DNA from: an uncultured Bacteroidota bacterium
GTDB lineage: Bacteria > Bacteroidota > Bacteroidia > Flavobacteriales > Flavobacteriaceae
Assembly: GCA_902523665.1 (NCBI GenBank)
Contig: CABZAD010000006.1
Span: forward strand, 1 to 64,000
Length of the DNA stretch: 64,000 nt
Direction of reading: 5' to 3'
Shown piece by piece: positions 1 to 64,000 of the stretch. The notes below the pieces were generated by a model. It did no database searches. It was not told where the DNA came from and saw only the letters and a list, made by a program, of their open reading frames with translations. Position 1 is the stretch's first letter, and every line of letters begins with the position of its first letter. The position numbers and the translations under genes are program-made.

Positions 1-734
1 CATATCAAATTGGAAATTTACCAGTTCTAGCAAAATATATTAATCAAAAAGTTGTTTGCGATTTTAGAGTACAAGATATAGAATTAGGTGGTCAGGGTGC
101 ACCTCTAGTCCCTGTAGGTGAAAAGTATCTTTTTCCAGAATATAATACATTAATTAATCTTGGAGGATTTGCTAATATTACTAAGAAAATTAAAGATAAT
201 TTAATTGCTTATGACATATGCCCAATAAATATTGTATTTAACCATTTATCAAGAATAATGGAATTAAAATATGATGATCGAGGATATATTGCATCTATTG
301 GAAACATGAATGATGATTTGTATATTCATTTACAAAGATTAAATTATTATGGAAAAGTCCCCCCCAAATCCCTAGGTGTTGAATGGGTTAATGATCAAAT
401 TCTTCCAATTTTGAGGAACTTCAACAATTTACCAATTAAAGATTTAATGAATACATTTTCAAATCACTTTGCATTTCAAATTGCAAAAAATATTGGAGAA
501 CAAGATCAAGTATTAATCACAGGTGGGGGTGCATATAATGATTATCTTATTGATAGAATAAAAAAATTAACAAATTCAAAATTAACCATTCCAGACCCAA
601 AAATATTAGAATATAAAGAAGCTTTGATATTCTCTTTTTTAGGTCTATTAAGGGTTTTAGGAATAAACAATTGTTATTCTTCAGTTACTGGAGCAAAAAA
701 AGATCATTGTTCAGGTATAATATATAATCCTTAA
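1..734 (+). CDS. anmK: Anhydro-N-acetylmuramic acid kinase, 5' truncated by window edge
   Basis: Reading frame open from base 3 (YQIGNLPVLAKYINQKVVCDFRVQDIELGGQGAPLVPVGEKYLF...) in frame with ORF 258..734; AnmK motifs GGQGAPLVP and LINLGGFANIT. Confidence 0.9.
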   Translation, partial: YQIGNLPVLAKYINQKVVCDFRVQDIELGGQGAPLVPVGEKYLFPEYNTLINLGGFANITKKIKDNLIAYDICPINIVFNHLSRIMELKYDDRGYIASIGNMNDDLYIHLQRLNYYGKVPPKSLGVEWVNDQILPILRNFNNLPIKDLMNTFSNHFAFQIAKNIGEQDQVLITGGGAYNDYLIDRIKKLTNSKLTIPDPKILEYKEALIFSFLGLLRVLGINNCYSSVTGAKKDHCSGIIYNP

Positions 735-781
735 TATTTATTTTTTTTTAATAAATTAGTCGTTTACCTTAAATCATTTTC

Positions 782-1477
782 ATGAGAAATGCTTTTATAG
801 TCTTGAATACTTTTTTTACGTTTTCATTATGTGCGCAAAATATTACTTGGCAAAATGTAAATTTAAATGTGCCTTTTGAAAATACACAAGCTGTATTTAA
901 CCTTATTGATGGTTTCTACTCTAATATTGAAATTCCTGATGGAATAAGAGTTTCATTTTGGAGCATTGAATATAAAGGGCCAAGTGAAAAGGCTACTCAT
1001 ATTCTCAATTTAGCAGGCACTAAAGAAAGTCTTGTTGAATTTGAATCAAGAAAACTTACTTCAGAATGGGATGCATATCTATCTAAACTAAACTCTCTAA
1101 CAAATAGAGATGGATTTTCTGTTACTGCAGGAGTAACTTTAGTTAGATATAATATTGATAAATGGCAAGAGACAATTGCTCAATCCCATCAATGGAAGGT
1201 TAAAGATCCTCTGAAATTTATTAGTGCTTTTGCTAATTTAATGTCTGTATTTGGTGATTCATCCGGTTATGTATCAATCGGTCAAACTACACACGGAGTT
1301 GAGAATGGAGAGACACACTATATATATGGAACCTATCCAGATTTAATTTCTGCTCTTGATTTTGGAAATGTAGAGAATCAAGACGAATCTGAAGCAATTG
1401 TTGATTGGTTGGAAGCTACTAAAAATGAAGAATATACAAGAAGTATAACAAGAGTTATGCTTAAATCATGGGAATAA
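782..1477 (+). CDS. Secreted protein of unknown function (paralog A of a three-member family in this window)
   Basis: Signal peptide (MRNAFIVLNTFFTFSLCAQ); aligns by eye with ORF 12588..13283 (FYSNIEIPDG/FYSSIEIPDG, ATHILN, GxTHYIYxxYP). Confidence 0.8.
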   Translation: MRNAFIVLNTFFTFSLCAQNITWQNVNLNVPFENTQAVFNLIDGFYSNIEIPDGIRVSFWSIEYKGPSEKATHILNLAGTKESLVEFESRKLTSEWDAYLSKLNSLTNRDGFSVTAGVTLVRYNIDKWQETIAQSHQWKVKDPLKFISAFANLMSVFGDSSGYVSIGQTTHGVENGETHYIYGTYPDLISALDFGNVENQDESEAIVDWLEATKNEEYTRSITRVMLKSWE

Positions 1478-1488
1478 AACTTATTTAA

Positions 1489-2814
1489 ATGGAAACAATT
1501 TTATTAGGAATTTTTATTGCAGGTTATTTACTTATTACACTCGAACATAGTCTAAGGATTGATAAGCTAATCCCTGCGCTTGGAATGATGGCCTTTTTGT
1601 GGGCAATTATAGCAATTTTTAACATACCTGTTTTTGAGGTAGATACTGAATTGCGGAATTTAATACCTACTAAAGTCAAAAAAATAATGGCTTATCATCT
1701 TTCTCATACATCAGAAATACTAATATTTCTTTTGGGAGCAATGACAATAGTCGAAATAATTGATTATTACAATGGGTTTGAGAAGATTAAATCATTTATA
1801 AGAACAAAATCTAAAAAAAGATTATTATGGATATTTGCTATCCTGGCTTTTATATTATCTGCAATAATCGACAACTTGACTGCAACAATAGTATTAATTA
1901 CAATCTTACAAAAGATTATTAGAGATAAAAATTTAAGATTATGGTTTGCTGGTTTAATTGTGATTTCTGCCAATGCTGGAGGTGCTTGGTCTCCAATTGG
2001 TGATGTAACAACAACTATGCTATGGATTGCAGATAAAGTTACAGTGCCTATGTTATTATATTATGTTTTCATTCCATCGATTGTTTGTATGGTAGTTCCA
2101 GTTTATGCTGCATCATTTCTTAAGCCATTTAGAGGAAATGTTAGTAGTGTAGATAATGATGAAAGTAACATAACAAGTATAGGCACCACAATGTTGTGGT
2201 TAGGATTGGGCGGTATAATATTTGTTCCTGTATTTAAGGTTATAACCGGTCTACCTCCATATGTTGGGATGATGTTATCACTAGCTATTGTTGCGACTTT
2301 TGCCGAAATATTTAGTGGTACAAAGTTTAACATTACCACGCCAAACGATGATAGTATAAAGCATAGTAAGAGTCCCGTTCATAGTGCTCTAACAAAAATT
2401 GAATTACCAAGTATACTTTTCTTTTTAGGAATTTTAATGGCTGTAGCTGCTCTAGAATCTATTGGATATTTATTTCAGTTTGCTCAATATTTAGAGGTAG
2501 TAATACCGGATATCAGAATTGTCGCAGGTCTTTTAGGTCTTGGTTCAGCAGTTATTGATAATGTTCCATTAGTAGCTGCCTCAATAGGTATGTTCTCTCA
2601 GCCAATTGATGATTCTCTATGGCATCTAATAGCATATTCAGCTGGTACAGGTGGAAGTGTATTAGTAATTGGATCTGCAGCAGGAGTTGTTGCAATGGGA
2701 ATGGAGAAAATTGAATTTTTCTGGTATCTTAAGAAGATTGGTTGGTTAGCTTTTATTGGATTTATTTCTGGATTTATAACTTTTGTTCTTCTTGAAGCAT
2801 ATGTATTAGTATAA
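1489..2814 (+). CDS. nhaD: Na+/H+ antiporter, NhaD family
   Basis: 441 aa multi-TM protein; NhaD-like DNLTATIVLITILQKII and NAGGAWSPIGDVTTTMLW motifs. Confidence 0.88.
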   Translation: METILLGIFIAGYLLITLEHSLRIDKLIPALGMMAFLWAIIAIFNIPVFEVDTELRNLIPTKVKKIMAYHLSHTSEILIFLLGAMTIVEIIDYYNGFEKIKSFIRTKSKKRLLWIFAILAFILSAIIDNLTATIVLITILQKIIRDKNLRLWFAGLIVISANAGGAWSPIGDVTTTMLWIADKVTVPMLLYYVFIPSIVCMVVPVYAASFLKPFRGNVSSVDNDESNITSIGTTMLWLGLGGIIFVPVFKVITGLPPYVGMMLSLAIVATFAEIFSGTKFNITTPNDDSIKHSKSPVHSALTKIELPSILFFLGILMAVAALESIGYLFQFAQYLEVVIPDIRIVAGLLGLGSAVIDNVPLVAASIGMFSQPIDDSLWHLIAYSAGTGGSVLVIGSAAGVVAMGMEKIEFFWYLKKIGWLAFIGFISGFITFVLLEAYVLV

Positions 2815-2818
2815 TATA

Positions 2819-4021
2819 TTGGACTATAAGAACACAGAAAATTGGGTTTTAAGTAGATTACCTTCATATCAATCTATTGGGAAAAAAGCATATAACCCAG
2901 GACTAAATAATGTTGTAAAGTTTGTGTCTACCTTAAACTTACCCATTGATAGACTAAATCTTATACATGTTGGAGGTACAAATGGAAAAGGGAGTACATC
3001 ATCTTATATTTCATCTATTTTACAAGAGTCTGATTATCAAGTTGGAATTTTTTCCTCTCCCCATTTTTTTGATTTTAGAGAAAGAATTAAAATAAATAAT
3101 CAAAAAATAAGAAAATCTTTTATTGTTGATTTTGTAAATAAAAATAAGAGTACAATAGAAGAATTAGAATTAAGTTTTTTTGAGCTTTCGTTTTGTATTT
3201 CTTTAGCCTATTTTATTCATAATGGTGTAGATTATGCAGTAATTGAAGTTGGTTTAGGTGGGAGATTAGATGCAACAAATATTATTAATCCATTGATTTC
3301 TGTAATAACTAATATCTCACATGATCATACTGATATTCTTGGTAACACACTAGAAATGATTGCTATAGAAAAAGCAGGTATTTTTAAAAAAAAATCCTGT
3401 ATAATAATAGGAGAAAGAAATGATGCTGTTGATGAAATTTTTATTAAAAAAGCAAAAGAGGTTTCTTCAAAAATAACATTTGTCCCAGATTATAATGACC
3501 AAAAACAATACTCTACAGTAAATTATTTGAATACAAACATAAAGACTGCAATATATGCTTGTAAAGCACTTAATACAGAAAGTGTTAATAATAATTCAAT
3601 TATGGCTGGTATATCTAATATTAATAAAAATTGTCACCTAATTGGACGATGGTCTACAGTAAGTGAGAATCCTAAAGTTATATTTGATGCTGCTCATAAT
3701 CAAGCTGGGTTTAGAATTATTTCTTCTCAATTGGAAAAAGTTAGCTATAATAAACTTCATATTATTTTAAGTTTTGTTAAAGGAAAGAATATTAAAGAAC
3801 TAATAGCTGAACTACCTTCCAATTCAAAAATTTACTATACATCTCTCAATATGGAAAGAGGTATGAAGTTAAATGAGTTAATTCAAAATGTAGGAAGAAA
3901 TATTATCTTTGATAATAACACTAAAAGATTACTTGGGGTTGTAAAAAAGGATTGTACAGATAAAGATTTAATATTAATAACAGGTAGTAACTTTATTGCA
4001 AAAAATATTTATGAAAAATAA
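2819..4021 (+). CDS. folC: Bifunctional folylpolyglutamate synthase/dihydrofolate synthase
   Basis: HVGGTNGKGSTSSYISSIL P-loop, GLGGRLDATNII, NISHDHTDILG; TTG start. Confidence 0.93.
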   Translation: MDYKNTENWVLSRLPSYQSIGKKAYNPGLNNVVKFVSTLNLPIDRLNLIHVGGTNGKGSTSSYISSILQESDYQVGIFSSPHFFDFRERIKINNQKIRKSFIVDFVNKNKSTIEELELSFFELSFCISLAYFIHNGVDYAVIEVGLGGRLDATNIINPLISVITNISHDHTDILGNTLEMIAIEKAGIFKKKSCIIIGERNDAVDEIFIKKAKEVSSKITFVPDYNDQKQYSTVNYLNTNIKTAIYACKALNTESVNNNSIMAGISNINKNCHLIGRWSTVSENPKVIFDAAHNQAGFRIISSQLEKVSYNKLHIILSFVKGKNIKELIAELPSNSKIYYTSLNMERGMKLNELIQNVGRNIIFDNNTKRLLGVVKKDCTDKDLILITGSNFIAKNIYEK

Positions 4022-4715
4022 ACTACTTTTTCTTTTAATAATATTTCAATTATCAAATATAAATTCTCAGATAGTCACTGACAGACCAAGTCAGACTGAC
4101 TCTCCCTTTGTTATTGAAAAAGGCTATATTCAAATTGAAACCGGAATTACTATTGACGAAATACAATCAGATATTAACTCATTAATTAGAATTGGAATGT
4201 TTGATGGTATTGAATTAAGAATAAATAGTAATTACATAATTAATGATGAAATTTCGTTTCAAAAAAAGTCTTCTTTCGACGATTTTGAGATTGGGTCAAA
4301 GTTTAGAATTATTGAAAAAAATGAAAATAACATAAACATTAGTTTCTTAACATATATTTCAATCCCTACTTCTCCAGAGGTTTTCTCTTATAATGAATAT
4401 GGTTTTTTAAACAAACTATTATTTTCTCATAATTTGAACTCTGATACAAAAATTGGATATAATATTGGGTATGATAAATTTAACAATCATGATGATAAAT
4501 TTAAATATTCATTAATTTATGGTAAAACTCTTAGTTCCTTTTCAATATTTTTTGAATTATTCGGGAATTCATCTGCTGATATTTCTAATCTTAATTTTGA
4601 TTCTGGATTGACTTACATACATAACAATGATAAACAATTTGATTTATCAATTGGAAAAGGTTTAAATAATAATTTATTTTTTTTTAATATTGGTTTCAGT
4701 TTTAGAATATATTAA
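4011..4715 (+). CDS. Outer-membrane beta-barrel/transporter-like protein (phenol MetA-pathway-like family)
   Basis: Signal peptide then IVTDRPSQTDSPFVIEKGYIQIETG hallmark; ORF-track start at 3996 replaced by ATG at 4011. Confidence 0.7.
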   Translation: MKNKLLFLLIIFQLSNINSQIVTDRPSQTDSPFVIEKGYIQIETGITIDEIQSDINSLIRIGMFDGIELRINSNYIINDEISFQKKSSFDDFEIGSKFRIIEKNENNINISFLTYISIPTSPEVFSYNEYGFLNKLLFSHNLNSDTKIGYNIGYDKFNNHDDKFKYSLIYGKTLSSFSIFFELFGNSSADISNLNFDSGLTYIHNNDKQFDLSIGKGLNNNLFFFNIGFSFRIY

Positions 4716-4756
4716 AAACACTATATTTTAATTTTGAAATTTAATAAAGTATAGTA

Positions 4757-5596
4757 CTATATAAACAGAAATAACCTCGGTGTTTTTTTCTGATAGTCTT
4801 TATATTCTTTTAGATGTCCCCATTTTTTTTCTGCACTTTTTTCTAATAAATTTATTCCACTTACATGCACAAGGAGTAAATACGTAAATATTGGAGATAC
4901 AAGAGTGAATAGTTGATATATCCCCAAAGAAGAGTAGCTTATTACACTCACTCCAGTCCAAAGTATTATTTCACCTAAATAATTAGGATGTCTAGAGTAT
5001 TTCCATAATCCCGTTGTTATGAATTTATCCTTATTGTCTTCAATTTTTCTAAAATTTGTTTTTTGGTTATCTGAGATTATCTCTATTGTAAATCCAATAA
5101 TAAATATTATTATACCAATATAAGTAACACTTGTTAGTTCTATTCCATTTGAGATTCCAGTTAATGCACAAATCGAACATATAGATACCCACATGCCCGA
5201 AACAGTAAATGCCATGAAAAACCAACTAAATGATTTTTTAATTTCTCTAAACCTCTTATCTTCACCTGCCTTTTTTATTCTTGTAAATAAAAATATACCT
5301 AATCTTAAAGTCCATATAATTATTAGAGATGAAACAATTATATTTCCATAGTTATCAATACCATCATTTGATGATAAAAGAACGAACAAAACTATTGATA
5401 TGTAAGAAATACTCCCAGTTAAGTCATAAAATTTCTCTGTTTTAAAGACATAAGCAGGAATAAATAGTAACCAATGAATGATAAAAGACAATATTATTCC
5501 ATTCCTTACCTCTTCTATTCCTGTCAATATTCCAAGTGATACTGATATAAAAACAGCACCAAAGGATATTATATAATTTAATAGACTATTTTTCAT
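4757..5596 (-). CDS. DUF1295-family membrane protein (steroid 5-alpha-reductase-like)
   Basis: KYSRHPNYLGEIILWTG motif and multi-TM topology. Confidence 0.85.
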   Translation of the reverse strand: MKNSLLNYIISFGAVFISVSLGILTGIEEVRNGIILSFIIHWLLFIPAYVFKTEKFYDLTGSISYISIVLFVLLSSNDGIDNYGNIIVSSLIIIWTLRLGIFLFTRIKKAGEDKRFREIKKSFSWFFMAFTVSGMWVSICSICALTGISNGIELTSVTYIGIIIFIIGFTIEIISDNQKTNFRKIEDNKDKFITTGLWKYSRHPNYLGEIILWTGVSVISYSSLGIYQLFTLVSPIFTYLLLVHVSGINLLEKSAEKKWGHLKEYKDYQKKTPRLFLFI

Positions 5597-6478
5597 AGTT
5601 ATCTATTTCTTCTCTCATTTTTTTAATATCATCATACCCAACCCTACAACATCCACCTATGATATCAGGTGATAAACTTAACCATTTTTTGATCATTTTG
5701 TCTTTATATAATTTATTTCCAGTCCAAATTTTTTCTACTGGATTATAAATTTCTCCTGAGTTAGGGTAAATTATAATTTTCTTTTTTGTGTTCTTTTTTA
5801 ATACTTTACATGCCTCTTTAACATATAGCGGTGAAAAACAATTAAGACCAATAGTAGATATATTATCAAACTCAGATAATATATTACAAGCTTCTGGAAT
5901 TGAAGAACCATCCCTAAAATTAATATCATCATTACATGTCATAGAAACCCATATCTCTTTATCTAGTTTATCAAAAATCATTGAAAGTATTTTGATTTCT
6001 CTTAAACTAGGTATAGTTTCATATAAAATAATTTCATAGTCGATATCTTTAATAACATTAATGTTATTAGTATGAAAATTATATATATCTTCATCGGTAG
6101 AATCATAAATACCAATATATTCTGAAGCATTTTTTTTGTAAGATGCAAAAGGACCTAAACTACCTACAACTTTAATATCCTTTTTTGTGTTAGCTTCAAT
6201 TATGGCCTCTTTAGCTAGATCCAAAGATTTTTGAAATACTTCTTTTATTTCTTCTAAATCAATTCCTTTTTCTTTTAATATATCATAGCTAATTTGATAT
6301 GAAGAAGTTAATAAATAATCAGCACCTGAATCAATATAGCCTTTATGAATTTTTTTTTAATGAGTTCAGGATTATTAATTAAAGCATCTCCAGTCCAAAG
6401 TCTATTATTAAGATTATAACCATCTAACTCTAACGGATATGACATACTTCCATCTAAAAGTTTGATTTTATTTTCCAT
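5586..6478 (-). pseudogene. mmuM: Homocysteine S-methyltransferase family protein, frameshifted in a 9-nt homopolymer
   Basis: N-terminal part (ATG at 6478: MENKIKLLDGSMSYPLELDGYNLNNRLWTGDALINNPELIKK...) in a different frame from ORF 5586..6224 (GGCCRVGYDDIKKM zinc-binding C terminus); frame changes at T-run 6350-6358. Confidence 0.8.
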
Positions 6479-6521
6479 TTAACTAAATTAAAAAAGTATT
6501 AATAGGAAATCTAAAATAAAC

Positions 6522-6529
6522 TATATTTA
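6522..6529 (+). promoter_or_regulatory. Putative -7 element (TATATTTA) for tRNA-Val
   Basis: TAnnTTTa about 14 nt upstream of the tRNA 5' end. Confidence 0.35.
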
Positions 6530-6542
6530 CATCCTATTTTTA

Positions 6543-6617
6543 GGGCGCTTAGCTCAGTTGGTTTAGAGCACCTCGTTTACACCGAGGGGGTCGGGGGTTC
6601 GAATCCCTCAGCGCCCA
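6543..6617 (+). tRNA. tRNA-Val (anticodon TAC)
   Basis: Acceptor GGGCGCT/AGCGCCC, anticodon stem CCTCG-TTTACAC-CGAGG, T loop TTCGAAT. Confidence 0.95.
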
Positions 6618-6634
6618 CATCTTATCATTAATAT

Positions 6635-9411
6635 TTAGTTGTTGCTTTTTAATTTATTGTCTAATAATTCATAGCCTTGATTAATACCCTTCTCAATTGC
6701 TGGAACACCTCTAACCATCCACAAAGGTTCTGGATCACCTTTCAGATAATGGTCAAAAAACTGTTGCATTCTTATATTAAAGTCTTTTCTGTTTTGCAAC
6801 TTTAGTGGCCAATGACGTGCATCATTATAATTTAATAACCAAGATGGTTTACCAAGTCGTCTTAAACTGACAAAGAACTCAATACCCTGGTACCATGGAA
6901 CATGCCCATCAGCATCATTATGCATTATTAATATTGGTGTGTTTATCTTATCAATATTATATATTGGCGAATTTTCAAAGTATCTTTGTGGATATTCCCA
7001 TGGTGTTCCTCCAATTCTGCTTTGGGTTCTTTCATATTGAAACTGACGGCTTAATCCAGTATCCCATCTTATACCTCCAAACGCACTAATCATATTTACA
7101 ACTGGAGCTCCAGACTCTGCTGCTTTAAAAATATCTGTTTTAGTAACTAGATATGCTATCTGATAACCACCCCAACTGTGTCCTTGGACACCAATATTTG
7201 TCTCATCCACAAATCCTTTCTCTATTAAAGAAGTTACACCTGGTATAACACTATTAAATGCACTTTCTCCAGGATACCCAACTCTGTAATATACATCTGG
7301 ATTAAATATTAAATAGCCTCTACTAGTGTAAAAACTATAATTAATTGATGATCTTCCTGGTGATGGGGCTCTGTGAGCATGAAGACTATTTGAACTTTTT
7401 TCATAAAAGTTCACGATCATTGGGTACTTTTTATTTGAATCAAAATTTTCTGGTTTTATCAATATTCCTGTTAATTGCAAACCATTTAATGAGGTCCAAT
7501 TAACTAACTCAGCAGTTCCCCAATTATAATCTTTTTGCTGAGTGTTTACATCGCTTATTAAATTAATTGATTCAAAATTTAAATCTGAAACTCTTATGTC
7601 TGGATATTCTTTGAAAGATTGTCTGGTAAAAATTACAATTTCACTTAATCTTGCTTTTTTTGGATTTGAATATCTAAATGGGCCATCTAATAATTGGTAA
7701 CCAGATTTATTTTTGTAATTATATTTATAATATCCTGAGTTTTTTGTTATCTCATTGAAAGTAGTCATAAGAATTTTTTTGGAATCTTCAATGAATGTTT
7801 TTTCAGAATCTAATTTTACATATCTGAATATAGTTTTAGTCTCTCTTCCTTTAGTGAGTCTTCTACTTGATCCATCGTCTGGATTAAATTCCCATATATC
7901 ATAGCGATCATAAATAAGAAGCTTATTATCTTTCTCTGTCCAACCAGCAAAACCATATGATCTAGGATAATCAGGAGAATCATTAAGCTCATCATAAAAA
8001 ACTTTTCCTTTTGTTAATTCAACATACTTTGAGGTCTTAACGTTATATGTAAACCAAGTGCTATCAATTTGATTATAACCAAAAGCATATTCTCCTTTTG
8101 GGCTAAATCTTGCAGTACTTGGGTTAGATTTAATTGCTAGTTTTGTATCCCCATTATTAATATTTATTATAGCTAAATCATTCATAGAATATAATGCTGT
8201 CCATTGTGAACTTAATTGATATGGTATAGGATTGCTTATTAAAGCAAAGTCACCATTTCCTTCATCTGATAATATTGCGATTGGAAATTCTTTAGTTGCT
8301 ATTTGGATCAATCTGTTATCTTTTATGTGGTAAACCGTTTGAAATGATTTTTTTTATATCATTTTCAATTTGTTTTTCCTGAACAGTATATAATCTTGGC
8401 TCATCATAAGTCCAAACCTCAACATTTACAATTTCCTCATCTAATAATAATGTATCCTGAACAATTTCTGGAAGACCTAATCCAAAATATAATTTCCTCT
8501 CATTTTTTGAAAATTTAATATCACCATAGGGAGACACTTTGTAACCATAAGGTGAACTATCCATATCTAGAATCAACTTTGATTTTTTTTGAGACGAGTC
8601 CCACAGATAAAGTTCGTATGGTCTTTGATAGGTCTTTGTAGAATCAGCATCTTTAACAAAAGCTAGTTTATCACCAGAATTACTAAAGTTGAGTTTAAAA
8701 TATTTTGTTTTTTCATGAGATATATGAATCTGTTTACTGCTGTTTGTTTTTAAATTATTGATGTAGACACCAGGATTTATTGAGTCCTTTAGACCTGATG
8801 TGGAATATGATAATACCATGCCTTCTTTTGCAAAAGTATAGTTTGTCACAAAAGGTATTGTATCTTCCTTGTTTGTTTTAAGATTTCTTATTATTAAAGG
8901 GTATCCTTTTTTCACTATTTATAGAGTCTTTTAATTTATTATTTTGCTCTAAAGGAGTTTTATCATATGTATAAGCTAAGAAACCCGACCATTTTTCTGG
9001 AAGTTTATAAGACTTTACATTTGCAATTTTATGTAAAGAATTATTTTCTAGATTAAAAAGACCAATTGAATCTCTAGGCAATTTTTCTTTTTCAACATTT
9101 TTTCTTTTCATTTCAGTGATACTATCTTTCCAGGCCTTTATCTTAAAAACGGCAAACTTCGAATCATAGGTAAACTTTCCATCCTCAGAACGTTCATAAT
9201 CAAATATTAAATTACCTTCATTGTCCTTTATTTTAATATGCTGATCCTTTTCACCTTTTTCAATTGAATACATTATAAAGTTACCTTTAGAACTAATTTC
9301 TTGACTTACAATTTTATTCCAAATATCAAAATCAGGATGATCTAGAATTTTTTTCTGTGAAAATGTAATTAAGCTTATAAGCATAAAAGCAAAACATAAA
9401 ATATTTCTCAT
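6635..9411 (-). pseudogene. S9 family peptidase (prolyl oligopeptidase), split into three frames by two frameshifts
   Basis: ORFs 8878..9411 (signal peptide), 8316..8915 and 6635..8311 (catalytic GVQGHSWGGYQ) are collinear parts of one protein; frame shifts at T-runs 8907-8912 and 8348-8355. Confidence 0.85.
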
Positions 9412-9436
9412 AACTTTTTTTTTAAATTAATTTTTA

Positions 9437-10825
9437 TTAAAATCTACTACCTTTCCCTTTCCTGCCTTTTAAATTATCACCTAATTCAATTCTTGCTTTT
9501 TCAGCAAGTTCTTCCATTTTTTCTGCAATCTCAGGAAATTTATCATAGACATCAATTCTCTCCTGAGGATCATCCTTTATATTATATAATTCATTTTTAT
9601 CTACAGAATTCATTTCATACTTTACAGGAATTCCATCTTTACCTCCAGCTTTTCCATTAAGTGACCTGTAAGTCCTTGAGAAATGAATTTTCCAATTATT
9701 CATTCTAATTGAATGTAGTTCATTTACCCTGTAGTAGAAGTATAACTTTTCATGAGGAGTTTGATCTACTTCACCAGATAATAAAGGCCAAATATCTTTT
9801 CCATCAATTTTATTTTGTGATAATTTTGACATAGTAATATTTGCAAAAGTTGGCATCCAATCAATAGCCATTACTGGCTCATCAATTATTGATGGCTTTA
9901 ATCCATTGGGAAACTTTATAATGCTAGGAACTCTAACTCCACCTTCCCACGTAGTCCCTTTACCTTCTCTATAAATTCCGGATGAGCCTGAATGATCTCC
10001 ATAAGAGAGCCACGGTCCATTATCAGATGTAAAAACAACAATTGTGTTTTCAGTTAAACCACTCTCTTCTATTTTATCTAAAACCCTTCCCACTGAATAA
10101 TCAATTTCTTTTATAACATCAGCATATAGTCCATTTCCAGTTAAATCTTCAAAATCTTCAGATACAAAGAGTGGAACGTGAGGCTGAGGATGGGCAATAT
10201 ATAGAAAGAAAGGATTATCCCTATTTTTTTCGATAAAGTTTACACTCTCAGTTGTAATATCTTTTGTTAAGTTAGACTGATCTATTATCTCTTTTAAGGC
10301 ATTTTCATTTCTGTATAAAAGTAAATCTTGTGGATATCCCTCAGGATTTTCTGGATGCCATCTCCACATATCATTTGAATACAGTATTCCATAGAATTCA
10401 TCAAATCCATGATTTGTGGGAAAGAATTCTTTATTGCTTCCAAGATGCCATTTACCAAAAATTCCTGTTTCATAACCATTATCTTTTAACATCTCAGCTA
10501 GGGTATATTCATTATGACTTATACCTGAATCTGATGTAGGCCCAAAGGCATTATAAATCCCTATTCTATTTGGATATACACCTGTAAGTATAGCTGCTCT
10601 TGAAGCTGAACAAACTGGTTGAGCAGCATAATAAGACGTTAATTTAACTCCATCCTCAGCAAGTTTATCAATATTAATTGTATTTATTGTTTCTGATCCA
10701 TAAGATGATAGGTCACCATATCCAAGGTCGTCAGTTAAAATGAAGACAATATTCGGACTATTATTATTTTTTTCACAGGAAAAAATGACTAGTAATATTA
10801 TTAAGTATATAATTCTTTTTAACAT
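9437..10825 (-). CDS. Sulfatase (arylsulfatase-like), lipoprotein
   Basis: NIVFILTDDLGYGDLSSYG, formylglycine site CSASR in VCSASRAAILTG, GKWHLG; lipobox-like FSC. Confidence 0.92.
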   Translation of the reverse strand: MLKRIIYLIILLVIFSCEKNNNSPNIVFILTDDLGYGDLSSYGSETINTINIDKLAEDGVKLTSYYAAQPVCSASRAAILTGVYPNRIGIYNAFGPTSDSGISHNEYTLAEMLKDNGYETGIFGKWHLGSNKEFFPTNHGFDEFYGILYSNDMWRWHPENPEGYPQDLLLYRNENALKEIIDQSNLTKDITTESVNFIEKNRDNPFFLYIAHPQPHVPLFVSEDFEDLTGNGLYADVIKEIDYSVGRVLDKIEESGLTENTIVVFTSDNGPWLSYGDHSGSSGIYREGKGTTWEGGVRVPSIIKFPNGLKPSIIDEPVMAIDWMPTFANITMSKLSQNKIDGKDIWPLLSGEVDQTPHEKLYFYYRVNELHSIRMNNWKIHFSRTYRSLNGKAGGKDGIPVKYEMNSVDKNELYNIKDDPQERIDVYDKFPEIAEKMEELAEKARIELGDNLKGRKGKGSRF

Positions 10826-10942
10826 TCTAATTTTAATAACTTTAAAATTAAATTTTGCTAGGTAGTTTAATTTATGAAATAAATTTAATTAATATTTCTT
10901 GTAAGGTTAATATCTTAATAGTATGGTTTGAAAAATACAAAA

Positions 10943-11691
10943 ATGAAAGTACTTTTAACAGGATCATCAAAAGGCATTGGACACAAAATAGCAGAGGATC
11001 TTTTAGCTGAGGGACACCAACTTGCTCTTCATTACAATAAAAATAAATCTCTTTTAGAAGCATTGTTGAAAAAGGATAAAAAAGGTTCATTTTCTATTCA
11101 AGCCGACCTTTCAAATAAAGATGAAATAAAAAAAATGGTTGTGAATACAATCGATAAATTATCTTTCCTGACTGTATAATTAATAATGCAGGTATTGCTG
11201 AATCAGCAGATATCTCACTTGACATTGATAGTTGGAGTAAAATGTTTGATAAAACAATTGATGTAAATCTTAAAGCACCTACATTGATTTTTAAAGAATT
11301 TCTTAAATATAAAAGAGAGAAAAAAATCAATTCAAGATTAAGAATTATAAATATTGCATCTAGGGCTGCGTTTAGGGGAGAACAACAAGACTATATTTCA
11401 TACGCATGTTCCAAAGGGGGAATTATTTCACTAACAAAAACTATGTCAAGATCATTTGGGGAATCGGATAATATTGTAGCAATTAGTATTGCACCTGGAT
11501 TTGTAAGGACTGAAATGGCTCAAAGTTTTATTGATAAACATGGTGAGGATGTTGTAAGACAGGGGATTACTTTAGACAGGCTTACAGAACCAAAAGATAT
11601 ATCACCATTAGTATCATTAATAGTTTCAGCTAAAATGGATCATTCAACTGGCTCAACAATTGATGTAAATGGCGGAAGCTTTTTTAGATAG
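10943..11691 (+). pseudogene. Short-chain dehydrogenase/reductase, frameshifted
   Basis: TGSSKGIGHKIAEDL nucleotide-binding motif in ORF 10928..11179; (D)CIINNAGIAES...YACSKGG...DVNGGSF resumes in another frame after TTT at 11164-11166. Confidence 0.85.
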
Positions 11692-11814
11692 ATTTATTCC
11701 TCAAGTTAATTTATTAATAAAAGTTTATTACAAGTTTTACAGCAAAAACTGTTGAAGAGCTAATTCTTTTGTAACTTTTTTTATATTAGCATCATTAACT
11801 ATAAATTAATTAAA

Positions 11815-12508
11815 ATGAAAAAATTTATTTTACTATTACTTGTTATCTTAACAAGTGTCAATTTAAACGCTCAGACTCCCACTTGGGTTTGTTTAAATGT
11901 TAGCGTTGAATCCGAGGGTCAAGAAAAATTTATTGAATCTTTGGATAATCTAATGGAGTCAGTTGATGATTTTCCATACACTGTAACTTTATTTGAAACA
12001 CAATTTGGTAATAGTGATGTTAACTTCTCACATCAGCTGTGTTTTTTTGGGTGAGTCGGCAGAGGACTTTGCTCAATGGGGTGTAGGCGGAAATCCTCCA
12101 ACTGTTGAAGGAGTCGTCTTCTTTAATGCTTTCCAAGACTTTGTTGAGGTTGAGCAGATAGTTCTTGGACAACCAATGATTTTTGATCCATCTAATTTAG
12201 AGTCTGACTTTCAAGCTGTATTTGCAATTAATGTAACTGATGTGCAAAAATTTGGATCTGCTTTTGGTAAGATGATGAATTCATTAGATTTTGATGAAGG
12301 ATCTTTTGAATTACACGATGCAGTCCTTGGTGCAGAGGAAGGAGTAACTCATTATTGGGTTGTTAGAGCTAATAATCTTGCAGACTTTTTAGATGGAAGA
12401 TCTGAATTTATTAATTCTGGCGCAGCAGGTCAATTTGGAGGAGATGCTTCTGGTTCTTTTGAATTTGTATTTGGATTTGGTAGTAGAACTATTAAAAATT
12501 ATAACTAA
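11815..12508 (+). pseudogene. Secreted protein of unknown function (paralog C), frameshifted in a T7 run
   Basis: Signal peptide ORF 11815..12054 continues in frame 2 (ORF 11993..12508); deleting one T at 12042-12048 gives SHQLCFLGESAEDFAQ, aligning with paralog B THILNFIGSAKALSE. Confidence 0.8.
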
Positions 12509-12525
12509 TCAGTTTCTGCTAAAAT

Positions 12526-12556
12526 TTAAACCCCTTTTTATAAGGGGTTTTTTTTT
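12526..12556 (+). terminator. Rho-independent terminator
   Basis: AAACCCCTT-TTTAT-AAGGGGTTT stem followed by T-run. Confidence 0.85.
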
Positions 12557-12587
12557 ATATTAGCCAATAATCATAAATCAAATTAAA

Positions 12588-13283
12588 ATGAAAAAAATAT
12601 TTTTTATTTCTTTAGCCTTGATAGCTTTTATAAATAAAGCTCATGCTCAAGATCAAGTGCACTGGGAGGAAGTAGCAATAGCTGTTGAATCTGGAAGTGC
12701 AGGAATTGTATATCAATTAGTTGATGATTTTTATTCAAGTATTGAAATACCAGATGGTGCCTCTGTAACCCTTGCAGGTGTTGTAAATGCATCTCAGTGG
12801 AATGAGGCTACTCATATTTTAAATTTTATTGGAAGTGCTAAAGCTTTATCTGAGTTAAGAGATTTAAGATCAGGTGAAACTTATTCTGCATACAATAGAA
12901 ATATTACTCAAGTTGCAGAGATAGTTTCTATAACTCAAGGTAAAACTTTAATTAGAATTCCTGGTGAACAAGGTCAAGATGTATATTCTTCTCAGGAATG
13001 GTCTTTTTATGTTGAGGATCAGAGAGAATTTGGAGAAGCTTTTGCTGAGCTAATGGATTCTACAGAAACAGATGGATATGTTTCTTTAGGTCAATACACG
13101 GCTGGAGAATCAGGAAGGACTCACTATATTTATGCTAATTATCCAAATTACGTCTCACAATTGAATACTGGACCAAAGAATGCTTCTGAACAGGCTGCCT
13201 TTGAAAAGTTTTTTAAAAGAGTTAACCCTATATCAACTTATAGAGGATCAGTCACAACTCAAAATGGTGGATACTGGGACTAG
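12588..13283 (+). CDS. Secreted protein of unknown function (paralog B)
   Basis: Signal peptide (MKKIFFISLALIAFINKAHAQ); homologous to 782..1477 and 11815..12508. Confidence 0.82.
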   Translation: MKKIFFISLALIAFINKAHAQDQVHWEEVAIAVESGSAGIVYQLVDDFYSSIEIPDGASVTLAGVVNASQWNEATHILNFIGSAKALSELRDLRSGETYSAYNRNITQVAEIVSITQGKTLIRIPGEQGQDVYSSQEWSFYVEDQREFGEAFAELMDSTETDGYVSLGQYTAGESGRTHYIYANYPNYVSQLNTGPKNASEQAAFEKFFKRVNPISTYRGSVTTQNGGYWD

Positions 13284-13317
13284 ATTTATTTTAACAGTAC
13301 AAATCTATTAAAAATTG

Positions 13318-13343
13318 AACCCTCCATTGGAGGGTTTTTTTTT
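13318..13343 (+). terminator. Rho-independent terminator
   Basis: AACCCTCC-ATT-GGAGGGTT perfect 8-bp stem plus T-run. Confidence 0.9.
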
Positions 13344-13362
13344 AAATTGCAATAAAGAATTT

Positions 13363-14850
13363 ATGAGCAAGTTTATATTGGCTATTGATGCAGGAACTAC
13401 AAGTTCTAGAGCAATTATTTTTAATAAAAGGGCTGAGGTAATTGAAATTACCCAATATGAGTTCAGTCAATTTTTTCCTAAGGAAGGATGGGTAGAACAT
13501 GATGCTATTGAAATATGGAATACTCAACTAAAGGCTATAAAAGATGTAATTAGTAAATCAAAAATTAATCCTAAAAGTATTGACTCAATAGGAATTACTA
13601 ATCAAAGAGAAACAACAGTAATTTGGAATAAAAAAACTGGAAAACCTGTTTATAATGCAATTGTATGGCAAGATAGAAGGACTGCAAGCTTTTGTGACAA
13701 GCTAAAAGAAGATAATAAAAGTGAACTGATTCAAAATAAAACTGGATTGGTTATTGACGCATACTTTTCTGGAACAAAAATAAAATGGATTTTAGATAGT
13801 AAAAGGGAGATTAGAGAACAAGCTGAGAAAGGTCAACTTATTTTTGGTACAATAGATACTTGGTTAATATGGAATTTAAGTAAAGGAAAATATCATATAA
13901 CAGATCCTTCTAATGCTAGTAGAACTCTACTCTATAACATAAAAGACGACAAATGGGATGATGAATTATTGGAAATTTTTGATGTTCCAAGAAATATACT
14001 ACCAGAGGTTGTGGATTCATCTGCAATATCAGCATATATAGATGATGAAATTATAGGCACTAAAATACCAATTGCTGGAATAGCTGGTGATCAACAAGCT
14101 GCGTTATTTGGTCAGTTATGTGTCAATCCTGGGGATATAAAAAATACATATGGTACAGGTTGTTTTTGTGTTATGAATACAGGAAAATCATCAGTAAAAT
14201 CAAAAAATAAAATGCTTTCAACAATTGCTTGGAGGATAAACGGAGAAATTACTTATGCACTTGAAGGAAGTGTGTTCGTAGCTGGTGCTCTTATTCAATG
14301 GCTTAGGGATAAATTAGGTATTATAAAGGATGCACCTGAAGTTGAAATTCTTGCAAATACAGTAGAAGACAACGGTGGTTTAACTTTTATACCAGCATTA
14401 TCTGGTTTAGCTGCTCCCTATTGGGATCCTTATGCACAGGGAACAATATTTGGTATAACCAGAGGAACTGAAAATGGACATATAGCAAGAGCAGCACTTG
14501 AATCAATTGCTCTTAGGACAAGAGACATAATTATTGAAATGCAAAAAGATGCAAAAATAAAATTCACAAACTTAAAAGTAGATGGTGGAGCTAGTAAAAA
14601 TAATCTTTTAATGCAGATACAATCCGATTTATTACAAACCAATGTTTTAAGACCAAAAACTACTGAGACAACAGCACTTGGAGTAGCTTTTTTAGCTGGA
14701 TTAGCCTCCGGTTTTTGGAAAAATATTTCAGATTTAAATGATTTATGGACAGAGGATAAATCCTTTAACCCAAATTTGAAAAATGATTCATCACATATAA
14801 TTAATCTTTGGGAGATTAGAATTAATAAACTTCTTAAGGTTAATGAATAG
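13363..14850 (+). CDS. glpK: Glycerol kinase
   Basis: MSKFILAIDAGTTSSRAIIF, GITNQRETTVIW, KVDGGASKNNLLMQ; ORF-track start 13315 lies in the terminator and is rejected. Confidence 0.96.
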   Translation: MSKFILAIDAGTTSSRAIIFNKRAEVIEITQYEFSQFFPKEGWVEHDAIEIWNTQLKAIKDVISKSKINPKSIDSIGITNQRETTVIWNKKTGKPVYNAIVWQDRRTASFCDKLKEDNKSELIQNKTGLVIDAYFSGTKIKWILDSKREIREQAEKGQLIFGTIDTWLIWNLSKGKYHITDPSNASRTLLYNIKDDKWDDELLEIFDVPRNILPEVVDSSAISAYIDDEIIGTKIPIAGIAGDQQAALFGQLCVNPGDIKNTYGTGCFCVMNTGKSSVKSKNKMLSTIAWRINGEITYALEGSVFVAGALIQWLRDKLGIIKDAPEVEILANTVEDNGGLTFIPALSGLAAPYWDPYAQGTIFGITRGTENGHIARAALESIALRTRDIIIEMQKDAKIKFTNLKVDGGASKNNLLMQIQSDLLQTNVLRPKTTETTALGVAFLAGLASGFWKNISDLNDLWTEDKSFNPNLKNDSSHIINLWEIRINKLLKVNE

Positions 14851-16390
14851 AAATGACTCCATTATTAAATTAAACAAAGTCCTTGAATGGGATATTGTAA
14901 TTATAGGTGGAGGTGCCTCTGGTCTTGGAATTGCAGTTGATGCTTCAAAAAGAGGTTATAAGACTTTATTATTAGAAAAATATGACTTTGGAAAAGGTAC
15001 TTCATCAAGAAGTACGAAACTTATTCATGGAGGGGTTAGGTATTTACAAAATGGTGATATTACCTTAGTAATTGAATCCTTAAAAGAAAGAGGAATTCTT
15101 AAGAGAAATGCTCCACATCTGGTTCAAGATTTAAGCTTTGTAATACCCACATATGATTGGTGGGCTAGTCCTTTCTACGGAATTGGAATGAAAATTTATG
15201 ATATGATGGCAGGAAAGCTTGGTTTAGGAAAATCAGTAATTATATCCAAAAAAGAAACAGAAAAATTAATACCAAATGTGAATAAAAAAGGACTTAGAGG
15301 TGGGGTTATATATCACGACGGACAATTTGATGATTCCAGAATGGCCATCACTCTAGCACTTTCTGCAAATTCTAAAAAAACTGCTTTATTGAATTATTGT
15401 AATGTAGATGGTTTAATAAAAAAAAATAAAGAAATTGTTGGATTGAGTTTTACAGATTCTATAAACTCCATAAAATATCAAGTTAAAAGTAAAGTTGTAA
15501 TCAATGCAACTGGAGTTTTTGCAGAGGAAATAATCAGGATGGATCAACCTAAAATTGAAAAAATGATACAACCAAGTCAGGGTGTACACATTGTTTTGGA
15601 AAAAAAATTCTTAAAAAGTAAACATGCAATTTTAATTCCTCAGACCTCTGATGGGAGAGTCTTATTTGCTGTTCCATGGAAAAATTATGTTGTTGTTGGA
15701 ACAACTGACACTCATATCAAAGATGCAAATGACGAGCCTAAACCTTTAAAGGAAGAAATTGAATTTATTTTAAAGAATGCTGGAAAATACATGACTATTA
15801 AGCCAAAGAGAGATGATATAAAAAGTGTATTTGCAGGACTAAGACCACTTGCAGCAACTTCTGATAAGAAGTCAACAAAAGAAGTTTCTAGAAGCCACAA
15901 AATTGATGTTTCTCCTTCAGGTTTAATCAGTGTTCTTGGCGGTAAATGGACTACTTACAGAAAAATTGCAGAAGATGCAATTGATGCTGCAATTTCAATA
16001 AACAAACTCAAAAAGAAAAAATGTAGAACTGAAAAAACAAAACTCTTTGGCTATAAAAAAAATATAGATTGGTCTGACCATATGCATGTATATGGATCTC
16101 TAAAGAAAAAGGTAGAATCTTTGGGAGGGAAAGAAGATAATAAGTCATTATCAAGTAAATTTTACATATCCAATAATATGATTAAATGGTCAATAATTCA
16201 CGAAATGGCAATTACTTTAGAGGATATTTTAGCCAGAAGGACCAGATGTGTTTTCCTAGATTCCAATGAATCTAAAAGAATAGCACCTTGCGTTGCAAAA
16301 AAGATGGCAGAAATTCTCGAGAAAGATCAAGTATGGATTGATTCCGAGTTAAAAAATTTTAATAAATTAATTAAAAATTATACAGTATGA
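14843..16390 (+). CDS. glpD: Glycerol-3-phosphate dehydrogenase/oxidase
   Basis: DIVIIGGGASGLGIAVDASKRGYKTLLLEK..STKLIHGGVRYL. Confidence 0.95.
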   Translation: MNRNDSIIKLNKVLEWDIVIIGGGASGLGIAVDASKRGYKTLLLEKYDFGKGTSSRSTKLIHGGVRYLQNGDITLVIESLKERGILKRNAPHLVQDLSFVIPTYDWWASPFYGIGMKIYDMMAGKLGLGKSVIISKKETEKLIPNVNKKGLRGGVIYHDGQFDDSRMAITLALSANSKKTALLNYCNVDGLIKKNKEIVGLSFTDSINSIKYQVKSKVVINATGVFAEEIIRMDQPKIEKMIQPSQGVHIVLEKKFLKSKHAILIPQTSDGRVLFAVPWKNYVVVGTTDTHIKDANDEPKPLKEEIEFILKNAGKYMTIKPKRDDIKSVFAGLRPLAATSDKKSTKEVSRSHKIDVSPSGLISVLGGKWTTYRKIAEDAIDAAISINKLKKKKCRTEKTKLFGYKKNIDWSDHMHVYGSLKKKVESLGGKEDNKSLSSKFYISNNMIKWSIIHEMAITLEDILARRTRCVFLDSNESKRIAPCVAKKMAEILEKDQVWIDSELKNFNKLIKNYTV

Positions 16391-17124
16391 TAAGTCCTTA
16401 TATCGCAGAATTTGTTGGAACTGCTATATTACTTCTGCTTGGTTCTGGAATTGTTGCCAATGTTAGCCTTTCAAAAACTAAGGGTTATAATCAGACTCCA
16501 TTAATTACCATTACAACTGCATGGGGTTTTGCTGTGTTTGTTGCAGCATTCATTACTGGTCAATTTAGTGGAGCTCATTTAAATCCTGCAGTTACAATTG
16601 GTTTAGTTGTTGCTGGAAAATTCTCAAGTGAATTAATGATAGGGTATATTATTGCTCAAGTTCTAGGAGCTATGCTAGGAAGCTGGTTAACATACTTATT
16701 TTATATTGATCATTATAGATCAACAGCTGACGAGAGCAAGGTTATGGGTTCTTTTTGCACCTCACCTGCTATTAGAAACTTAAAAAATAATTTTTTTAGT
16801 GAATTTCTTGCTACTTTTATATTGATATTTGGTATTCTTTACATAGTAAAACCTAATATTTTAATTGAAGGAATGAATGCAAACTTTGGAATTGGGTCAC
16901 TCGATGCTCTTCCAGTAGGAATATTAGTTTGGGTAATTGGACTTAGTCTAGGAGGGACAACTGGATATGCAATTAATCCTGCAAGAGATTTAGGTCCAAG
17001 AATTGTCTATCAATTAATTCCAAGAAAAAATAAAATCCCAGACTGGGCTTACAGCTGGGTCCCAGTTATAGGACCCTCTCTTGGTGCTGTAGCTGCTGGT
17101 CTTTTATATTTATATTTTAACTAA
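16387..17124 (+). CDS. glpF: Glycerol uptake facilitator (MIP/aquaporin family)
   Basis: GAHLNPAVTIG and GYAINPARDLGPR NPA motifs; ATGA overlap with glpD. Confidence 0.95.
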   Translation: MISPYIAEFVGTAILLLLGSGIVANVSLSKTKGYNQTPLITITTAWGFAVFVAAFITGQFSGAHLNPAVTIGLVVAGKFSSELMIGYIIAQVLGAMLGSWLTYLFYIDHYRSTADESKVMGSFCTSPAIRNLKNNFFSEFLATFILIFGILYIVKPNILIEGMNANFGIGSLDALPVGILVWVIGLSLGGTTGYAINPARDLGPRIVYQLIPRKNKIPDWAYSWVPVIGPSLGAVAAGLLYLYFN

Positions 17125-17880
17125 ATGAGCGAAAAAAAAATTGCATTAATAACAGGGGCTACTTCTGGTATTGGAGAATCAACTTCATTTGAATTAGCAA
17201 ATCAGTTTTCATTAATAATATGTGGAAGAAATAAATATAAACTCGATGAGCTATCTAATGAACTTTCAAAAAAAACAAATGTAAAAACCTTAGAATTTGA
17301 TGTTAGAGATAAGAAAGATGTAAGAGAAAAAATATCTAGTTTAAGCGATGATTGGAAAAACATCGATATTCTTATAAATAATGCTGGGAATGCTCATGGA
17401 TTAGATTTTATTCATGAGGGGAAAATCTCAGATTGGGATATGATGATTGACACTAACGTTAAAGGTTTACTCTATGTTAGTAAATATGTTTTAAACATAA
17501 TGATAGAGAATAATAGGGGGCATATTATTAATATAGGTTCAATTGCAGGAAAGGAAGTTTATCCAAAAGGAAATATCTACTGTGCATCTAAGTTTGCTGT
17601 CGATGCAATTTCTAACGGAATGAGAATTGATCTTAACAAGCATAATATTAAAGTTTCTCAAATTAATCCAGGTTTAGTTGAAACTAACTTTTCAATGGTT
17701 AGATTTAAAAATGATCAGGAAAGATCAAACTCCGTTTACTCTGGATTAAATCCTCTGGTTGGAGATGACATTGCTAAAGTAATATCTTATGTTATCAATT
17801 GTCCTGAAAATGTAAATATTAGCGACATAACAGTACTTGCAAAATCTCAAGCATCTTCTACAGTTTTAAATAGAAAATAG
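17125..17880 (+). CDS. SDR family oxidoreductase (YdfG-like)
   Basis: TGATSGIGESTSFEL, NNAGNAHG, YCASKFAVDA. Confidence 0.92.
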   Translation: MSEKKIALITGATSGIGESTSFELANQFSLIICGRNKYKLDELSNELSKKTNVKTLEFDVRDKKDVREKISSLSDDWKNIDILINNAGNAHGLDFIHEGKISDWDMMIDTNVKGLLYVSKYVLNIMIENNRGHIINIGSIAGKEVYPKGNIYCASKFAVDAISNGMRIDLNKHNIKVSQINPGLVETNFSMVRFKNDQERSNSVYSGLNPLVGDDIAKVISYVINCPENVNISDITVLAKSQASSTVLNRK

Positions 17881-17882
17881 TT

Positions 17883-18635
17883 TTGAAGAATTTTATTTTT
17901 CTCTTAATTATTGCTCTTCTAAACTCATGTATCTCAAATAAAGATATTTTGGTTGTTGGTCATAGAGGTGCAATGGGCCATGTGCTTGAAAATACAATTG
18001 AATCAGTTCAAAAAGCTATAGAATTAAATGTTGACGGAATCGAAATTGATGTATTCAAATCAAAAACTGGTGAGTTAGTTGTATACCACGATCCATTTTT
18101 AAGCCGATTAACAAATTCAAATGCATTTATCGAGCAAATATCCCTAGACTCAATAAAAAAAGTTCAACTAATTGGAGGGTATTTCATTCCTACCCTGAAA
18201 GAAATAGTAGACATAATTCCAGAAAAAATTTTTTTAAATATTGAACTTAAAGGACAAGATACTGCTTTTGAGACTAATAAAATTATCACTAACTATTTGA
18301 ATACGTATAATTTTCCTGCATCAAAATTTATTATTTCAAGTTTTAGATGGAATGAATTAAAAAAAATTAGAAGTATTAATAAAGTTATTCCAATTGCAAT
18401 TCTTGTTGATTCATTATATAAAATTGATGATGCAATTAAACTAGCTAAACAAATTAATGCTGTTGCTCTAAACCCAAATAAAGAGTTTATTACAAAGGAG
18501 ATAGTAAATAAAATACAATCAAATAACATTAAAGTTTACCCATACACAATAAATACTCCGAAGAATATTAGGAGAGTGCGATCTATGGGAGTTGATGCAA
18601 TTATAACTGATTATCCAGAAAGAATTAAAAGATAA
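17883..18635 (+). CDS. Glycerophosphodiester phosphodiesterase family lipoprotein
   Basis: GHRGAMGHVLENTIESVQKAIELNVDGIEIDVFKSKTGELVVYHD; TTG start; lipobox LNSC. Confidence 0.93.
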   Translation: MKNFIFLLIIALLNSCISNKDILVVGHRGAMGHVLENTIESVQKAIELNVDGIEIDVFKSKTGELVVYHDPFLSRLTNSNAFIEQISLDSIKKVQLIGGYFIPTLKEIVDIIPEKIFLNIELKGQDTAFETNKIITNYLNTYNFPASKFIISSFRWNELKKIRSINKVIPIAILVDSLYKIDDAIKLAKQINAVALNPNKEFITKEIVNKIQSNNIKVYPYTINTPKNIRRVRSMGVDAIITDYPERIKR

Positions 18636-18637
18636 GT

Positions 18638-19552
18638 TTAGCTAAAATCCTTGGTATCAGCTATTACAAAATGTTCGAGCTTGAAAATATGCTTCTCGGC
18701 TATCATTCTTCCAACTGGAGCAAAATATTTAGAATTTAGATCAGCTAATGTTTTGTTCTCAATTAAGGTAAAACCATTTTGAGATAGTAATTCCTGAATT
18801 TCTTCGGCAGAATAAAATGAAATCCATGGCTCACCTACCTTTGCTGCTCCATTTGTAATAAATTTAATTGCTTTTTCAGGTTTTAAATAACCGATGCCAA
18901 AACAAGCCTTGGAGTCTTTTAAAAGAAGTTTATTTACATATGAAATAAAAATTTTTGAATTAGAATTTGGGTTTAAATTAGCTATTTCTTTTAAGGTTAA
19001 GTCAAGAGATTCTTTTGGAATGTACTGTGATACACCCTCAAGTGTATAAATGGTTGATTTACTTTTATCAAATCCAGCTTTCAAAAGTTGTTCTTCAAGG
19101 GATTGGTAATTAAAATCAATACCAACATAAATTACATTTTCTCTATTTGATATATTATTAGGAAGTTTAGATAGCTTTATTCCTTGAACTTCAGGCTGAT
19201 CAACCTCAAATATTTTTAATTTAAGAGGAAGTTTTAGACGATGAGCTCTTGAGTCATAGCCTGCACCCAGGATAACATATTGTTCAATACCAGCTGAAGT
19301 GCTTTCTTCAATTAAATCATCAATAAATCGTGTTCTGCAGATTAAATGTTCATGCATTCCAAGGACAATCTTATCTCCTAACCAAACACTAATTTTGTGT
19401 CCTAAAAGCTTTATAATACCGGCTCCAATTACAAAATATTTAGCATAGGGGTCATAAATAACACGTTTATTAGGTTTTGCAATTGATTCAATCAACCTCT
19501 GCTTCGCGACTCCTTGAGCAGTTCCATCTTTTCTGAATATTAAGTTACACAT
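18638..19552 (-). CDS. SAM-dependent methyltransferase, leucine carboxyl methyltransferase-like family
   Basis: VILGAGYDSRAHRL, FEVDQPEVQGIKLSKL. Confidence 0.85.
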   Translation of the reverse strand: MCNLIFRKDGTAQGVAKQRLIESIAKPNKRVIYDPYAKYFVIGAGIIKLLGHKISVWLGDKIVLGMHEHLICRTRFIDDLIEESTSAGIEQYVILGAGYDSRAHRLKLPLKLKIFEVDQPEVQGIKLSKLPNNISNRENVIYVGIDFNYQSLEEQLLKAGFDKSKSTIYTLEGVSQYIPKESLDLTLKEIANLNPNSNSKIFISYVNKLLLKDSKACFGIGYLKPEKAIKFITNGAAKVGEPWISFYSAEEIQELLSQNGFTLIENKTLADLNSKYFAPVGRMIAEKHIFKLEHFVIADTKDFS

Positions 19553-19617
19553 TGTTGGTATTTATTGATTTCTTAATTACTATTTCTAAACCATTTTTAT
19601 TAAATTAAATAAAAAAA

Positions 19618-20295
19618 ATGAAAATTACTTTTTTAGGTCATGCAACCCTAGAAATCCAAATCAATGAGTTTAATTTATTAGTTGATCCCTTTATATCAGG
19701 TAATCCTATGGCATCTGATGTTGATTTGGAGGATTTAAAGCCAGACTTCATTCTTATTACTCATGCACATCAAGATCACACCCTTGATGTTGAAAAATTA
19801 GCAAAGGATAACAACTCGCTAATAATCTCAAATTTTGAAATTGTTAGTCATTTTCAGAACAAAGGATTAAATGGTCATCCAATGAATCATGGGGGTATGT
19901 GGAATTTTGATTTTGGTGAGTTAAAATATGTTAATGCTATTCATACATCTACATTTCCTGATGGTTCAAATGGTGGACAACCAGGTGGATTTATTATAAC
20001 TTCAAATAAAAAGTCTATTTATATTGCTGGTGATACCGCATTAACATATGATATGAAACTAATCCCAATAAATTATAATTTAGATTTAGCAATACTTCCA
20101 ATTGGTGATAATTTTACTATGGGATATAAAGACGCAATAATTGCCTCAGATTTTATTAAATGTAATAAAATATTAGGATACCACTTTGATACATTTGGTT
20201 TAATTGAGATTGATAAAAAAAAAGCTGTCGAGGGATTTAAAAAAGTAAATAAAGAATTAATAATAATAAAACTCAAAGAACATATAATAATTTAG
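19618..20295 (+). CDS. Metallo-beta-lactamase-fold metal-dependent hydrolase (UPF0173-like)
   Basis: MKITFLGHATLEIQ, THAHQDHTLD, IYIAGDTALTYDM. Confidence 0.88.
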   Translation: MKITFLGHATLEIQINEFNLLVDPFISGNPMASDVDLEDLKPDFILITHAHQDHTLDVEKLAKDNNSLIISNFEIVSHFQNKGLNGHPMNHGGMWNFDFGELKYVNAIHTSTFPDGSNGGQPGGFIITSNKKSIYIAGDTALTYDMKLIPINYNLDLAILPIGDNFTMGYKDAIIASDFIKCNKILGYHFDTFGLIEIDKKKAVEGFKKVNKELIIIKLKEHIII

Positions 20296-20297
20296 TT

Positions 20298-20600
20298 ATG
20301 AAAAAAATTTATATAATATTATGCATACTAGGAATAGCACTGCCTTACTATAATCTAATTAATTATTTAAATATAAATAACTGGTCAATGGATGGTTTTT
20401 TTAGGCTTCTATATGAAAATTATGCTGTTTCAATGATATCAATGGATTTAACAGTAGCAGCCTCATCCTTCTTGATTTTTTTAATATATAATTTCAGAAA
20501 GAAACCAATTAAAATTATTCGATATTTAATCCCTATGTTTTTAGTAGGTTTTTCTTTAGCGTTGCCTCTCTATCTATATGATACTCACAAATCTAATTAG
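20298..20600 (+). CDS. DUF2834 family membrane protein
   Basis: Small membrane protein with the DUF2834-like N terminus and three predicted TM segments. Confidence 0.65.
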   Translation: MKKIYIILCILGIALPYYNLINYLNINNWSMDGFFRLLYENYAVSMISMDLTVAASSFLIFLIYNFRKKPIKIIRYLIPMFLVGFSLALPLYLYDTHKSN

Positions 20601-20781
20601 ATAACTCTTTAGATTTTATCATTATACATATTCCAGCATTAATTAGAATAAGAGATATTGTTCCTATTGTAAAAAAATCTAAATTTTGATATTTTCTAAT
20701 AATTGCTTCTCCAAATATGCATAGTCCTGAGCTAAAAATTAAAATGCCTAAAGTTCCTATAATTGTATACTTATTAATCAT
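20593..20781 (-). CDS. Small hypothetical membrane protein (62 aa)
   Basis: Two predicted TM helices; fills the intergenic gap; convergent 8-nt overlap with the previous gene. Confidence 0.5.
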   Translation of the reverse strand: MINKYTIIGTLGILIFSSGLCIFGEAIIRKYQNLDFFTIGTISLILINAGICIMIKSKELSN

Positions 20782-20821
20782 CTTTCATTACATTTAAAAC
20801 TAAAATAATTAAATTCGATTT

Positions 20822-22087
20822 ATGACAGCTCAATTATGGTTTTTTATAATTATTTCATTAGTAATTTTTAACTACTTATTTTCAAATCTTTTAGATTATA
20901 TAAATCATAGAAATTGGAAAGATGAAATTCCAAACGAGTTAAAAGATTTTTATGATAAAGAGAAATATAAGAAGGCAAAAAATTATGCATTAAGTAAAAA
21001 TAAGATTAGTCTCTTTTCAAGTTCGATAAGTTTTTTACTTGTAATTTCACTTCTTGTATTCAATGGTTATGGAATTATTGATCAATTTGTTAATTCTAAT
21101 ATTTTTAATTTATTTGAGTCACTTCAAATTAGTTTAAACTTTATCCAATCTGGGGTTTTCTTTTTAATTTTATTCATACTGAATTCTGTTATATCCATAC
21201 CTTTCTCATACTATAACACATTTGTAATTGAAGAAAAATTTGGATTCAACAAAACGACAAAGTCTACATTTTTTATTGATATTATTAAATCAACTTTATT
21301 ATCCTTTTTTATTGGAGGTATTCTTCTTTTTCTTGCCTTATATCTCTTCGATAATTTAAATGAAGGATTCTGGCTATGGTTGTGGATTGGGATTTCATTG
21401 TTGATGATTTTTATTAATATGTTCTATGCTGATTTAATTGCACCAATTTTTAATAAGCTTACTCCTTTAGATGAAGGGGTGTTAAGAAATAAAATAGAAA
21501 ATTATTCTAAAGATGTTGGGTATCTTTTAAAAAATATATATGTTATTGATGGATCAAAGAGATCCACAAAAGCAAATGCTTTTTTTAGTGGTTTAGGCCC
21601 AAGAAAAACTATTGCGCTTTATGATACTTTAATTCAAAAACATACAGAGAACGAACTTGTAGCGGTACTTGCTCATGAAGTAGGTCATTTTAAGAAAAAA
21701 CATATTTTCTCTGGATTAATTATGTCGATTATCCAGATTGGAATCATGTCTTTTTTCTTTGAATTATGTCTTAAACTCCCTGAGATTTCAATTGCTCTTG
21801 GTGGTTCAGAATCAAGCTTCCATTTAGGTCTTGTAGGTTTTAGTATTATTTTTTCACCTATCTCAATATTATCAGGGATAATAATGAATTACAATAGTAG
21901 AAAAAATGAGTTTGAAGCAGATGCGTATGCAAGAGAAACATTTAATGGAGAGGATTTATCTTTGGCATTAAAAAAATTATCTGTTGATAGTCTTTCTAAT
22001 ATTTACCCACATCCACTTTATGTATTTTTCCATTATTCACATCCACCACTTATTCAAAGATTAAGAGCATTAAACAAAAAAATATGA
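20822..22087 (+). CDS. M48 family metallopeptidase (Ste24/CAAX prenyl protease type)
   Basis: AVLAHEVGHFKKKH zinc motif; EFEADAYA; multi-TM. Confidence 0.93.
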   Translation: MTAQLWFFIIISLVIFNYLFSNLLDYINHRNWKDEIPNELKDFYDKEKYKKAKNYALSKNKISLFSSSISFLLVISLLVFNGYGIIDQFVNSNIFNLFESLQISLNFIQSGVFFLILFILNSVISIPFSYYNTFVIEEKFGFNKTTKSTFFIDIIKSTLLSFFIGGILLFLALYLFDNLNEGFWLWLWIGISLLMIFINMFYADLIAPIFNKLTPLDEGVLRNKIENYSKDVGYLLKNIYVIDGSKRSTKANAFFSGLGPRKTIALYDTLIQKHTENELVAVLAHEVGHFKKKHIFSGLIMSIIQIGIMSFFFELCLKLPEISIALGGSESSFHLGLVGFSIIFSPISILSGIIMNYNSRKNEFEADAYARETFNGEDLSLALKKLSVDSLSNIYPHPLYVFFHYSHPPLIQRLRALNKKI

Positions 22088-23040
22088 GAAGGAGAAATTT
22101 TATTTTTGATATATTTAGTATTGGATTTATTTCTTCCATGACTCCCAAAGTCAATGCAAAAGAGTTTATAAATAAAAATATGGTTAGATCAATTTCAACA
22201 TGGAAAACAACTGAGGCTAATCTAAAAGCTGGATTAATGCTAGATAAAGGAATTGATGGACTTAGTGCTGCCGTTTCTGGTGTTGCTATTGAAGAAGAAA
22301 ATCCAAAGAATACCACCGTTGGATTTGGGGGAGCACCTGATAGATCAGGAAGAGTGACTCTTGATGCATGTGTTATGAATCATCTTGGAGATTGCGGTTC
22401 TGTTGTAGCTGTAGAAAATATTGTGAATGTTGCTAGACTTGCAAAGGATGTAATGGAAAAAACACCTCACGTTATGTTAGCTGGTAAGGGTGCTGAAGAA
22501 TTTGCTATTTCCCAAGGTTATGAAAAGAAAGATTTGCTGACAGAAAAGTCAAAAGAGGATTGGAAAAAATGGCTTGAAAATGAAGATTATAAGCCTATAA
22601 TTAATATTGAAAATCATGATACTATTGGTATGTTATGCCTTGACAAGAATAATAATATTTCTGGGGTCTGTACAACCAGTGGCCTAGCATATAAAATGAA
22701 AGGGAGAGTTGGAGACTCACCAATAATTGGTTCTGGTCTATTTATTGATAATAAAATAGGTGGAGCTGTTGCAACTGGTCTTGGAGAAGAAGTCTTAAAA
22801 ACTGTCGGATCTTTTTTAGTAGTTGAGTTAATGAGACAGGGAATGTCTCCGCAAGAAGCTTGTGAAGCTTCAGTTAAAAGAATAGTTTCATCAAATTCTC
22901 AAAAAAATAAATTTCAAGTTGCTTACATAGCTATGAATAAAAATGGAGATGTTGGCTCTTTTAGTGTTGAGCCAGGATTCACATATATGGATTATTTCAA
23001 TGGTGAAAACAATGAGAAGATTACCGAGTCTGCATTTTGA
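22084..23040 (+). CDS. N(4)-(beta-N-acetylglucosaminyl)-L-asparaginase / isoaspartyl peptidase family (Ntn hydrolase)
   Basis: HDTIGMLCLDKNNNISGVCTTSGLAYKMKGRVGDSPIIGSGLFID. Confidence 0.92.
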   Translation: MRRRNFIFDIFSIGFISSMTPKVNAKEFINKNMVRSISTWKTTEANLKAGLMLDKGIDGLSAAVSGVAIEEENPKNTTVGFGGAPDRSGRVTLDACVMNHLGDCGSVVAVENIVNVARLAKDVMEKTPHVMLAGKGAEEFAISQGYEKKDLLTEKSKEDWKKWLENEDYKPIINIENHDTIGMLCLDKNNNISGVCTTSGLAYKMKGRVGDSPIIGSGLFIDNKIGGAVATGLGEEVLKTVGSFLVVELMRQGMSPQEACEASVKRIVSSNSQKNKFQVAYIAMNKNGDVGSFSVEPGFTYMDYFNGENNEKITESAF

Positions 23041-23814
23041 TTAAGAGAATATAGATTTCATCTTATCCATTTCTTCTTCAGCTAACTTTGGATCTACTAA
23101 TATTCTACCACTATATTCATCAGTAATAATTTTTTGCCTTGAAGCAATTTCCATTTGAACTTGAGGAGGTATAGTAAAGTACGAGCCTCCTGATGCATTT
23201 CTCTCTATAGGTACTATTGCTAAACCATTTCTAACATTTGATCTTATTCTCTTGTATGCAGCAATTAGATTATCTTCAATTTTTTTTTCAAATTCCTTTG
23301 ACTTTTCCAATAATGCTTTCTCCTCTTTTTCAGTCTCTTTCAAAATTTCACCTAATTCTGAGTTTTTACTTTTCAGGTGAGAAGCTCTATCCTCAATCTT
23401 ATCTTTTAGTTCGTCACTAACAACAGTTTTGCTCTCAATTGTTTCTTTATATTGAGCAATCTTTTTTTCTGAGAGCTTAATCTCTAATTCTTGATATTCT
23501 TGTTCTTTTACGATGGCATTATACTCTCTATTATTTCTGACTTTTTTTAAATCACCTTCATATTTTTTATGATTTTCTTTCGAAGTTTTAATTGAGTTTT
23601 CTTCAAACTTAATCCCATCTTGACTTTCTTTAATTTCATTTTCAAAACCTACAAGTCTTTTATTTAATCCCTCGATTTCACTTTCAAGATCTTCGACCTC
23701 TAGAGGAAGCTCACCTCTAATACTTCTTATTTGATCAATTCTTGAATCAATTAACTGAAGATCAAAAAGAGCTCTTAACTTTTCTTCGACTGATGTCTCA
23801 ATTTTTTTTGCCAT
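23041..23814 (-). CDS. Coiled-coil protein of the C4-type zinc ribbon family (cysteines absent)
   Basis: LRALFDLQLIDSRIDQIRSIRGELPLEVEDLE N terminus, long coiled coil, C-terminal SGRILVDPKLAEEEMDKM. Confidence 0.8.
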   Translation of the reverse strand: MAKKIETSVEEKLRALFDLQLIDSRIDQIRSIRGELPLEVEDLESEIEGLNKRLVGFENEIKESQDGIKFEENSIKTSKENHKKYEGDLKKVRNNREYNAIVKEQEYQELEIKLSEKKIAQYKETIESKTVVSDELKDKIEDRASHLKSKNSELGEILKETEKEEKALLEKSKEFEKKIEDNLIAAYKRIRSNVRNGLAIVPIERNASGGSYFTIPPQVQMEIASRQKIITDEYSGRILVDPKLAEEEMDKMKSIFS

Positions 23815-23815
23815 T

Positions 23816-24610
23816 TTAATAATATTTAACAGGGTTAATGTTTCCCTCAGATAAAAGGAGCGTAAAATTAGGTAATTTTTTATTAAGAAATTCTTTAATT
23901 ATCAATTTTATATGGTTTTCACTCTCATAATGACCAATATCAACTAAAATTGCTTTGTTATCTGCCTCATAAAAATTATGATACTTTAAATCTGATGTAA
24001 TAAATGCATCTACTTCTGAATCTAATGAGTTTTTTATTGCAAAGCTTCCTGAGCCAACAACTATAGAGACTTTCGATATAGTCTTATTTATTTTTTTTGA
24101 ATGTCTAATGTGTTTGAGATTTAGTTTATCCTTAAGTAAATCAAAAAAACTATCCTCATCTTTTGGTTCATCTAATTTTCCAATTATACCCAACCCAGTT
24201 TTAATTCCCTCTAAATTATTTGTTTTTGGAATAAGTGTTGAAAGATTTTTTAAACCAATTTTTTTTGCCAAAAAATAGGTTATTCCCTCTGGGTGATTAT
24301 CTAATGAAGTATGAATTGCATATATAGAAATATTATTCTTAACAGCATTAATTATTGACTTTTGAACATATCCAGAGTCAGATGTTATTTTCTTCAAGCC
24401 ATTGAATATTATAGGATGATAGCTTATTATAAGATTACAATTTTTTTTAACAGCCTCATCTATCACGTCATTAGTTGCATCTAATGTGACTAAAATATTT
24501 TTAACTAAAGATTCAGGGTTACCTATAATTAGCCCAACATTATCGAAGTCTTCTGCAATAGATCTTGGCATCCAATTATTTAGAATTTTACTAATTTCAC
24601 TAACTTTCAT
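23816..24610 (-). CDS. Nif3-like dinuclear metal center family protein
   Basis: AEDFDNVGLIIGNP, IISYHPIIFNGLKKIT, AIHTSLDNHPEG. Confidence 0.9.
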   Translation of the reverse strand: MKVSEISKILNNWMPRSIAEDFDNVGLIIGNPESLVKNILVTLDATNDVIDEAVKKNCNLIISYHPIIFNGLKKITSDSGYVQKSIINAVKNNISIYAIHTSLDNHPEGITYFLAKKIGLKNLSTLIPKTNNLEGIKTGLGIIGKLDEPKDEDSFFDLLKDKLNLKHIRHSKKINKTISKVSIVVGSGSFAIKNSLDSEVDAFITSDLKYHNFYEADNKAILVDIGHYESENHIKLIIKEFLNKKLPNFTLLLSEGNINPVKYY

Positions 24611-24653
24611 ATAAGTGTAGTTTCATTGCAAATATAATATTATCTTTCCCAAG

Positions 24654-25679
24654 GTGAAAAAATTAAAATTTTTATTATACCCCTTTTCAGTATTATATAG
24701 CATATACTCATCATTTCGAAACTTATTATTTGATTTTGGATTAATCGACTCAATCGAATATAAAATTCCAACAATTGGTATTGGAAATTTATCGACTGGT
24801 GGAACAGGGAAATCAATAATTGTTGATTATCTAATTGAGAAATTTAAGAAAAATAAAAAAATTACAACTCTGAGTAGGGGATATAACAGAAAAACAAAGG
24901 GATTTGTTCATGCATCTAAAAGAACAGATGCATATGAAATAGGTGACGAACCTTTTCAATTCTTTTCAAAGCATCCTGAAATTAACGTAGTTGTATGTGA
25001 GGATCGAAGAAAGGGCATGAATATTCTTCTAAAAAACTTGTCTGATACAGAATTATGTATTTGGGATGATGTATTTCAACATAGATTTGTAAAACCAGGT
25101 TTAATGATATTATCAACATCATTCAAATACCCTTTTTATAAAGATGAGATTCTTCCAGTCGGAAATTTAAGAGAGAATAAAGATTCTTCAAAAAGGGCTG
25201 ACATAATTGTTGTGACGAAATGTCCAATTGATATGCAAATTAATGATAAAAAATCGTTTATTAAGTCTTTAAATCCACTTAATAATCAGAAGGTTTTTTT
25301 CAGCACATTATCTTATAAGCAAAAAATTAAATCTGATGTTGATCAAATAAATATTGATACTTTAGCTGAAAGTGATTTTATTTTAGTGACCGGAATAGCA
25401 GATTCTTCTTACCTAGTTGGATTTCTAAAAAGTAAGGCATTTAAATTCAAGCATTTAAAATATTCTGACCATTACAATTTTAATAAACTTTCAATAGATA
25501 AAATAAGGAGTCTATCTATTGGTAAAAAAATACTGACAACGGAAAAAGATTTTGGAAGACTTAAACCAAAGATCAGTGATAGAAATATTTATTACATTGA
25601 AGTATCAATGCAATTTAATTCTGAAGTAAATGATTTTAACTTTGATGAGACAATTTCTGAATATATAAATCAGAACTAA
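24654..25679 (+). CDS. lpxK: Tetraacyldisaccharide 4'-kinase
   Basis: IGNLSTGGTGKSIIVDYL P-loop, TLSRGYNRKTKGF, DDVFQHRFVKPGL; GTG start. Confidence 0.93.
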   Translation: MKKLKFLLYPFSVLYSIYSSFRNLLFDFGLIDSIEYKIPTIGIGNLSTGGTGKSIIVDYLIEKFKKNKKITTLSRGYNRKTKGFVHASKRTDAYEIGDEPFQFFSKHPEINVVVCEDRRKGMNILLKNLSDTELCIWDDVFQHRFVKPGLMILSTSFKYPFYKDEILPVGNLRENKDSSKRADIIVVTKCPIDMQINDKKSFIKSLNPLNNQKVFFSTLSYKQKIKSDVDQINIDTLAESDFILVTGIADSSYLVGFLKSKAFKFKHLKYSDHYNFNKLSIDKIRSLSIGKKILTTEKDFGRLKPKISDRNIYYIEVSMQFNSEVNDFNFDETISEYINQN

Positions 25680-26593
25680 AGCACATGCTTGTGAGCCTTA
25701 TATGATGATCTAACAAGAGGCCCACTTTCGACGTGTCTGAACCCCATCTCTTTTGCAATAATTTCATATTCTTTAAATTCTTCAGGGGTAACAAAACTGG
25801 TAACTGGAAGATGTTTTTTTGAAGGCTGAAGATACTGACCCAGAGTTACGACATCTACTCCAACATTTATAAGATCATTTAAAGTTTCCAAAACTTCATG
25901 TTTTTCTTCTCCAAGTCCCAACATAATACCTGACTTTGTTCTATTTATTCCATTATCTTTTAAATATTTCAATACATCTAAACTTCTATTATATTTAGCT
26001 TGAACTCTAACTTCTCTAGTAAGCCTTCTCACTGTTTCAAGATTATGTGAAACCACTTCGGGCGCAACTTCAATAATTCTATCGATATTCTCAGTTTCAC
26101 CTTTAAAATCAGGTATAAGAGTTTCAATTGTTGTTTTTGGATTTAAATCTCGAACAGCTTTTACAGTTTCAGCCCATATTATAGAACCTCCATCTTTCAA
26201 GTCATCTCTATCCACTGATGTCAAGACCGCATGTTTAACTCCCATTATATTAATTGATCTTGCAACTTTGAATGGTTCAAATTCATCTGCTGGAAGAGGA
26301 CTACCAGTCTGAACATTACAAAAGCTACAAGATCTTGTACAAATATTTCCAAGAATCATAAATGTAGCAGTTCCTTCTGTCCAACACTCTCCCATATTAG
26401 GACAATTACCAGAGACACAAATTGTATGAAGATTATTCTTCTCTACAGTTGATCTAAGCTCAGTGTATTTTTTACCGATTGGAAGTTTAACACGAATCCA
26501 GCTTGGCTTCTTAGTGCTGACCTTATTGTCAGACGTTTTCTTAGGTAAACTAAGTTTTACCCATCCTTTATTTACTGTTTTAGAAACTGACAT
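25676..26593 (-). CDS. lipA: Lipoyl synthase
   Basis: CVSGNCPNMGECWTEGTATFMILGNICTRSCSFCNV; MSVSK start preferred over ORF-track start 26608. Confidence 0.95.
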   Translation of the reverse strand: MSVSKTVNKGWVKLSLPKKTSDNKVSTKKPSWIRVKLPIGKKYTELRSTVEKNNLHTICVSGNCPNMGECWTEGTATFMILGNICTRSCSFCNVQTGSPLPADEFEPFKVARSINIMGVKHAVLTSVDRDDLKDGGSIIWAETVKAVRDLNPKTTIETLIPDFKGETENIDRIIEVAPEVVSHNLETVRRLTREVRVQAKYNRSLDVLKYLKDNGINRTKSGIMLGLGEEKHEVLETLNDLINVGVDVVTLGQYLQPSKKHLPVTSFVTPEEFKEYEIIAKEMGFRHVESGPLVRSSYKAHKHVL

Positions 26594-26609
26594 CTTACAA
26601 AGATACAAA

Positions 26610-27824
26610 CTAAATAAACCTAGTCAAAATATATCCTAAAGCAAAAAGACTAAGAAACAAAATTCCTGTGATACTAAGAATTCTCATTGATTTAGAAGGT
26701 CTTTGTGATTCTGGCATGTTTTTACTTACAACTAATTTGTAATTTAAAATTGCATAAAAGGGTGCAGTAACGAAGGATAATACAGTGGCTATTTCAACTA
26801 ATGCCCCCATTTCAGATAGTAGATAATAAAATATTAACATTGTCCCTAATGATAAAACTGAAATCCAATAAAAATAATAGTTTTTATTAATCTGGTTTGT
26901 TAATAATTGAGTTGCCCTTGACATTGTTCTGGGCGATGCATCCATACACGTAATTGTGGTACTGAGCATTGTTGTAAATGCACAAATTGAAATTATTAGA
27001 TAAAAACTATCTCCCAAATTAGATGTATATAATTCTATTAATTGTCCTGCAAATACGCTACCACTATTTGAAAAACTAACTCCTGAATTATACATTACTA
27101 ATGCACCTAGACTTACAAAACAAATTCCCAAAATAACAGTAGCTAAATATCCAACATTGAAATCAAATAAACTTTCTTTATTTGTTAATTTTTGATTTTT
27201 ATTTTTTTCTATTGCCCAAATTGAATGCCATATTGAAATATCAAGTGGTGCCGGCATCCAACCCATAAAAGCAACTAGAAACACAATACCAGTACCAGTA
27301 GGAAAAACCTGTTCGAAGCTATACACCTCATCTGAATTAAGAGATGCAACTCCAGTGGAAAAAATTGTGCTTACAGCTAAAATTAAAATTATTATTTTAA
27401 TCATTTTATCTAAAAGCTGATATCTACCAAATAAAAGAATTACATAACATCCAATTGTAATTATCAGGCTCCACACAACCATGTTGTCCGTTATTCCAAA
27501 AAGACTAGATGCTAAACCTGCAGTAACGATAGTAACTGCAGTTTGAATAGTAAACATTGTAGCAAGATTCATAATGAAGTATATTATTAAAAATATTTTG
27601 CCAATTTTGTAATAACCATCCAATAAGCTTTCTCCAGTAGCCATTGCATATCTTGGACCATACTGAAAAAATGGATATTTAAAAATATTTACCAATATGA
27701 GAGCCCAAATTAAACCCCATCCAAAATCAGCACCAGCACGAGTTGATTGAACCAAATGCGAAACTCCAATAGCAGCTCCCGCAAAAAGTAAACCAGGCCC
27801 AAGCTTAGAAATTAATTTGATCAT
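26610..27824 (-). CDS. Nramp-family (APC superfamily) transporter lacking canonical metal-site motifs
   Basis: LGPGLLFAGAAIGVSHLVQSTRAGADFGWGLIW N terminus; 11-ish TM topology. Confidence 0.85.
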   Translation of the reverse strand: MIKLISKLGPGLLFAGAAIGVSHLVQSTRAGADFGWGLIWALILVNIFKYPFFQYGPRYAMATGESLLDGYYKIGKIFLIIYFIMNLATMFTIQTAVTIVTAGLASSLFGITDNMVVWSLIITIGCYVILLFGRYQLLDKMIKIIILILAVSTIFSTGVASLNSDEVYSFEQVFPTGTGIVFLVAFMGWMPAPLDISIWHSIWAIEKNKNQKLTNKESLFDFNVGYLATVILGICFVSLGALVMYNSGVSFSNSGSVFAGQLIELYTSNLGDSFYLIISICAFTTMLSTTITCMDASPRTMSRATQLLTNQINKNYYFYWISVLSLGTMLIFYYLLSEMGALVEIATVLSFVTAPFYAILNYKLVVSKNMPESQRPSKSMRILSITGILFLSLFALGYILTRFI

Positions 27825-28018
27825 TTGATTTCATTAGCACATTCTGAGCCTGAGGGAATTTTCCCACATATACTACATGGTTCATCCGATTTGTTCAAAA
27901 AAGGACTCTGACTAGCACAAGTACCAGAAAACTCTCCATTTTTTTTAAAAATTAGCTTTATTGCAATACCTGAAAAAGCAATAGCAATTAGTCCAACAGA
28001 TATTAGAAATATCTCCAT
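27821..28018 (-). CDS. Small membrane-anchored Cys-containing protein (65 aa)
   Basis: N-terminal TM then GTCASQSPFLNKSDEPCSICGKIPSGSECANEIK; 4-nt overlap with the Nramp-like gene. Confidence 0.65.
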   Translation of the reverse strand: MEIFLISVGLIAIAFSGIAIKLIFKKNGEFSGTCASQSPFLNKSDEPCSICGKIPSGSECANEIK

Positions 28019-28067
28019 TGGACAAAGCTATAAAAAAATCGTAATTTTAGTTGTGCTTAACTTAATT

Positions 28068-28523
28068 ATGAATATTAAGTTTTATTTAGTTTGGTTGTTA
28101 ATAATATTTGCAACTGTCTCTTGTGATACTAACAATGTTAGGGTTTCTGATTCTGAAATTCAATCAGCTTCTGCTTGGAGTATTAATGATCAGCCTCCCA
28201 CATTTCCTCAATGTGAAAATTTAAAAAATAATGAGCACTTGGATTGTTTTAAAAATATTATCGAAGTTGAAATAAATAGTTTTCTTTATGATAAGGTTTT
28301 TCCTGCTGATACATCTGAGTTTATATTAACATTAAAAATTGATACAACAGGTAAATTTTCTTTAGATGATCTTAGTGTTTTAGGAAAATTAAATTCTACA
28401 TCAAAAGACATTATAAAAAATGCTGTAGAAAATATTCCGAATGCACTACCTGCAATTAAAACTAATGTTGGAGAGTTTGTTGAAGTAACTTTTAACCTTC
28501 CATTTAAATTTAATTATGAATAA
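28068..28523 (+). CDS. Lipoprotein with TonB C-terminal-like domain
   Basis: Lipobox ATVSC; TLKIDTTGKFSLDDLSVLGKL...FNLPFKFNYE resembles TonB_C fold. Confidence 0.55.
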   Translation: MNIKFYLVWLLIIFATVSCDTNNVRVSDSEIQSASAWSINDQPPTFPQCENLKNNEHLDCFKNIIEVEINSFLYDKVFPADTSEFILTLKIDTTGKFSLDDLSVLGKLNSTSKDIIKNAVENIPNALPAIKTNVGEFVEVTFNLPFKFNYE

Positions 28524-29079
28524 TAAATTAAACGATAGTTTAGTAATCATGGGAATTGACCCTGGCACCAATATTATGGGCTTTGGAATAATTAAAGTTG
28601 AGAAAAAAGAGATGAGATTGATTGATATGATAGAATATAAACTCCCAAAATCAGATAATCACAATATAAAGCTTTCCAAAATTTTTAAAAAAACAACGGA
28701 GTTAATTAAAATTCATAGACCAAATTATATTTCCATCGAGTCACCTTTTTTTGGAAAAAATGTTCAATCAATGTTAAAATTGGGAAGAGCTCAAGGAGTA
28801 TCAATTGCTGCTGCGTTAAATTCTAAAATTCCTATTACTGAATATTCACCTAAAAAAATAAAAATGGCAATTACTGGAAATGGTAATTCAAGCAAAGAGC
28901 AAGTTGCTAAAATGTTGAAAAGTATGCTAAAAATCAGAGAACTCCCTAAAAATCTTGATTCAACTGATGGCTTAGCTGCCGCAGTATGTCATTTTTTTAA
29001 TTTTCAAAATGAAAAACAGAAAAAAAAATACTCAAGCTGGTCAAGTTTTATTGATAAAAACCCAAATAAATTAGCTTAA
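28516..29079 (+). CDS. ruvC: Crossover junction endodeoxyribonuclease
   Basis: IMGIDPGTNIMGFGII, SIESPFFGKNVQSMLKLGRAQG, DSTDGLAAAVCH. Confidence 0.95.
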   Translation: MNNKLNDSLVIMGIDPGTNIMGFGIIKVEKKEMRLIDMIEYKLPKSDNHNIKLSKIFKKTTELIKIHRPNYISIESPFFGKNVQSMLKLGRAQGVSIAAALNSKIPITEYSPKKIKMAITGNGNSSKEQVAKMLKSMLKIRELPKNLDSTDGLAAAVCHFFNFQNEKQKKKYSSWSSFIDKNPNKLA

Positions 29080-30458
29080 TCGCCAAAATGCTTATAAAAA
29101 TTCTGAATTGTTTCAATGCCTATAAAGAAGTTCTTTAAACCAAAATTCTCGTTAGGAGAATGAATTGCATCACTATCAAGCCCAAATCCCATTAAAACAG
29201 ACTTAATACCCAAAATGCTTTCAAACATAGGAACTATTGGAATACTCCCACCATCTTTTTGTGGAATAGGCTCTGTTCCAAAGCTATCTTTGTAGGCATT
29301 TACTGCTGCTTCATAACCCTTAAAGTCTTCTGGAGTAACATAAGGATTTCCTCCGTGATGAGTTGAAACTTCAACTGAAACTGTATTAGGAGCAATACTA
29401 TGAATATAATTTTTAAATAGCTCACTTATTTTTTCCCAATTTTGATTTGGAACTAACCTCATTGAAATTTTTGCATTAGCTTCACTTGGTATAACTGTTT
29501 TAGATCCCTCACCAATATATCCACCCCAAATCCCATTAACATCAAGTGTTGGGCGTATAGATTTTCTCTCTAATGTAGAATATCCTTCTTCACCTTTTAT
29601 CTCAATTAGACCTAATGAATCCTTAAATTTCTGATCGTTAAATTTTGATTTTTCTTCAATAATATCTCTTTTAGATTTTTCAATTTCAATTACATCATCA
29701 TAAAATCCTGGAATAACAATTTTACCTTTCTCATCCATTAGTGAACTAATAATTTCTGATAATGTATTGATTGGATTAGCAAGTGTCCCACCATAAGTGC
29801 CAGAGTGAAGATCTCTATTAGGACCAGTTAATTTAATTTCCATATATGATAAACCTCTAAGTCCGACTGTAAGGGTTGGATTATCCAGATTACTCAACCC
29901 GGTATCTGAGATAAGAATAACATCAGCACTTAGTTTGGGCTTATTATCAACAAGAAATTTCTCTAAATTTTCACTTCCAACCTCTTCTTCACCTTCAATC
30001 ATAAACTTTACATTACAATTAAGATCATTTTTCTTTACAAGCTGTTCAAACGCCTTGACATGCATAAAAACTTGACCTTTGTCATCACATGCACCTCTAG
30101 CAAAAATTGCTCCCTCTGGATGAATATCAGTTTTCTTAATTATTGGTTCAAAAGGGGGGCTATTCCAGAGCTCTAATGGATCAGGTGGTTGTACATCATA
30201 GTGACCGTAAACAAGAATTGTTGGATATGATGGGTTAATTATTTTTTCACCATAAACTATAGGATGTCCATTGGTTTCATAAACTTTTGTTGAATCACAA
30301 CCGGACTTTAAAAGCTCATTTGATAGCCAATTTGCTGTTGTGTTCATGTATTTTGAAAATTTTGAGTCTGCGCTCACAGATGGTAGCTTCAAAAATTCAA
30401 AAAGTTCTTCCAAGTATTTACTTTTTTCCTCCTTAGATAATGTACTTATAGTTGACAT
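29076..30458 (-). CDS. M20-family dipeptidase
   Basis: ILVYGHYDVQPPDPLELWNSPPF, RGACDDKGQ, MIEGEEEVGSENL. Confidence 0.93.
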   Translation of the reverse strand: MSTISTLSKEEKSKYLEELFEFLKLPSVSADSKFSKYMNTTANWLSNELLKSGCDSTKVYETNGHPIVYGEKIINPSYPTILVYGHYDVQPPDPLELWNSPPFEPIIKKTDIHPEGAIFARGACDDKGQVFMHVKAFEQLVKKNDLNCNVKFMIEGEEEVGSENLEKFLVDNKPKLSADVILISDTGLSNLDNPTLTVGLRGLSYMEIKLTGPNRDLHSGTYGGTLANPINTLSEIISSLMDEKGKIVIPGFYDDVIEIEKSKRDIIEEKSKFNDQKFKDSLGLIEIKGEEGYSTLERKSIRPTLDVNGIWGGYIGEGSKTVIPSEANAKISMRLVPNQNWEKISELFKNYIHSIAPNTVSVEVSTHHGGNPYVTPEDFKGYEAAVNAYKDSFGTEPIPQKDGGSIPIVPMFESILGIKSVLMGFGLDSDAIHSPNENFGLKNFFIGIETIQNFYKHFGD

Positions 30459-30484
30459 ATTTTTTAAAAACTTATTTATATTTG
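30452..30484 (+). promoter_or_regulatory. Putative Bacteroidota-type promoter for tRNA-Leu
   Basis: TTG (30452-30454) and TATATTTG (30477-30484), about 10 nt upstream of the tRNA 5' end. Confidence 0.45.
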
Positions 30485-30494
30485 TTCACCTTTT

Positions 30495-30576
30495 GCGGGT
30501 GTGGTGAAATTGGTAGACACGCTAGACTTAGGATCTAGTGCCTAACAGCATGGGGGTTCGAGTCCCTTCACCCGCA
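30495..30576 (+). tRNA. tRNA-Leu (anticodon TAG)
   Basis: Acceptor GCGGGTG/CACCCGC, anticodon arm CTAGA-CTTAGGA-TCTAG, variable arm, GGTTCGAGTCC T arm. Confidence 0.95.
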
Positions 30577-30581
30577 CTATA

Positions 30582-32192
30582 TTAGTCAGAGGGGCTATAT
30601 CCAGCTCCTTTAACAAATCTACCAGGAAATTTACCTGTATGATTACTTTCAGATAAAACCTGAACACCATTCACAAAAACTTCCTCGACACCAACTGCAA
30701 ATTGAAGTGGTTCCTCAAAAGTTGCTTTATCTTCAATAAGCTTGGGATCAAAAATAACAACATCTGCAAAAAAGCCAGGTTTTAAATAACCTCTATTTTT
30801 AATTCCAAGATTATCGGCAGGAAAGCCAGTTAGTCTTCTAATAGCCTCCTCCATTGATATTAATTTCTCATCCCTTACATATTTGCCAAGAACTCTTGCA
30901 AAACTACCAAAAGCTCTGGGATGTGTTATAAAATCTTTTGAAATGTCAGAATAAGATCCAGCATCAGAGTCAAAGGCAACCCATGGTAACTTAATTTTTT
31001 TTCTTACATTTTCTTCTGACATACTAAAATATATGCATTGAATTCTACTACCATCTTCAATAATTAGATTAACTATTGCTTCTTCAGGGGATTCACCTCT
31101 TAATTTAGAAGCTTCAGCGATTGTCATACCTCTATATTTATTTGACATAGACTGTTTGTTAAAACCAACCATTAAAATGTCTTCTGGTGGTTGCTCAGAT
31201 AATTCCTTCCTTATATCTTTAAAAAGCCTTTCCCTTATATCAGGTTTTTTCATTCGATTAATCCAAGCCTGTCTACCGCCCTCTTGAACCCAAGTCGGAA
31301 TAACACCAGTTAGACCAGTTGATGAAGCAGGATAAGTATACATATCAGCAGTAATTTTTAAACCGTTTGCTCTTGCATCTTCAACTTTATTAATAACGGT
31401 GTCTAATAGATGCCAATTAGGTTTTCTTGAAGTTTTGAGATGATATATTTGAGCAGGTATGTTAGCTTTTTCAGCAATTTCAAGTAATTCATCAAGTGCT
31501 GCAAGAACATTTGAGTCTTCGTTCCTCAAGTGAGAAATATATCTCCCACCGTATGATGAAGCTACCTTTGATAACTCTACCAATTCATCTGTATCTGCGT
31601 AGTCGCCTGGAGCATAAATTAGAGAAGACCCTATGCCTATTGCACCCTGCATCATAGCGAGCTTGACAATGTTTCTCATTGATTCCATTTCACTTGCAGT
31701 AGCCTTTCTATTTGCATATCCAATTTCTTGAATTCTAACAGTTGCAGCACCAAGGTAAGAGGCGATATTTGTAGAGACTCCATTTGATTCTAAATTCTCC
31801 ATTGCTTCTCCAAAAGAAACATAATTATTTGTGTTTATCGAACCTCTTGGGCCAGGAGATGTCCCCTCCCCAAAAACTTCTAATGTGACTCCTTGTTTTA
31901 AATCACTTAGTGATCTACCATCCTGCATTAAAGTGTTATACCCCCAACTTAACATATTTATAAAGCCTGGAGAAACTATTTTTCCTGAGGCATCAATTGT
32001 TTGCTTAGCAAGAAAATTATTTTTTTTACCTACATATAAAATTGTATCATTGTTTATAGCAACATTACCGATATATCCCTTCATTCCTCTGCCATCATGA
32101 ATAATTCCACCACTAATTAAAACATCAACATCAGTGGGTTCACTTTTACATGATAAGGTGATTAATACAAATAGTAAAAGTAATTTTTTCAT
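30582..32192 (-). CDS. N-acyl-D-amino-acid deacylase family amidohydrolase, lipoprotein
   Basis: DVLISGGIIHDGRGMKGYIGNVAI..ASGKIVSPGFINM; DMYTYPASSTGL; LTGFPADNLGIKNRGYLKPGFFADVVIFD. Confidence 0.9.
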   Translation of the reverse strand: MKKLLLLFVLITLSCKSEPTDVDVLISGGIIHDGRGMKGYIGNVAINNDTILYVGKKNNFLAKQTIDASGKIVSPGFINMLSWGYNTLMQDGRSLSDLKQGVTLEVFGEGTSPGPRGSINTNNYVSFGEAMENLESNGVSTNIASYLGAATVRIQEIGYANRKATASEMESMRNIVKLAMMQGAIGIGSSLIYAPGDYADTDELVELSKVASSYGGRYISHLRNEDSNVLAALDELLEIAEKANIPAQIYHLKTSRKPNWHLLDTVINKVEDARANGLKITADMYTYPASSTGLTGVIPTWVQEGGRQAWINRMKKPDIRERLFKDIRKELSEQPPEDILMVGFNKQSMSNKYRGMTIAEASKLRGESPEEAIVNLIIEDGSRIQCIYFSMSEENVRKKIKLPWVAFDSDAGSYSDISKDFITHPRAFGSFARVLGKYVRDEKLISMEEAIRRLTGFPADNLGIKNRGYLKPGFFADVVIFDPKLIEDKATFEEPLQFAVGVEEVFVNGVQVLSESNHTGKFPGRFVKGAGYSPSD

Positions 32193-33241
32193 TTATTTAA
32201 GATTGATTTCAATTTATCAAAAATTTCAGTATTATCATAAATACCAGTGAAGTTTGAAGAATTATATCCATAACTATAAACTGGAACCATTTCAGCGGTG
32301 TGATTCTCTGATGAGTACGCGGTTTTTACAATGGATTCTTCTACATCACCATCAATTATTGAAGCGCCTCCTGTTTCATGATCAGCTGTTACCACAACTA
32401 GGGTATTTTTATTATTATCAGCATAGTCATAAGAACTTTTAATGGCACTGTCAAACTCTAGCATCTCACTTAGTAAATATTCAGGATCATTATCGTGTTC
32501 AGCCCAATCAATTTGAGATCCCTCAACTAAAAGGAAGAAAGGCTTATTATAACTTTTAAGTTTTTGAAGAGTAATATCAATAATATCATCAAGGGATGGC
32601 TCCCTACCAAGATACTTTTCACTAGGGTCATCATAGGCTGTAAAAAATCCAATATTTTTTGAATCAGTATTTTTATATTCTTCTAAATTATTTACAAACA
32701 CATAGCTTTTCATCTCTTCTATTAAATTCCTATTATCCTCTCTATCATTAAAGTATCTTTCTCCACCTCCAACAAATAAATTAATATTACTTTTCGATAA
32801 TTCAACAGCGATATTATCATAATCGTATCTGCTTTTTGACTTTGAATAATAAGCTGCAGGAGTAGCATGTACTATAGTAGAAGTTACCAAAATTGCAGTC
32901 ATGTAACCTTTATCTCTACAAATCTCTAGAATAGATTTGACAGGATTGAAGTCTTTATCCATTCCCAATACCCCATTGTAGGTTTTTACTCCACTAGATA
33001 ATGCAGTTCCACTTGCGGCTGAATCAGTTATAAGATCGTCAACAGCATGAGTCTTGCTTAAACCTATATATTCTGACCTTTCAAGTGGAGTATAATTATC
33101 ATTTGAATACATACTAGTTGAAACTTGAGATATACCCATACCATCACCTATCATCATTATGATATTTGGAGATTCAGATTGATTATCGCAAGAATTTAAT
33201 ACTGATGAAATTAATATTATCAATGTAGATTTTTTAAACAT
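32189..33241 (-). CDS. Alkaline phosphatase, lipoprotein
   Basis: MMIGDGMGISQ, DLITDSAASGTALSSGVKTYNG, VVTADHETGG. Confidence 0.92.
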   Translation of the reverse strand: MFKKSTLIILISSVLNSCDNQSESPNIIMMIGDGMGISQVSTSMYSNDNYTPLERSEYIGLSKTHAVDDLITDSAASGTALSSGVKTYNGVLGMDKDFNPVKSILEICRDKGYMTAILVTSTIVHATPAAYYSKSKSRYDYDNIAVELSKSNINLFVGGGERYFNDREDNRNLIEEMKSYVFVNNLEEYKNTDSKNIGFFTAYDDPSEKYLGREPSLDDIIDITLQKLKSYNKPFFLLVEGSQIDWAEHDNDPEYLLSEMLEFDSAIKSSYDYADNNKNTLVVVTADHETGGASIIDGDVEESIVKTAYSSENHTAEMVPVYSYGYNSSNFTGIYDNTEIFDKLKSILNK

Positions 33242-33263
33242 GTTCCAAATTTAATTTTTAAAT

Positions 33264-34502
33264 TTATAAATAATGTATTTTACCTGTTAAGGAATCAATA
33301 AACTTTTTATTTTTTTTAATATTATCAATAATGTATTTTGAGTTAGCTTTTCCAGATTTATTTCTAAGCTCTTCTGATTCATATAACTCAGTAAAACATT
33401 TGTAAAACTCATCAGAATTCTTAACTGAGAATACTCCACCCAAAGAAGTTAAATCTTCAGCTTCTGAAAAACCTTGAAAATTTTTACCAATTAGAATTGG
33501 AATAGAGAAGACAGCAGGTTCCAGAATATTATGAAGACCTTTATTCCCCATTCCTCCTCCAACGTAGGCAATGTCTGCATACCTATATAAATATTTTAGA
33601 ATACCAATTGAATCAATTATTAAAATGTTTTTTTTGAAATCATATTTATTCTTTAAATCTGAAAATTTAATACAATTATCTCCGTAATTTTTTTTTAAGT
33701 TATTTATAAAATTTATGGATATATCATGAGGAGCTATAATAGATTTAATATTACTCTTTATTACTTTATCAATCAATTCAATATCTTTTTCCCAAATACT
33801 TCCAGCTATAAAACAGCTTTCATTATTTATAAATTTTTCAACTTTTAATATTCGTTTATTTTTGTTTAATGTGTTTGTAACTGAAGTATATCTTAAATCA
33901 CCAGAAATATGTACATTTTTAAATGAGTTTTTTTCAAGTATTTTTTTTGAATTATTATCCTGAACATAAAAAAAGTCAATTTTCTTGAGTTGTTTAAGAA
34001 ACCAGTACCCGTAAAATTTAAAATAAAACTGAGATTTATTAAACTTGGATGATAAAGAATAAATTACAGAATCATTTTGCTTTAAATGGTTAACGTAATT
34101 AGACCAAATATCATTTTTAATAAAAATTACAATCCTAGGGTTCACATAACTCACAAATCTTTTAGCATTAAAAGATGTATCAAGTGGAAGGTATAGTTTT
34201 AGATCTGCAAATCTGTACTTTTTAGAGTTTTCATATCCTGATGGAGAAAAGAATGTTACAATAATTTTAATATTATCAAACCTCTCTTTTAATCTCTCAA
34301 TAATTGGTTTAACTATTTCAAATTCACCGAGAGAAGAAACATGAAACCAGATATTTTTTTCATTAGGGTCGACTTCCTTCTTTAAAATTTTAAATGATTT
34401 CTTCCTTCCTTTATAAGACAAATTAATTTTATTAGACATAAGCCTTAAAGGCTGACATATTATGAATGCTAGAACAATAAAAAAATCATAAATAAATTTC
34501 AC
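33264..34502 (-). CDS. waaA: 3-deoxy-D-manno-octulosonic acid transferase
   Basis: WFHVSSLGEFE, YVGGGMGNKGLHNILEPAVFSIPILIG. Confidence 0.92.
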   Translation of the reverse strand: MKFIYDFFIVLAFIICQPLRLMSNKINLSYKGRKKSFKILKKEVDPNEKNIWFHVSSLGEFEIVKPIIERLKERFDNIKIIVTFFSPSGYENSKKYRFADLKLYLPLDTSFNAKRFVSYVNPRIVIFIKNDIWSNYVNHLKQNDSVIYSLSSKFNKSQFYFKFYGYWFLKQLKKIDFFYVQDNNSKKILEKNSFKNVHISGDLRYTSVTNTLNKNKRILKVEKFINNESCFIAGSIWEKDIELIDKVIKSNIKSIIAPHDISINFINNLKKNYGDNCIKFSDLKNKYDFKKNILIIDSIGILKYLYRYADIAYVGGGMGNKGLHNILEPAVFSIPILIGKNFQGFSEAEDLTSLGGVFSVKNSDEFYKCFTELYESEELRNKSGKANSKYIIDNIKKNKKFIDSLTGKIHYL

Positions 34503-34543
34503 TTAATCCTTTTTCCAAAAATACTTTTTTAATTTTGTTTTTA

Positions 34544-35674
34544 ATGAAAAAAATTAATATGGTTGACCTAAATGGTCAATACAGAAAAATTAGGTGGCAA
34601 GTAAACAGGGAGATAAAAAAAGTAATTAAGTCTTCTTCTTTTATAAATGGTCCGATTGTCAAAGAATTTCAGAATAATTTACAAGAATATTTAAATGTTA
34701 GGCATGTGATACCATGTGCTAATGGGACAGATGCTCTTCAAATTGCACTTATGGCATTAGATTTAAAAAAAGGAGATGAGATCATAACTACAAACTTTTC
34801 ATTTGCTTCAACAATTGAAGTTATTCTTTTACTTGGCCTAAAACCAGTTATAGTAGACATAGATATAAGAACTTTTAACATTGACCCAAGTTTAATTGAG
34901 AATAAAATAACTGAAAGAACTAAAGTCATTATACCAGTTCACCTTTTTGGTCAGTCATGTAGAATTGAGGAAATAATTGAAATCGCAAATAGAAATAATA
35001 TACAAGTTATAGAGGATAATGCTCAAGCACTTGGATCTAAATATAAGTTTTCAAATTCCAAAAAACAGATGACAGGTACAATTGGGGATATAGGCACAAC
35101 ATCTTTTTTCCCTTCAAAAAACTTAGGCTGCTATGGAGACGGAGGTGCAATATTTACTAATTCAGAAAATTTAGCATATAAAATGAGAGGGATTGTTAAT
35201 CATGGGATGTATAAGAGATATTATCATGATGAAATAGGAGTAAACTCAAGACTTGACTCGATGCAAGCTGCTATTCTAAATGTTAAACTAAAGTATTTAG
35301 ATAAGTATAACCAAAAAAGGCAGCAATCTGCAAATCTTTACAATCAAGCATTTGAAAAAGTTGACAAGATTCAAACACCATTTGTTGAGTCAGATATTGA
35401 TTCTCATGTTTATCATCAATATACTCTCAAAGTTCCATCTAAAACTAGAGATAAACTAGCAGAACATCTATCAAAAAATAACATTCCATTTGGAATATAT
35501 TATCCTTTGGGTTTCCATGAACAAAAAGCATATAAACAAGAGTTTTTTTCTGATAAGGATTTTACTGTAACAAATAAGATTAAAGATCAGGTGATCTCTT
35601 TACCAATGCATACTGAACTATCAAGGAGGCAGATAAATCACATAACTAATACTATCATTAGTTTTTTTGAATAA
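34544..35674 (+). CDS. DegT/DnrJ/EryC1/StrS family aminotransferase
   Basis: PCANGTDALQIALMAL, VIEDNAQALGSKY, TSFFPSKNLGCYGDGGAIFT; first internal ATG preferred. Confidence 0.93.
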   Translation: MKKINMVDLNGQYRKIRWQVNREIKKVIKSSSFINGPIVKEFQNNLQEYLNVRHVIPCANGTDALQIALMALDLKKGDEIITTNFSFASTIEVILLLGLKPVIVDIDIRTFNIDPSLIENKITERTKVIIPVHLFGQSCRIEEIIEIANRNNIQVIEDNAQALGSKYKFSNSKKQMTGTIGDIGTTSFFPSKNLGCYGDGGAIFTNSENLAYKMRGIVNHGMYKRYYHDEIGVNSRLDSMQAAILNVKLKYLDKYNQKRQQSANLYNQAFEKVDKIQTPFVESDIDSHVYHQYTLKVPSKTRDKLAEHLSKNNIPFGIYYPLGFHEQKAYKQEFFSDKDFTVTNKIKDQVISLPMHTELSRRQINHITNTIISFFE

Positions 35675-35696
35675 TTGATCAATTAATTTACTTTAG
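35666..35696 (+). promoter_or_regulatory. Putative Bacteroidota-type promoter
   Basis: TTTG (35666-35669) - N19 - TACTTTAG (35689-35696), 12 nt before ATG 35709. Confidence 0.35.
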
Positions 35697-35708
35697 TTAA
35701 AAATAGTT

Positions 35709-36983
35709 ATGAAAAAATTAATATTTTTTTTATTTGTGACATCATCTTTAATATCCCAAGATAAATATATTTACGCTGGAAAGATATATGACTCTAATTC
35801 TGGTAAATATCTTTTAAATAAGACAATTATAATTTCAAAAAATATTATTAGTTCTATAGAGAATGGATTCATTGAACCCAAAAATGATAATGAAGAGCTT
35901 ATTGATTTAAAAAATAAAGTACTACTTCCTGGATTAATTGATTTTCATGTTCATATGGAAAGCGAATCAGGTGGAAAGGAAAAATATATAAATAGATTTC
36001 AAGACAGTAAAGCAGATGTTGCATTCAAGTCTACAGTTGTTGCAAAAAAAACACTCTTAGCAGGGTTTACGACTGTAAGGGATGTTGGAGGTTCAGGAGT
36101 TAATATTGCCCTTCGTAATGCTATCAATAGAGGTATTGTAGTTGGACCACGAATTTTTACTTCAGGTAAAACTATTGCTACAACAGGTGGTCATGGTGAC
36201 CCAACAAATGGATACAGGGCAGACTTAGTTGATGATCCTGGCCCTGAGGATGGTGTTGTTAACTCAATAAGTGATGCAAGAAAAGCTGTAAGATATAGAT
36301 ATAAAAATGGTGCTGATCTAATAAAAATTACCGCCACGGGAGGGGTTATGAGTATGGCAAAAAATGGACAAAATCCTCAATTTACAGAGGAAGTAATGAG
36401 AGCTATAGTAAATACAGCTAATGATTATGGGATGCACGTTGCAGCACATGCTCACGGAGATGAAGGCATGTATAGAGCAGTAAAAGCAGGAGTTAAAACA
36501 ATTGAACATGGCTCAATAATGAAGGAGAGAACAATGAAACTTATGAGAGAAAAAAATGCTTACTTAGTACCGACAATTAGTGCAGGTGAACACGTTGCAA
36601 AAATGGCTAGTATTCCAGGATATTATCCTGAGATTATTATTCCAAAAGCGTTAGAGGTTGGAGTTCAGAATAAAGCTTCGACAAAAAAAGCATATGAGAT
36701 GGGTGTTCCATTATCTTTTGGTACTGATGCAGGTGTTTTTCCACATGGTGATAATGCAGGTGAATTCGTTTATTGGGATGAGATAGGAATTCCAGCTGAA
36801 TATTCTTTAAAAGCTGCAACCATAACAAATGCAAAGCTTTTAAACATGGAAAATTTATTAGGTCAAATTAAAAAGGGTTATCTTGCTGATATAATAGCCA
36901 CTGATGAAAGTCCAACAAAAGATATTTCCACACTTAAGAATGTTGTTTTTGTAATGAAGGATGGAAAAGTTTACAAGAAATAG
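35709..36983 (+). CDS. Amidohydrolase family protein (imidazolonepropionase/Xaa-Pro dipeptidase-like), secreted
   Basis: LLPGLIDFHVHMES, GFTTVRDVGGSG, HAHGDEGMYRAVKAGVKTIEHG, FGTDAGVFPHG. Confidence 0.92.
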   Translation: MKKLIFFLFVTSSLISQDKYIYAGKIYDSNSGKYLLNKTIIISKNIISSIENGFIEPKNDNEELIDLKNKVLLPGLIDFHVHMESESGGKEKYINRFQDSKADVAFKSTVVAKKTLLAGFTTVRDVGGSGVNIALRNAINRGIVVGPRIFTSGKTIATTGGHGDPTNGYRADLVDDPGPEDGVVNSISDARKAVRYRYKNGADLIKITATGGVMSMAKNGQNPQFTEEVMRAIVNTANDYGMHVAAHAHGDEGMYRAVKAGVKTIEHGSIMKERTMKLMREKNAYLVPTISAGEHVAKMASIPGYYPEIIIPKALEVGVQNKASTKKAYEMGVPLSFGTDAGVFPHGDNAGEFVYWDEIGIPAEYSLKAATITNAKLLNMENLLGQIKKGYLADIIATDESPTKDISTLKNVVFVMKDGKVYKK

Positions 36984-36984
36984 T

Positions 36985-37857
36985 CTAAATCCTGTCTACA
37001 ATTAGTTCTCTATTTATTTTTCTGATTAATCCTTGAAGTGTATTCCCCGGACCTACTTCATAAAATTCATTTACCCCATCCTCAATCATTTTATTAATAC
37101 TCTGTTTCCAAAGAACTGCGCCTGTTAATTGGCTCAGTAGATTTATTTTAATTTTAGCAGGATCTTTTTCAGGATTCCCAGTGAAATTTTGATAGATTGG
37201 ACACAAAGGTTTTCTAAATTCAGTTTCTTCTATTCCTTTTTTTAATTCACCAACAGCAGAATTCATTAACTCAGAGTGGAATGCTCCACTAACGGGAAGA
37301 ATTAATGCTCTTCTTGCGCCTTTTTCTTTTAGTATTTCACAAGCTTTTTCAACTGATTTAATTTCACCTGAAATTACCAACTGTCCAGGACAATTATAAT
37401 TTGCTGGATTTACTATTCCATCAATTTCATTACATGATGACTCGATAATGTAATCAGATAGCCCAAGGATTGCAGCCATGGCTCCTTTTGTATTTTGACA
37501 TGCTTTCTGCATTGCATTAGCTCTAATCGAAACTAATTTTAGACCATCTTCAAAACTTATGGAATTTGATGCAACTAATGCAGAAAATTCTCCTAAGGAA
37601 TGTCCTGCACATACATCAGGACCAAAGGACTTTGTAGTTAGAGCTAATATAGCTGAGTGAATAAAAATAGCTGGCTGAGTAACCTTTGTTTGAAGTAAGT
37701 CTTTGTCTGTACCTTCAAACATCAATTCTGTAATATTAAAATTTAAAATTTTATTAGCTTTTTTAAAAAGCGTTCTAGACTCTGTTACATCATTATACAA
37801 GTTCTGTCCCATTCCTGTTTTTTGAGAGCCTTGTCCTGGGAATACATAAGCTTTCAT
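36985..37857 (-). CDS. fabD: Malonyl-CoA:ACP transacylase
   Basis: YVFPGQGSQKTGMG, CAGHSLGEFSALVAS, GAFHSELM. Confidence 0.95.
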   Translation of the reverse strand: MKAYVFPGQGSQKTGMGQNLYNDVTESRTLFKKANKILNFNITELMFEGTDKDLLQTKVTQPAIFIHSAILALTTKSFGPDVCAGHSLGEFSALVASNSISFEDGLKLVSIRANAMQKACQNTKGAMAAILGLSDYIIESSCNEIDGIVNPANYNCPGQLVISGEIKSVEKACEILKEKGARRALILPVSGAFHSELMNSAVGELKKGIEETEFRKPLCPIYQNFTGNPEKDPAKIKINLLSQLTGAVLWKQSINKMIEDGVNEFYEVGPGNTLQGLIRKINRELIVDRI

Positions 37858-37858
37858 G

Positions 37859-38350
37859 TTATTTTCTTTTATAGGTTAGGAATGAGTACTTAATCTTTTC
37901 ATCACCATTTGTTTCATTAGTTTCTTCATTAACAAGTTTAAATTTTTCTTCTGGGATTTCAGGAAAATATGCATCTCCATCATAAATTTTGTACACCCTG
38001 GTTAATTCAATTTTATCTGCAATGTCTATTGTTTGACTATATATTTCTCCTCCTCCAATAATAAATGGTTGTGAGTCATTCTTACAATGCAAAAGTGCCT
38101 CTTCAATACTTTTACAAACAATAATTTCCTCATTATTATAACTAGTATTTCGAGTTACTACTATATTTAATCTATTGGGTAATGGATATGGGAGAGACTC
38201 AAAGGTTTTTCTTCCCATTATTACCGAATGATTTAAAGTAAGTTCTTTAAACCTAATTAGATCTTTAGATATATGCCATATAAGTTTGTTTTTCTTCCCT
38301 ATAACATTATTAATTGAGGCTGCAGCAATTATTGTAAGTTCGTTAGTCAT
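37859..38350 (-). CDS. folA: Dihydrofolate reductase
   Basis: TIIAAASINNVIGKKNKLIWHISKDL, VIMGRKTFESL, FIIGGGEIY. Confidence 0.95.
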   Translation of the reverse strand: MTNELTIIAAASINNVIGKKNKLIWHISKDLIRFKELTLNHSVIMGRKTFESLPYPLPNRLNIVVTRNTSYNNEEIIVCKSIEEALLHCKNDSQPFIIGGGEIYSQTIDIADKIELTRVYKIYDGDAYFPEIPEEKFKLVNEETNETNGDEKIKYSFLTYKRK

Positions 38351-38353
38351 GAA

Positions 38354-39178
38354 TCAAACTGAAATTTTACCTTTTATTGGAGGGTGAGAATTATAATTTA
38401 TTATCTCAATATCCTCAAATTTAAAATCTTCTATATTCTTAACCTTTTTGTTTAATTTTAGTGTAGGAAGTGGCATTGGTTCTCTAGTTAATTGCAGCTC
38501 AACTTGTTCAATATGATTTAAATATATATGAGTATCACCAAAGGTATGTATGAAATCACCTACTTCGTATTTACATACCTGGGCTATCATATGTGTTAAT
38601 AGAGAGTATGATGCAATATTAAAAGGAACACCTAAAAAAACATCGGCACTTCTTTGGTACATTTGGCATGAAAGTTTATTTTCAGAAACATAGAATTGAA
38701 AAAAAGCATGACAGGGGGGTAAAGCTGCTTTACCATTTCTAACATTTTCATCAAAAGATTTTGAGCTATTGGGAATAATATTAGGGTTCCATGCAGTTAC
38801 AATCATTCTTCTGCTTGAGGGGTTAATTTTTAGTGATTTTATAACATCATCAAGTTGATCAATTCCATCACTATTCCAATTTCTCCACTGATATCCATAT
38901 ATAGGGCCAAGATCTCCATTTCTATCTGCCCATTCGTCCCAAATAGTCACACCGTTATCCTTCAAGTATTTAATATTTGTATTACCATTAATAAACCAAA
39001 TTAACTCATGTATAATTGACTTTAAATGTAATTTCTTTGTTGTAACTAATGGAAAGCCATTTTGAAGATTAAATCTCATTTGATGTCCAAAAACACTTAT
39101 TGTTCCAGTTCCTGTTCTATCCTTTTTTTCGACTCCGTTTTCTTTTATATGTTTAAGTAAATCAAGGTACTGTTTCAT
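38354..39178 (-). CDS. thyA: Thymidylate synthase
   Basis: [48 protein letters not shown]. Confidence 0.97.
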
Positions 39179-39783
39179 TTTATACTTTTTCTGAAATTGA
39201 GTTCATCTCTGAGTCTTGCTGCCATTTCATAATCTTCATTTTGCAAACTGTTTTCAAGCATCTTCCTGATATTATTTGTTGAAATTTTTTTTATGTTCTT
39301 ATAATTTTTATTAGAATTCTCATCTTTAAAGAAATTATTATCAGTAAAATTAATTTCTTTAGAATACTTCTCATCATCGGCAAATCCAGCCTCATCCAAA
39401 ATATCTTTTTTTACAAAAATTGGTGCATTGAACCTAATTGATAATGCGATTGCATCTGATGTTCTAGAGTCAATTTTGATTATATCATCATTATTCTCAC
39501 AAACAATATTTGAAAAAAATACTCCATCTTTAAGCTTACTGATAATAATATAGTTGAGTTTGATTCCAAATTTTTCGGCAAAACTCTTAAAAAGTTCATG
39601 AGTAAGTGGTCTTGATGTTTTTATTTTTTTATCTAAACCGATTGTAATTGATTGAGCTTCAAAGCCTCCTATTACTATTGGTAACTTTCTGGAACCATTT
39701 GTTTCTTGGAGAATAAGAGCAAATGCACCCGAGGTATTATCACTATAAGTAATTCCTTGAATTTTTAGCTCTACTAGTTCCAT
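39175..39783 (-). CDS. Bifunctional nuclease family protein (DUF151) with C-terminal UvrB/UvrC motif
   Basis: [54 protein letters not shown]. Confidence 0.92.
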
Positions 39784-39885
39784 GCAAAAATATAATGACA
39801 CAAATTAATTAAATAAAATTTAAATCTCATTAGAGCACTATAGGAAATATTTTTTTTATGTTTAAATTCGCATAAAAAATTCTAT

Positions 39886-40863
39886 ATGAAAACAGTTCAG
39901 TTTAGAGAAGCAATATGTGAAGCTATGTCGGAAGAAATGAGGAGAGATGAAAGTATCTACTTAATGGGAGAAGAGGTAGCAGAATACAATGGTGCATACA
40001 AAGCTTCAAAAGGTATGCTTGATGAATTCGGTGAACTAAGAGTAATTGATACACCAATATCTGAAGCTGGATTTTCAGGAGTTGGTGTTGGTTCTACGAT
40101 GGTTGGAGCAAGACCTATTATTGAATTTATGACATTTAATTTCTCTTTAGTAGGTATTGATCAGATAATCAATAACGCTGCAAAGATTAGACAGATGTCT
40201 GGAGGTCAATTTCCATGTCCAATTGTATTTAGAGGTCCAACTGCCTCTGCTGGACAGCTTGGAGCAACTCATTCTCAAGCTTTTGAGAGCTGGTTTGCAA
40301 ACTGTCCTGGTTTAAAAGTAATTGTACCATCAAACCCTTATGATGCAAAAGGTTTGTTGAAATCTGCAATTAGAGATGATGATCCAGTAATTTTCATGGA
40401 ATCAGAACAAATGTATGGCGATAAAGGAGAAATTCCTGAGGGGGAATATACACTTCCAATAGGAGTTGCCGATATAAAAAAGAAAGGTAAAGATGTAACA
40501 ATTGTATCATTTGGAAAAATAATAAAAGAAGCATATAAGGCCGGTGTCGAACTTGAAAAAGAAGGAATTGAATGTGAAATTATTGATCTAAGGACATTAA
40601 GACCACTTGATTATGATACAGTTTTAGAGTCAGTTAAAAAGACTAACAGACTTGTAATTTTAGAAGAAGCTTGGCCTTTTGGAAATATTTCTACTGACAT
40701 ATCTCACAAAATCCAAAATGAGATTTTTGATTTTCTAGATGCACCAGTTGAAAAAGTAAATAATGCAGATACTCCAACTCCCTACTCTCCAGTGCTACTG
40801 GAAGAGTGGCTTCCAAATAGTGAGGAAGTAATTAAAGCAGTTAAAAAAGTTCTATATATTTAA
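39886..40863 (+). CDS. pdhB: Pyruvate dehydrogenase E1 component subunit beta
   Basis: [45 protein letters not shown]. Confidence 0.95.
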
Positions 40864-42983
40864 CTAACAAGAAGTGGAGCTATAACTAGAGCAACAACAG
40901 CAATTAATTTAAGTAGAATATTTAATGAAGGTCCAGATGTGTCTTTAAATGGATCACCAACTGTGTCACCAACAACTGCCGCTTTATGAGCTTCAGAACC
41001 CTTCCTTCCATCCTCTTCAATCATCTTTTTGGCATTATCCCAAGCACCACCAGCATTTGATTGAAAAATTGCCATCAAAACACCACATGATGTAACTCCA
41101 GCTAAAAGACCACCAAGCATTTCTGCACCACCAGCAAATCCAATTATAACTGGAACAGATATTGCCATTAAGCCCGGAAGAACCATCTCTCTTAGAGCAG
41201 CTTGTGTAGAAATTTCAACACATTTACTATACTCTGCAACACCATCAGCATCATTAAAGATCTTTAAATCTTCTTTTGATGCATTTGAAAGGTCTGAGTC
41301 ATACTTTCTCATAATCTCAAGCGCTGCTTTTAATTTTGGTAAATCTTTAAATTGTCTTCTTACTTCCTCTATCATACTCATCGCTGCTTTACCAACTGCC
41401 TTCATTGAAAGAGCAGAAAAAACAAATGGTAACATTGCACCAAGTAACAGACCAGCCATAACAACTGGTTTTGAGATATCAATTGCAGAAATTTGAGCAG
41501 TTTGCATATATGCTGCAAATAAAGCTAGAGCTGTTAGAGCAGCTGATGCAATAGCAAAACCTTTTCCTATTGCAGCAGTTGTATTTCCAACTGCATCAAG
41601 CTTATCTGTTCTTTCTCTTACTTTGGGATCTAACTCTGCCATTTCCGCAATACCTCCAGCATTATCAGAAATAGGTCCATAGGCATCAACTGCTAACTGA
41701 ATACCAGTATTAGCAAGCATACCAACAGCAGCAATCGCTATACCATAAAGGCCTGCAAATTCATACGAAAATAATATTGCAGCACATATAAAGATAATTG
41801 GAAGAGCTGTGGATATCATTCCAACACCAAGACCACTTATAATTGTTGTTGCAGGACCAGTCTCTGATTGTTTAACAATTGATAGAACTGGTTTTTTCCC
41901 AGTTGCAGTATAATATTCTGTTACTTTACCAACCAAGAGACCTGCTATTAAACCACTGATTGTAGCAATGAAAACTCCCACTGAAGTGTATTCAGTATTA
42001 TTAAAAACCCATGATTCAGGAAGTAAATATTGTATTAAGAACCATGTTATAGCAATCATTAATCCAGCTGAAATGAATTCACCCAGATTCAAGGCCTTGT
42101 GAGGATCACCACCTTCTTTGACTTTAACGAAGAAAGTCCCTATTATGGACATAATTATTCCAGAAGCAGCTATGAACAATGGGAGTAATACTGCATTAAT
42201 TTCAATTCCGGAAAATTCGCTTAAACCAACAAAAGCAGCGCCTAATACCATTGCTCCTATAATTGATCCAACAAACGATTCAAATAAATCTGCTCCCATT
42301 CCAGCAACATCTCCGACATTATCTCCAACATTATCCGCAATAGTTGCAGGATTCAAAGGATGGTCTTCAGGGATACCAGCTTCAACTTTTCCTACTAAAT
42401 CAGCACCAACATCTGCAGCTTTGGTATATATTCCACCACCAACTCTAGCAAACAATGCAATAGATGAAGCACCAAGTGAGAATCCAGATAAAACTTGTAT
42501 TACAGTATTTATGTCTGTAAACATTGGTCTGTATATAATAAATAGAGAACCGACTCCTAAAACACCTAATCCAACTACACCCATTCCCATTACAGAACCA
42601 CCGGAAAATGCAATTTCAAGTGCTTTTCCAAGGGAATCTTGAGCAGCGTTAGTAGTCCTTACGTTAGCCTTTGTTGCAACTTGCATACCGATAAAACCTG
42701 CAAGACCAGAACATAATGCTCCAACTACAAAAGAAACAGCAACTAACCAACTACTTCCTTCATTAATCCCTTTAAATGCAAGTAACACAGCGGTAATAAT
42801 TACAAAAACTGATAATATTTTATATTCGGCCTTCAAAAATGCCATTGCGCCATCTGCAATATTCTTTGCAATTTTGGCCATTTTTGCATTTCCAACTTCT
42901 TTCTTAGAAACTGATGAATTTTTTATAAAAACAAAAATTAATGCGATAACACCAGCTAATGGTATTAGATTTATGTATTCCAT
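40860..42983 (-). CDS. hppA: Membrane-bound sodium/proton-translocating pyrophosphatase
   Basis: [60 protein letters not shown]. Confidence 0.97.
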
Positions 42984-43051
42984 TTTTCAAATTTTTTTCA
43001 AATATAATATAATGCTAAAAATGGAAAGCAAATATATTGAGAAAGATATAA

Positions 43052-43666
43052 TTAAAGTTCCTTTTTTATTAATTTTAGGACTGTGTCATAATCTGATTTG
43101 TTCTCAACAAAATCAAGATCGTCAACATTAATTTTTAAAAGTTTACCACTATCATAATTAGTAATCCAGGCTTCATATCTTTCATTGAGTCTACTTAAAT
43201 ATTCAATACTAATCGTTTTTTCATAATCTCTTCCTCTTTTATGTATCTTATTTACAAGGTTAGGAATGCTACTTTGAAGGTATACCAATAAGTCTGGTGG
43301 ATTAACTAAATTAAGCATTGTCTCAAATAGAGATAAGTAATTTTCATAATCCCTCTGAGGCATTAAGCCCATTGAATTTAGATTGGGTGCAAAAATGAAA
43401 GCATCTTCATATATGGTTCTGTCTTGAATTACATTTTCTTTAGAATTGTCGATTGAAACTAATTGTTTAAATCTACTATTTAAGAAATAAATTTGAAGAT
43501 TAAACGACCACCTCTCCATGTGATTATAAAAATCATCTAAGTAAGGATTAGCAATGACATCCTCATAATAAGCTTTATATTTCAAACTTTTAGATAGTTG
43601 CTTAGCCAGACTTGTTTTCCCGGCACCAATATTTCCTGCTATGGCTATTCTCATAATTTTAGCCAA
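43052..43666 (-). CDS. Deoxynucleoside kinase
   Basis: IAIAGNIGAGKTSLAKQLS P-loop, QDRTIYEDAFIFA, RGRDYEKTI. Confidence 0.92.
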   Translation of the reverse strand: MAKIMRIAIAGNIGAGKTSLAKQLSKSLKYKAYYEDVIANPYLDDFYNHMERWSFNLQIYFLNSRFKQLVSIDNSKENVIQDRTIYEDAFIFAPNLNSMGLMPQRDYENYLSLFETMLNLVNPPDLLVYLQSSIPNLVNKIHKRGRDYEKTISIEYLSRLNERYEAWITNYDSGKLLKINVDDLDFVENKSDYDTVLKLIKKEL

Positions 43667-43702
43667 AATAACAGGTTTTTTTTAAAGAAAAAAGTAGAAT
43701 AA

Positions 43703-43732
43703 TTTGAAATAAATTTTTTTTGTTTAATTTTA
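43703..43732 (+). promoter_or_regulatory. Putative promoter of the metK transcript
   Basis: TTTG (43703-43706) - N18 - TAATTTTA (43725-43732) just upstream of the SAM-II-like element; imperfect -7 box. Confidence 0.3.
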
Positions 43733-43740
43733 CTTTAAAC

Positions 43741-43792
43741 AGAGGAAGGATTTGACTGATTGCAACCTCTTAAAAAAATTGCTAAAGCAGTA
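43741..43792 (+). ncRNA. SAM-II-type riboswitch aptamer upstream of metK
   Basis: P1 AGAGG/CCTCT (43741-43745/43766-43770), conserved GATTTgAC..ATTGCAA..GCTAAAg, pseudoknot ACTG (43755-43758)/CAGT (43788-43791); followed by metK. Confidence 0.82.
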
Positions 43793-43839
43793 ATTCTTTT
43801 ACCTGCAATCATTCACTTTTTTTCTCAGAAATCTATTTT

Positions 43840-45093
43840 ATGTCGTATTTGTTTACCTCTGAGTCTGTGAGTGAAGGACACCCTGATAAAGTTTCAGATC
43901 AAATAAGTGATGGAATACTTGATAACTTTTTAGCTTTTGATCCTAATAGTAAAGTTGCTTGTGAAACTCTTGTAACTACTGGTCAGGTTATACTTTCAGG
44001 TGAAGTAACAAGCAATACCTATATAGATGTTCAAGAAATTGCAAGAAATATTATAAAGGACATTGGTTATAATAATGATAGGTATAAATTTTCTGGGGAA
44101 TCATGTGCAGTTATGTCATTAATTCATGAACAATCAGAAGATATTCTTAGAGGAATAAAAAGAAGCGTAAAAGAAGAACAAGGAGCTGGTGATCAAGGAA
44201 TAATGTTTGGTTATGCATGTAATGAAACTGAAAATTTAATTCCTTTAACTCTGGACATTGCAAATAGACTTTTACTAGAGCTATCAAAACTCAGAAAGTC
44301 TAAAGAAATTCCATATTTAAGACCAGATTCAAAATCTCAGGTAACTATAGAGTATGACGAAAACGATGTACCTGTAAGCATAGATACAATTGTTGTATCA
44401 ACTCAACATGATGAATTCGACAGTGATGATGAAAAAATGTTAAATAAAATAAGAAAAGACATAGTTGAAATTCTGATTCCAATTGTGAAAGATTCTTATG
44501 ACCCTGAAATACAAAAATTATTTAATAATAATATTAAATTCTACGTTAATCCAACAGGAAAATTTGTCATTGGTGGTCCTCATGGTGATACTGGCTTAAC
44601 TGGTCGAAAAATTATAATTGATACATATGGAGGGAGAGGAGCGCATGGTGGAGGATCTTTTAGTGGAAAAGATCCAAGTAAAGTTGACAGAAGTGCAGCA
44701 TATGCTGCAAGACATATTGCAAAAAATTTAGTTAAGGCTAGAGTATCTGATGAAATATTAGTTCAACTTAGCTATGTTATTGGAGTTGCTGAACCGGTAT
44801 CACTAAATATAGATACTTGCGGTAAGTCCAAAATTAAAATTTCAGATTCTGAGCTATCGAAAATTATAAATGAAATTTTTGATTTGAAACCTCATTCGAT
44901 AGAATCAAGATTTAAACTTAGAGATCCTATTTATCTTGAAACTGCATCATATGGTCATATGGGTAGAAAATCTGAAAAAAAAACTAAGACATTTAACTCT
45001 AAATACTCGGGAGTTAAAAAAATTGAGGTTGAGCTTTTCCCTTGGGAAAAATTAGAGTATGTGAATCTATTAATTAAAACACTTAAATTATGA
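43840..45093 (+). CDS. metK: S-adenosylmethionine synthetase
   Basis: MSYLFTSESVSEGHPDKVSDQISDGILD, GAGDQGIMFGYA, GGPHGDTGLTGRKIIIDTYGG. Confidence 0.97.
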   Translation: MSYLFTSESVSEGHPDKVSDQISDGILDNFLAFDPNSKVACETLVTTGQVILSGEVTSNTYIDVQEIARNIIKDIGYNNDRYKFSGESCAVMSLIHEQSEDILRGIKRSVKEEQGAGDQGIMFGYACNETENLIPLTLDIANRLLLELSKLRKSKEIPYLRPDSKSQVTIEYDENDVPVSIDTIVVSTQHDEFDSDDEKMLNKIRKDIVEILIPIVKDSYDPEIQKLFNNNIKFYVNPTGKFVIGGPHGDTGLTGRKIIIDTYGGRGAHGGGSFSGKDPSKVDRSAAYAARHIAKNLVKARVSDEILVQLSYVIGVAEPVSLNIDTCGKSKIKISDSELSKIINEIFDLKPHSIESRFKLRDPIYLETASYGHMGRKSEKKTKTFNSKYSGVKKIEVELFPWEKLEYVNLLIKTLKL

Positions 45094-46361
45094 GTCAAAA
45101 TGATCAAACGCTGGCATTACATGCCGGGCATAACACGACAAAAACAGAGGGAACTAGAGCAGTCCCAATATATCAAACAACATCATATGTGTTTGAAGAC
45201 ACTGACCATGCAGCAAAATTATTTTCACTTGCTGAACCTGGGTATATTTATACAAGACTTAACAATCCTACAGCAGATGTGCTTGAACAAAGGTTAGCAT
45301 CTATAGAAGGTGGAATAGCTGCCGTTGCAACTTCGTCTGGTTCTGCAGCTTTAGCAACAACATTATTGACACTTTTGAAGACTGGAGATCATATTGTTTC
45401 TTCAAACAGTCTTTATGGAGGTACATATAATTTATTAAATGTAACACTTCCTAGGTATGGAATCACAACAACTTTTGTTGATCCAAATAAAGTTGACAAT
45501 TTTTCTAAAGCAATCAATAAAGATACAAGAGCAATTTACATTGAGAGTATGGGAAATCCAAAGTTAGATGTTCTTGACATCGAAGCAATTTCAAAAATTG
45601 CAAAAAAAGCAAAGCTCCCACTAATTGTTGATAACACTGTTGCTACTCCATATTTGCTAAAACCAATAAATTATGGTGCTGATATTGTTATTCACTCAAC
45701 AACTAAATACATTACAGGTAATGGAACCTCAATTGGGGGTGCAATAATAGATGCAGGTAATTTTGATTGGAGCAGTGGATTATTCGATGAATTTACAGAA
45801 CCATCCCCAGGGTATCAAGGTTTAGTTTATCATGATGTATTAGGTCCAGCGGCATTTATTGCTAAAGTTAGGATTGAAGGATTGAGAGATCTTGGAAGTG
45901 CACCAAGTCCTTTTAACTGTTTTCAAACAATTCAAGGATTAGAGACTTTATCTGTTAGAATAAAAAAACATTCTGAAAATGCATTAAAGGTTGCAAAATG
46001 GTTAGAGAATCAATCTCAAGTGGCTTGGGTTAATTATCCAGGGCTTAAATCCTCAAGATATTATAAATTGTCACAAAAATATTTGAAAAATGGTCAAAGT
46101 GGTATTGTAACATTTGGTTTAAAAGGTGGATTTGATTCTGCAAAAAAATTAACTGATAGCACTAAAATATTCTCGCTATTGGCCAATTTTGGAGATTCGA
46201 AGTCTTTAATTATACACCCTTCAAGTACTACTCACCAACAATTAAATGAAGAACAACAAAAGTCAACGGGTGTGACGTCTGATTTGGTTCGACTGAGTAT
46301 TGGCCTTGAAGATCCAATTGATTTAATTGAGGACTTGCAGAATGCCATAAAATCATTGTAA
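45090..46361 (+). CDS. metY: O-acetylhomoserine sulfhydrylase/aminocarboxypropyltransferase
   Basis: ALHAGHNTTKTEGTRAVPIYQTTSYVFEDTDHAAKLF, HSTTKYITGNGTSIGG. Confidence 0.94.
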   Translation: MSQNDQTLALHAGHNTTKTEGTRAVPIYQTTSYVFEDTDHAAKLFSLAEPGYIYTRLNNPTADVLEQRLASIEGGIAAVATSSGSAALATTLLTLLKTGDHIVSSNSLYGGTYNLLNVTLPRYGITTTFVDPNKVDNFSKAINKDTRAIYIESMGNPKLDVLDIEAISKIAKKAKLPLIVDNTVATPYLLKPINYGADIVIHSTTKYITGNGTSIGGAIIDAGNFDWSSGLFDEFTEPSPGYQGLVYHDVLGPAAFIAKVRIEGLRDLGSAPSPFNCFQTIQGLETLSVRIKKHSENALKVAKWLENQSQVAWVNYPGLKSSRYYKLSQKYLKNGQSGIVTFGLKGGFDSAKKLTDSTKIFSLLANFGDSKSLIIHPSSTTHQQLNEEQQKSTGVTSDLVRLSIGLEDPIDLIEDLQNAIKSL

Positions 46362-46364
46362 AAT

Positions 46365-47330
46365 TTGAAAGATGATTTAAAAAAGATATTAATTGAAGAT
46401 TTTGAATCCTCATCTGGTAAGAAACTTCAAAATCTTAAATTAAGCTATCAATTTTTTGGGAAAAGATTTGGAACTGCTCCAATTATTCTTATTAATCATG
46501 CATTAACTGGAAATTCTATAGTATCTGGAAAGGACGGATGGTGGAGTGAAATTGTTGGAATAAATAGGGCAATTGATCTAAATAAATTTACTGTGCTTTG
46601 TATTAATATTCCAGGAAATGGGTTTAATGAAGAAAACTTTAATTTCAGCATTGAATTAGACTTAGGAGATGTAGCACATATTTTTGTTAAGGCTTTAAAT
46701 AAATTAAAAATTTCAAAATTATATGCTATAATCGGTGGATCAATTGGAGGATGTTTAACATGGGAGATGGCTGCAATAAAAAATGATATTGCAGAGAAGA
46801 TTATTCCTGTAGCTTCGGATTGGAAAGCAAATGATTGGTTAATAGCAAATACTTTTTTACAAGATAGAATTTTAGAAAATTCAAAAAATCCTATAGGAGA
46901 TGCAAGAATTCATGCAATGACATTCTACAGAACACCTGAGTCTCTTAATCAAAGATTCACGCGATCTAAGAATATTGAAAAAGGAATGTATAATGTTGAA
47001 TCATGGCTCGATCACCATGCGATAAAACTTAATCAAAGGTTTAGCCTTAACTCTTATAAATTTTTAAATAAGCTTTTAAGATCTACTGATATTACAAGAG
47101 ACGATTCAATATTAGAGTCAAAAATTATGCCTTCAAAATCAGAGATTCATATAATTTCAGTTGATTCAGATATTTTTTTCTTACCTCATGAAGATAGAAT
47201 CACTACTCAAAGGCTCAAAAAACAAAAAGTTAAAATCAAAAATCATGTGATAGAATCAATTCATGGTCATGATGCATTTTTAATTGAAACAAAACAAATT
47301 TCGGATATCTTTACTAAAATTTTAACATAA
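46365..47330 (+). CDS. metX: Homoserine O-acetyltransferase family alpha/beta hydrolase
   Basis: LINHALTGNS, AIIGGSIGGCLTWEM, IHGHDAFLIE; TTG start. Confidence 0.88.
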   Translation: MKDDLKKILIEDFESSSGKKLQNLKLSYQFFGKRFGTAPIILINHALTGNSIVSGKDGWWSEIVGINRAIDLNKFTVLCINIPGNGFNEENFNFSIELDLGDVAHIFVKALNKLKISKLYAIIGGSIGGCLTWEMAAIKNDIAEKIIPVASDWKANDWLIANTFLQDRILENSKNPIGDARIHAMTFYRTPESLNQRFTRSKNIEKGMYNVESWLDHHAIKLNQRFSLNSYKFLNKLLRSTDITRDDSILESKIMPSKSEIHIISVDSDIFFLPHEDRITTQRLKKQKVKIKNHVIESIHGHDAFLIETKQISDIFTKILT

Positions 47331-47758
47331 TGGCAATTTATTTAGACAGAATTAATGACAAGTATTTATTTGAACTTTCAAATGAAAATGGACATAAAGT
47401 TTTACTGGATCGAAAATATTCTCAAGATTATAATGTACAAGGTGCAAGTCCTATGGAGCTTTTACTAATGGGAGTTGCTGGTTGTAGTAGTATTGATGTT
47501 ATATCAATATTAGAAAAACAAAAGCTTGACCCAGATTCATATAAAATGGAGGTTGAAGGGGAAAGAGAGTCTAAACCAGGAAAACCATGGAAAAAAATAC
47601 ATGTCAAGTTATATATTGAGGGAAATATTCCTAGTAGTAAAATTGTTCGTGCCGCAGCGTTGAGTTTTGATAAATATTGTTCAGTTTCAAAGAACCTTGA
47701 GAAGTCAACTTTAATTGAGCATTCAATTTATCTCAACGGTTCCTTAATTAAAAAATAG
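47330..47758 (+). CDS. OsmC family protein
   Basis: GASPMELLLMGVAGCSSIDVISIL, KYCSVSKNLEKS. Confidence 0.9.
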   Translation: MAIYLDRINDKYLFELSNENGHKVLLDRKYSQDYNVQGASPMELLLMGVAGCSSIDVISILEKQKLDPDSYKMEVEGERESKPGKPWKKIHVKLYIEGNIPSSKIVRAAALSFDKYCSVSKNLEKSTLIEHSIYLNGSLIKK

Positions 47759-47767
47759 GCTAAAAAG

Positions 47768-47798
47768 TTTGTTTTTGTTGATACCTATTATACTTTTG
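47768..47798 (+). promoter_or_regulatory. Bacteroidota-type promoter of the pheA leader
   Basis: TTTG (47768-47771) - N19 - TACTTTTG (47791-47798), exact TAnnTTTG. Confidence 0.65.
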
Positions 47799-47804
47799 TA
47801 AATT

Positions 47805-47870
47805 ATGTTGAACAATTTTAATTTTTATTTTAATTCTTATTTCTACTTCTTAGATAAGAAGGCAGGATAA
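47805..47870 (+). CDS. Phe/Tyr-rich leader peptide (MLNNFNFYFNSYFYFLDKKAG), 21 aa
   Basis: 5 Phe and 3 Tyr codons in 21, ending at TAA 47868-47870, between a promoter and an intrinsic terminator upstream of pheA. Confidence 0.82.
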   Translation: MLNNFNFYFNSYFYFLDKKAG

Positions 47871-47925
47871 TTATGTAATTAAATATTAAAATATTATAGT
47901 CCTGTCAAATCAGGACTTTTTTTTT
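47863..47925 (+). promoter_or_regulatory. Transcription attenuator: antiterminator (CAGGA/TCCTG) versus terminator
   Basis: CAGGA (47863-47867) at the leader stop codon is complementary to TCCTG (47900-47904) and repeats the 3' terminator strand CAGGAC. Confidence 0.8.
47898..47925 (+). terminator. Intrinsic terminator of the phe/tyr attenuator
   Basis: AGTCCTG-TCAAAT-CAGGACT then uninterrupted T-run to 47925, two bases before the pheA ATG. Confidence 0.9.
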
Positions 47926-47927
47926 AT

Positions 47928-48740
47928 ATGAAAGTATCTATTCAAGGAGTCAAAGGATCATTTCACCATCTGGTGACTGCTAACTATTTTAGTTCGTTCG
48001 AACTAAATGAATGTTCAACTTTTGATATGCTTGTAAAGTCAATCATTGATGAAGATTCTGAATATGGGGTAATGGCTATTGAAAATTCTATTGCTGGATC
48101 TATACTTCCTAATTATGCTTTAATTGATGAATATAATCTGACAATTACTGGAGAATACAGTCTTAGTATTGATCATAATTTAATGTGTCTTCCTGGACAG
48201 AGTATTGATAAAATTGACGAAGTCCATTCTCATCCAATGGCATTACTTCAGTGTACTAAATTTTTTACTAAATATCCTAATATAAAGTTAATTGAGAGTG
48301 TTGATACAGCCTTATTTGCAAAAAAAATCAGTGAAAATAAAATTACTGGAGTTGGAGCAATAGGTAGTAAAGAAGCTGCAAAGATATATAATTTAGAAAT
48401 TTTAAATTCTTCAATACAAACAATTAAAAATAATATGACAAGATTTGTTATAGTTGAAAAAAATAAAAAACATATATCGAACTTTAATAAAGCTGCGCTT
48501 AAATTTATACTTGATCACAAAAGAGGTAGTCTAGCATCTGTATTGAATATGATGAGTGACTGTAACTTGAATCTTACAAAAATTCAATCTCTGCCAGTGA
48601 TTAAGATGCCTGGTAAGTATGCTTTCTTTGTTGATATCACTTTTGATTCAATTGAAAATTATCAAAAAGCTATTAAGATTATTGATCTTATGGCTCAAGA
48701 GTTTAAAATACTCGGAGAATATAAAGATCAAAAATTATGA
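47928..48740 (+). CDS. pheA: Prephenate dehydratase
   Basis: VSIQGVKGSFHHLVTANYF, YGVMAIENSIAGSI, HPMALLQC, ACT-domain region DHKRGSLASVLNMMSDCNLNLTKIQSLP. Confidence 0.95.
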   Translation: MKVSIQGVKGSFHHLVTANYFSSFELNECSTFDMLVKSIIDEDSEYGVMAIENSIAGSILPNYALIDEYNLTITGEYSLSIDHNLMCLPGQSIDKIDEVHSHPMALLQCTKFFTKYPNIKLIESVDTALFAKKISENKITGVGAIGSKEAAKIYNLEILNSSIQTIKNNMTRFVIVEKNKKHISNFNKAALKFILDHKRGSLASVLNMMSDCNLNLTKIQSLPVIKMPGKYAFFVDITFDSIENYQKAIKIIDLMAQEFKILGEYKDQKL

Positions 48741-49585
48741 AAGTTGGTATAGTAGGTTTAGGATTAATAGGAGGTTCGATAGCACTTAAATTGAAAGATT
48801 TATTTGATAACCTAACCATATATGGGTATGATATTGATCATGAATCAATTAGCTACACAATTAAAAATAAAATTATTGATGCAAAATATGATGAAGATCT
48901 ACTAAATGAATTAGATTATATATTTCTTGCTATACCTGTTGAATCAATCAAAAAACAACTTCAAAATTACTTGGATAAGATTTCAGAAAAAACTTTGATA
49001 ATTGATCTTGGTTCAACAAAGTTCCAAATATCTAATTCAGTTAAGGATCACAAGAAAAGAAAGAATTATCTTGCTGCCCATCCGATTGCTGGTACAGAAT
49101 TTTCAGGACCTGGTTCAGCCTCAAAGGATTTATTTAAAAATAAAGTTATGATTCTATGTGATACTAAAAAAACTGATAGTAATTTATTATTAAATGCTAA
49201 AAAAATTATTGAATCTATTGGTATGATTATTAAAATTATGGATTCAAAAGAACATGATAGACAAATAGCATATGTGTCTCACTTATCGCATATTTCATCA
49301 TTTATGTTAGGTAAAACAGTAATGGATAAAGAAGATGATGAACAAGCAATTTATAATATGGCTGGTAGTGGATTTGAATCAACAGTAAGATTAGCAAAAA
49401 GTTCACCTGAAATGTGGTCTTCAATCTTTGTTGAGAATAAAAAAAATATTATTGAGTCTCTTGATGAATACATCTCAAATATTAATAATTTTAAAAAATT
49501 AATTGAGAAGAGCGATAAAAAAACTCTTAATAATGAGATGAGAAGAATTAATGGGATTAAGGAAATATTAAATGGAATAAAATAA
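48737..49585 (+). CDS. tyrA: Prephenate dehydrogenase
   Basis: VGIVGLGLIGGSIALKLK, IDLGSTKFQI, AAHPIAGTEFSGPGSA. Confidence 0.94.
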   Translation: MKVGIVGLGLIGGSIALKLKDLFDNLTIYGYDIDHESISYTIKNKIIDAKYDEDLLNELDYIFLAIPVESIKKQLQNYLDKISEKTLIIDLGSTKFQISNSVKDHKKRKNYLAAHPIAGTEFSGPGSASKDLFKNKVMILCDTKKTDSNLLLNAKKIIESIGMIIKIMDSKEHDRQIAYVSHLSHISSFMLGKTVMDKEDDEQAIYNMAGSGFESTVRLAKSSPEMWSSIFVENKKNIIESLDEYISNINNFKKLIEKSDKKTLNNEMRRINGIKEILNGIK

Positions 49586-49591
49586 ATAATT

Positions 49592-50674
49592 ATGGAAAAC
49601 AAAAATGAATATAGAAACTGGCTAAATCAAATGAATCTTGAACATCCGATAGTAATAGCTGGTCCATGTAGTGCTGAGACTGAGGAACAGGTTCTAAAAA
49701 TTGCTAATCAATTAAAAGAAAGTGATGTAACTGCTTATAGAGCTGGAATATGGAAGCCTAGGACTAGACCAGGAATGTTTGAAGGGGTGGGGGCTATTGG
49801 ATTGAAGTGGTTGCAGAAAGTTAAAGAGGAAACTGGGCTTATGATTGCTACTGAAGTTGCCAATTCTGTTCATGTTGATCTTGCTTTAGAACATGATTTA
49901 GATATATTATGGATAGGAGCCAGATCCACGGTCAGTCCATTTATAGTTCAGGAAATTGCAGATGCACTTAAAGGAACAGATAAAATAGTTTTAATCAAAA
50001 ATCCTGTGAACCCCGATTTATCCTTGTGGATGGGTGGGCTGGAAAGAATTTATTCTGCTGATATAAAAAATATTGGAGTAATTCATAGAGGATTTTCATC
50101 TTACGATAAATCAAAATATAGAAATAACCCAGAATGGCAGATTGCCGTTGAATTTCAAAATAATTTTCCAGACATCCCATTAATATGTGACCCTTCTCAC
50201 ATTGCTGGAAGAAGAGATCTAATTTTTGACTTGAGTCAAACATCGCTTGACTTAAACTATGACGGACTAATGATTGAATCTCACTGGGATCCAGATAATG
50301 CGTGGAGTGACGCAGCTCAACAAGTTACTCCAAATCGTTTAATTGAAATAATGAAAGACCTTAAGATTAGAGATAAAACTTCCCAGGGAGAGGATTACCA
50401 AAACAAACTCAATAATCTAAGATCACAGATAGATTCAGCTGATCAAAATTTATTGACAACTCTTGGAAAGAGAATGGAAGTTGCCAAAGGAATTGGAAAA
50501 CTTAAATCAGAAAATAATGTAGCAATTCTTCAGAACAAAAGGTGGAATGAAATATTAGGGAAGATGATTTTAGATGGAGAAGACCATGGGTTAAGTGAAG
50601 AATTTATTTTAAGAATTTTCAAAGCAATTCATCAAGAGTCAATTAACAACCAAAAAAAAATATTAAATAAATAA
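49592..50674 (+). CDS. Bifunctional 3-deoxy-7-phosphoheptulonate synthase/chorismate mutase
   Basis: IVIAGPCSAETEEQVLKIANQL, DPSHIAGRRD, C-terminal chorismate mutase (LRSQIDSADQNLLTTLGKRMEVAKGIGKLK). Confidence 0.94.
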   Translation: MENKNEYRNWLNQMNLEHPIVIAGPCSAETEEQVLKIANQLKESDVTAYRAGIWKPRTRPGMFEGVGAIGLKWLQKVKEETGLMIATEVANSVHVDLALEHDLDILWIGARSTVSPFIVQEIADALKGTDKIVLIKNPVNPDLSLWMGGLERIYSADIKNIGVIHRGFSSYDKSKYRNNPEWQIAVEFQNNFPDIPLICDPSHIAGRRDLIFDLSQTSLDLNYDGLMIESHWDPDNAWSDAAQQVTPNRLIEIMKDLKIRDKTSQGEDYQNKLNNLRSQIDSADQNLLTTLGKRMEVAKGIGKLKSENNVAILQNKRWNEILGKMILDGEDHGLSEEFILRIFKAIHQESINNQKKILNK

Positions 50675-50684
50675 AAACAGGAAA

Positions 50685-51866
50685 ATGTTATCAGATAAAA
50701 TAAATTCTTTACCAATCTCTCAAACGGTTGCAATGACAGCTAAAGCTCATGATTTAAAAAATCAAGGTATTGATGTAATTACTTTGAGTGCAGGAGAACC
50801 CGATTTTAATATCCCAGATTACATTAAAGATGCAGCCGTAAACGCTATTAATGAAAACTACCATAAATATTCACCAGTTGATGGATTCTTAGACCTAAAA
50901 AAAGCCATATGTAAAAAGTTTAAAAGAGATAATAATTTAGATTATGATGCAGATCAAATTGTAGTTTCAACAGGAGCAAAACAATCCATTGCCAATGTTT
51001 GTATGTCTTTAATAAATAAGGGTGATGAGGTTATAATACCTACTCCTTACTGGGTAAGTTACAGTGCAATGGTCTCTCTTGCTGACGGAATTTCTGTTTT
51101 TGTAAACCCCAATAAAAATTCCAATTATAAAGTGACTGCAAAACAGCTTGAATCTGTAATTACGGATAAAACAAAAATGGTTATGTTCAACTCTCCTAAT
51201 AACCCAAGCGGATCAGTTTTTACAAAAGAAGAATATATAGAGTTTTCTAAGGTGTTAATGAAATATCCGAAAGTTATAGTTGTTTCAGATGAAATTTATG
51301 AGCATATTAATTATGGAGTTGAAACTGTAAGCTTTGCATCTTTACCAGGAATGTATGAAAGAACAGTCACAGTAAATGGTATATCAAAAGCATTTGCAAT
51401 GACAGGCTGGAGAATAGGTTACCTTGGAGCTTCCAAGACTTTAGCTAAAGCATGTAACAAAATGCAAGGTCAAATAACTAGTGGTGCAAATTGTATTGCT
51501 CAAAGAGCTGCTATAACTGCTTTAGAAGAGTCACCTGAAAGAATAAAATACATGGTTGATGAATTTAAAATAAGGCGTAATTTGATCATAGATCTTGTAA
51601 ATCAAATTAACGGTTTTAAAGTTAGCCAACCACCATCAGGTGCCTTTTATATTTTTCCAGAGGTCTCTGAACTATTTGGTAAGAAATTTGGAGGCCAATT
51701 AATAAATAATGCAAATGATTTATCAATGTTAATTCTTGAAAAAGCTCATGTTGCAACTGTCCCAGGAGATGCTTTTGGATATCCTGAATGCATAAGGATT
51801 TCATATTCTGCATCTAGAGAACATATAAAAGAAGCAATAATTAGGATTAAAGATTTATTATCTTGA
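50685..51866 (+). CDS. Pyridoxal-phosphate aminotransferase class I/II (aspartate/aromatic aminotransferase-like)
   Basis: LSAGEPDFNIPDYIKDAA, FNSPNNPSGSVF, VNGISKAFAMTGWRIGYLG. Confidence 0.94.
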   Translation: MLSDKINSLPISQTVAMTAKAHDLKNQGIDVITLSAGEPDFNIPDYIKDAAVNAINENYHKYSPVDGFLDLKKAICKKFKRDNNLDYDADQIVVSTGAKQSIANVCMSLINKGDEVIIPTPYWVSYSAMVSLADGISVFVNPNKNSNYKVTAKQLESVITDKTKMVMFNSPNNPSGSVFTKEEYIEFSKVLMKYPKVIVVSDEIYEHINYGVETVSFASLPGMYERTVTVNGISKAFAMTGWRIGYLGASKTLAKACNKMQGQITSGANCIAQRAAITALEESPERIKYMVDEFKIRRNLIIDLVNQINGFKVSQPPSGAFYIFPEVSELFGKKFGGQLINNANDLSMLILEKAHVATVPGDAFGYPECIRISYSASREHIKEAIIRIKDLLS

Positions 51867-52489
51867 ATGACTTAGATAAACATTTTTTAGACTTATCTAA
51901 AAATCAACTCAAAAAATTAAATTGTTTAATTGAACTATATAGATTTTGGAACTCAAAAGTGAATCTAATTTCAAGAAAAGATATTGATAACCTTTATGTA
52001 AATCATATTCTTCATTCTTTATCTGTTGCTAAAATTCAACAATTTGTTGATGGAACAGATGTTCTTGATGTTGGAACCGGAGGAGGATTGCCTGGCATTC
52101 CACTTGCAATTCTTTTTCCCAAGGTAAATTTTACACTTTTAGATAGTATTTCAAAAAAAATTAGAGTTGTAGAGGATATTAGAAAAAATTTAAATATCTC
52201 AAATGTCATTACGATCAATGATAGAGTAGAAAATCATGATTTAAAATACGATTTTGTTATTTCAAGAGCAGTATCTAAAATGGATAAATTTTATTCATTG
52301 GTAAAAAATAATATCAAATCAAAATCCAAAAATAGTATGCCTAACGGCATAATATCACTAAAGGGAGGAGATCTTGAATCTGAACTTAAACAGTTTAATA
52401 ATTTTAAAGTTTTTGAAATATCAAAATTTTTCTCAGAAGATTTTTTCCAAACTAAAAAAATCGTATATATACCTTTCCAAATTAAATAA
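51863..52489 (+). CDS. rsmG: 16S rRNA (guanine527-N7)-methyltransferase
   Basis: VNLISRKDIDNLYVNHILHSL, VLDVGTGGGLPGIPLAI, VISRAVSKMDKF; TTG start. Confidence 0.94.
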   Translation: MNDLDKHFLDLSKNQLKKLNCLIELYRFWNSKVNLISRKDIDNLYVNHILHSLSVAKIQQFVDGTDVLDVGTGGGLPGIPLAILFPKVNFTLLDSISKKIRVVEDIRKNLNISNVITINDRVENHDLKYDFVISRAVSKMDKFYSLVKNNIKSKSKNSMPNGIISLKGGDLESELKQFNNFKVFEISKFFSEDFFQTKKIVYIPFQIK

Positions 52490-52492
52490 ATA

Positions 52493-53206
52493 GTGAATTA
52501 TTACATTAATATTTTTCTAGCTTCGTTAATATTGATAATCAAAGGATGTAATAGTCCAGCTGAGAGTATTAATAAAAAATTAAAAATTATTGAGGATATA
52601 GACATCAATATAAAAGATGAAAAGGTACTTTCAGATGAAAAAATTGTGGAAGATTTTAAATTAACAGATGAAAATGCAATAGACTTTCTTTTTGAATACG
52701 AAAAAAAAAATAAGGAGAATAAAGTAAAGATATACACTAACTTCGGTAATATTGAAATATTACTGTTTTCAAACACACCTTATCACAGATCAAATTTTAT
52801 TTACTTAACCAAAAAAAATTATTTTGAGGGGACACAATTTTACAGAGTCGTAAATGATTTTGTCATTCAAGCTGGAAATAGTGATAATAGAAAAATTTCC
52901 TCAAAAAGACAAAGAATTGGAAAGTACCTTTTGCCAAACGATTTTAACAAAGGACACACTCATAAAAGGGGAATGGTCAGTATGCCAAGTAGTTCAATTG
53001 ATAATCCCTATAAAATGGCATCCCCCTATGAATTTTTTATTGTTCAGAAAAAAGAAGGAGCCCATCACTTAGATGGGAACTATACAATTTTTGGAACTGT
53101 TATTGATGGAATGGAAGTTGTTGATATCATTGCCAATTTGCCAACAGATGAAAGAGATTGGCCTTTAAATAATGTTTACATCAATAGAATTGAAATAGTC
53201 AATTAA
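52493..53206 (+). CDS. Cyclophilin-type peptidylprolyl isomerase, lipoprotein
   Basis: FEGTQFYRVVNDFVIQAGN, HKRGMVSMPSS, FIVQKK; lipobox IIKGC; GTG start. Confidence 0.9.
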   Translation: MNYYINIFLASLILIIKGCNSPAESINKKLKIIEDIDINIKDEKVLSDEKIVEDFKLTDENAIDFLFEYEKKNKENKVKIYTNFGNIEILLFSNTPYHRSNFIYLTKKNYFEGTQFYRVVNDFVIQAGNSDNRKISSKRQRIGKYLLPNDFNKGHTHKRGMVSMPSSSIDNPYKMASPYEFFIVQKKEGAHHLDGNYTIFGTVIDGMEVVDIIANLPTDERDWPLNNVYINRIEIVN

Positions 53207-54828
53207 CCCATAAAAGGATATTTGAAGTCTTTTGGTGGAACAAAAACCTCTTTAATTAATCTAGGTGAAACCCATCTTAATAGATTTAGATATGATCCAG
53301 CTTTATCATTTGTCCCTGACCCTCTAGCACCACCAAATGGTTGTTGTCCAACTACTGCTCCAGTACATTTATCATTTATATAGAAATTACCAGCGCAATT
53401 TTTTAATTTATTCACTGCATCACTAAGTATGTATCTGTCTTCACAAAAAACTGCACCAGTGAGTGCATATTTAGAAGTTTCATCAACAATCTTTAATGTT
53501 TCATCCCATTTATTATCATCATATTCATAGATTGTAACCACTGGTCCAAATAATTCAGTCTCCATTGAATAGTATTTTGGATTTGTTGTCTTAATTACTG
53601 TAGGCTCTATGAAATATCCTTTTGATTTGTCATAACCACCTCCAATAACTACTTTAGCATCCTTATCAGATTTTGCATTTTTAATTGCATTAACAAGTTT
53701 GTCAAAAGATGCCTCATGGATTACAGCAGTCATAAAATTTTTAAAATCCTCAGGGCTACCCATTTTAATTTTTGAAATTTCAGATTCTAATTTGCTAAAA
53801 AATTTCTTTGATATTGATGATGGTACATATACTCTTGATGCGGCTGAACACTTTTGACCTTGAAATTCAAAAGCTCCTCTAATCACTGCAGTAACAAATT
53901 CATCTAAATCTGCAGATTTATGACCAATTATAAAATCTTTACCTCCAGTTTCACCAACAATTCTAGGATAAGAATTATAATTTTCAATATTGCCACCTAT
54001 TTTTTTCCATAAACCTTTAAAAACTGATGTAGATCCTGTAAAATGAATACCCGCAAAATGTTTTGACTCAAGAATAGTGTTAGTTATCATTTCGGGATCA
54101 CCATAAACAGCATTAATTACTCCATCTGGAAGTCCAGCTTCTATAAATATATCTATAACAGTCTTGGCTGAAAATATTTGATGATCACTAGGTTTCCAAA
54201 CAACTGTATTCCCCATCATTGCAGCACTGCCTGGAAGATTTCCTGAGATAGCAGTAAAATTAAAAGGAGTCACTGCATAAACAAATCCCTCAAGTGGTCT
54301 ATATCCCAATCTATTCCATACACCTGAGTCAGATTTTGGTTGTTGACTATATATGTGTTGCATGCTAAAAACATTAAATTTTAGAAAGTCAACTAATTCA
54401 CATGCAGCATCAATCTCAGCTTGAAAGATAGTTTTTGACTGAGCTAGCATAGTTGCCGCGTTAATTTTATCTCTGTATGGACCCGCTACAAGTTCTGCAG
54501 CTTTTAGAAATATTGTTGCTCTTTCTTCCCATCTCATTCCAGCCCATTTTTCTTTTGCATCTAAAGCAGATTTTATAGCCATTTCTACATGTTTTTTCTC
54601 TGCTAAATAGAATTTGCCAAGTATATGTTTATGATCATGTGGAGGGGACATATTTGATGTCTTTGAACTTTCAATAAATTTTCCTCCGATCCACATTTTA
54701 ACATCAATAGTTGAATCCTTGAGATTTTTATACGTTGCTAAAACTGATTCTTTCTCAGGACTATTTGGTTTGTAATCTTTAATAGGTTCATTTATTGGTA
54801 TTGGAACATTAACTACAGAGTTATTCAT
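53203..54828 (-). CDS. pruA: L-glutamate gamma-semialdehyde dehydrogenase (delta-1-pyrroline-5-carboxylate dehydrogenase)
   Basis: FTAISGNLPGSAAMMGNTVVWKPSD, GETGGKDF, FEFQGQKCSAASRVYVP. Confidence 0.95.
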   Translation of the reverse strand: MNNSVVNVPIPINEPIKDYKPNSPEKESVLATYKNLKDSTIDVKMWIGGKFIESSKTSNMSPPHDHKHILGKFYLAEKKHVEMAIKSALDAKEKWAGMRWEERATIFLKAAELVAGPYRDKINAATMLAQSKTIFQAEIDAACELVDFLKFNVFSMQHIYSQQPKSDSGVWNRLGYRPLEGFVYAVTPFNFTAISGNLPGSAAMMGNTVVWKPSDHQIFSAKTVIDIFIEAGLPDGVINAVYGDPEMITNTILESKHFAGIHFTGSTSVFKGLWKKIGGNIENYNSYPRIVGETGGKDFIIGHKSADLDEFVTAVIRGAFEFQGQKCSAASRVYVPSSISKKFFSKLESEISKIKMGSPEDFKNFMTAVIHEASFDKLVNAIKNAKSDKDAKVVIGGGYDKSKGYFIEPTVIKTTNPKYYSMETELFGPVVTIYEYDDNKWDETLKIVDETSKYALTGAVFCEDRYILSDAVNKLKNCAGNFYINDKCTGAVVGQQPFGGARGSGTNDKAGSYLNLLRWVSPRLIKEVFVPPKDFKYPFMG

Positions 54829-54910
54829 ATCATAATTTTTGGTTATCTAAATTAGTTTAAATTGATAATAATTTTAATAAAAATACTTTTTTTTCTTAAC
54901 GTCTTATTAT

Positions 54911-54918
54911 TAAATTTG
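54911..54918 (+). promoter_or_regulatory. Putative -7 element (TAAATTTG) of the nqr operon
   Basis: Exact TAnnTTTG about 20 nt upstream of the nqrA TTG start. Confidence 0.4.
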
Positions 54919-54938
54919 CGACATAAAACTATTGTTGA

Positions 54939-56291
54939 TTGATCACTAAAGAAATAAGCATTAAAGATGGTGCCAGCCTGAATCTTAAAGGCATTGCAGT
55001 AACTGAACTTGAAGTCGCAAAAACTAGCTTAAATTATGCTCTAAATCCTGATGACTTCTTTGGTTTAATTCCTCGCATGCTTGTTAAAGAAGGAGACAAA
55101 GTCTCTCTTGGCCAGCCAGTTTTTCACGACAAAAACGATGAATCTATCAAAATAGTTTCACCGGTTAGTGGAAAAGTTATTGAAATTGTAAGAGGAGCTA
55201 AGAGAAAAATATTAAATATTATAATTAATAAAGAAGGTGATAACAGTATCAATTTTAAAATACCAAGTCTTTCAAATATTGGTAAGGATATCATTCTTCA
55301 ACTTCTTACAGAATCAGGATCTCTTGCTTTTATAAGACAGAGGCCATACAATATAGTTGCAAGACCTAGTAAACTTCCCAAATCTATTTTTGTATCAATC
55401 CACTCTACTGCGCCTTATGCGGCTGATTATGATTTTATTCTAAGAAAAAGAATGAATGAGTTTCAAATTGGTATTGATATGATGAGTAGATTGATAGGTA
55501 AGCCAATAAATCTCTCAATTTCTCACAGTTGTAAAATTAAAAATGCTAATCTTAAGAATGTTGAAATATTTAAAATCAAAGGTGCACATCCCTCAGGAAA
55601 CGAAAGCTTTCAAATCAATAGAATTGATCCCCTCAATTCCGGTGAAATAGTATGGGTAATTAAACCAGAGGACGTCGCAAATATTGGATCTTTTTTTGAG
55701 ACAGGTGTTTTTAATCCTAAAAGAACTGTAGCTGTCTCGGGGGACTCTTTGAAATCACCTAAGTACTATGATACCATTATAGGATCGTCTATTTCTTCTT
55801 TAGTAGACTCAAAAGAATTATCTAACATAGAAGATTATAGATTTATAAATGGCGATCCTCTTTCAGGATCTAAAGTTGAATATTCAGACTTTCTAGGATT
55901 TTACAATAATACTTTAAGCGTTATTAGGGAAGGCAATCAGTTTAGAATGTTAGGGTGGCTTCCTTTTATGTACAACAATATTCCAAGTTTTTCAAAAACA
56001 TCTTTATCTTGGTTGCTAGGCGGTGAAAAAAAAGTCAATACAAATCTAAATGGAGAGGAGAGAGCAATTGTCGTAACTGGAGAAATGGAAAAATATTTTC
56101 CGATGGATATATTTCCCATGCAATTAATCAAAGCGTGTATGAGAGGAGATATAGAAAAAATGGAATCTTTGGGTATTTATGAAGTTGTCCCAGAAGATTT
56201 TGGTTTAGTTGATTTTTCTTGTACTTCAAAAATTGAAGCTCAAGAAATAGTTAAAAGTGGAATTGAAATAATGTTAAAAGAAGTAGGCTAA
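54939..56291 (+). CDS. nqrA: Na+-translocating NADH:quinone reductase subunit A
   Basis: GLIPRMLVKEGDKVSLGQPVFHDK, FVSIHSTAPYAADYDFIL; TTG start with in-frame TGA immediately upstream. Confidence 0.94.
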   Translation: MITKEISIKDGASLNLKGIAVTELEVAKTSLNYALNPDDFFGLIPRMLVKEGDKVSLGQPVFHDKNDESIKIVSPVSGKVIEIVRGAKRKILNIIINKEGDNSINFKIPSLSNIGKDIILQLLTESGSLAFIRQRPYNIVARPSKLPKSIFVSIHSTAPYAADYDFILRKRMNEFQIGIDMMSRLIGKPINLSISHSCKIKNANLKNVEIFKIKGAHPSGNESFQINRIDPLNSGEIVWVIKPEDVANIGSFFETGVFNPKRTVAVSGDSLKSPKYYDTIIGSSISSLVDSKELSNIEDYRFINGDPLSGSKVEYSDFLGFYNNTLSVIREGNQFRMLGWLPFMYNNIPSFSKTSLSWLLGGEKKVNTNLNGEERAIVVTGEMEKYFPMDIFPMQLIKACMRGDIEKMESLGIYEVVPEDFGLVDFSCTSKIEAQEIVKSGIEIMLKEVG

Positions 56292-57448
56292 TGGATTTTA
56301 TCAGAAAACAAGTTGATGTATTAAAAAAGCCTTTTACTAAGGGAGGCAAATTAGAGAAGTTGTATCCGGCATTTAACGCGTTTGAGACTATGCTTTTTGT
56401 CCCTGATCACACTACCTCAAGAGGCTCCCATATTCGTGATGGCGTTGATTTAAAAAGAACAATGATAACAGTTATAATAGCTCTTGTTCCTGCTCTTTTT
56501 TATGGTATGTATAATACAGGATATCAATATTATATTCAAACTGATATTCAGTTTACTTTTATTGATGCTGTCCTGCATGGTGCATATAAAATTTTTCCAA
56601 TGATCGCTGTTTCTTATGCTGTTGGTTTAGCAATTGAATTTGCATTTGCAGTTTACAGAAATCACCCAGTTAATGAAGGTTATTTAGTTACAGGACTTCT
56701 TATACCAATGATAATGCCAATCGATATGCCTCTTTGGATGCTTGCAATATCTGTAGTATTTGCTGTATTAATTGCAAAAGAAGCTTTTGGTGGAACTGGA
56801 ATGAATATTTTAAATCCTGCTTTAACTGCTCGTGCTTTTGCATTTTTTGCATATCCTACTTTTATGTCAGGTGATAAAGTATGGGTTTCTGAAGCAACTA
56901 ATGTTGATGGAATTTCTGGTGAAACAATTCTAGGAACTTTAGCTGCTAACGGAGAAGTTGCATATTCATCAGCTAGTATGTTTATGGGGTCAATACCTGG
57001 ATCAGTTGCTGAGACTTCTGTTTTCTTTGTCTTAATTGGAGCATTGATTCTAATCTTAACTGGAGTGGGTAGTTGGAGGATTATGGTAAGTGGAGTAATC
57101 GGAGCTTCAGTAGTTGGAATTTTATTTAATCTTTGGGGAGCAAATTCTCTTATGAGTTTTGAATGGTATAACCATCTGTTAGTTGGAGGTTTTGCATTTG
57201 GTATTGTTTTTATGGCTACTGATCCGGTTTCAGCTGCTCAAACAACAAAGGGTAAATGGATATATGGATTTCTAGTTGGTGTATTTTGTATACTTATCAG
57301 AGTATTTAATCCTGCCTATCCGGAAGGAGTAATGCTCGCAATTTTATTAATGAACGTTTTTGCTCCATTGATAGACCACTACGTAATAGAATCTAATATG
57401 AGTATGAGAAGAAAAAGATGGCAAGGTGTTAAATTAGAAACTACATAA
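56291..57448 (+). CDS. nqrB: Na+-translocating NADH:quinone reductase subunit B
   Basis: HIRDGVDLKRTMITVIIALVPALFYGMYNTG; GGTGMNILNPALTARAF. Confidence 0.96.
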   Translation: MDFIRKQVDVLKKPFTKGGKLEKLYPAFNAFETMLFVPDHTTSRGSHIRDGVDLKRTMITVIIALVPALFYGMYNTGYQYYIQTDIQFTFIDAVLHGAYKIFPMIAVSYAVGLAIEFAFAVYRNHPVNEGYLVTGLLIPMIMPIDMPLWMLAISVVFAVLIAKEAFGGTGMNILNPALTARAFAFFAYPTFMSGDKVWVSEATNVDGISGETILGTLAANGEVAYSSASMFMGSIPGSVAETSVFFVLIGALILILTGVGSWRIMVSGVIGASVVGILFNLWGANSLMSFEWYNHLLVGGFAFGIVFMATDPVSAAQTTKGKWIYGFLVGVFCILIRVFNPAYPEGVMLAILLMNVFAPLIDHYVIESNMSMRRKRWQGVKLETT

Positions 57449-58164
57449 TGAATAGAGAGTCAAATAAACATACATACATTTTTGCCGCTATTATGGTTGT
57501 CTCTGTAGCTTCTGTGTTATCCTTTACATCAGAGTCATTAAAAGATCTTCAGAGTTCAAACATAAAAAAAGAGAAGATGCAAAATATTCTCTCATCGGTT
57601 GGAATTAATGTAAGTAGAGATGAATCAGAATCACTATATGGTGATTATATTAAAGAGGAGCTCTCTTTAAAGTCTGATGGATCAGTTGATGAACAATTAA
57701 GTGCGTTTAATATTAATCTTGCATTGGAAATAAAAAAAAATCAAGATATTCAAAGATTTCCCTTGTATGTAGCTAATGTACAAAATCAAAAATTTTATGT
57801 AATACCCTTAAGAGGAGCAGGTTTATGGGCAGAAATTTGGGGTTATATTGCCTTAAAAGAGGATATCAATACAATAAAGGGAGTCTCATTTGATCATAAG
57901 TCAGAAACAGCTGGTCTAGGTGCAGAAATAACTGAAGATTGGTTTATTGATAGTTTTAATGATGAAAAAATCAGGGACTCAGACGGAAATTTTGTAGGAG
58001 TATATCTTACAAAGACAAATAATGATCCTGGTAATTCTGACAAAATGGATAATGAAATTGATGCAATTTCTGGTGCTACAATTACTGGTGATGGTGTATC
58101 TGACATGATTATTGAAAGAATAGAAAACTACTTGCCATATTTTAACAGTTTAAATAATGAGTAA
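57448..58164 (+). CDS. nqrC: Na+-translocating NADH:quinone reductase subunit C
   Basis: FMN attachment motif DAISGATITGDGV; PLRGAGLWAEIWGYIAL. Confidence 0.95.
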   Translation: MNRESNKHTYIFAAIMVVSVASVLSFTSESLKDLQSSNIKKEKMQNILSSVGINVSRDESESLYGDYIKEELSLKSDGSVDEQLSAFNINLALEIKKNQDIQRFPLYVANVQNQKFYVIPLRGAGLWAEIWGYIALKEDINTIKGVSFDHKSETAGLGAEITEDWFIDSFNDEKIRDSDGNFVGVYLTKTNNDPGNSDKMDNEIDAISGATITGDGVSDMIIERIENYLPYFNSLNNE

Positions 58165-58804
58165 AGAAAAAGAGCCTTTATTTTCAAAAAAGAATAGAGC
58201 ATTACTTACTGATCCACTAGATGACGATAATCCAATCACAGTACAGGTTTTAGGTATTTGTTCTGCTCTAGCAATTACTGTTAAGCTTGAGCCTGCAGTT
58301 GTTATGACACTTTCAGTAATTTTTGTAATGGCAGCAGGAAATGTTATTGTCTCTATATTAAGAAATATTATACCAACAAGAATAAGAATTATTGTGCAGC
58401 TATTAGTTGTAGCAACACTTGTTGCACTTGTCGATCAATTTTTAAAAGCATATGCTTATGACGTTAGTAAACAATTAGCAATTTTTATTGGATTAATAAT
58501 TACAAATTGTATAATAATGGGAAGATTTGAGGCTTTTGCTCTTGGTAATGGTGTTTGGAAATCTTTTCTGGATGGAGTTGGAAATGCTGCTGGATATGGA
58601 TGGATTTTAATTGTTGTCGCTTTTGTTAGAGAACTATTCGGTTCTGGAGAACTATGGGGAATCCCTATAATTCCTAAGTTTGTGTATGATTTAGGCTATG
58701 AAGATAATGGACTTATGCTTCTCTCACCAATGGCATTAATTGTAGTTGGTATTTATATATGGATTCAGAGATATTACAACAGAAAACTAATAGAGAACGA
58801 TTAA
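58157..58804 (+). CDS. nqrD: Na+-translocating NADH:quinone reductase subunit D
   Basis: TDPLDDDNPITVQVLGICSALAITVKLEPAVVM; GRFEAFALGNG. Confidence 0.96.
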   Translation: MSKEKEPLFSKKNRALLTDPLDDDNPITVQVLGICSALAITVKLEPAVVMTLSVIFVMAAGNVIVSILRNIIPTRIRIIVQLLVVATLVALVDQFLKAYAYDVSKQLAIFIGLIITNCIIMGRFEAFALGNGVWKSFLDGVGNAAGYGWILIVVAFVRELFGSGELWGIPIIPKFVYDLGYEDNGLMLLSPMALIVVGIYIWIQRYYNRKLIEND

Positions 58805-59422
58805 ATGGAAGACTTAGTTAACTTATTTATTAAGAGTATATTCATTGAAAATATGGTATTTGCCTATTTTCTTGGTATGTGTTCCTATCTTGCAGTTTCA
58901 AAAACTGTAAAAACAGCTGATGGACTGGGTAAAGCAGTAATATTTGTTTTGACAATCTCTGTTCCTATCAATTATTTAATTGACCAGTATTTGTTAGCTC
59001 CTGGAGCACTTACATGGATAGGACCTCAGTTTCAAGATGTAAATTTATCTTTTTTAACATTTATAATGTTTATAGCTGTTATTGCATCAATGGTTCAATT
59101 AGTTGAAATGATTGTTGAAAAACTATCTCCTACTTTATACGGAAGTTTAGGAATATTTCTTCCTCTTATTGCTGTTAACTGTGCAATACTTGGAGGCTCA
59201 CTATTTATGCAACAAAAAGATTTTATAAATACTTTTGAGTCAGCTGTTTATGGTTTTGGTTCTGGAATTGGTTGGTATTTGGCAATAGTTGCAATAGCTG
59301 CAATTAGGGAAAAAATTACATATTCTAGTATTCCAGATCCACTAAGAGGTCTTGGAATAACTTTTATAATTACTGGTTTAATGGCTCTTGGTTTTATGAG
59401 TTTTATGGGAATAAAAATTTAA
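58805..59422 (+). CDS. nqrE: Na+-translocating NADH:quinone reductase subunit E
   Basis: [38 protein letters not shown]. Confidence 0.96.
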
Positions 59423-59426
59423 AATA

Positions 59427-60722
59427 ATGGATATAAATGTAATTATTGCTAGTACAGTTGGTCTTTTTGTAATAACTCTTCTTTTAGTTACTATGCTATT
59501 AGTTGCAAAAGAGAAACTTTTACCATCTGGTCCTGTAAAACTTATGATAAATGGTGAAAAGGATGTTGAAGTTAGCTCGGGTGATACCTTGTTAACTACT
59601 CTTGGTAATAATAAAATATTTCTTCCATCAGCATGTGGTGGGGGTGGAACATGTGTTCAATGTAGATGTCAAGTATTAGAAGGGGGTGGTGAAATATTAC
59701 CTACAGAGGAACCTCATTTTACTAGAAAAGAAATATCTGATGGTTGGAGACTCGGATGTCAAGTTAAAGTAAAACAGGATATGAAAATTGAAGTTCCTGA
59801 AGAAGTCTTTGGTATAAAAAAGTGGCAAGCTAAGGTCAAAAGTAATTATAATGTTGCATCGTTTATCAAAGAGTTTGTTATTGAAATTCCTGAGGAAATG
59901 GATTATAAAGCTGGAGGATATATTCAAATTGAAATACCAGAGTGTGATATTAATTATCAGGATATAGATATTACATCTCATCCTGAAGAACATCCAGATG
60001 ATCCACTAAAATTTAAACATGAATGGGATAACTTTAACCTATGGCCACTTAACATGAAGAATAATGAAACTGTTGAAAGAGCATACTCAATGGCATCTTA
60101 TCCAGCTGAAGGAAGGGAAATAATGTTAAACGTCAGAATAGCAACCCCGCCATGGGATAGTAAAAAAAATAATTGGATGTCTGTAAATCCTGGTATTGCA
60201 TCCTCTTATATTTTTTCAAAAAAACCTGGAGATACTGTAACAATTTCAGGCCCTTATGGTGAATTCTTTATTAATGATTCAGATGCAGAGATGCTCTATG
60301 TTGGGGGAGGTGCTGGAATGGCACCAATGAGATCTCATTTATATGAATTATTTAGAACTATCAAGACAGGTAGAAAAGTTACTTTCTGGTATGGTGGTAG
60401 ATCCAAAAGAGAGCTTTTTTATGTTGAACATTTCAGGGCTTTAGAAAAGGATTTTCCAAATTTTAAATTTTATATCGCTTTATCAGAACCTCTTGAGGAG
60501 GATAATTGGAAAGTTAAAGATTCCCTTGAGGGAGACGGTGATGGTTTTGTAGGGTTTATTCATCAAGTGGTTATTGATAATTATCTTTCCAAGCATGATT
60601 CACCAGAGGATATTGAAGTCTATTTCTGTGGGCCTCCTCTAATGAATCAAGCGGTTGATAAAATGGCTGAAGATTTTGGTGTCCCACCAGAAAATGTAAG
60701 GTTTGATGACTTCGGCGGTTAA
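59427..60722 (+). CDS. nqrF: Na+-translocating NADH:quinone reductase subunit F
   Basis: 2Fe-2S motif [22 protein letters not shown] domains [23 protein letters not shown]. Confidence 0.97.
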
Positions 60723-61720
60723 TGAATATTTTAGTTAAAATAATTTCTTTTCTATCATTATTACTTATTAGTTGTAATGTTGATTCATTAAATTACAAAA
60801 GGATACAGGGTGATGCTCTTGGCACTACTTACCAAGTGATACTTCAATCTGAGTCTAATTCAAGTAAAATTAAACAGAGTATTGACTCGATTTTTGAGGT
60901 TGTAAATAATTCAATGTCAACATATAGGTCTAATTCAATAATATCTAGAGTTAATCAATCTCAAGATTCAGTTAAAGTTGATAAACATTTTATTGAAGTT
61001 TTTAATAAATCACAAGAGATATGGAAACTCACAAATGGATATTTTGATCCTACAGCTGGTTCTATTGTTAATTTATATGGAATGGGACCAAATATAAATA
61101 TTCAGTCAATTAATAAATATAAAATTGATAGCGTTATGCAATATGTAGGTCTAGACAAAGTATACCTAAACCAACAAAACTATATAGTGAAAGAAAATGA
61201 AAATATTTATATTGATTTTAATGCAATTGCCAAAGGTTATTCTGTAGATTTAATTAAAGATTTATTATTGAGCATAAACTCAAGTAATTTTCTAATTGAG
61301 GTAGGGGGAGAACTGATAACTATGGGTGTGAATGAAAAAAACAAAAAATGGAAAGTTGCAATCCAAAATCCTGTTGATATGAATAGTTATTATTCTGAAA
61401 TTACACTTGATGGAATGTCATTAGCTACTTCTGGAAACTATAGAAAATTTAGGGTTGATTCAGAGACTGGTTTAAGATATGCCCACATTGTTAACCCAAT
61501 TAATGGTAGGTCAATGTCAAATAATATACTAAGTGCCTCAGTAATCACTAATTCTTGTATTGAAGCTGACGCATGGGCAACCAGCTTGATGTTAATGGAT
61601 CCAGAGGAGGCCATAGAAATAATAAATAATACTGAAGATATAGAAGTTTTAATATTGACTGCAATAAATGATCAGATTATACCTATCAAATCTGATGACT
61701 GGGACTTAGTTACTGGGTAA
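60722..61720 (+). CDS. apbE: FAD:protein FMN transferase, lipoprotein
   Basis: GDALGTTYQVILQ, FDPTAGSIVNLYG, DFNAIAKGYSVDLI, HIVNPINGRSM. Confidence 0.94.
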   Translation: MNILVKIISFLSLLLISCNVDSLNYKRIQGDALGTTYQVILQSESNSSKIKQSIDSIFEVVNNSMSTYRSNSIISRVNQSQDSVKVDKHFIEVFNKSQEIWKLTNGYFDPTAGSIVNLYGMGPNINIQSINKYKIDSVMQYVGLDKVYLNQQNYIVKENENIYIDFNAIAKGYSVDLIKDLLLSINSSNFLIEVGGELITMGVNEKNKKWKVAIQNPVDMNSYYSEITLDGMSLATSGNYRKFRVDSETGLRYAHIVNPINGRSMSNNILSASVITNSCIEADAWATSLMLMDPEEAIEIINNTEDIEVLILTAINDQIIPIKSDDWDLVTG

Positions 61721-62470
61721 CTTTTTTCCAATTGGTATTAAATCATCTTTCATTAGACCATATTTTAGAATTAAATCTTGTGAAATTTTCTTTGAATAGT
61801 TAATCATTTCAACTTTAAATCCTGCCTGCTCAACTCTATCTTTAAAATCCAGTCCATACTCTCTGACATGGTCATATTGTCCAAAATATTTTTCTCTTTG
61901 AATTTTTGACTTAATTGATAAATCTTCAAATGTATTTTCTCTTTTTACATTTATAGGCACTTGTAAAATTGATATACCGTTATACTTTAAAATTCTATAC
62001 ATCTCATCTAATGCTGATTTGTCATCTTCTATATGTTCAAGTACATGATTGCAAATTATTAAATCAAAAGATTCATCTTTAAAGTTAGTAGATGTTAAAT
62101 CTCCTTTGATATCTGCAATTGGAGAATTTAAGTCAAAAGTAAAGTATTCCCAATTTTTTAATTTTTTAAATTTTTTATAAAAAACTTGTTCAGGGGCAAC
62201 ATGTAAGACCTTTAAATTTGAACTTAAAAAATTCGTTTCTTTATCAAGATATAGCCAGAGAAGTCTATGTCTTTCAAGTGATAAAGTACCAGGACATAAA
62301 GCATTTTTCCTAACTGTTTTATACCCATATGATAGAAATTTTGAATAATTACTGTCATCAATCGGATCGGCATATTTTTTTCCGTAAAATATTATTCTGA
62401 GTATCGGTGTTATTAGAAAGCTATATTTTATTAAAAATTTCCTTGGTAGGAATTTCAAAATATACTTCAT
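61706..62470 (-). CDS. Class I SAM-dependent methyltransferase
   Basis: FDLIICNHVLEHIEDDKSALDEMYRILKYNG. Confidence 0.88.
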   Translation of the reverse strand: MKYILKFLPRKFLIKYSFLITPILRIIFYGKKYADPIDDSNYSKFLSYGYKTVRKNALCPGTLSLERHRLLWLYLDKETNFLSSNLKVLHVAPEQVFYKKFKKLKNWEYFTFDLNSPIADIKGDLTSTNFKDESFDLIICNHVLEHIEDDKSALDEMYRILKYNGISILQVPINVKRENTFEDLSIKSKIQREKYFGQYDHVREYGLDFKDRVEQAGFKVEMINYSKKISQDLILKYGLMKDDLIPIGKKLPSN

Positions 62471-63279
62471 GAATCAAAAAATTTTTTAAACTTCATTTCT
62501 TCGTTTGAATCAATTCCAAGCTCATCATAAATAAAATTAAATGTAGATAGAATTTCAGGCTCTCCATTTATTATAGCAATATTATGCTCAAAATGAGCAC
62601 TTACTAATCCATCTTGGGTTACAAAAGTCCAACCATCATCTTCTAATCTTATCTTTTCTGTTCCCATATTTATCATAGGTTCAATTGCTAAAACTAATCC
62701 ATCTTTTAAAATTTTACCTGTTCCAGATTTACCATAATTTGGAATTTCAGGTTCTTCATGTAAGTTTTTTCCTAAACCATGACCAACTAATTCTTTAACT
62801 ATTCCATAACCATGTTGATTAACATAATTTTGAATAGCACTGCCAATATCACCAACTCTGTTATTAACCTGCATTTTTTCTATGCCTACATAGAGTGACT
62901 CTTTAGTAACACTCAACAATCTTTCAATATTTTCTGAAACATCTCCAACCTTGAATGTATAAGCATGGTCACCATAGTATCCATCTTTAATTACTCCACA
63001 GTCTACTGATATTATATCACCATTATTAAGTGGTTTATTACATGGAATCCCATGTACAACCTGGTTGTTTACACTTACACATAATGTATTGGGAAAGTTG
63101 TTGTAACCTTTAAATCCAGGTTTTGCATTATTATCAAGAATAAATTCTTCTGCGATTTTATCAAGATATAGTGAATCTACCCCTGGTTTAATTTCTCTCG
63201 CCATTATACCCAAAGTTTTAGATACTAATTGAGCACTATCTCGAATTTTATTTATTTCTTCGATTTGTTTTAATATCAT
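62467..63279 (-). CDS. map: Type I methionyl aminopeptidase
   Basis: VHGIPCNKPLNNGDIISVDCGVIKDGYYGDHAYTF, GHGLGKNLHEEPEIPNYG. Confidence 0.95.
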   Translation of the reverse strand: MILKQIEEINKIRDSAQLVSKTLGIMAREIKPGVDSLYLDKIAEEFILDNNAKPGFKGYNNFPNTLCVSVNNQVVHGIPCNKPLNNGDIISVDCGVIKDGYYGDHAYTFKVGDVSENIERLLSVTKESLYVGIEKMQVNNRVGDIGSAIQNYVNQHGYGIVKELVGHGLGKNLHEEPEIPNYGKSGTGKILKDGLVLAIEPMINMGTEKIRLEDDGWTFVTQDGLVSAHFEHNIAIINGEPEILSTFNFIYDELGIDSNEEMKFKKFFDS

Positions 63280-63776
63280 TCTGAATAATATACGTTTATG
63301 TACCCCATATTATTTACTATTTTATAGATATCCTTCTCTAAATTTTCATAAGGAAATTCAACTATTCTATTTTCTTCATTTGAATTTTTGAGAAAGATAA
63401 TAGTGGGAGTATTTGTTATGTTTTTGCCTATTTCAAGTCCATTTGTAGTTTTCTTATCAGAATTTAATAAAATTATCCTGAGATTTTCTTTAGAAAAATT
63501 TAATGAATTTAAAATTTTTAAAAATCTTGGAACTTCTCTTTCACTATCATGACATTTAGTATTCATAAAAATTTCGATATTAAATTCATTTAATTTTGAG
63601 AAATCTTTATTTAGAGTAATATCATCTACTATATATGATTCATAATTTTTTTGAAACCAAGCAGTGTTTGGAGAGTTAAATAAGTAATCAGTATCAACCT
63701 CTCCCTCCACTAATTGGTAGTTATTAGAGGTACAAGCTACAATTGAAATAGCAATAAAATAAATTATATTTTTCAA
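63276..63776 (-). CDS. Thioredoxin-like lipoprotein with monothiol-type CxxS motif
   Basis: Lipobox IVAC; FMNTKCHDSEREVPRFLKIL; TNTPTIIFLKNS (cis-Pro loop). Confidence 0.65.
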   Translation of the reverse strand: MKNIIYFIAISIVACTSNNYQLVEGEVDTDYLFNSPNTAWFQKNYESYIVDDITLNKDFSKLNEFNIEIFMNTKCHDSEREVPRFLKILNSLNFSKENLRIILLNSDKKTTNGLEIGKNITNTPTIIFLKNSNEENRIVEFPYENLEKDIYKIVNNMGYINVYYSE

Positions 63777-64000
63777 TTTATTAAGGATTTTCCACTCATC
63801 TCATCTGGTTTTTGAACACCCAGTATATCTAGTACTGTAGGCGCAATATCAGCTAATATTCCATTATTTATCTTATTGCTATTTGAGTTTACAATAATGA
63901 TTGGAACAGGGCTCACTGTATGCGACGTATTTTCAGATCCATCACTATTTATCATTATTTCGCAATTTCCATGGTCAGCAATTATAATGGTTACATAGTC
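63773..64000 (-). CDS. gpmI: 2,3-bisphosphoglycerate-independent phosphoglycerate mutase, C-terminal part (truncated by window edge)
   Basis: Frame open to 64000: DYVTIIIADHGNCEIM..HTVSPVPIIIVN..LADIAPTVLDILGVQKPDEMSGKSLI. Confidence 0.92.
   Translation of the reverse strand, partial: DYVTIIIADHGNCEIMINSDGSENTSHTVSPVPIIIVNSNSNKINNGILADIAPTVLDILGVQKPDEMSGKSLIN

Follow-up and report, generated by a model that had tools for sequence, protein, structure and literature searches.

A predicted Phe/Tyr leader-peptide attenuator upstream of pheA in Flavobacteriaceae and other Bacteroidia

Our analysis indicates with high confidence that the DNA directly ahead of pheA in the window, by which we mean the whole 64,000-nucleotide stretch analysed here, encodes a ribosome-mediated transcription attenuator. 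Based on sequence comparison and folding models, we predict that the supply of Phe and Tyr sets the transcription of pheA, tyrA, a DAHP synthase gene and an aminotransferase gene. Comparison and computation establish the parts of this element, their conservation, a three-way covariation and the geometry. The arrangement would represent textbook leader-peptide attenuation of the genes for aromatic amino acid synthesis in most of the Flavobacteriaceae sampled and in many other Bacteroidia. Members of this class are abundant in sea, soil and gut, and this kind of control has been little studied in them.

Results

Leader, antiterminator and terminator in the window

The promoter, leader, terminator and operon genes described here lie on the forward strand. 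An earlier note on this DNA had proposed a 21-codon ORF with five Phe and three Tyr codons, and the sequence agrees with it base for base. The ORF (47805-47870) encodes MLNNFNFYFNSYFYFLDKKAG, starting at the ATG of 47805-47807 and stopping at the TAA of 47868-47870. It is a short leader dense in the amino acids that the operon produces (8/21 codons F/Y). The sensor codons span 47817-47849, and the last of them, the Phe codon TTC at 47847-47849, lies 13 nt ahead of the proposed antiterminator, as the note had it. An intrinsic terminator, AGTCCTG-TCAAAT-CAGGACT followed by T8, occupies 47898-47925, with a 7-bp stem (47898-47917), a 6-nt loop (TCAAAT) and a T tract that ends at 47925. The two bases AT separate this tract from the pheA ATG at 47928, exactly the spacing that had been claimed. 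A terminator scan of 47000-48500 detected the same hairpin; its two matches are the two strands of this one structure, compared with 0.2 matches expected per shuffled region.

The antiterminator needed refinement. It had been described as CAGGA (47863-47867) paired with TCCTG (47900-47904), and both segments are present; the best pairing is longer, joining 47861-47868 to 47899-47906 and reaching into the terminator loop. The 5′ strand (region 2), GGCAGGAT, overlaps the final codons of the leader and reaches the first base of its stop codon, and the 3′ strand (region 3), GTCCTGTC, is common to the 5′ arm and the loop of the terminator. The TAAT (47868-47871) and ATTA (47893-47896) through which the helix was thought to extend are also found where the note placed them. 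When the window leader was folded with a ribosome held at the last Phe codon, an 8-bp helix (47861-47868/47899-47906) formed within a fold of -11.6 kcal/mol, and with a ribosome at the stop codon, a terminator of -10.1 kcal/mol formed. The ribosome-free MFE fold of the leader is more stable than dinucleotide shuffles (z = -3.4) and contains a self-pairing of the leader (region 1:2) across 47815-47892, with outer arms at 47815-47822 and 47885-47892. Complementarity between regions 1 and 2 exceeds that of permuted partners family-wide, and in the window's own sequence the sub-window examined gave no support for the 1:2 protector helix. The terminator loop TCAAAT (47905-47910) was invariant in 21 of 23 loci of the genus (L001-L023). 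This conservation may reflect the pairing of the first loop bases with the antiterminator.

The F/Y richness of this single leader ORF is not significant alone. Of the 742 ORFs in the window that start with ATG and span 12-45 codons, 12 had at least eight F/Y codons, and an equally F/Y-rich ORF arose in 185 of 5000 dinucleotide shuffles of the T-rich gap (47759-47927). Because such richness is unremarkable in T-rich DNA, the significance of the leader rests on its conservation and geometry. A chance F/Y ORF was weighed in light of the shuffle result and is ruled out by conservation in relatives.

Conservation across relatives

Relatives were anchored on PheA, so the leader itself was not the search query. 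In the genus of the window, the leader, its spacing and the terminator were found at 23/23 pheA loci. The terminator was single-copy in 23 of 25 genomes of the genus, with one such terminator per genome, and no second copies of the module were found in the genus. Among named organisms, Cryomorphaceae bacterium MED-G11 is the closest, with a PheA that is 77% identical. Further afield, an F/Y-rich leader and a terminator accompany nearly every locus of Flavobacteriaceae and of other Flavobacteriales families, including 77 of 80 named Flavobacteriaceae genomes; of the other three, the first is cut off by a contig end, the second has had repeats inserted, and in the third no leader could be recognised within the sequence read. 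The same combination occurs at 31 distinct loci of other Bacteroidia, and an F/Y leader with terminator is missing in several families of this class. Elsewhere in the phylum, 26 PDT loci from other classes could be located; they double as a negative control for the leader finder, and an F/Y leader with terminator was found at none of them. The earlier note had asked whether relatives keep the terminator without an F/Y-rich ORF. They do not, as leader and terminator are conserved together in genus, family and class.

An apparent absence at two loci (L062 and L080) proved not to be real, the terminator (and at L080 the leader end as well) lying further upstream behind inserted sequence. At L140, the leader was not found. 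In Gelidibacter-like genomes, repeats (TTATGAGTTCGAAGAACGAAATAAAATGAACTAGTTGAACTAATCCCGC...) are inserted between the leader terminator and pheA (L080:85-480; also the upstream region of L256). Separately, the reduced symbiont-like genomes L143-L146 (0.6 Mb) and L218 (0.5 Mb) kept the genes of the pheA operon, and no F/Y leader with terminator was found in them, a pattern that would fit a loss of control over the supply of aromatic amino acids.

Covariation of leader and terminator

The 3′ end of the leader pairs with the 5′ arm of the terminator, and both co-vary through at least seven sequence classes (CAGGAY/RTCCTG, CGAGRC/GYCTCG, CGGGAY/RTCCCG, GGAAC/GTTCC, GCGGTC/GACCGC and others). Compensatory stem changes, which the earlier note had suggested seeking, are present among the relatives. 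To guard against circularity, the leader window was picked solely by its distance from the last F/Y codon. The pairing score of leaders with their own terminators was 10.29 versus 7.72 (sd 0.13) with permuted partners, a score equalled in 0 of 2000 permutations, and the excess stands separately in Flavobacteriales and in other Bacteroidia. The antiterminator class assigned from the leader alone was the terminator class in 137 of 198 cases, where permutation gave 38 as the expectation and 56 at most; most of the non-matching classes are one G-U change apart. These permutation and class-agreement tests do not remove relatedness, so the PheA tree was used. The terminator class changed at least 25 times on this tree, and in independent pairs the antiterminator shifted with the terminator or stayed and never moved against it, although no single contrast is significant alone, with too few pairs in each. 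The relatives conserve both a terminator between the leader and the first structural gene (47898-47925 in the window) and, on its 5′ arm, a mutually exclusive antiterminator with compensatory changes.

Spacing and ribosome-masked folding

Natural variation among the leaders serves as a ruler for ribosome geometry, in that the end of the F/Y run is nearly fixed and the stop codon drifts. In 131 leaders, the F/Y frequency was 96-99% at -24 to -16 nt from the start of the antiterminator; it dropped to 76% at -15 to -13 and to 18% at -12 to -10, and did not exceed 3% between -9 and +5. The median distance from the last F/Y codon to the antiterminator is 14 nt (sd 2.0), the run filling the leader to 13-16 nt ahead of it, and for the stop codon this distance has an sd of 8.0 nt.

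Folding was performed on 240 leaders with the A-site codon and the bases following it masked, using a footprint of about +12 to +13. A footprint of +13 from the A-site codon is general knowledge from E. coli. The antiterminator formed in 223/240 leaders (93%) when the A site held the last F/Y codon and in 5/240 (2%) when it held the stop codon; the full leader RNA free of ribosomes formed the terminator in 237/240. When the stall site was scanned along the leader, the antiterminator appeared in 93-100% for stalls no later than the last F/Y codon, and in 58, 18 and 4% for stalls at +1, +2 and +3 codons. The logic put forward in the earlier note, in which a stalled ribosome frees the antiterminator and a ribosome at the stop codon covers it, holds in these modelled folds of 240 leaders. 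At equilibrium, most sequences favor the terminator even with a stalled ribosome, so the model needs kinetic folding. In the ribosome-free state, the antiterminator still forms ahead of region 4 synthesis in 72% of leaders, and tight shut-off without translation is accordingly not predicted.

The same hairpin could act mainly on translation by hiding the pheA start site unless the antiterminator forms. The distance from the stem end to the pheA ATG is exactly 10 nt in 23/23 genus loci, as such masking would favor, and mRNA structure tunes initiation in Flavobacterium (PMC6847099). However, the stem runs into a strong T8 tract, and outside this genus stem and pheA are 5-196 nt apart (median 20), which in many loci is too far for direct masking. 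We consider mainly translational control improbable.

Amino acids sensed by the leader

At least two Phe and at least two Tyr codons are present in 240/240 leaders, and the sensor ends with a Phe codon in 187 of them and with a Tyr codon in 53. This codon content, together with the downstream pheA, tyrA and DAHP synthase-chorismate mutase genes, backs the joint sensing of Phe and Tyr that had been suggested from the window alone, and we take joint aromatic sensing to be the natural, supported reading of these sequences. Trp codons also recur in the F/Y run of many lineages (for example, YFWN and NNWFYFFF). Within the sensor segment they account for 88 of the 1178 codons other than F/Y, versus 14 of 2039 outside it (odds ratio 11.7; p = 8e-26, with codons lacking independence), and the PheA tree shows at least 24 changes between their presence and absence. 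No Trp codons were found in leaders of the window's genus. We hypothesize that some lineages may sense Trp as well.

What halts the ribosome in the F/Y run could, in principle, be the leader peptide itself. In such a TnaC-like arrest, the nascent peptide together with free Phe or Tyr would stall the ribosome, rather than uncharged tRNA. The RNA needs only a ribosome halted near the end of the F/Y run, and the same geometry would serve. Arrest peptides, however, keep specific residues, whereas these leader peptides vary freely beyond their F/Y density, and arrest by abundant Phe or Tyr has the wrong sign for a biosynthetic operon. We regard this alternative as very improbable.

Promoter and gene neighborhood

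Downstream of the leader, pheA, tyrA, the DAHP synthase-chorismate mutase gene, an aminotransferase gene and rsmG follow nearly without gaps. Prephenate dehydratase (pheA, 47928-48740; PF00800, 181.5 bits) is followed by prephenate dehydrogenase (tyrA, 48737-49585; NF006307 over cut-off, PF02153 and PF20463), the DAHP synthase-chorismate mutase fusion (49592-50674; PF00793 and PF01817) and a class I/II aminotransferase (50685-51866; PF00155), which is probably the aromatic-pathway enzyme of the operon. The operon is conserved, its order being pheA-aminotransferase-tyrA-DAHP synthase in most relatives for which 6-kb stretches were available.

A candidate promoter sits between the osmC stop (47758) and the leader ATG. 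TTTG at 47768-47771 is a putative -33 element, of the kind that belongs to the consensus of Bacteroidetes promoters; it lies 19 nt ahead of the -7 box and is kept in the genus. The box itself, TACTTTTG at 47791-47798, is conserved in the genus and fits the TAnnTTTG consensus of Bacteroidetes sigma-A promoters, which is placed at -12 to -5 (as given in PMC9723704). Since the box occupies these positions, transcription should start near 47803, two bases ahead of the leader ATG. The implied 5′ UTR is about 2 nt in the window, 2-5 nt in the genus and a median of 14 nt over all leaders. A -7 box was present at most 45 nt upstream of the leader ATG in 209/240 leaders compared with 13/240 on the reverse strand.

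Upstream lies a row formed by metK, an O-acetylhomoserine sulfhydrylase gene (metY), a metX-like gene and osmC. A SAM-II riboswitch (43736-43795; 80.8 bits, gathering score 44) stands at the head of this row, 44 nt ahead of metK. The MetX-like protein (46365-47330) has just 321 amino acids and scores 169 bits against an NCBIfam MetX cut-off of 331; because this is far under the cut-offs, its role as a homoserine acetyltransferase is uncertain. The terminator scan of 47000-48500 found no further terminator between osmC and pheA. The hairpin could be read as the ordinary terminator of this row, being the sole one found there, and the leader as a chance F/Y ORF in a T-rich spacer, where the F/Y richness of a single ORF is just mildly unusual. 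Yet a promoter box sits between osmC and the terminator, and the leader, its spacing and the antiterminator are conserved and covary across the class. Conservation in effect refutes this explanation, which we judge highly improbable; the pheA leader terminator may nevertheless also block read-through from the metK-metY-metX-osmC row.

Discussion

Taken together, these observations are best accommodated by an attenuator of the following kind. RNA polymerase would start near 47803, and a ribosome would load almost at the 5′ end of the transcript. With tRNA-Phe and tRNA-Tyr well charged, the ribosome would reach the stop codon and cover 47861-47868, so that the terminator (47898-47925) could fold and the transcript would end 2 nt ahead of pheA. 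If either charged tRNA is scarce, the ribosome is predicted to wait in the F/Y run and leave 47861-47868 free; this strand would then pair with 47899-47906 before the 3′ arm of the terminator exists, and the polymerase would read on. Since most relatives fold more stably into the terminator whenever the whole RNA is free, control is probably kinetic. We infer that the promoter is used, that the leader is translated and that the element responds to starvation. The scheme predicts terminated RNAs, a response to Phe and Tyr starvation and, in some lineages, sensing of Trp.

On a broader reading, to which we give even chances, this is an ancient attenuator of the Bacteroidia that reads Phe and Tyr always, and Trp in many lineages, into an operon holding the first step of the pathway. 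It would operate in a phylum that initiates translation without a Shine-Dalgarno sequence, and in this streamlined marine genus the transcript that carries it would be practically leaderless.

Some attenuators were reportedly predicted in Bacteroidetes/Chlorobi by Vitreschak and colleagues in 2004. A known system of similar design is the enterobacterial Phe leader (pheL; RF01859), which likewise has a Phe-rich leader, an antiterminator, a terminator and pheA downstream. It differs in that the window system has Tyr codons mixed in (and Trp codons too in many relatives), no Shine-Dalgarno sequence is expected, the leader transcript is nearly leaderless, and tyrA and DAHP synthase belong to the same operon. 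RF01859 is the best Rfam match of the window element, at 23.5 bits against a gathering score of 55, and gave no gathering-level match in 20 relatives. Bacteroid-trp RNA (RF01692; PMC2864571) is likewise a presumed leader attenuator in Bacteroidetes, but of the Trp operon, and had no match at the gathering threshold in the window, its own genome or the pheA leaders of 20 relatives. Filing the element under either Rfam family is ruled out by score. A metabolite riboswitch or T-box, to which the structured 5′ region might point, has a negligible probability, since no Rfam family matched the window element or 20 relatives at the gathering threshold (including the T-box leader model, run on the window and relatives) and the conserved features are F/Y codons and pairing.

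At genes of the shikimate pathway, Stav et al. (2019) predicted uORFs with a regulatory role that contain Phe and Tyr (PMC6429828); these are in other genomes according to the main text, and any kinship with the window leader would be conjectural. The leader set assembled here is material for a new Rfam family.

The closest precedent concerns the same gene and family. The earlier note had called the element unannotated, which stands for Rfam, where no family matched at threshold, but not for the literature, in which a structured 5′ element upstream of pheA is already reported for Flavobacterium psychrophilum (Guerin et al. 2021; PMC9723704). That element is described as conserved in other Flavobacteriaceae genera and without an Rfam hit, and the report sees strong signs of attenuation by leader peptides ahead of amino-acid operons (PMC9723704). 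The pheA element described there and that of the window are almost surely one and the same. The main text of that report contains neither a leader sequence nor sensor codons, and describes no covariation and no occurrence outside the family (PMC9723704). The type of mechanism is classical and the existence of a pheA 5′ element is partly known; what is new here is the sensor, the antiterminator, the covariation, the geometry and the class-wide distribution.
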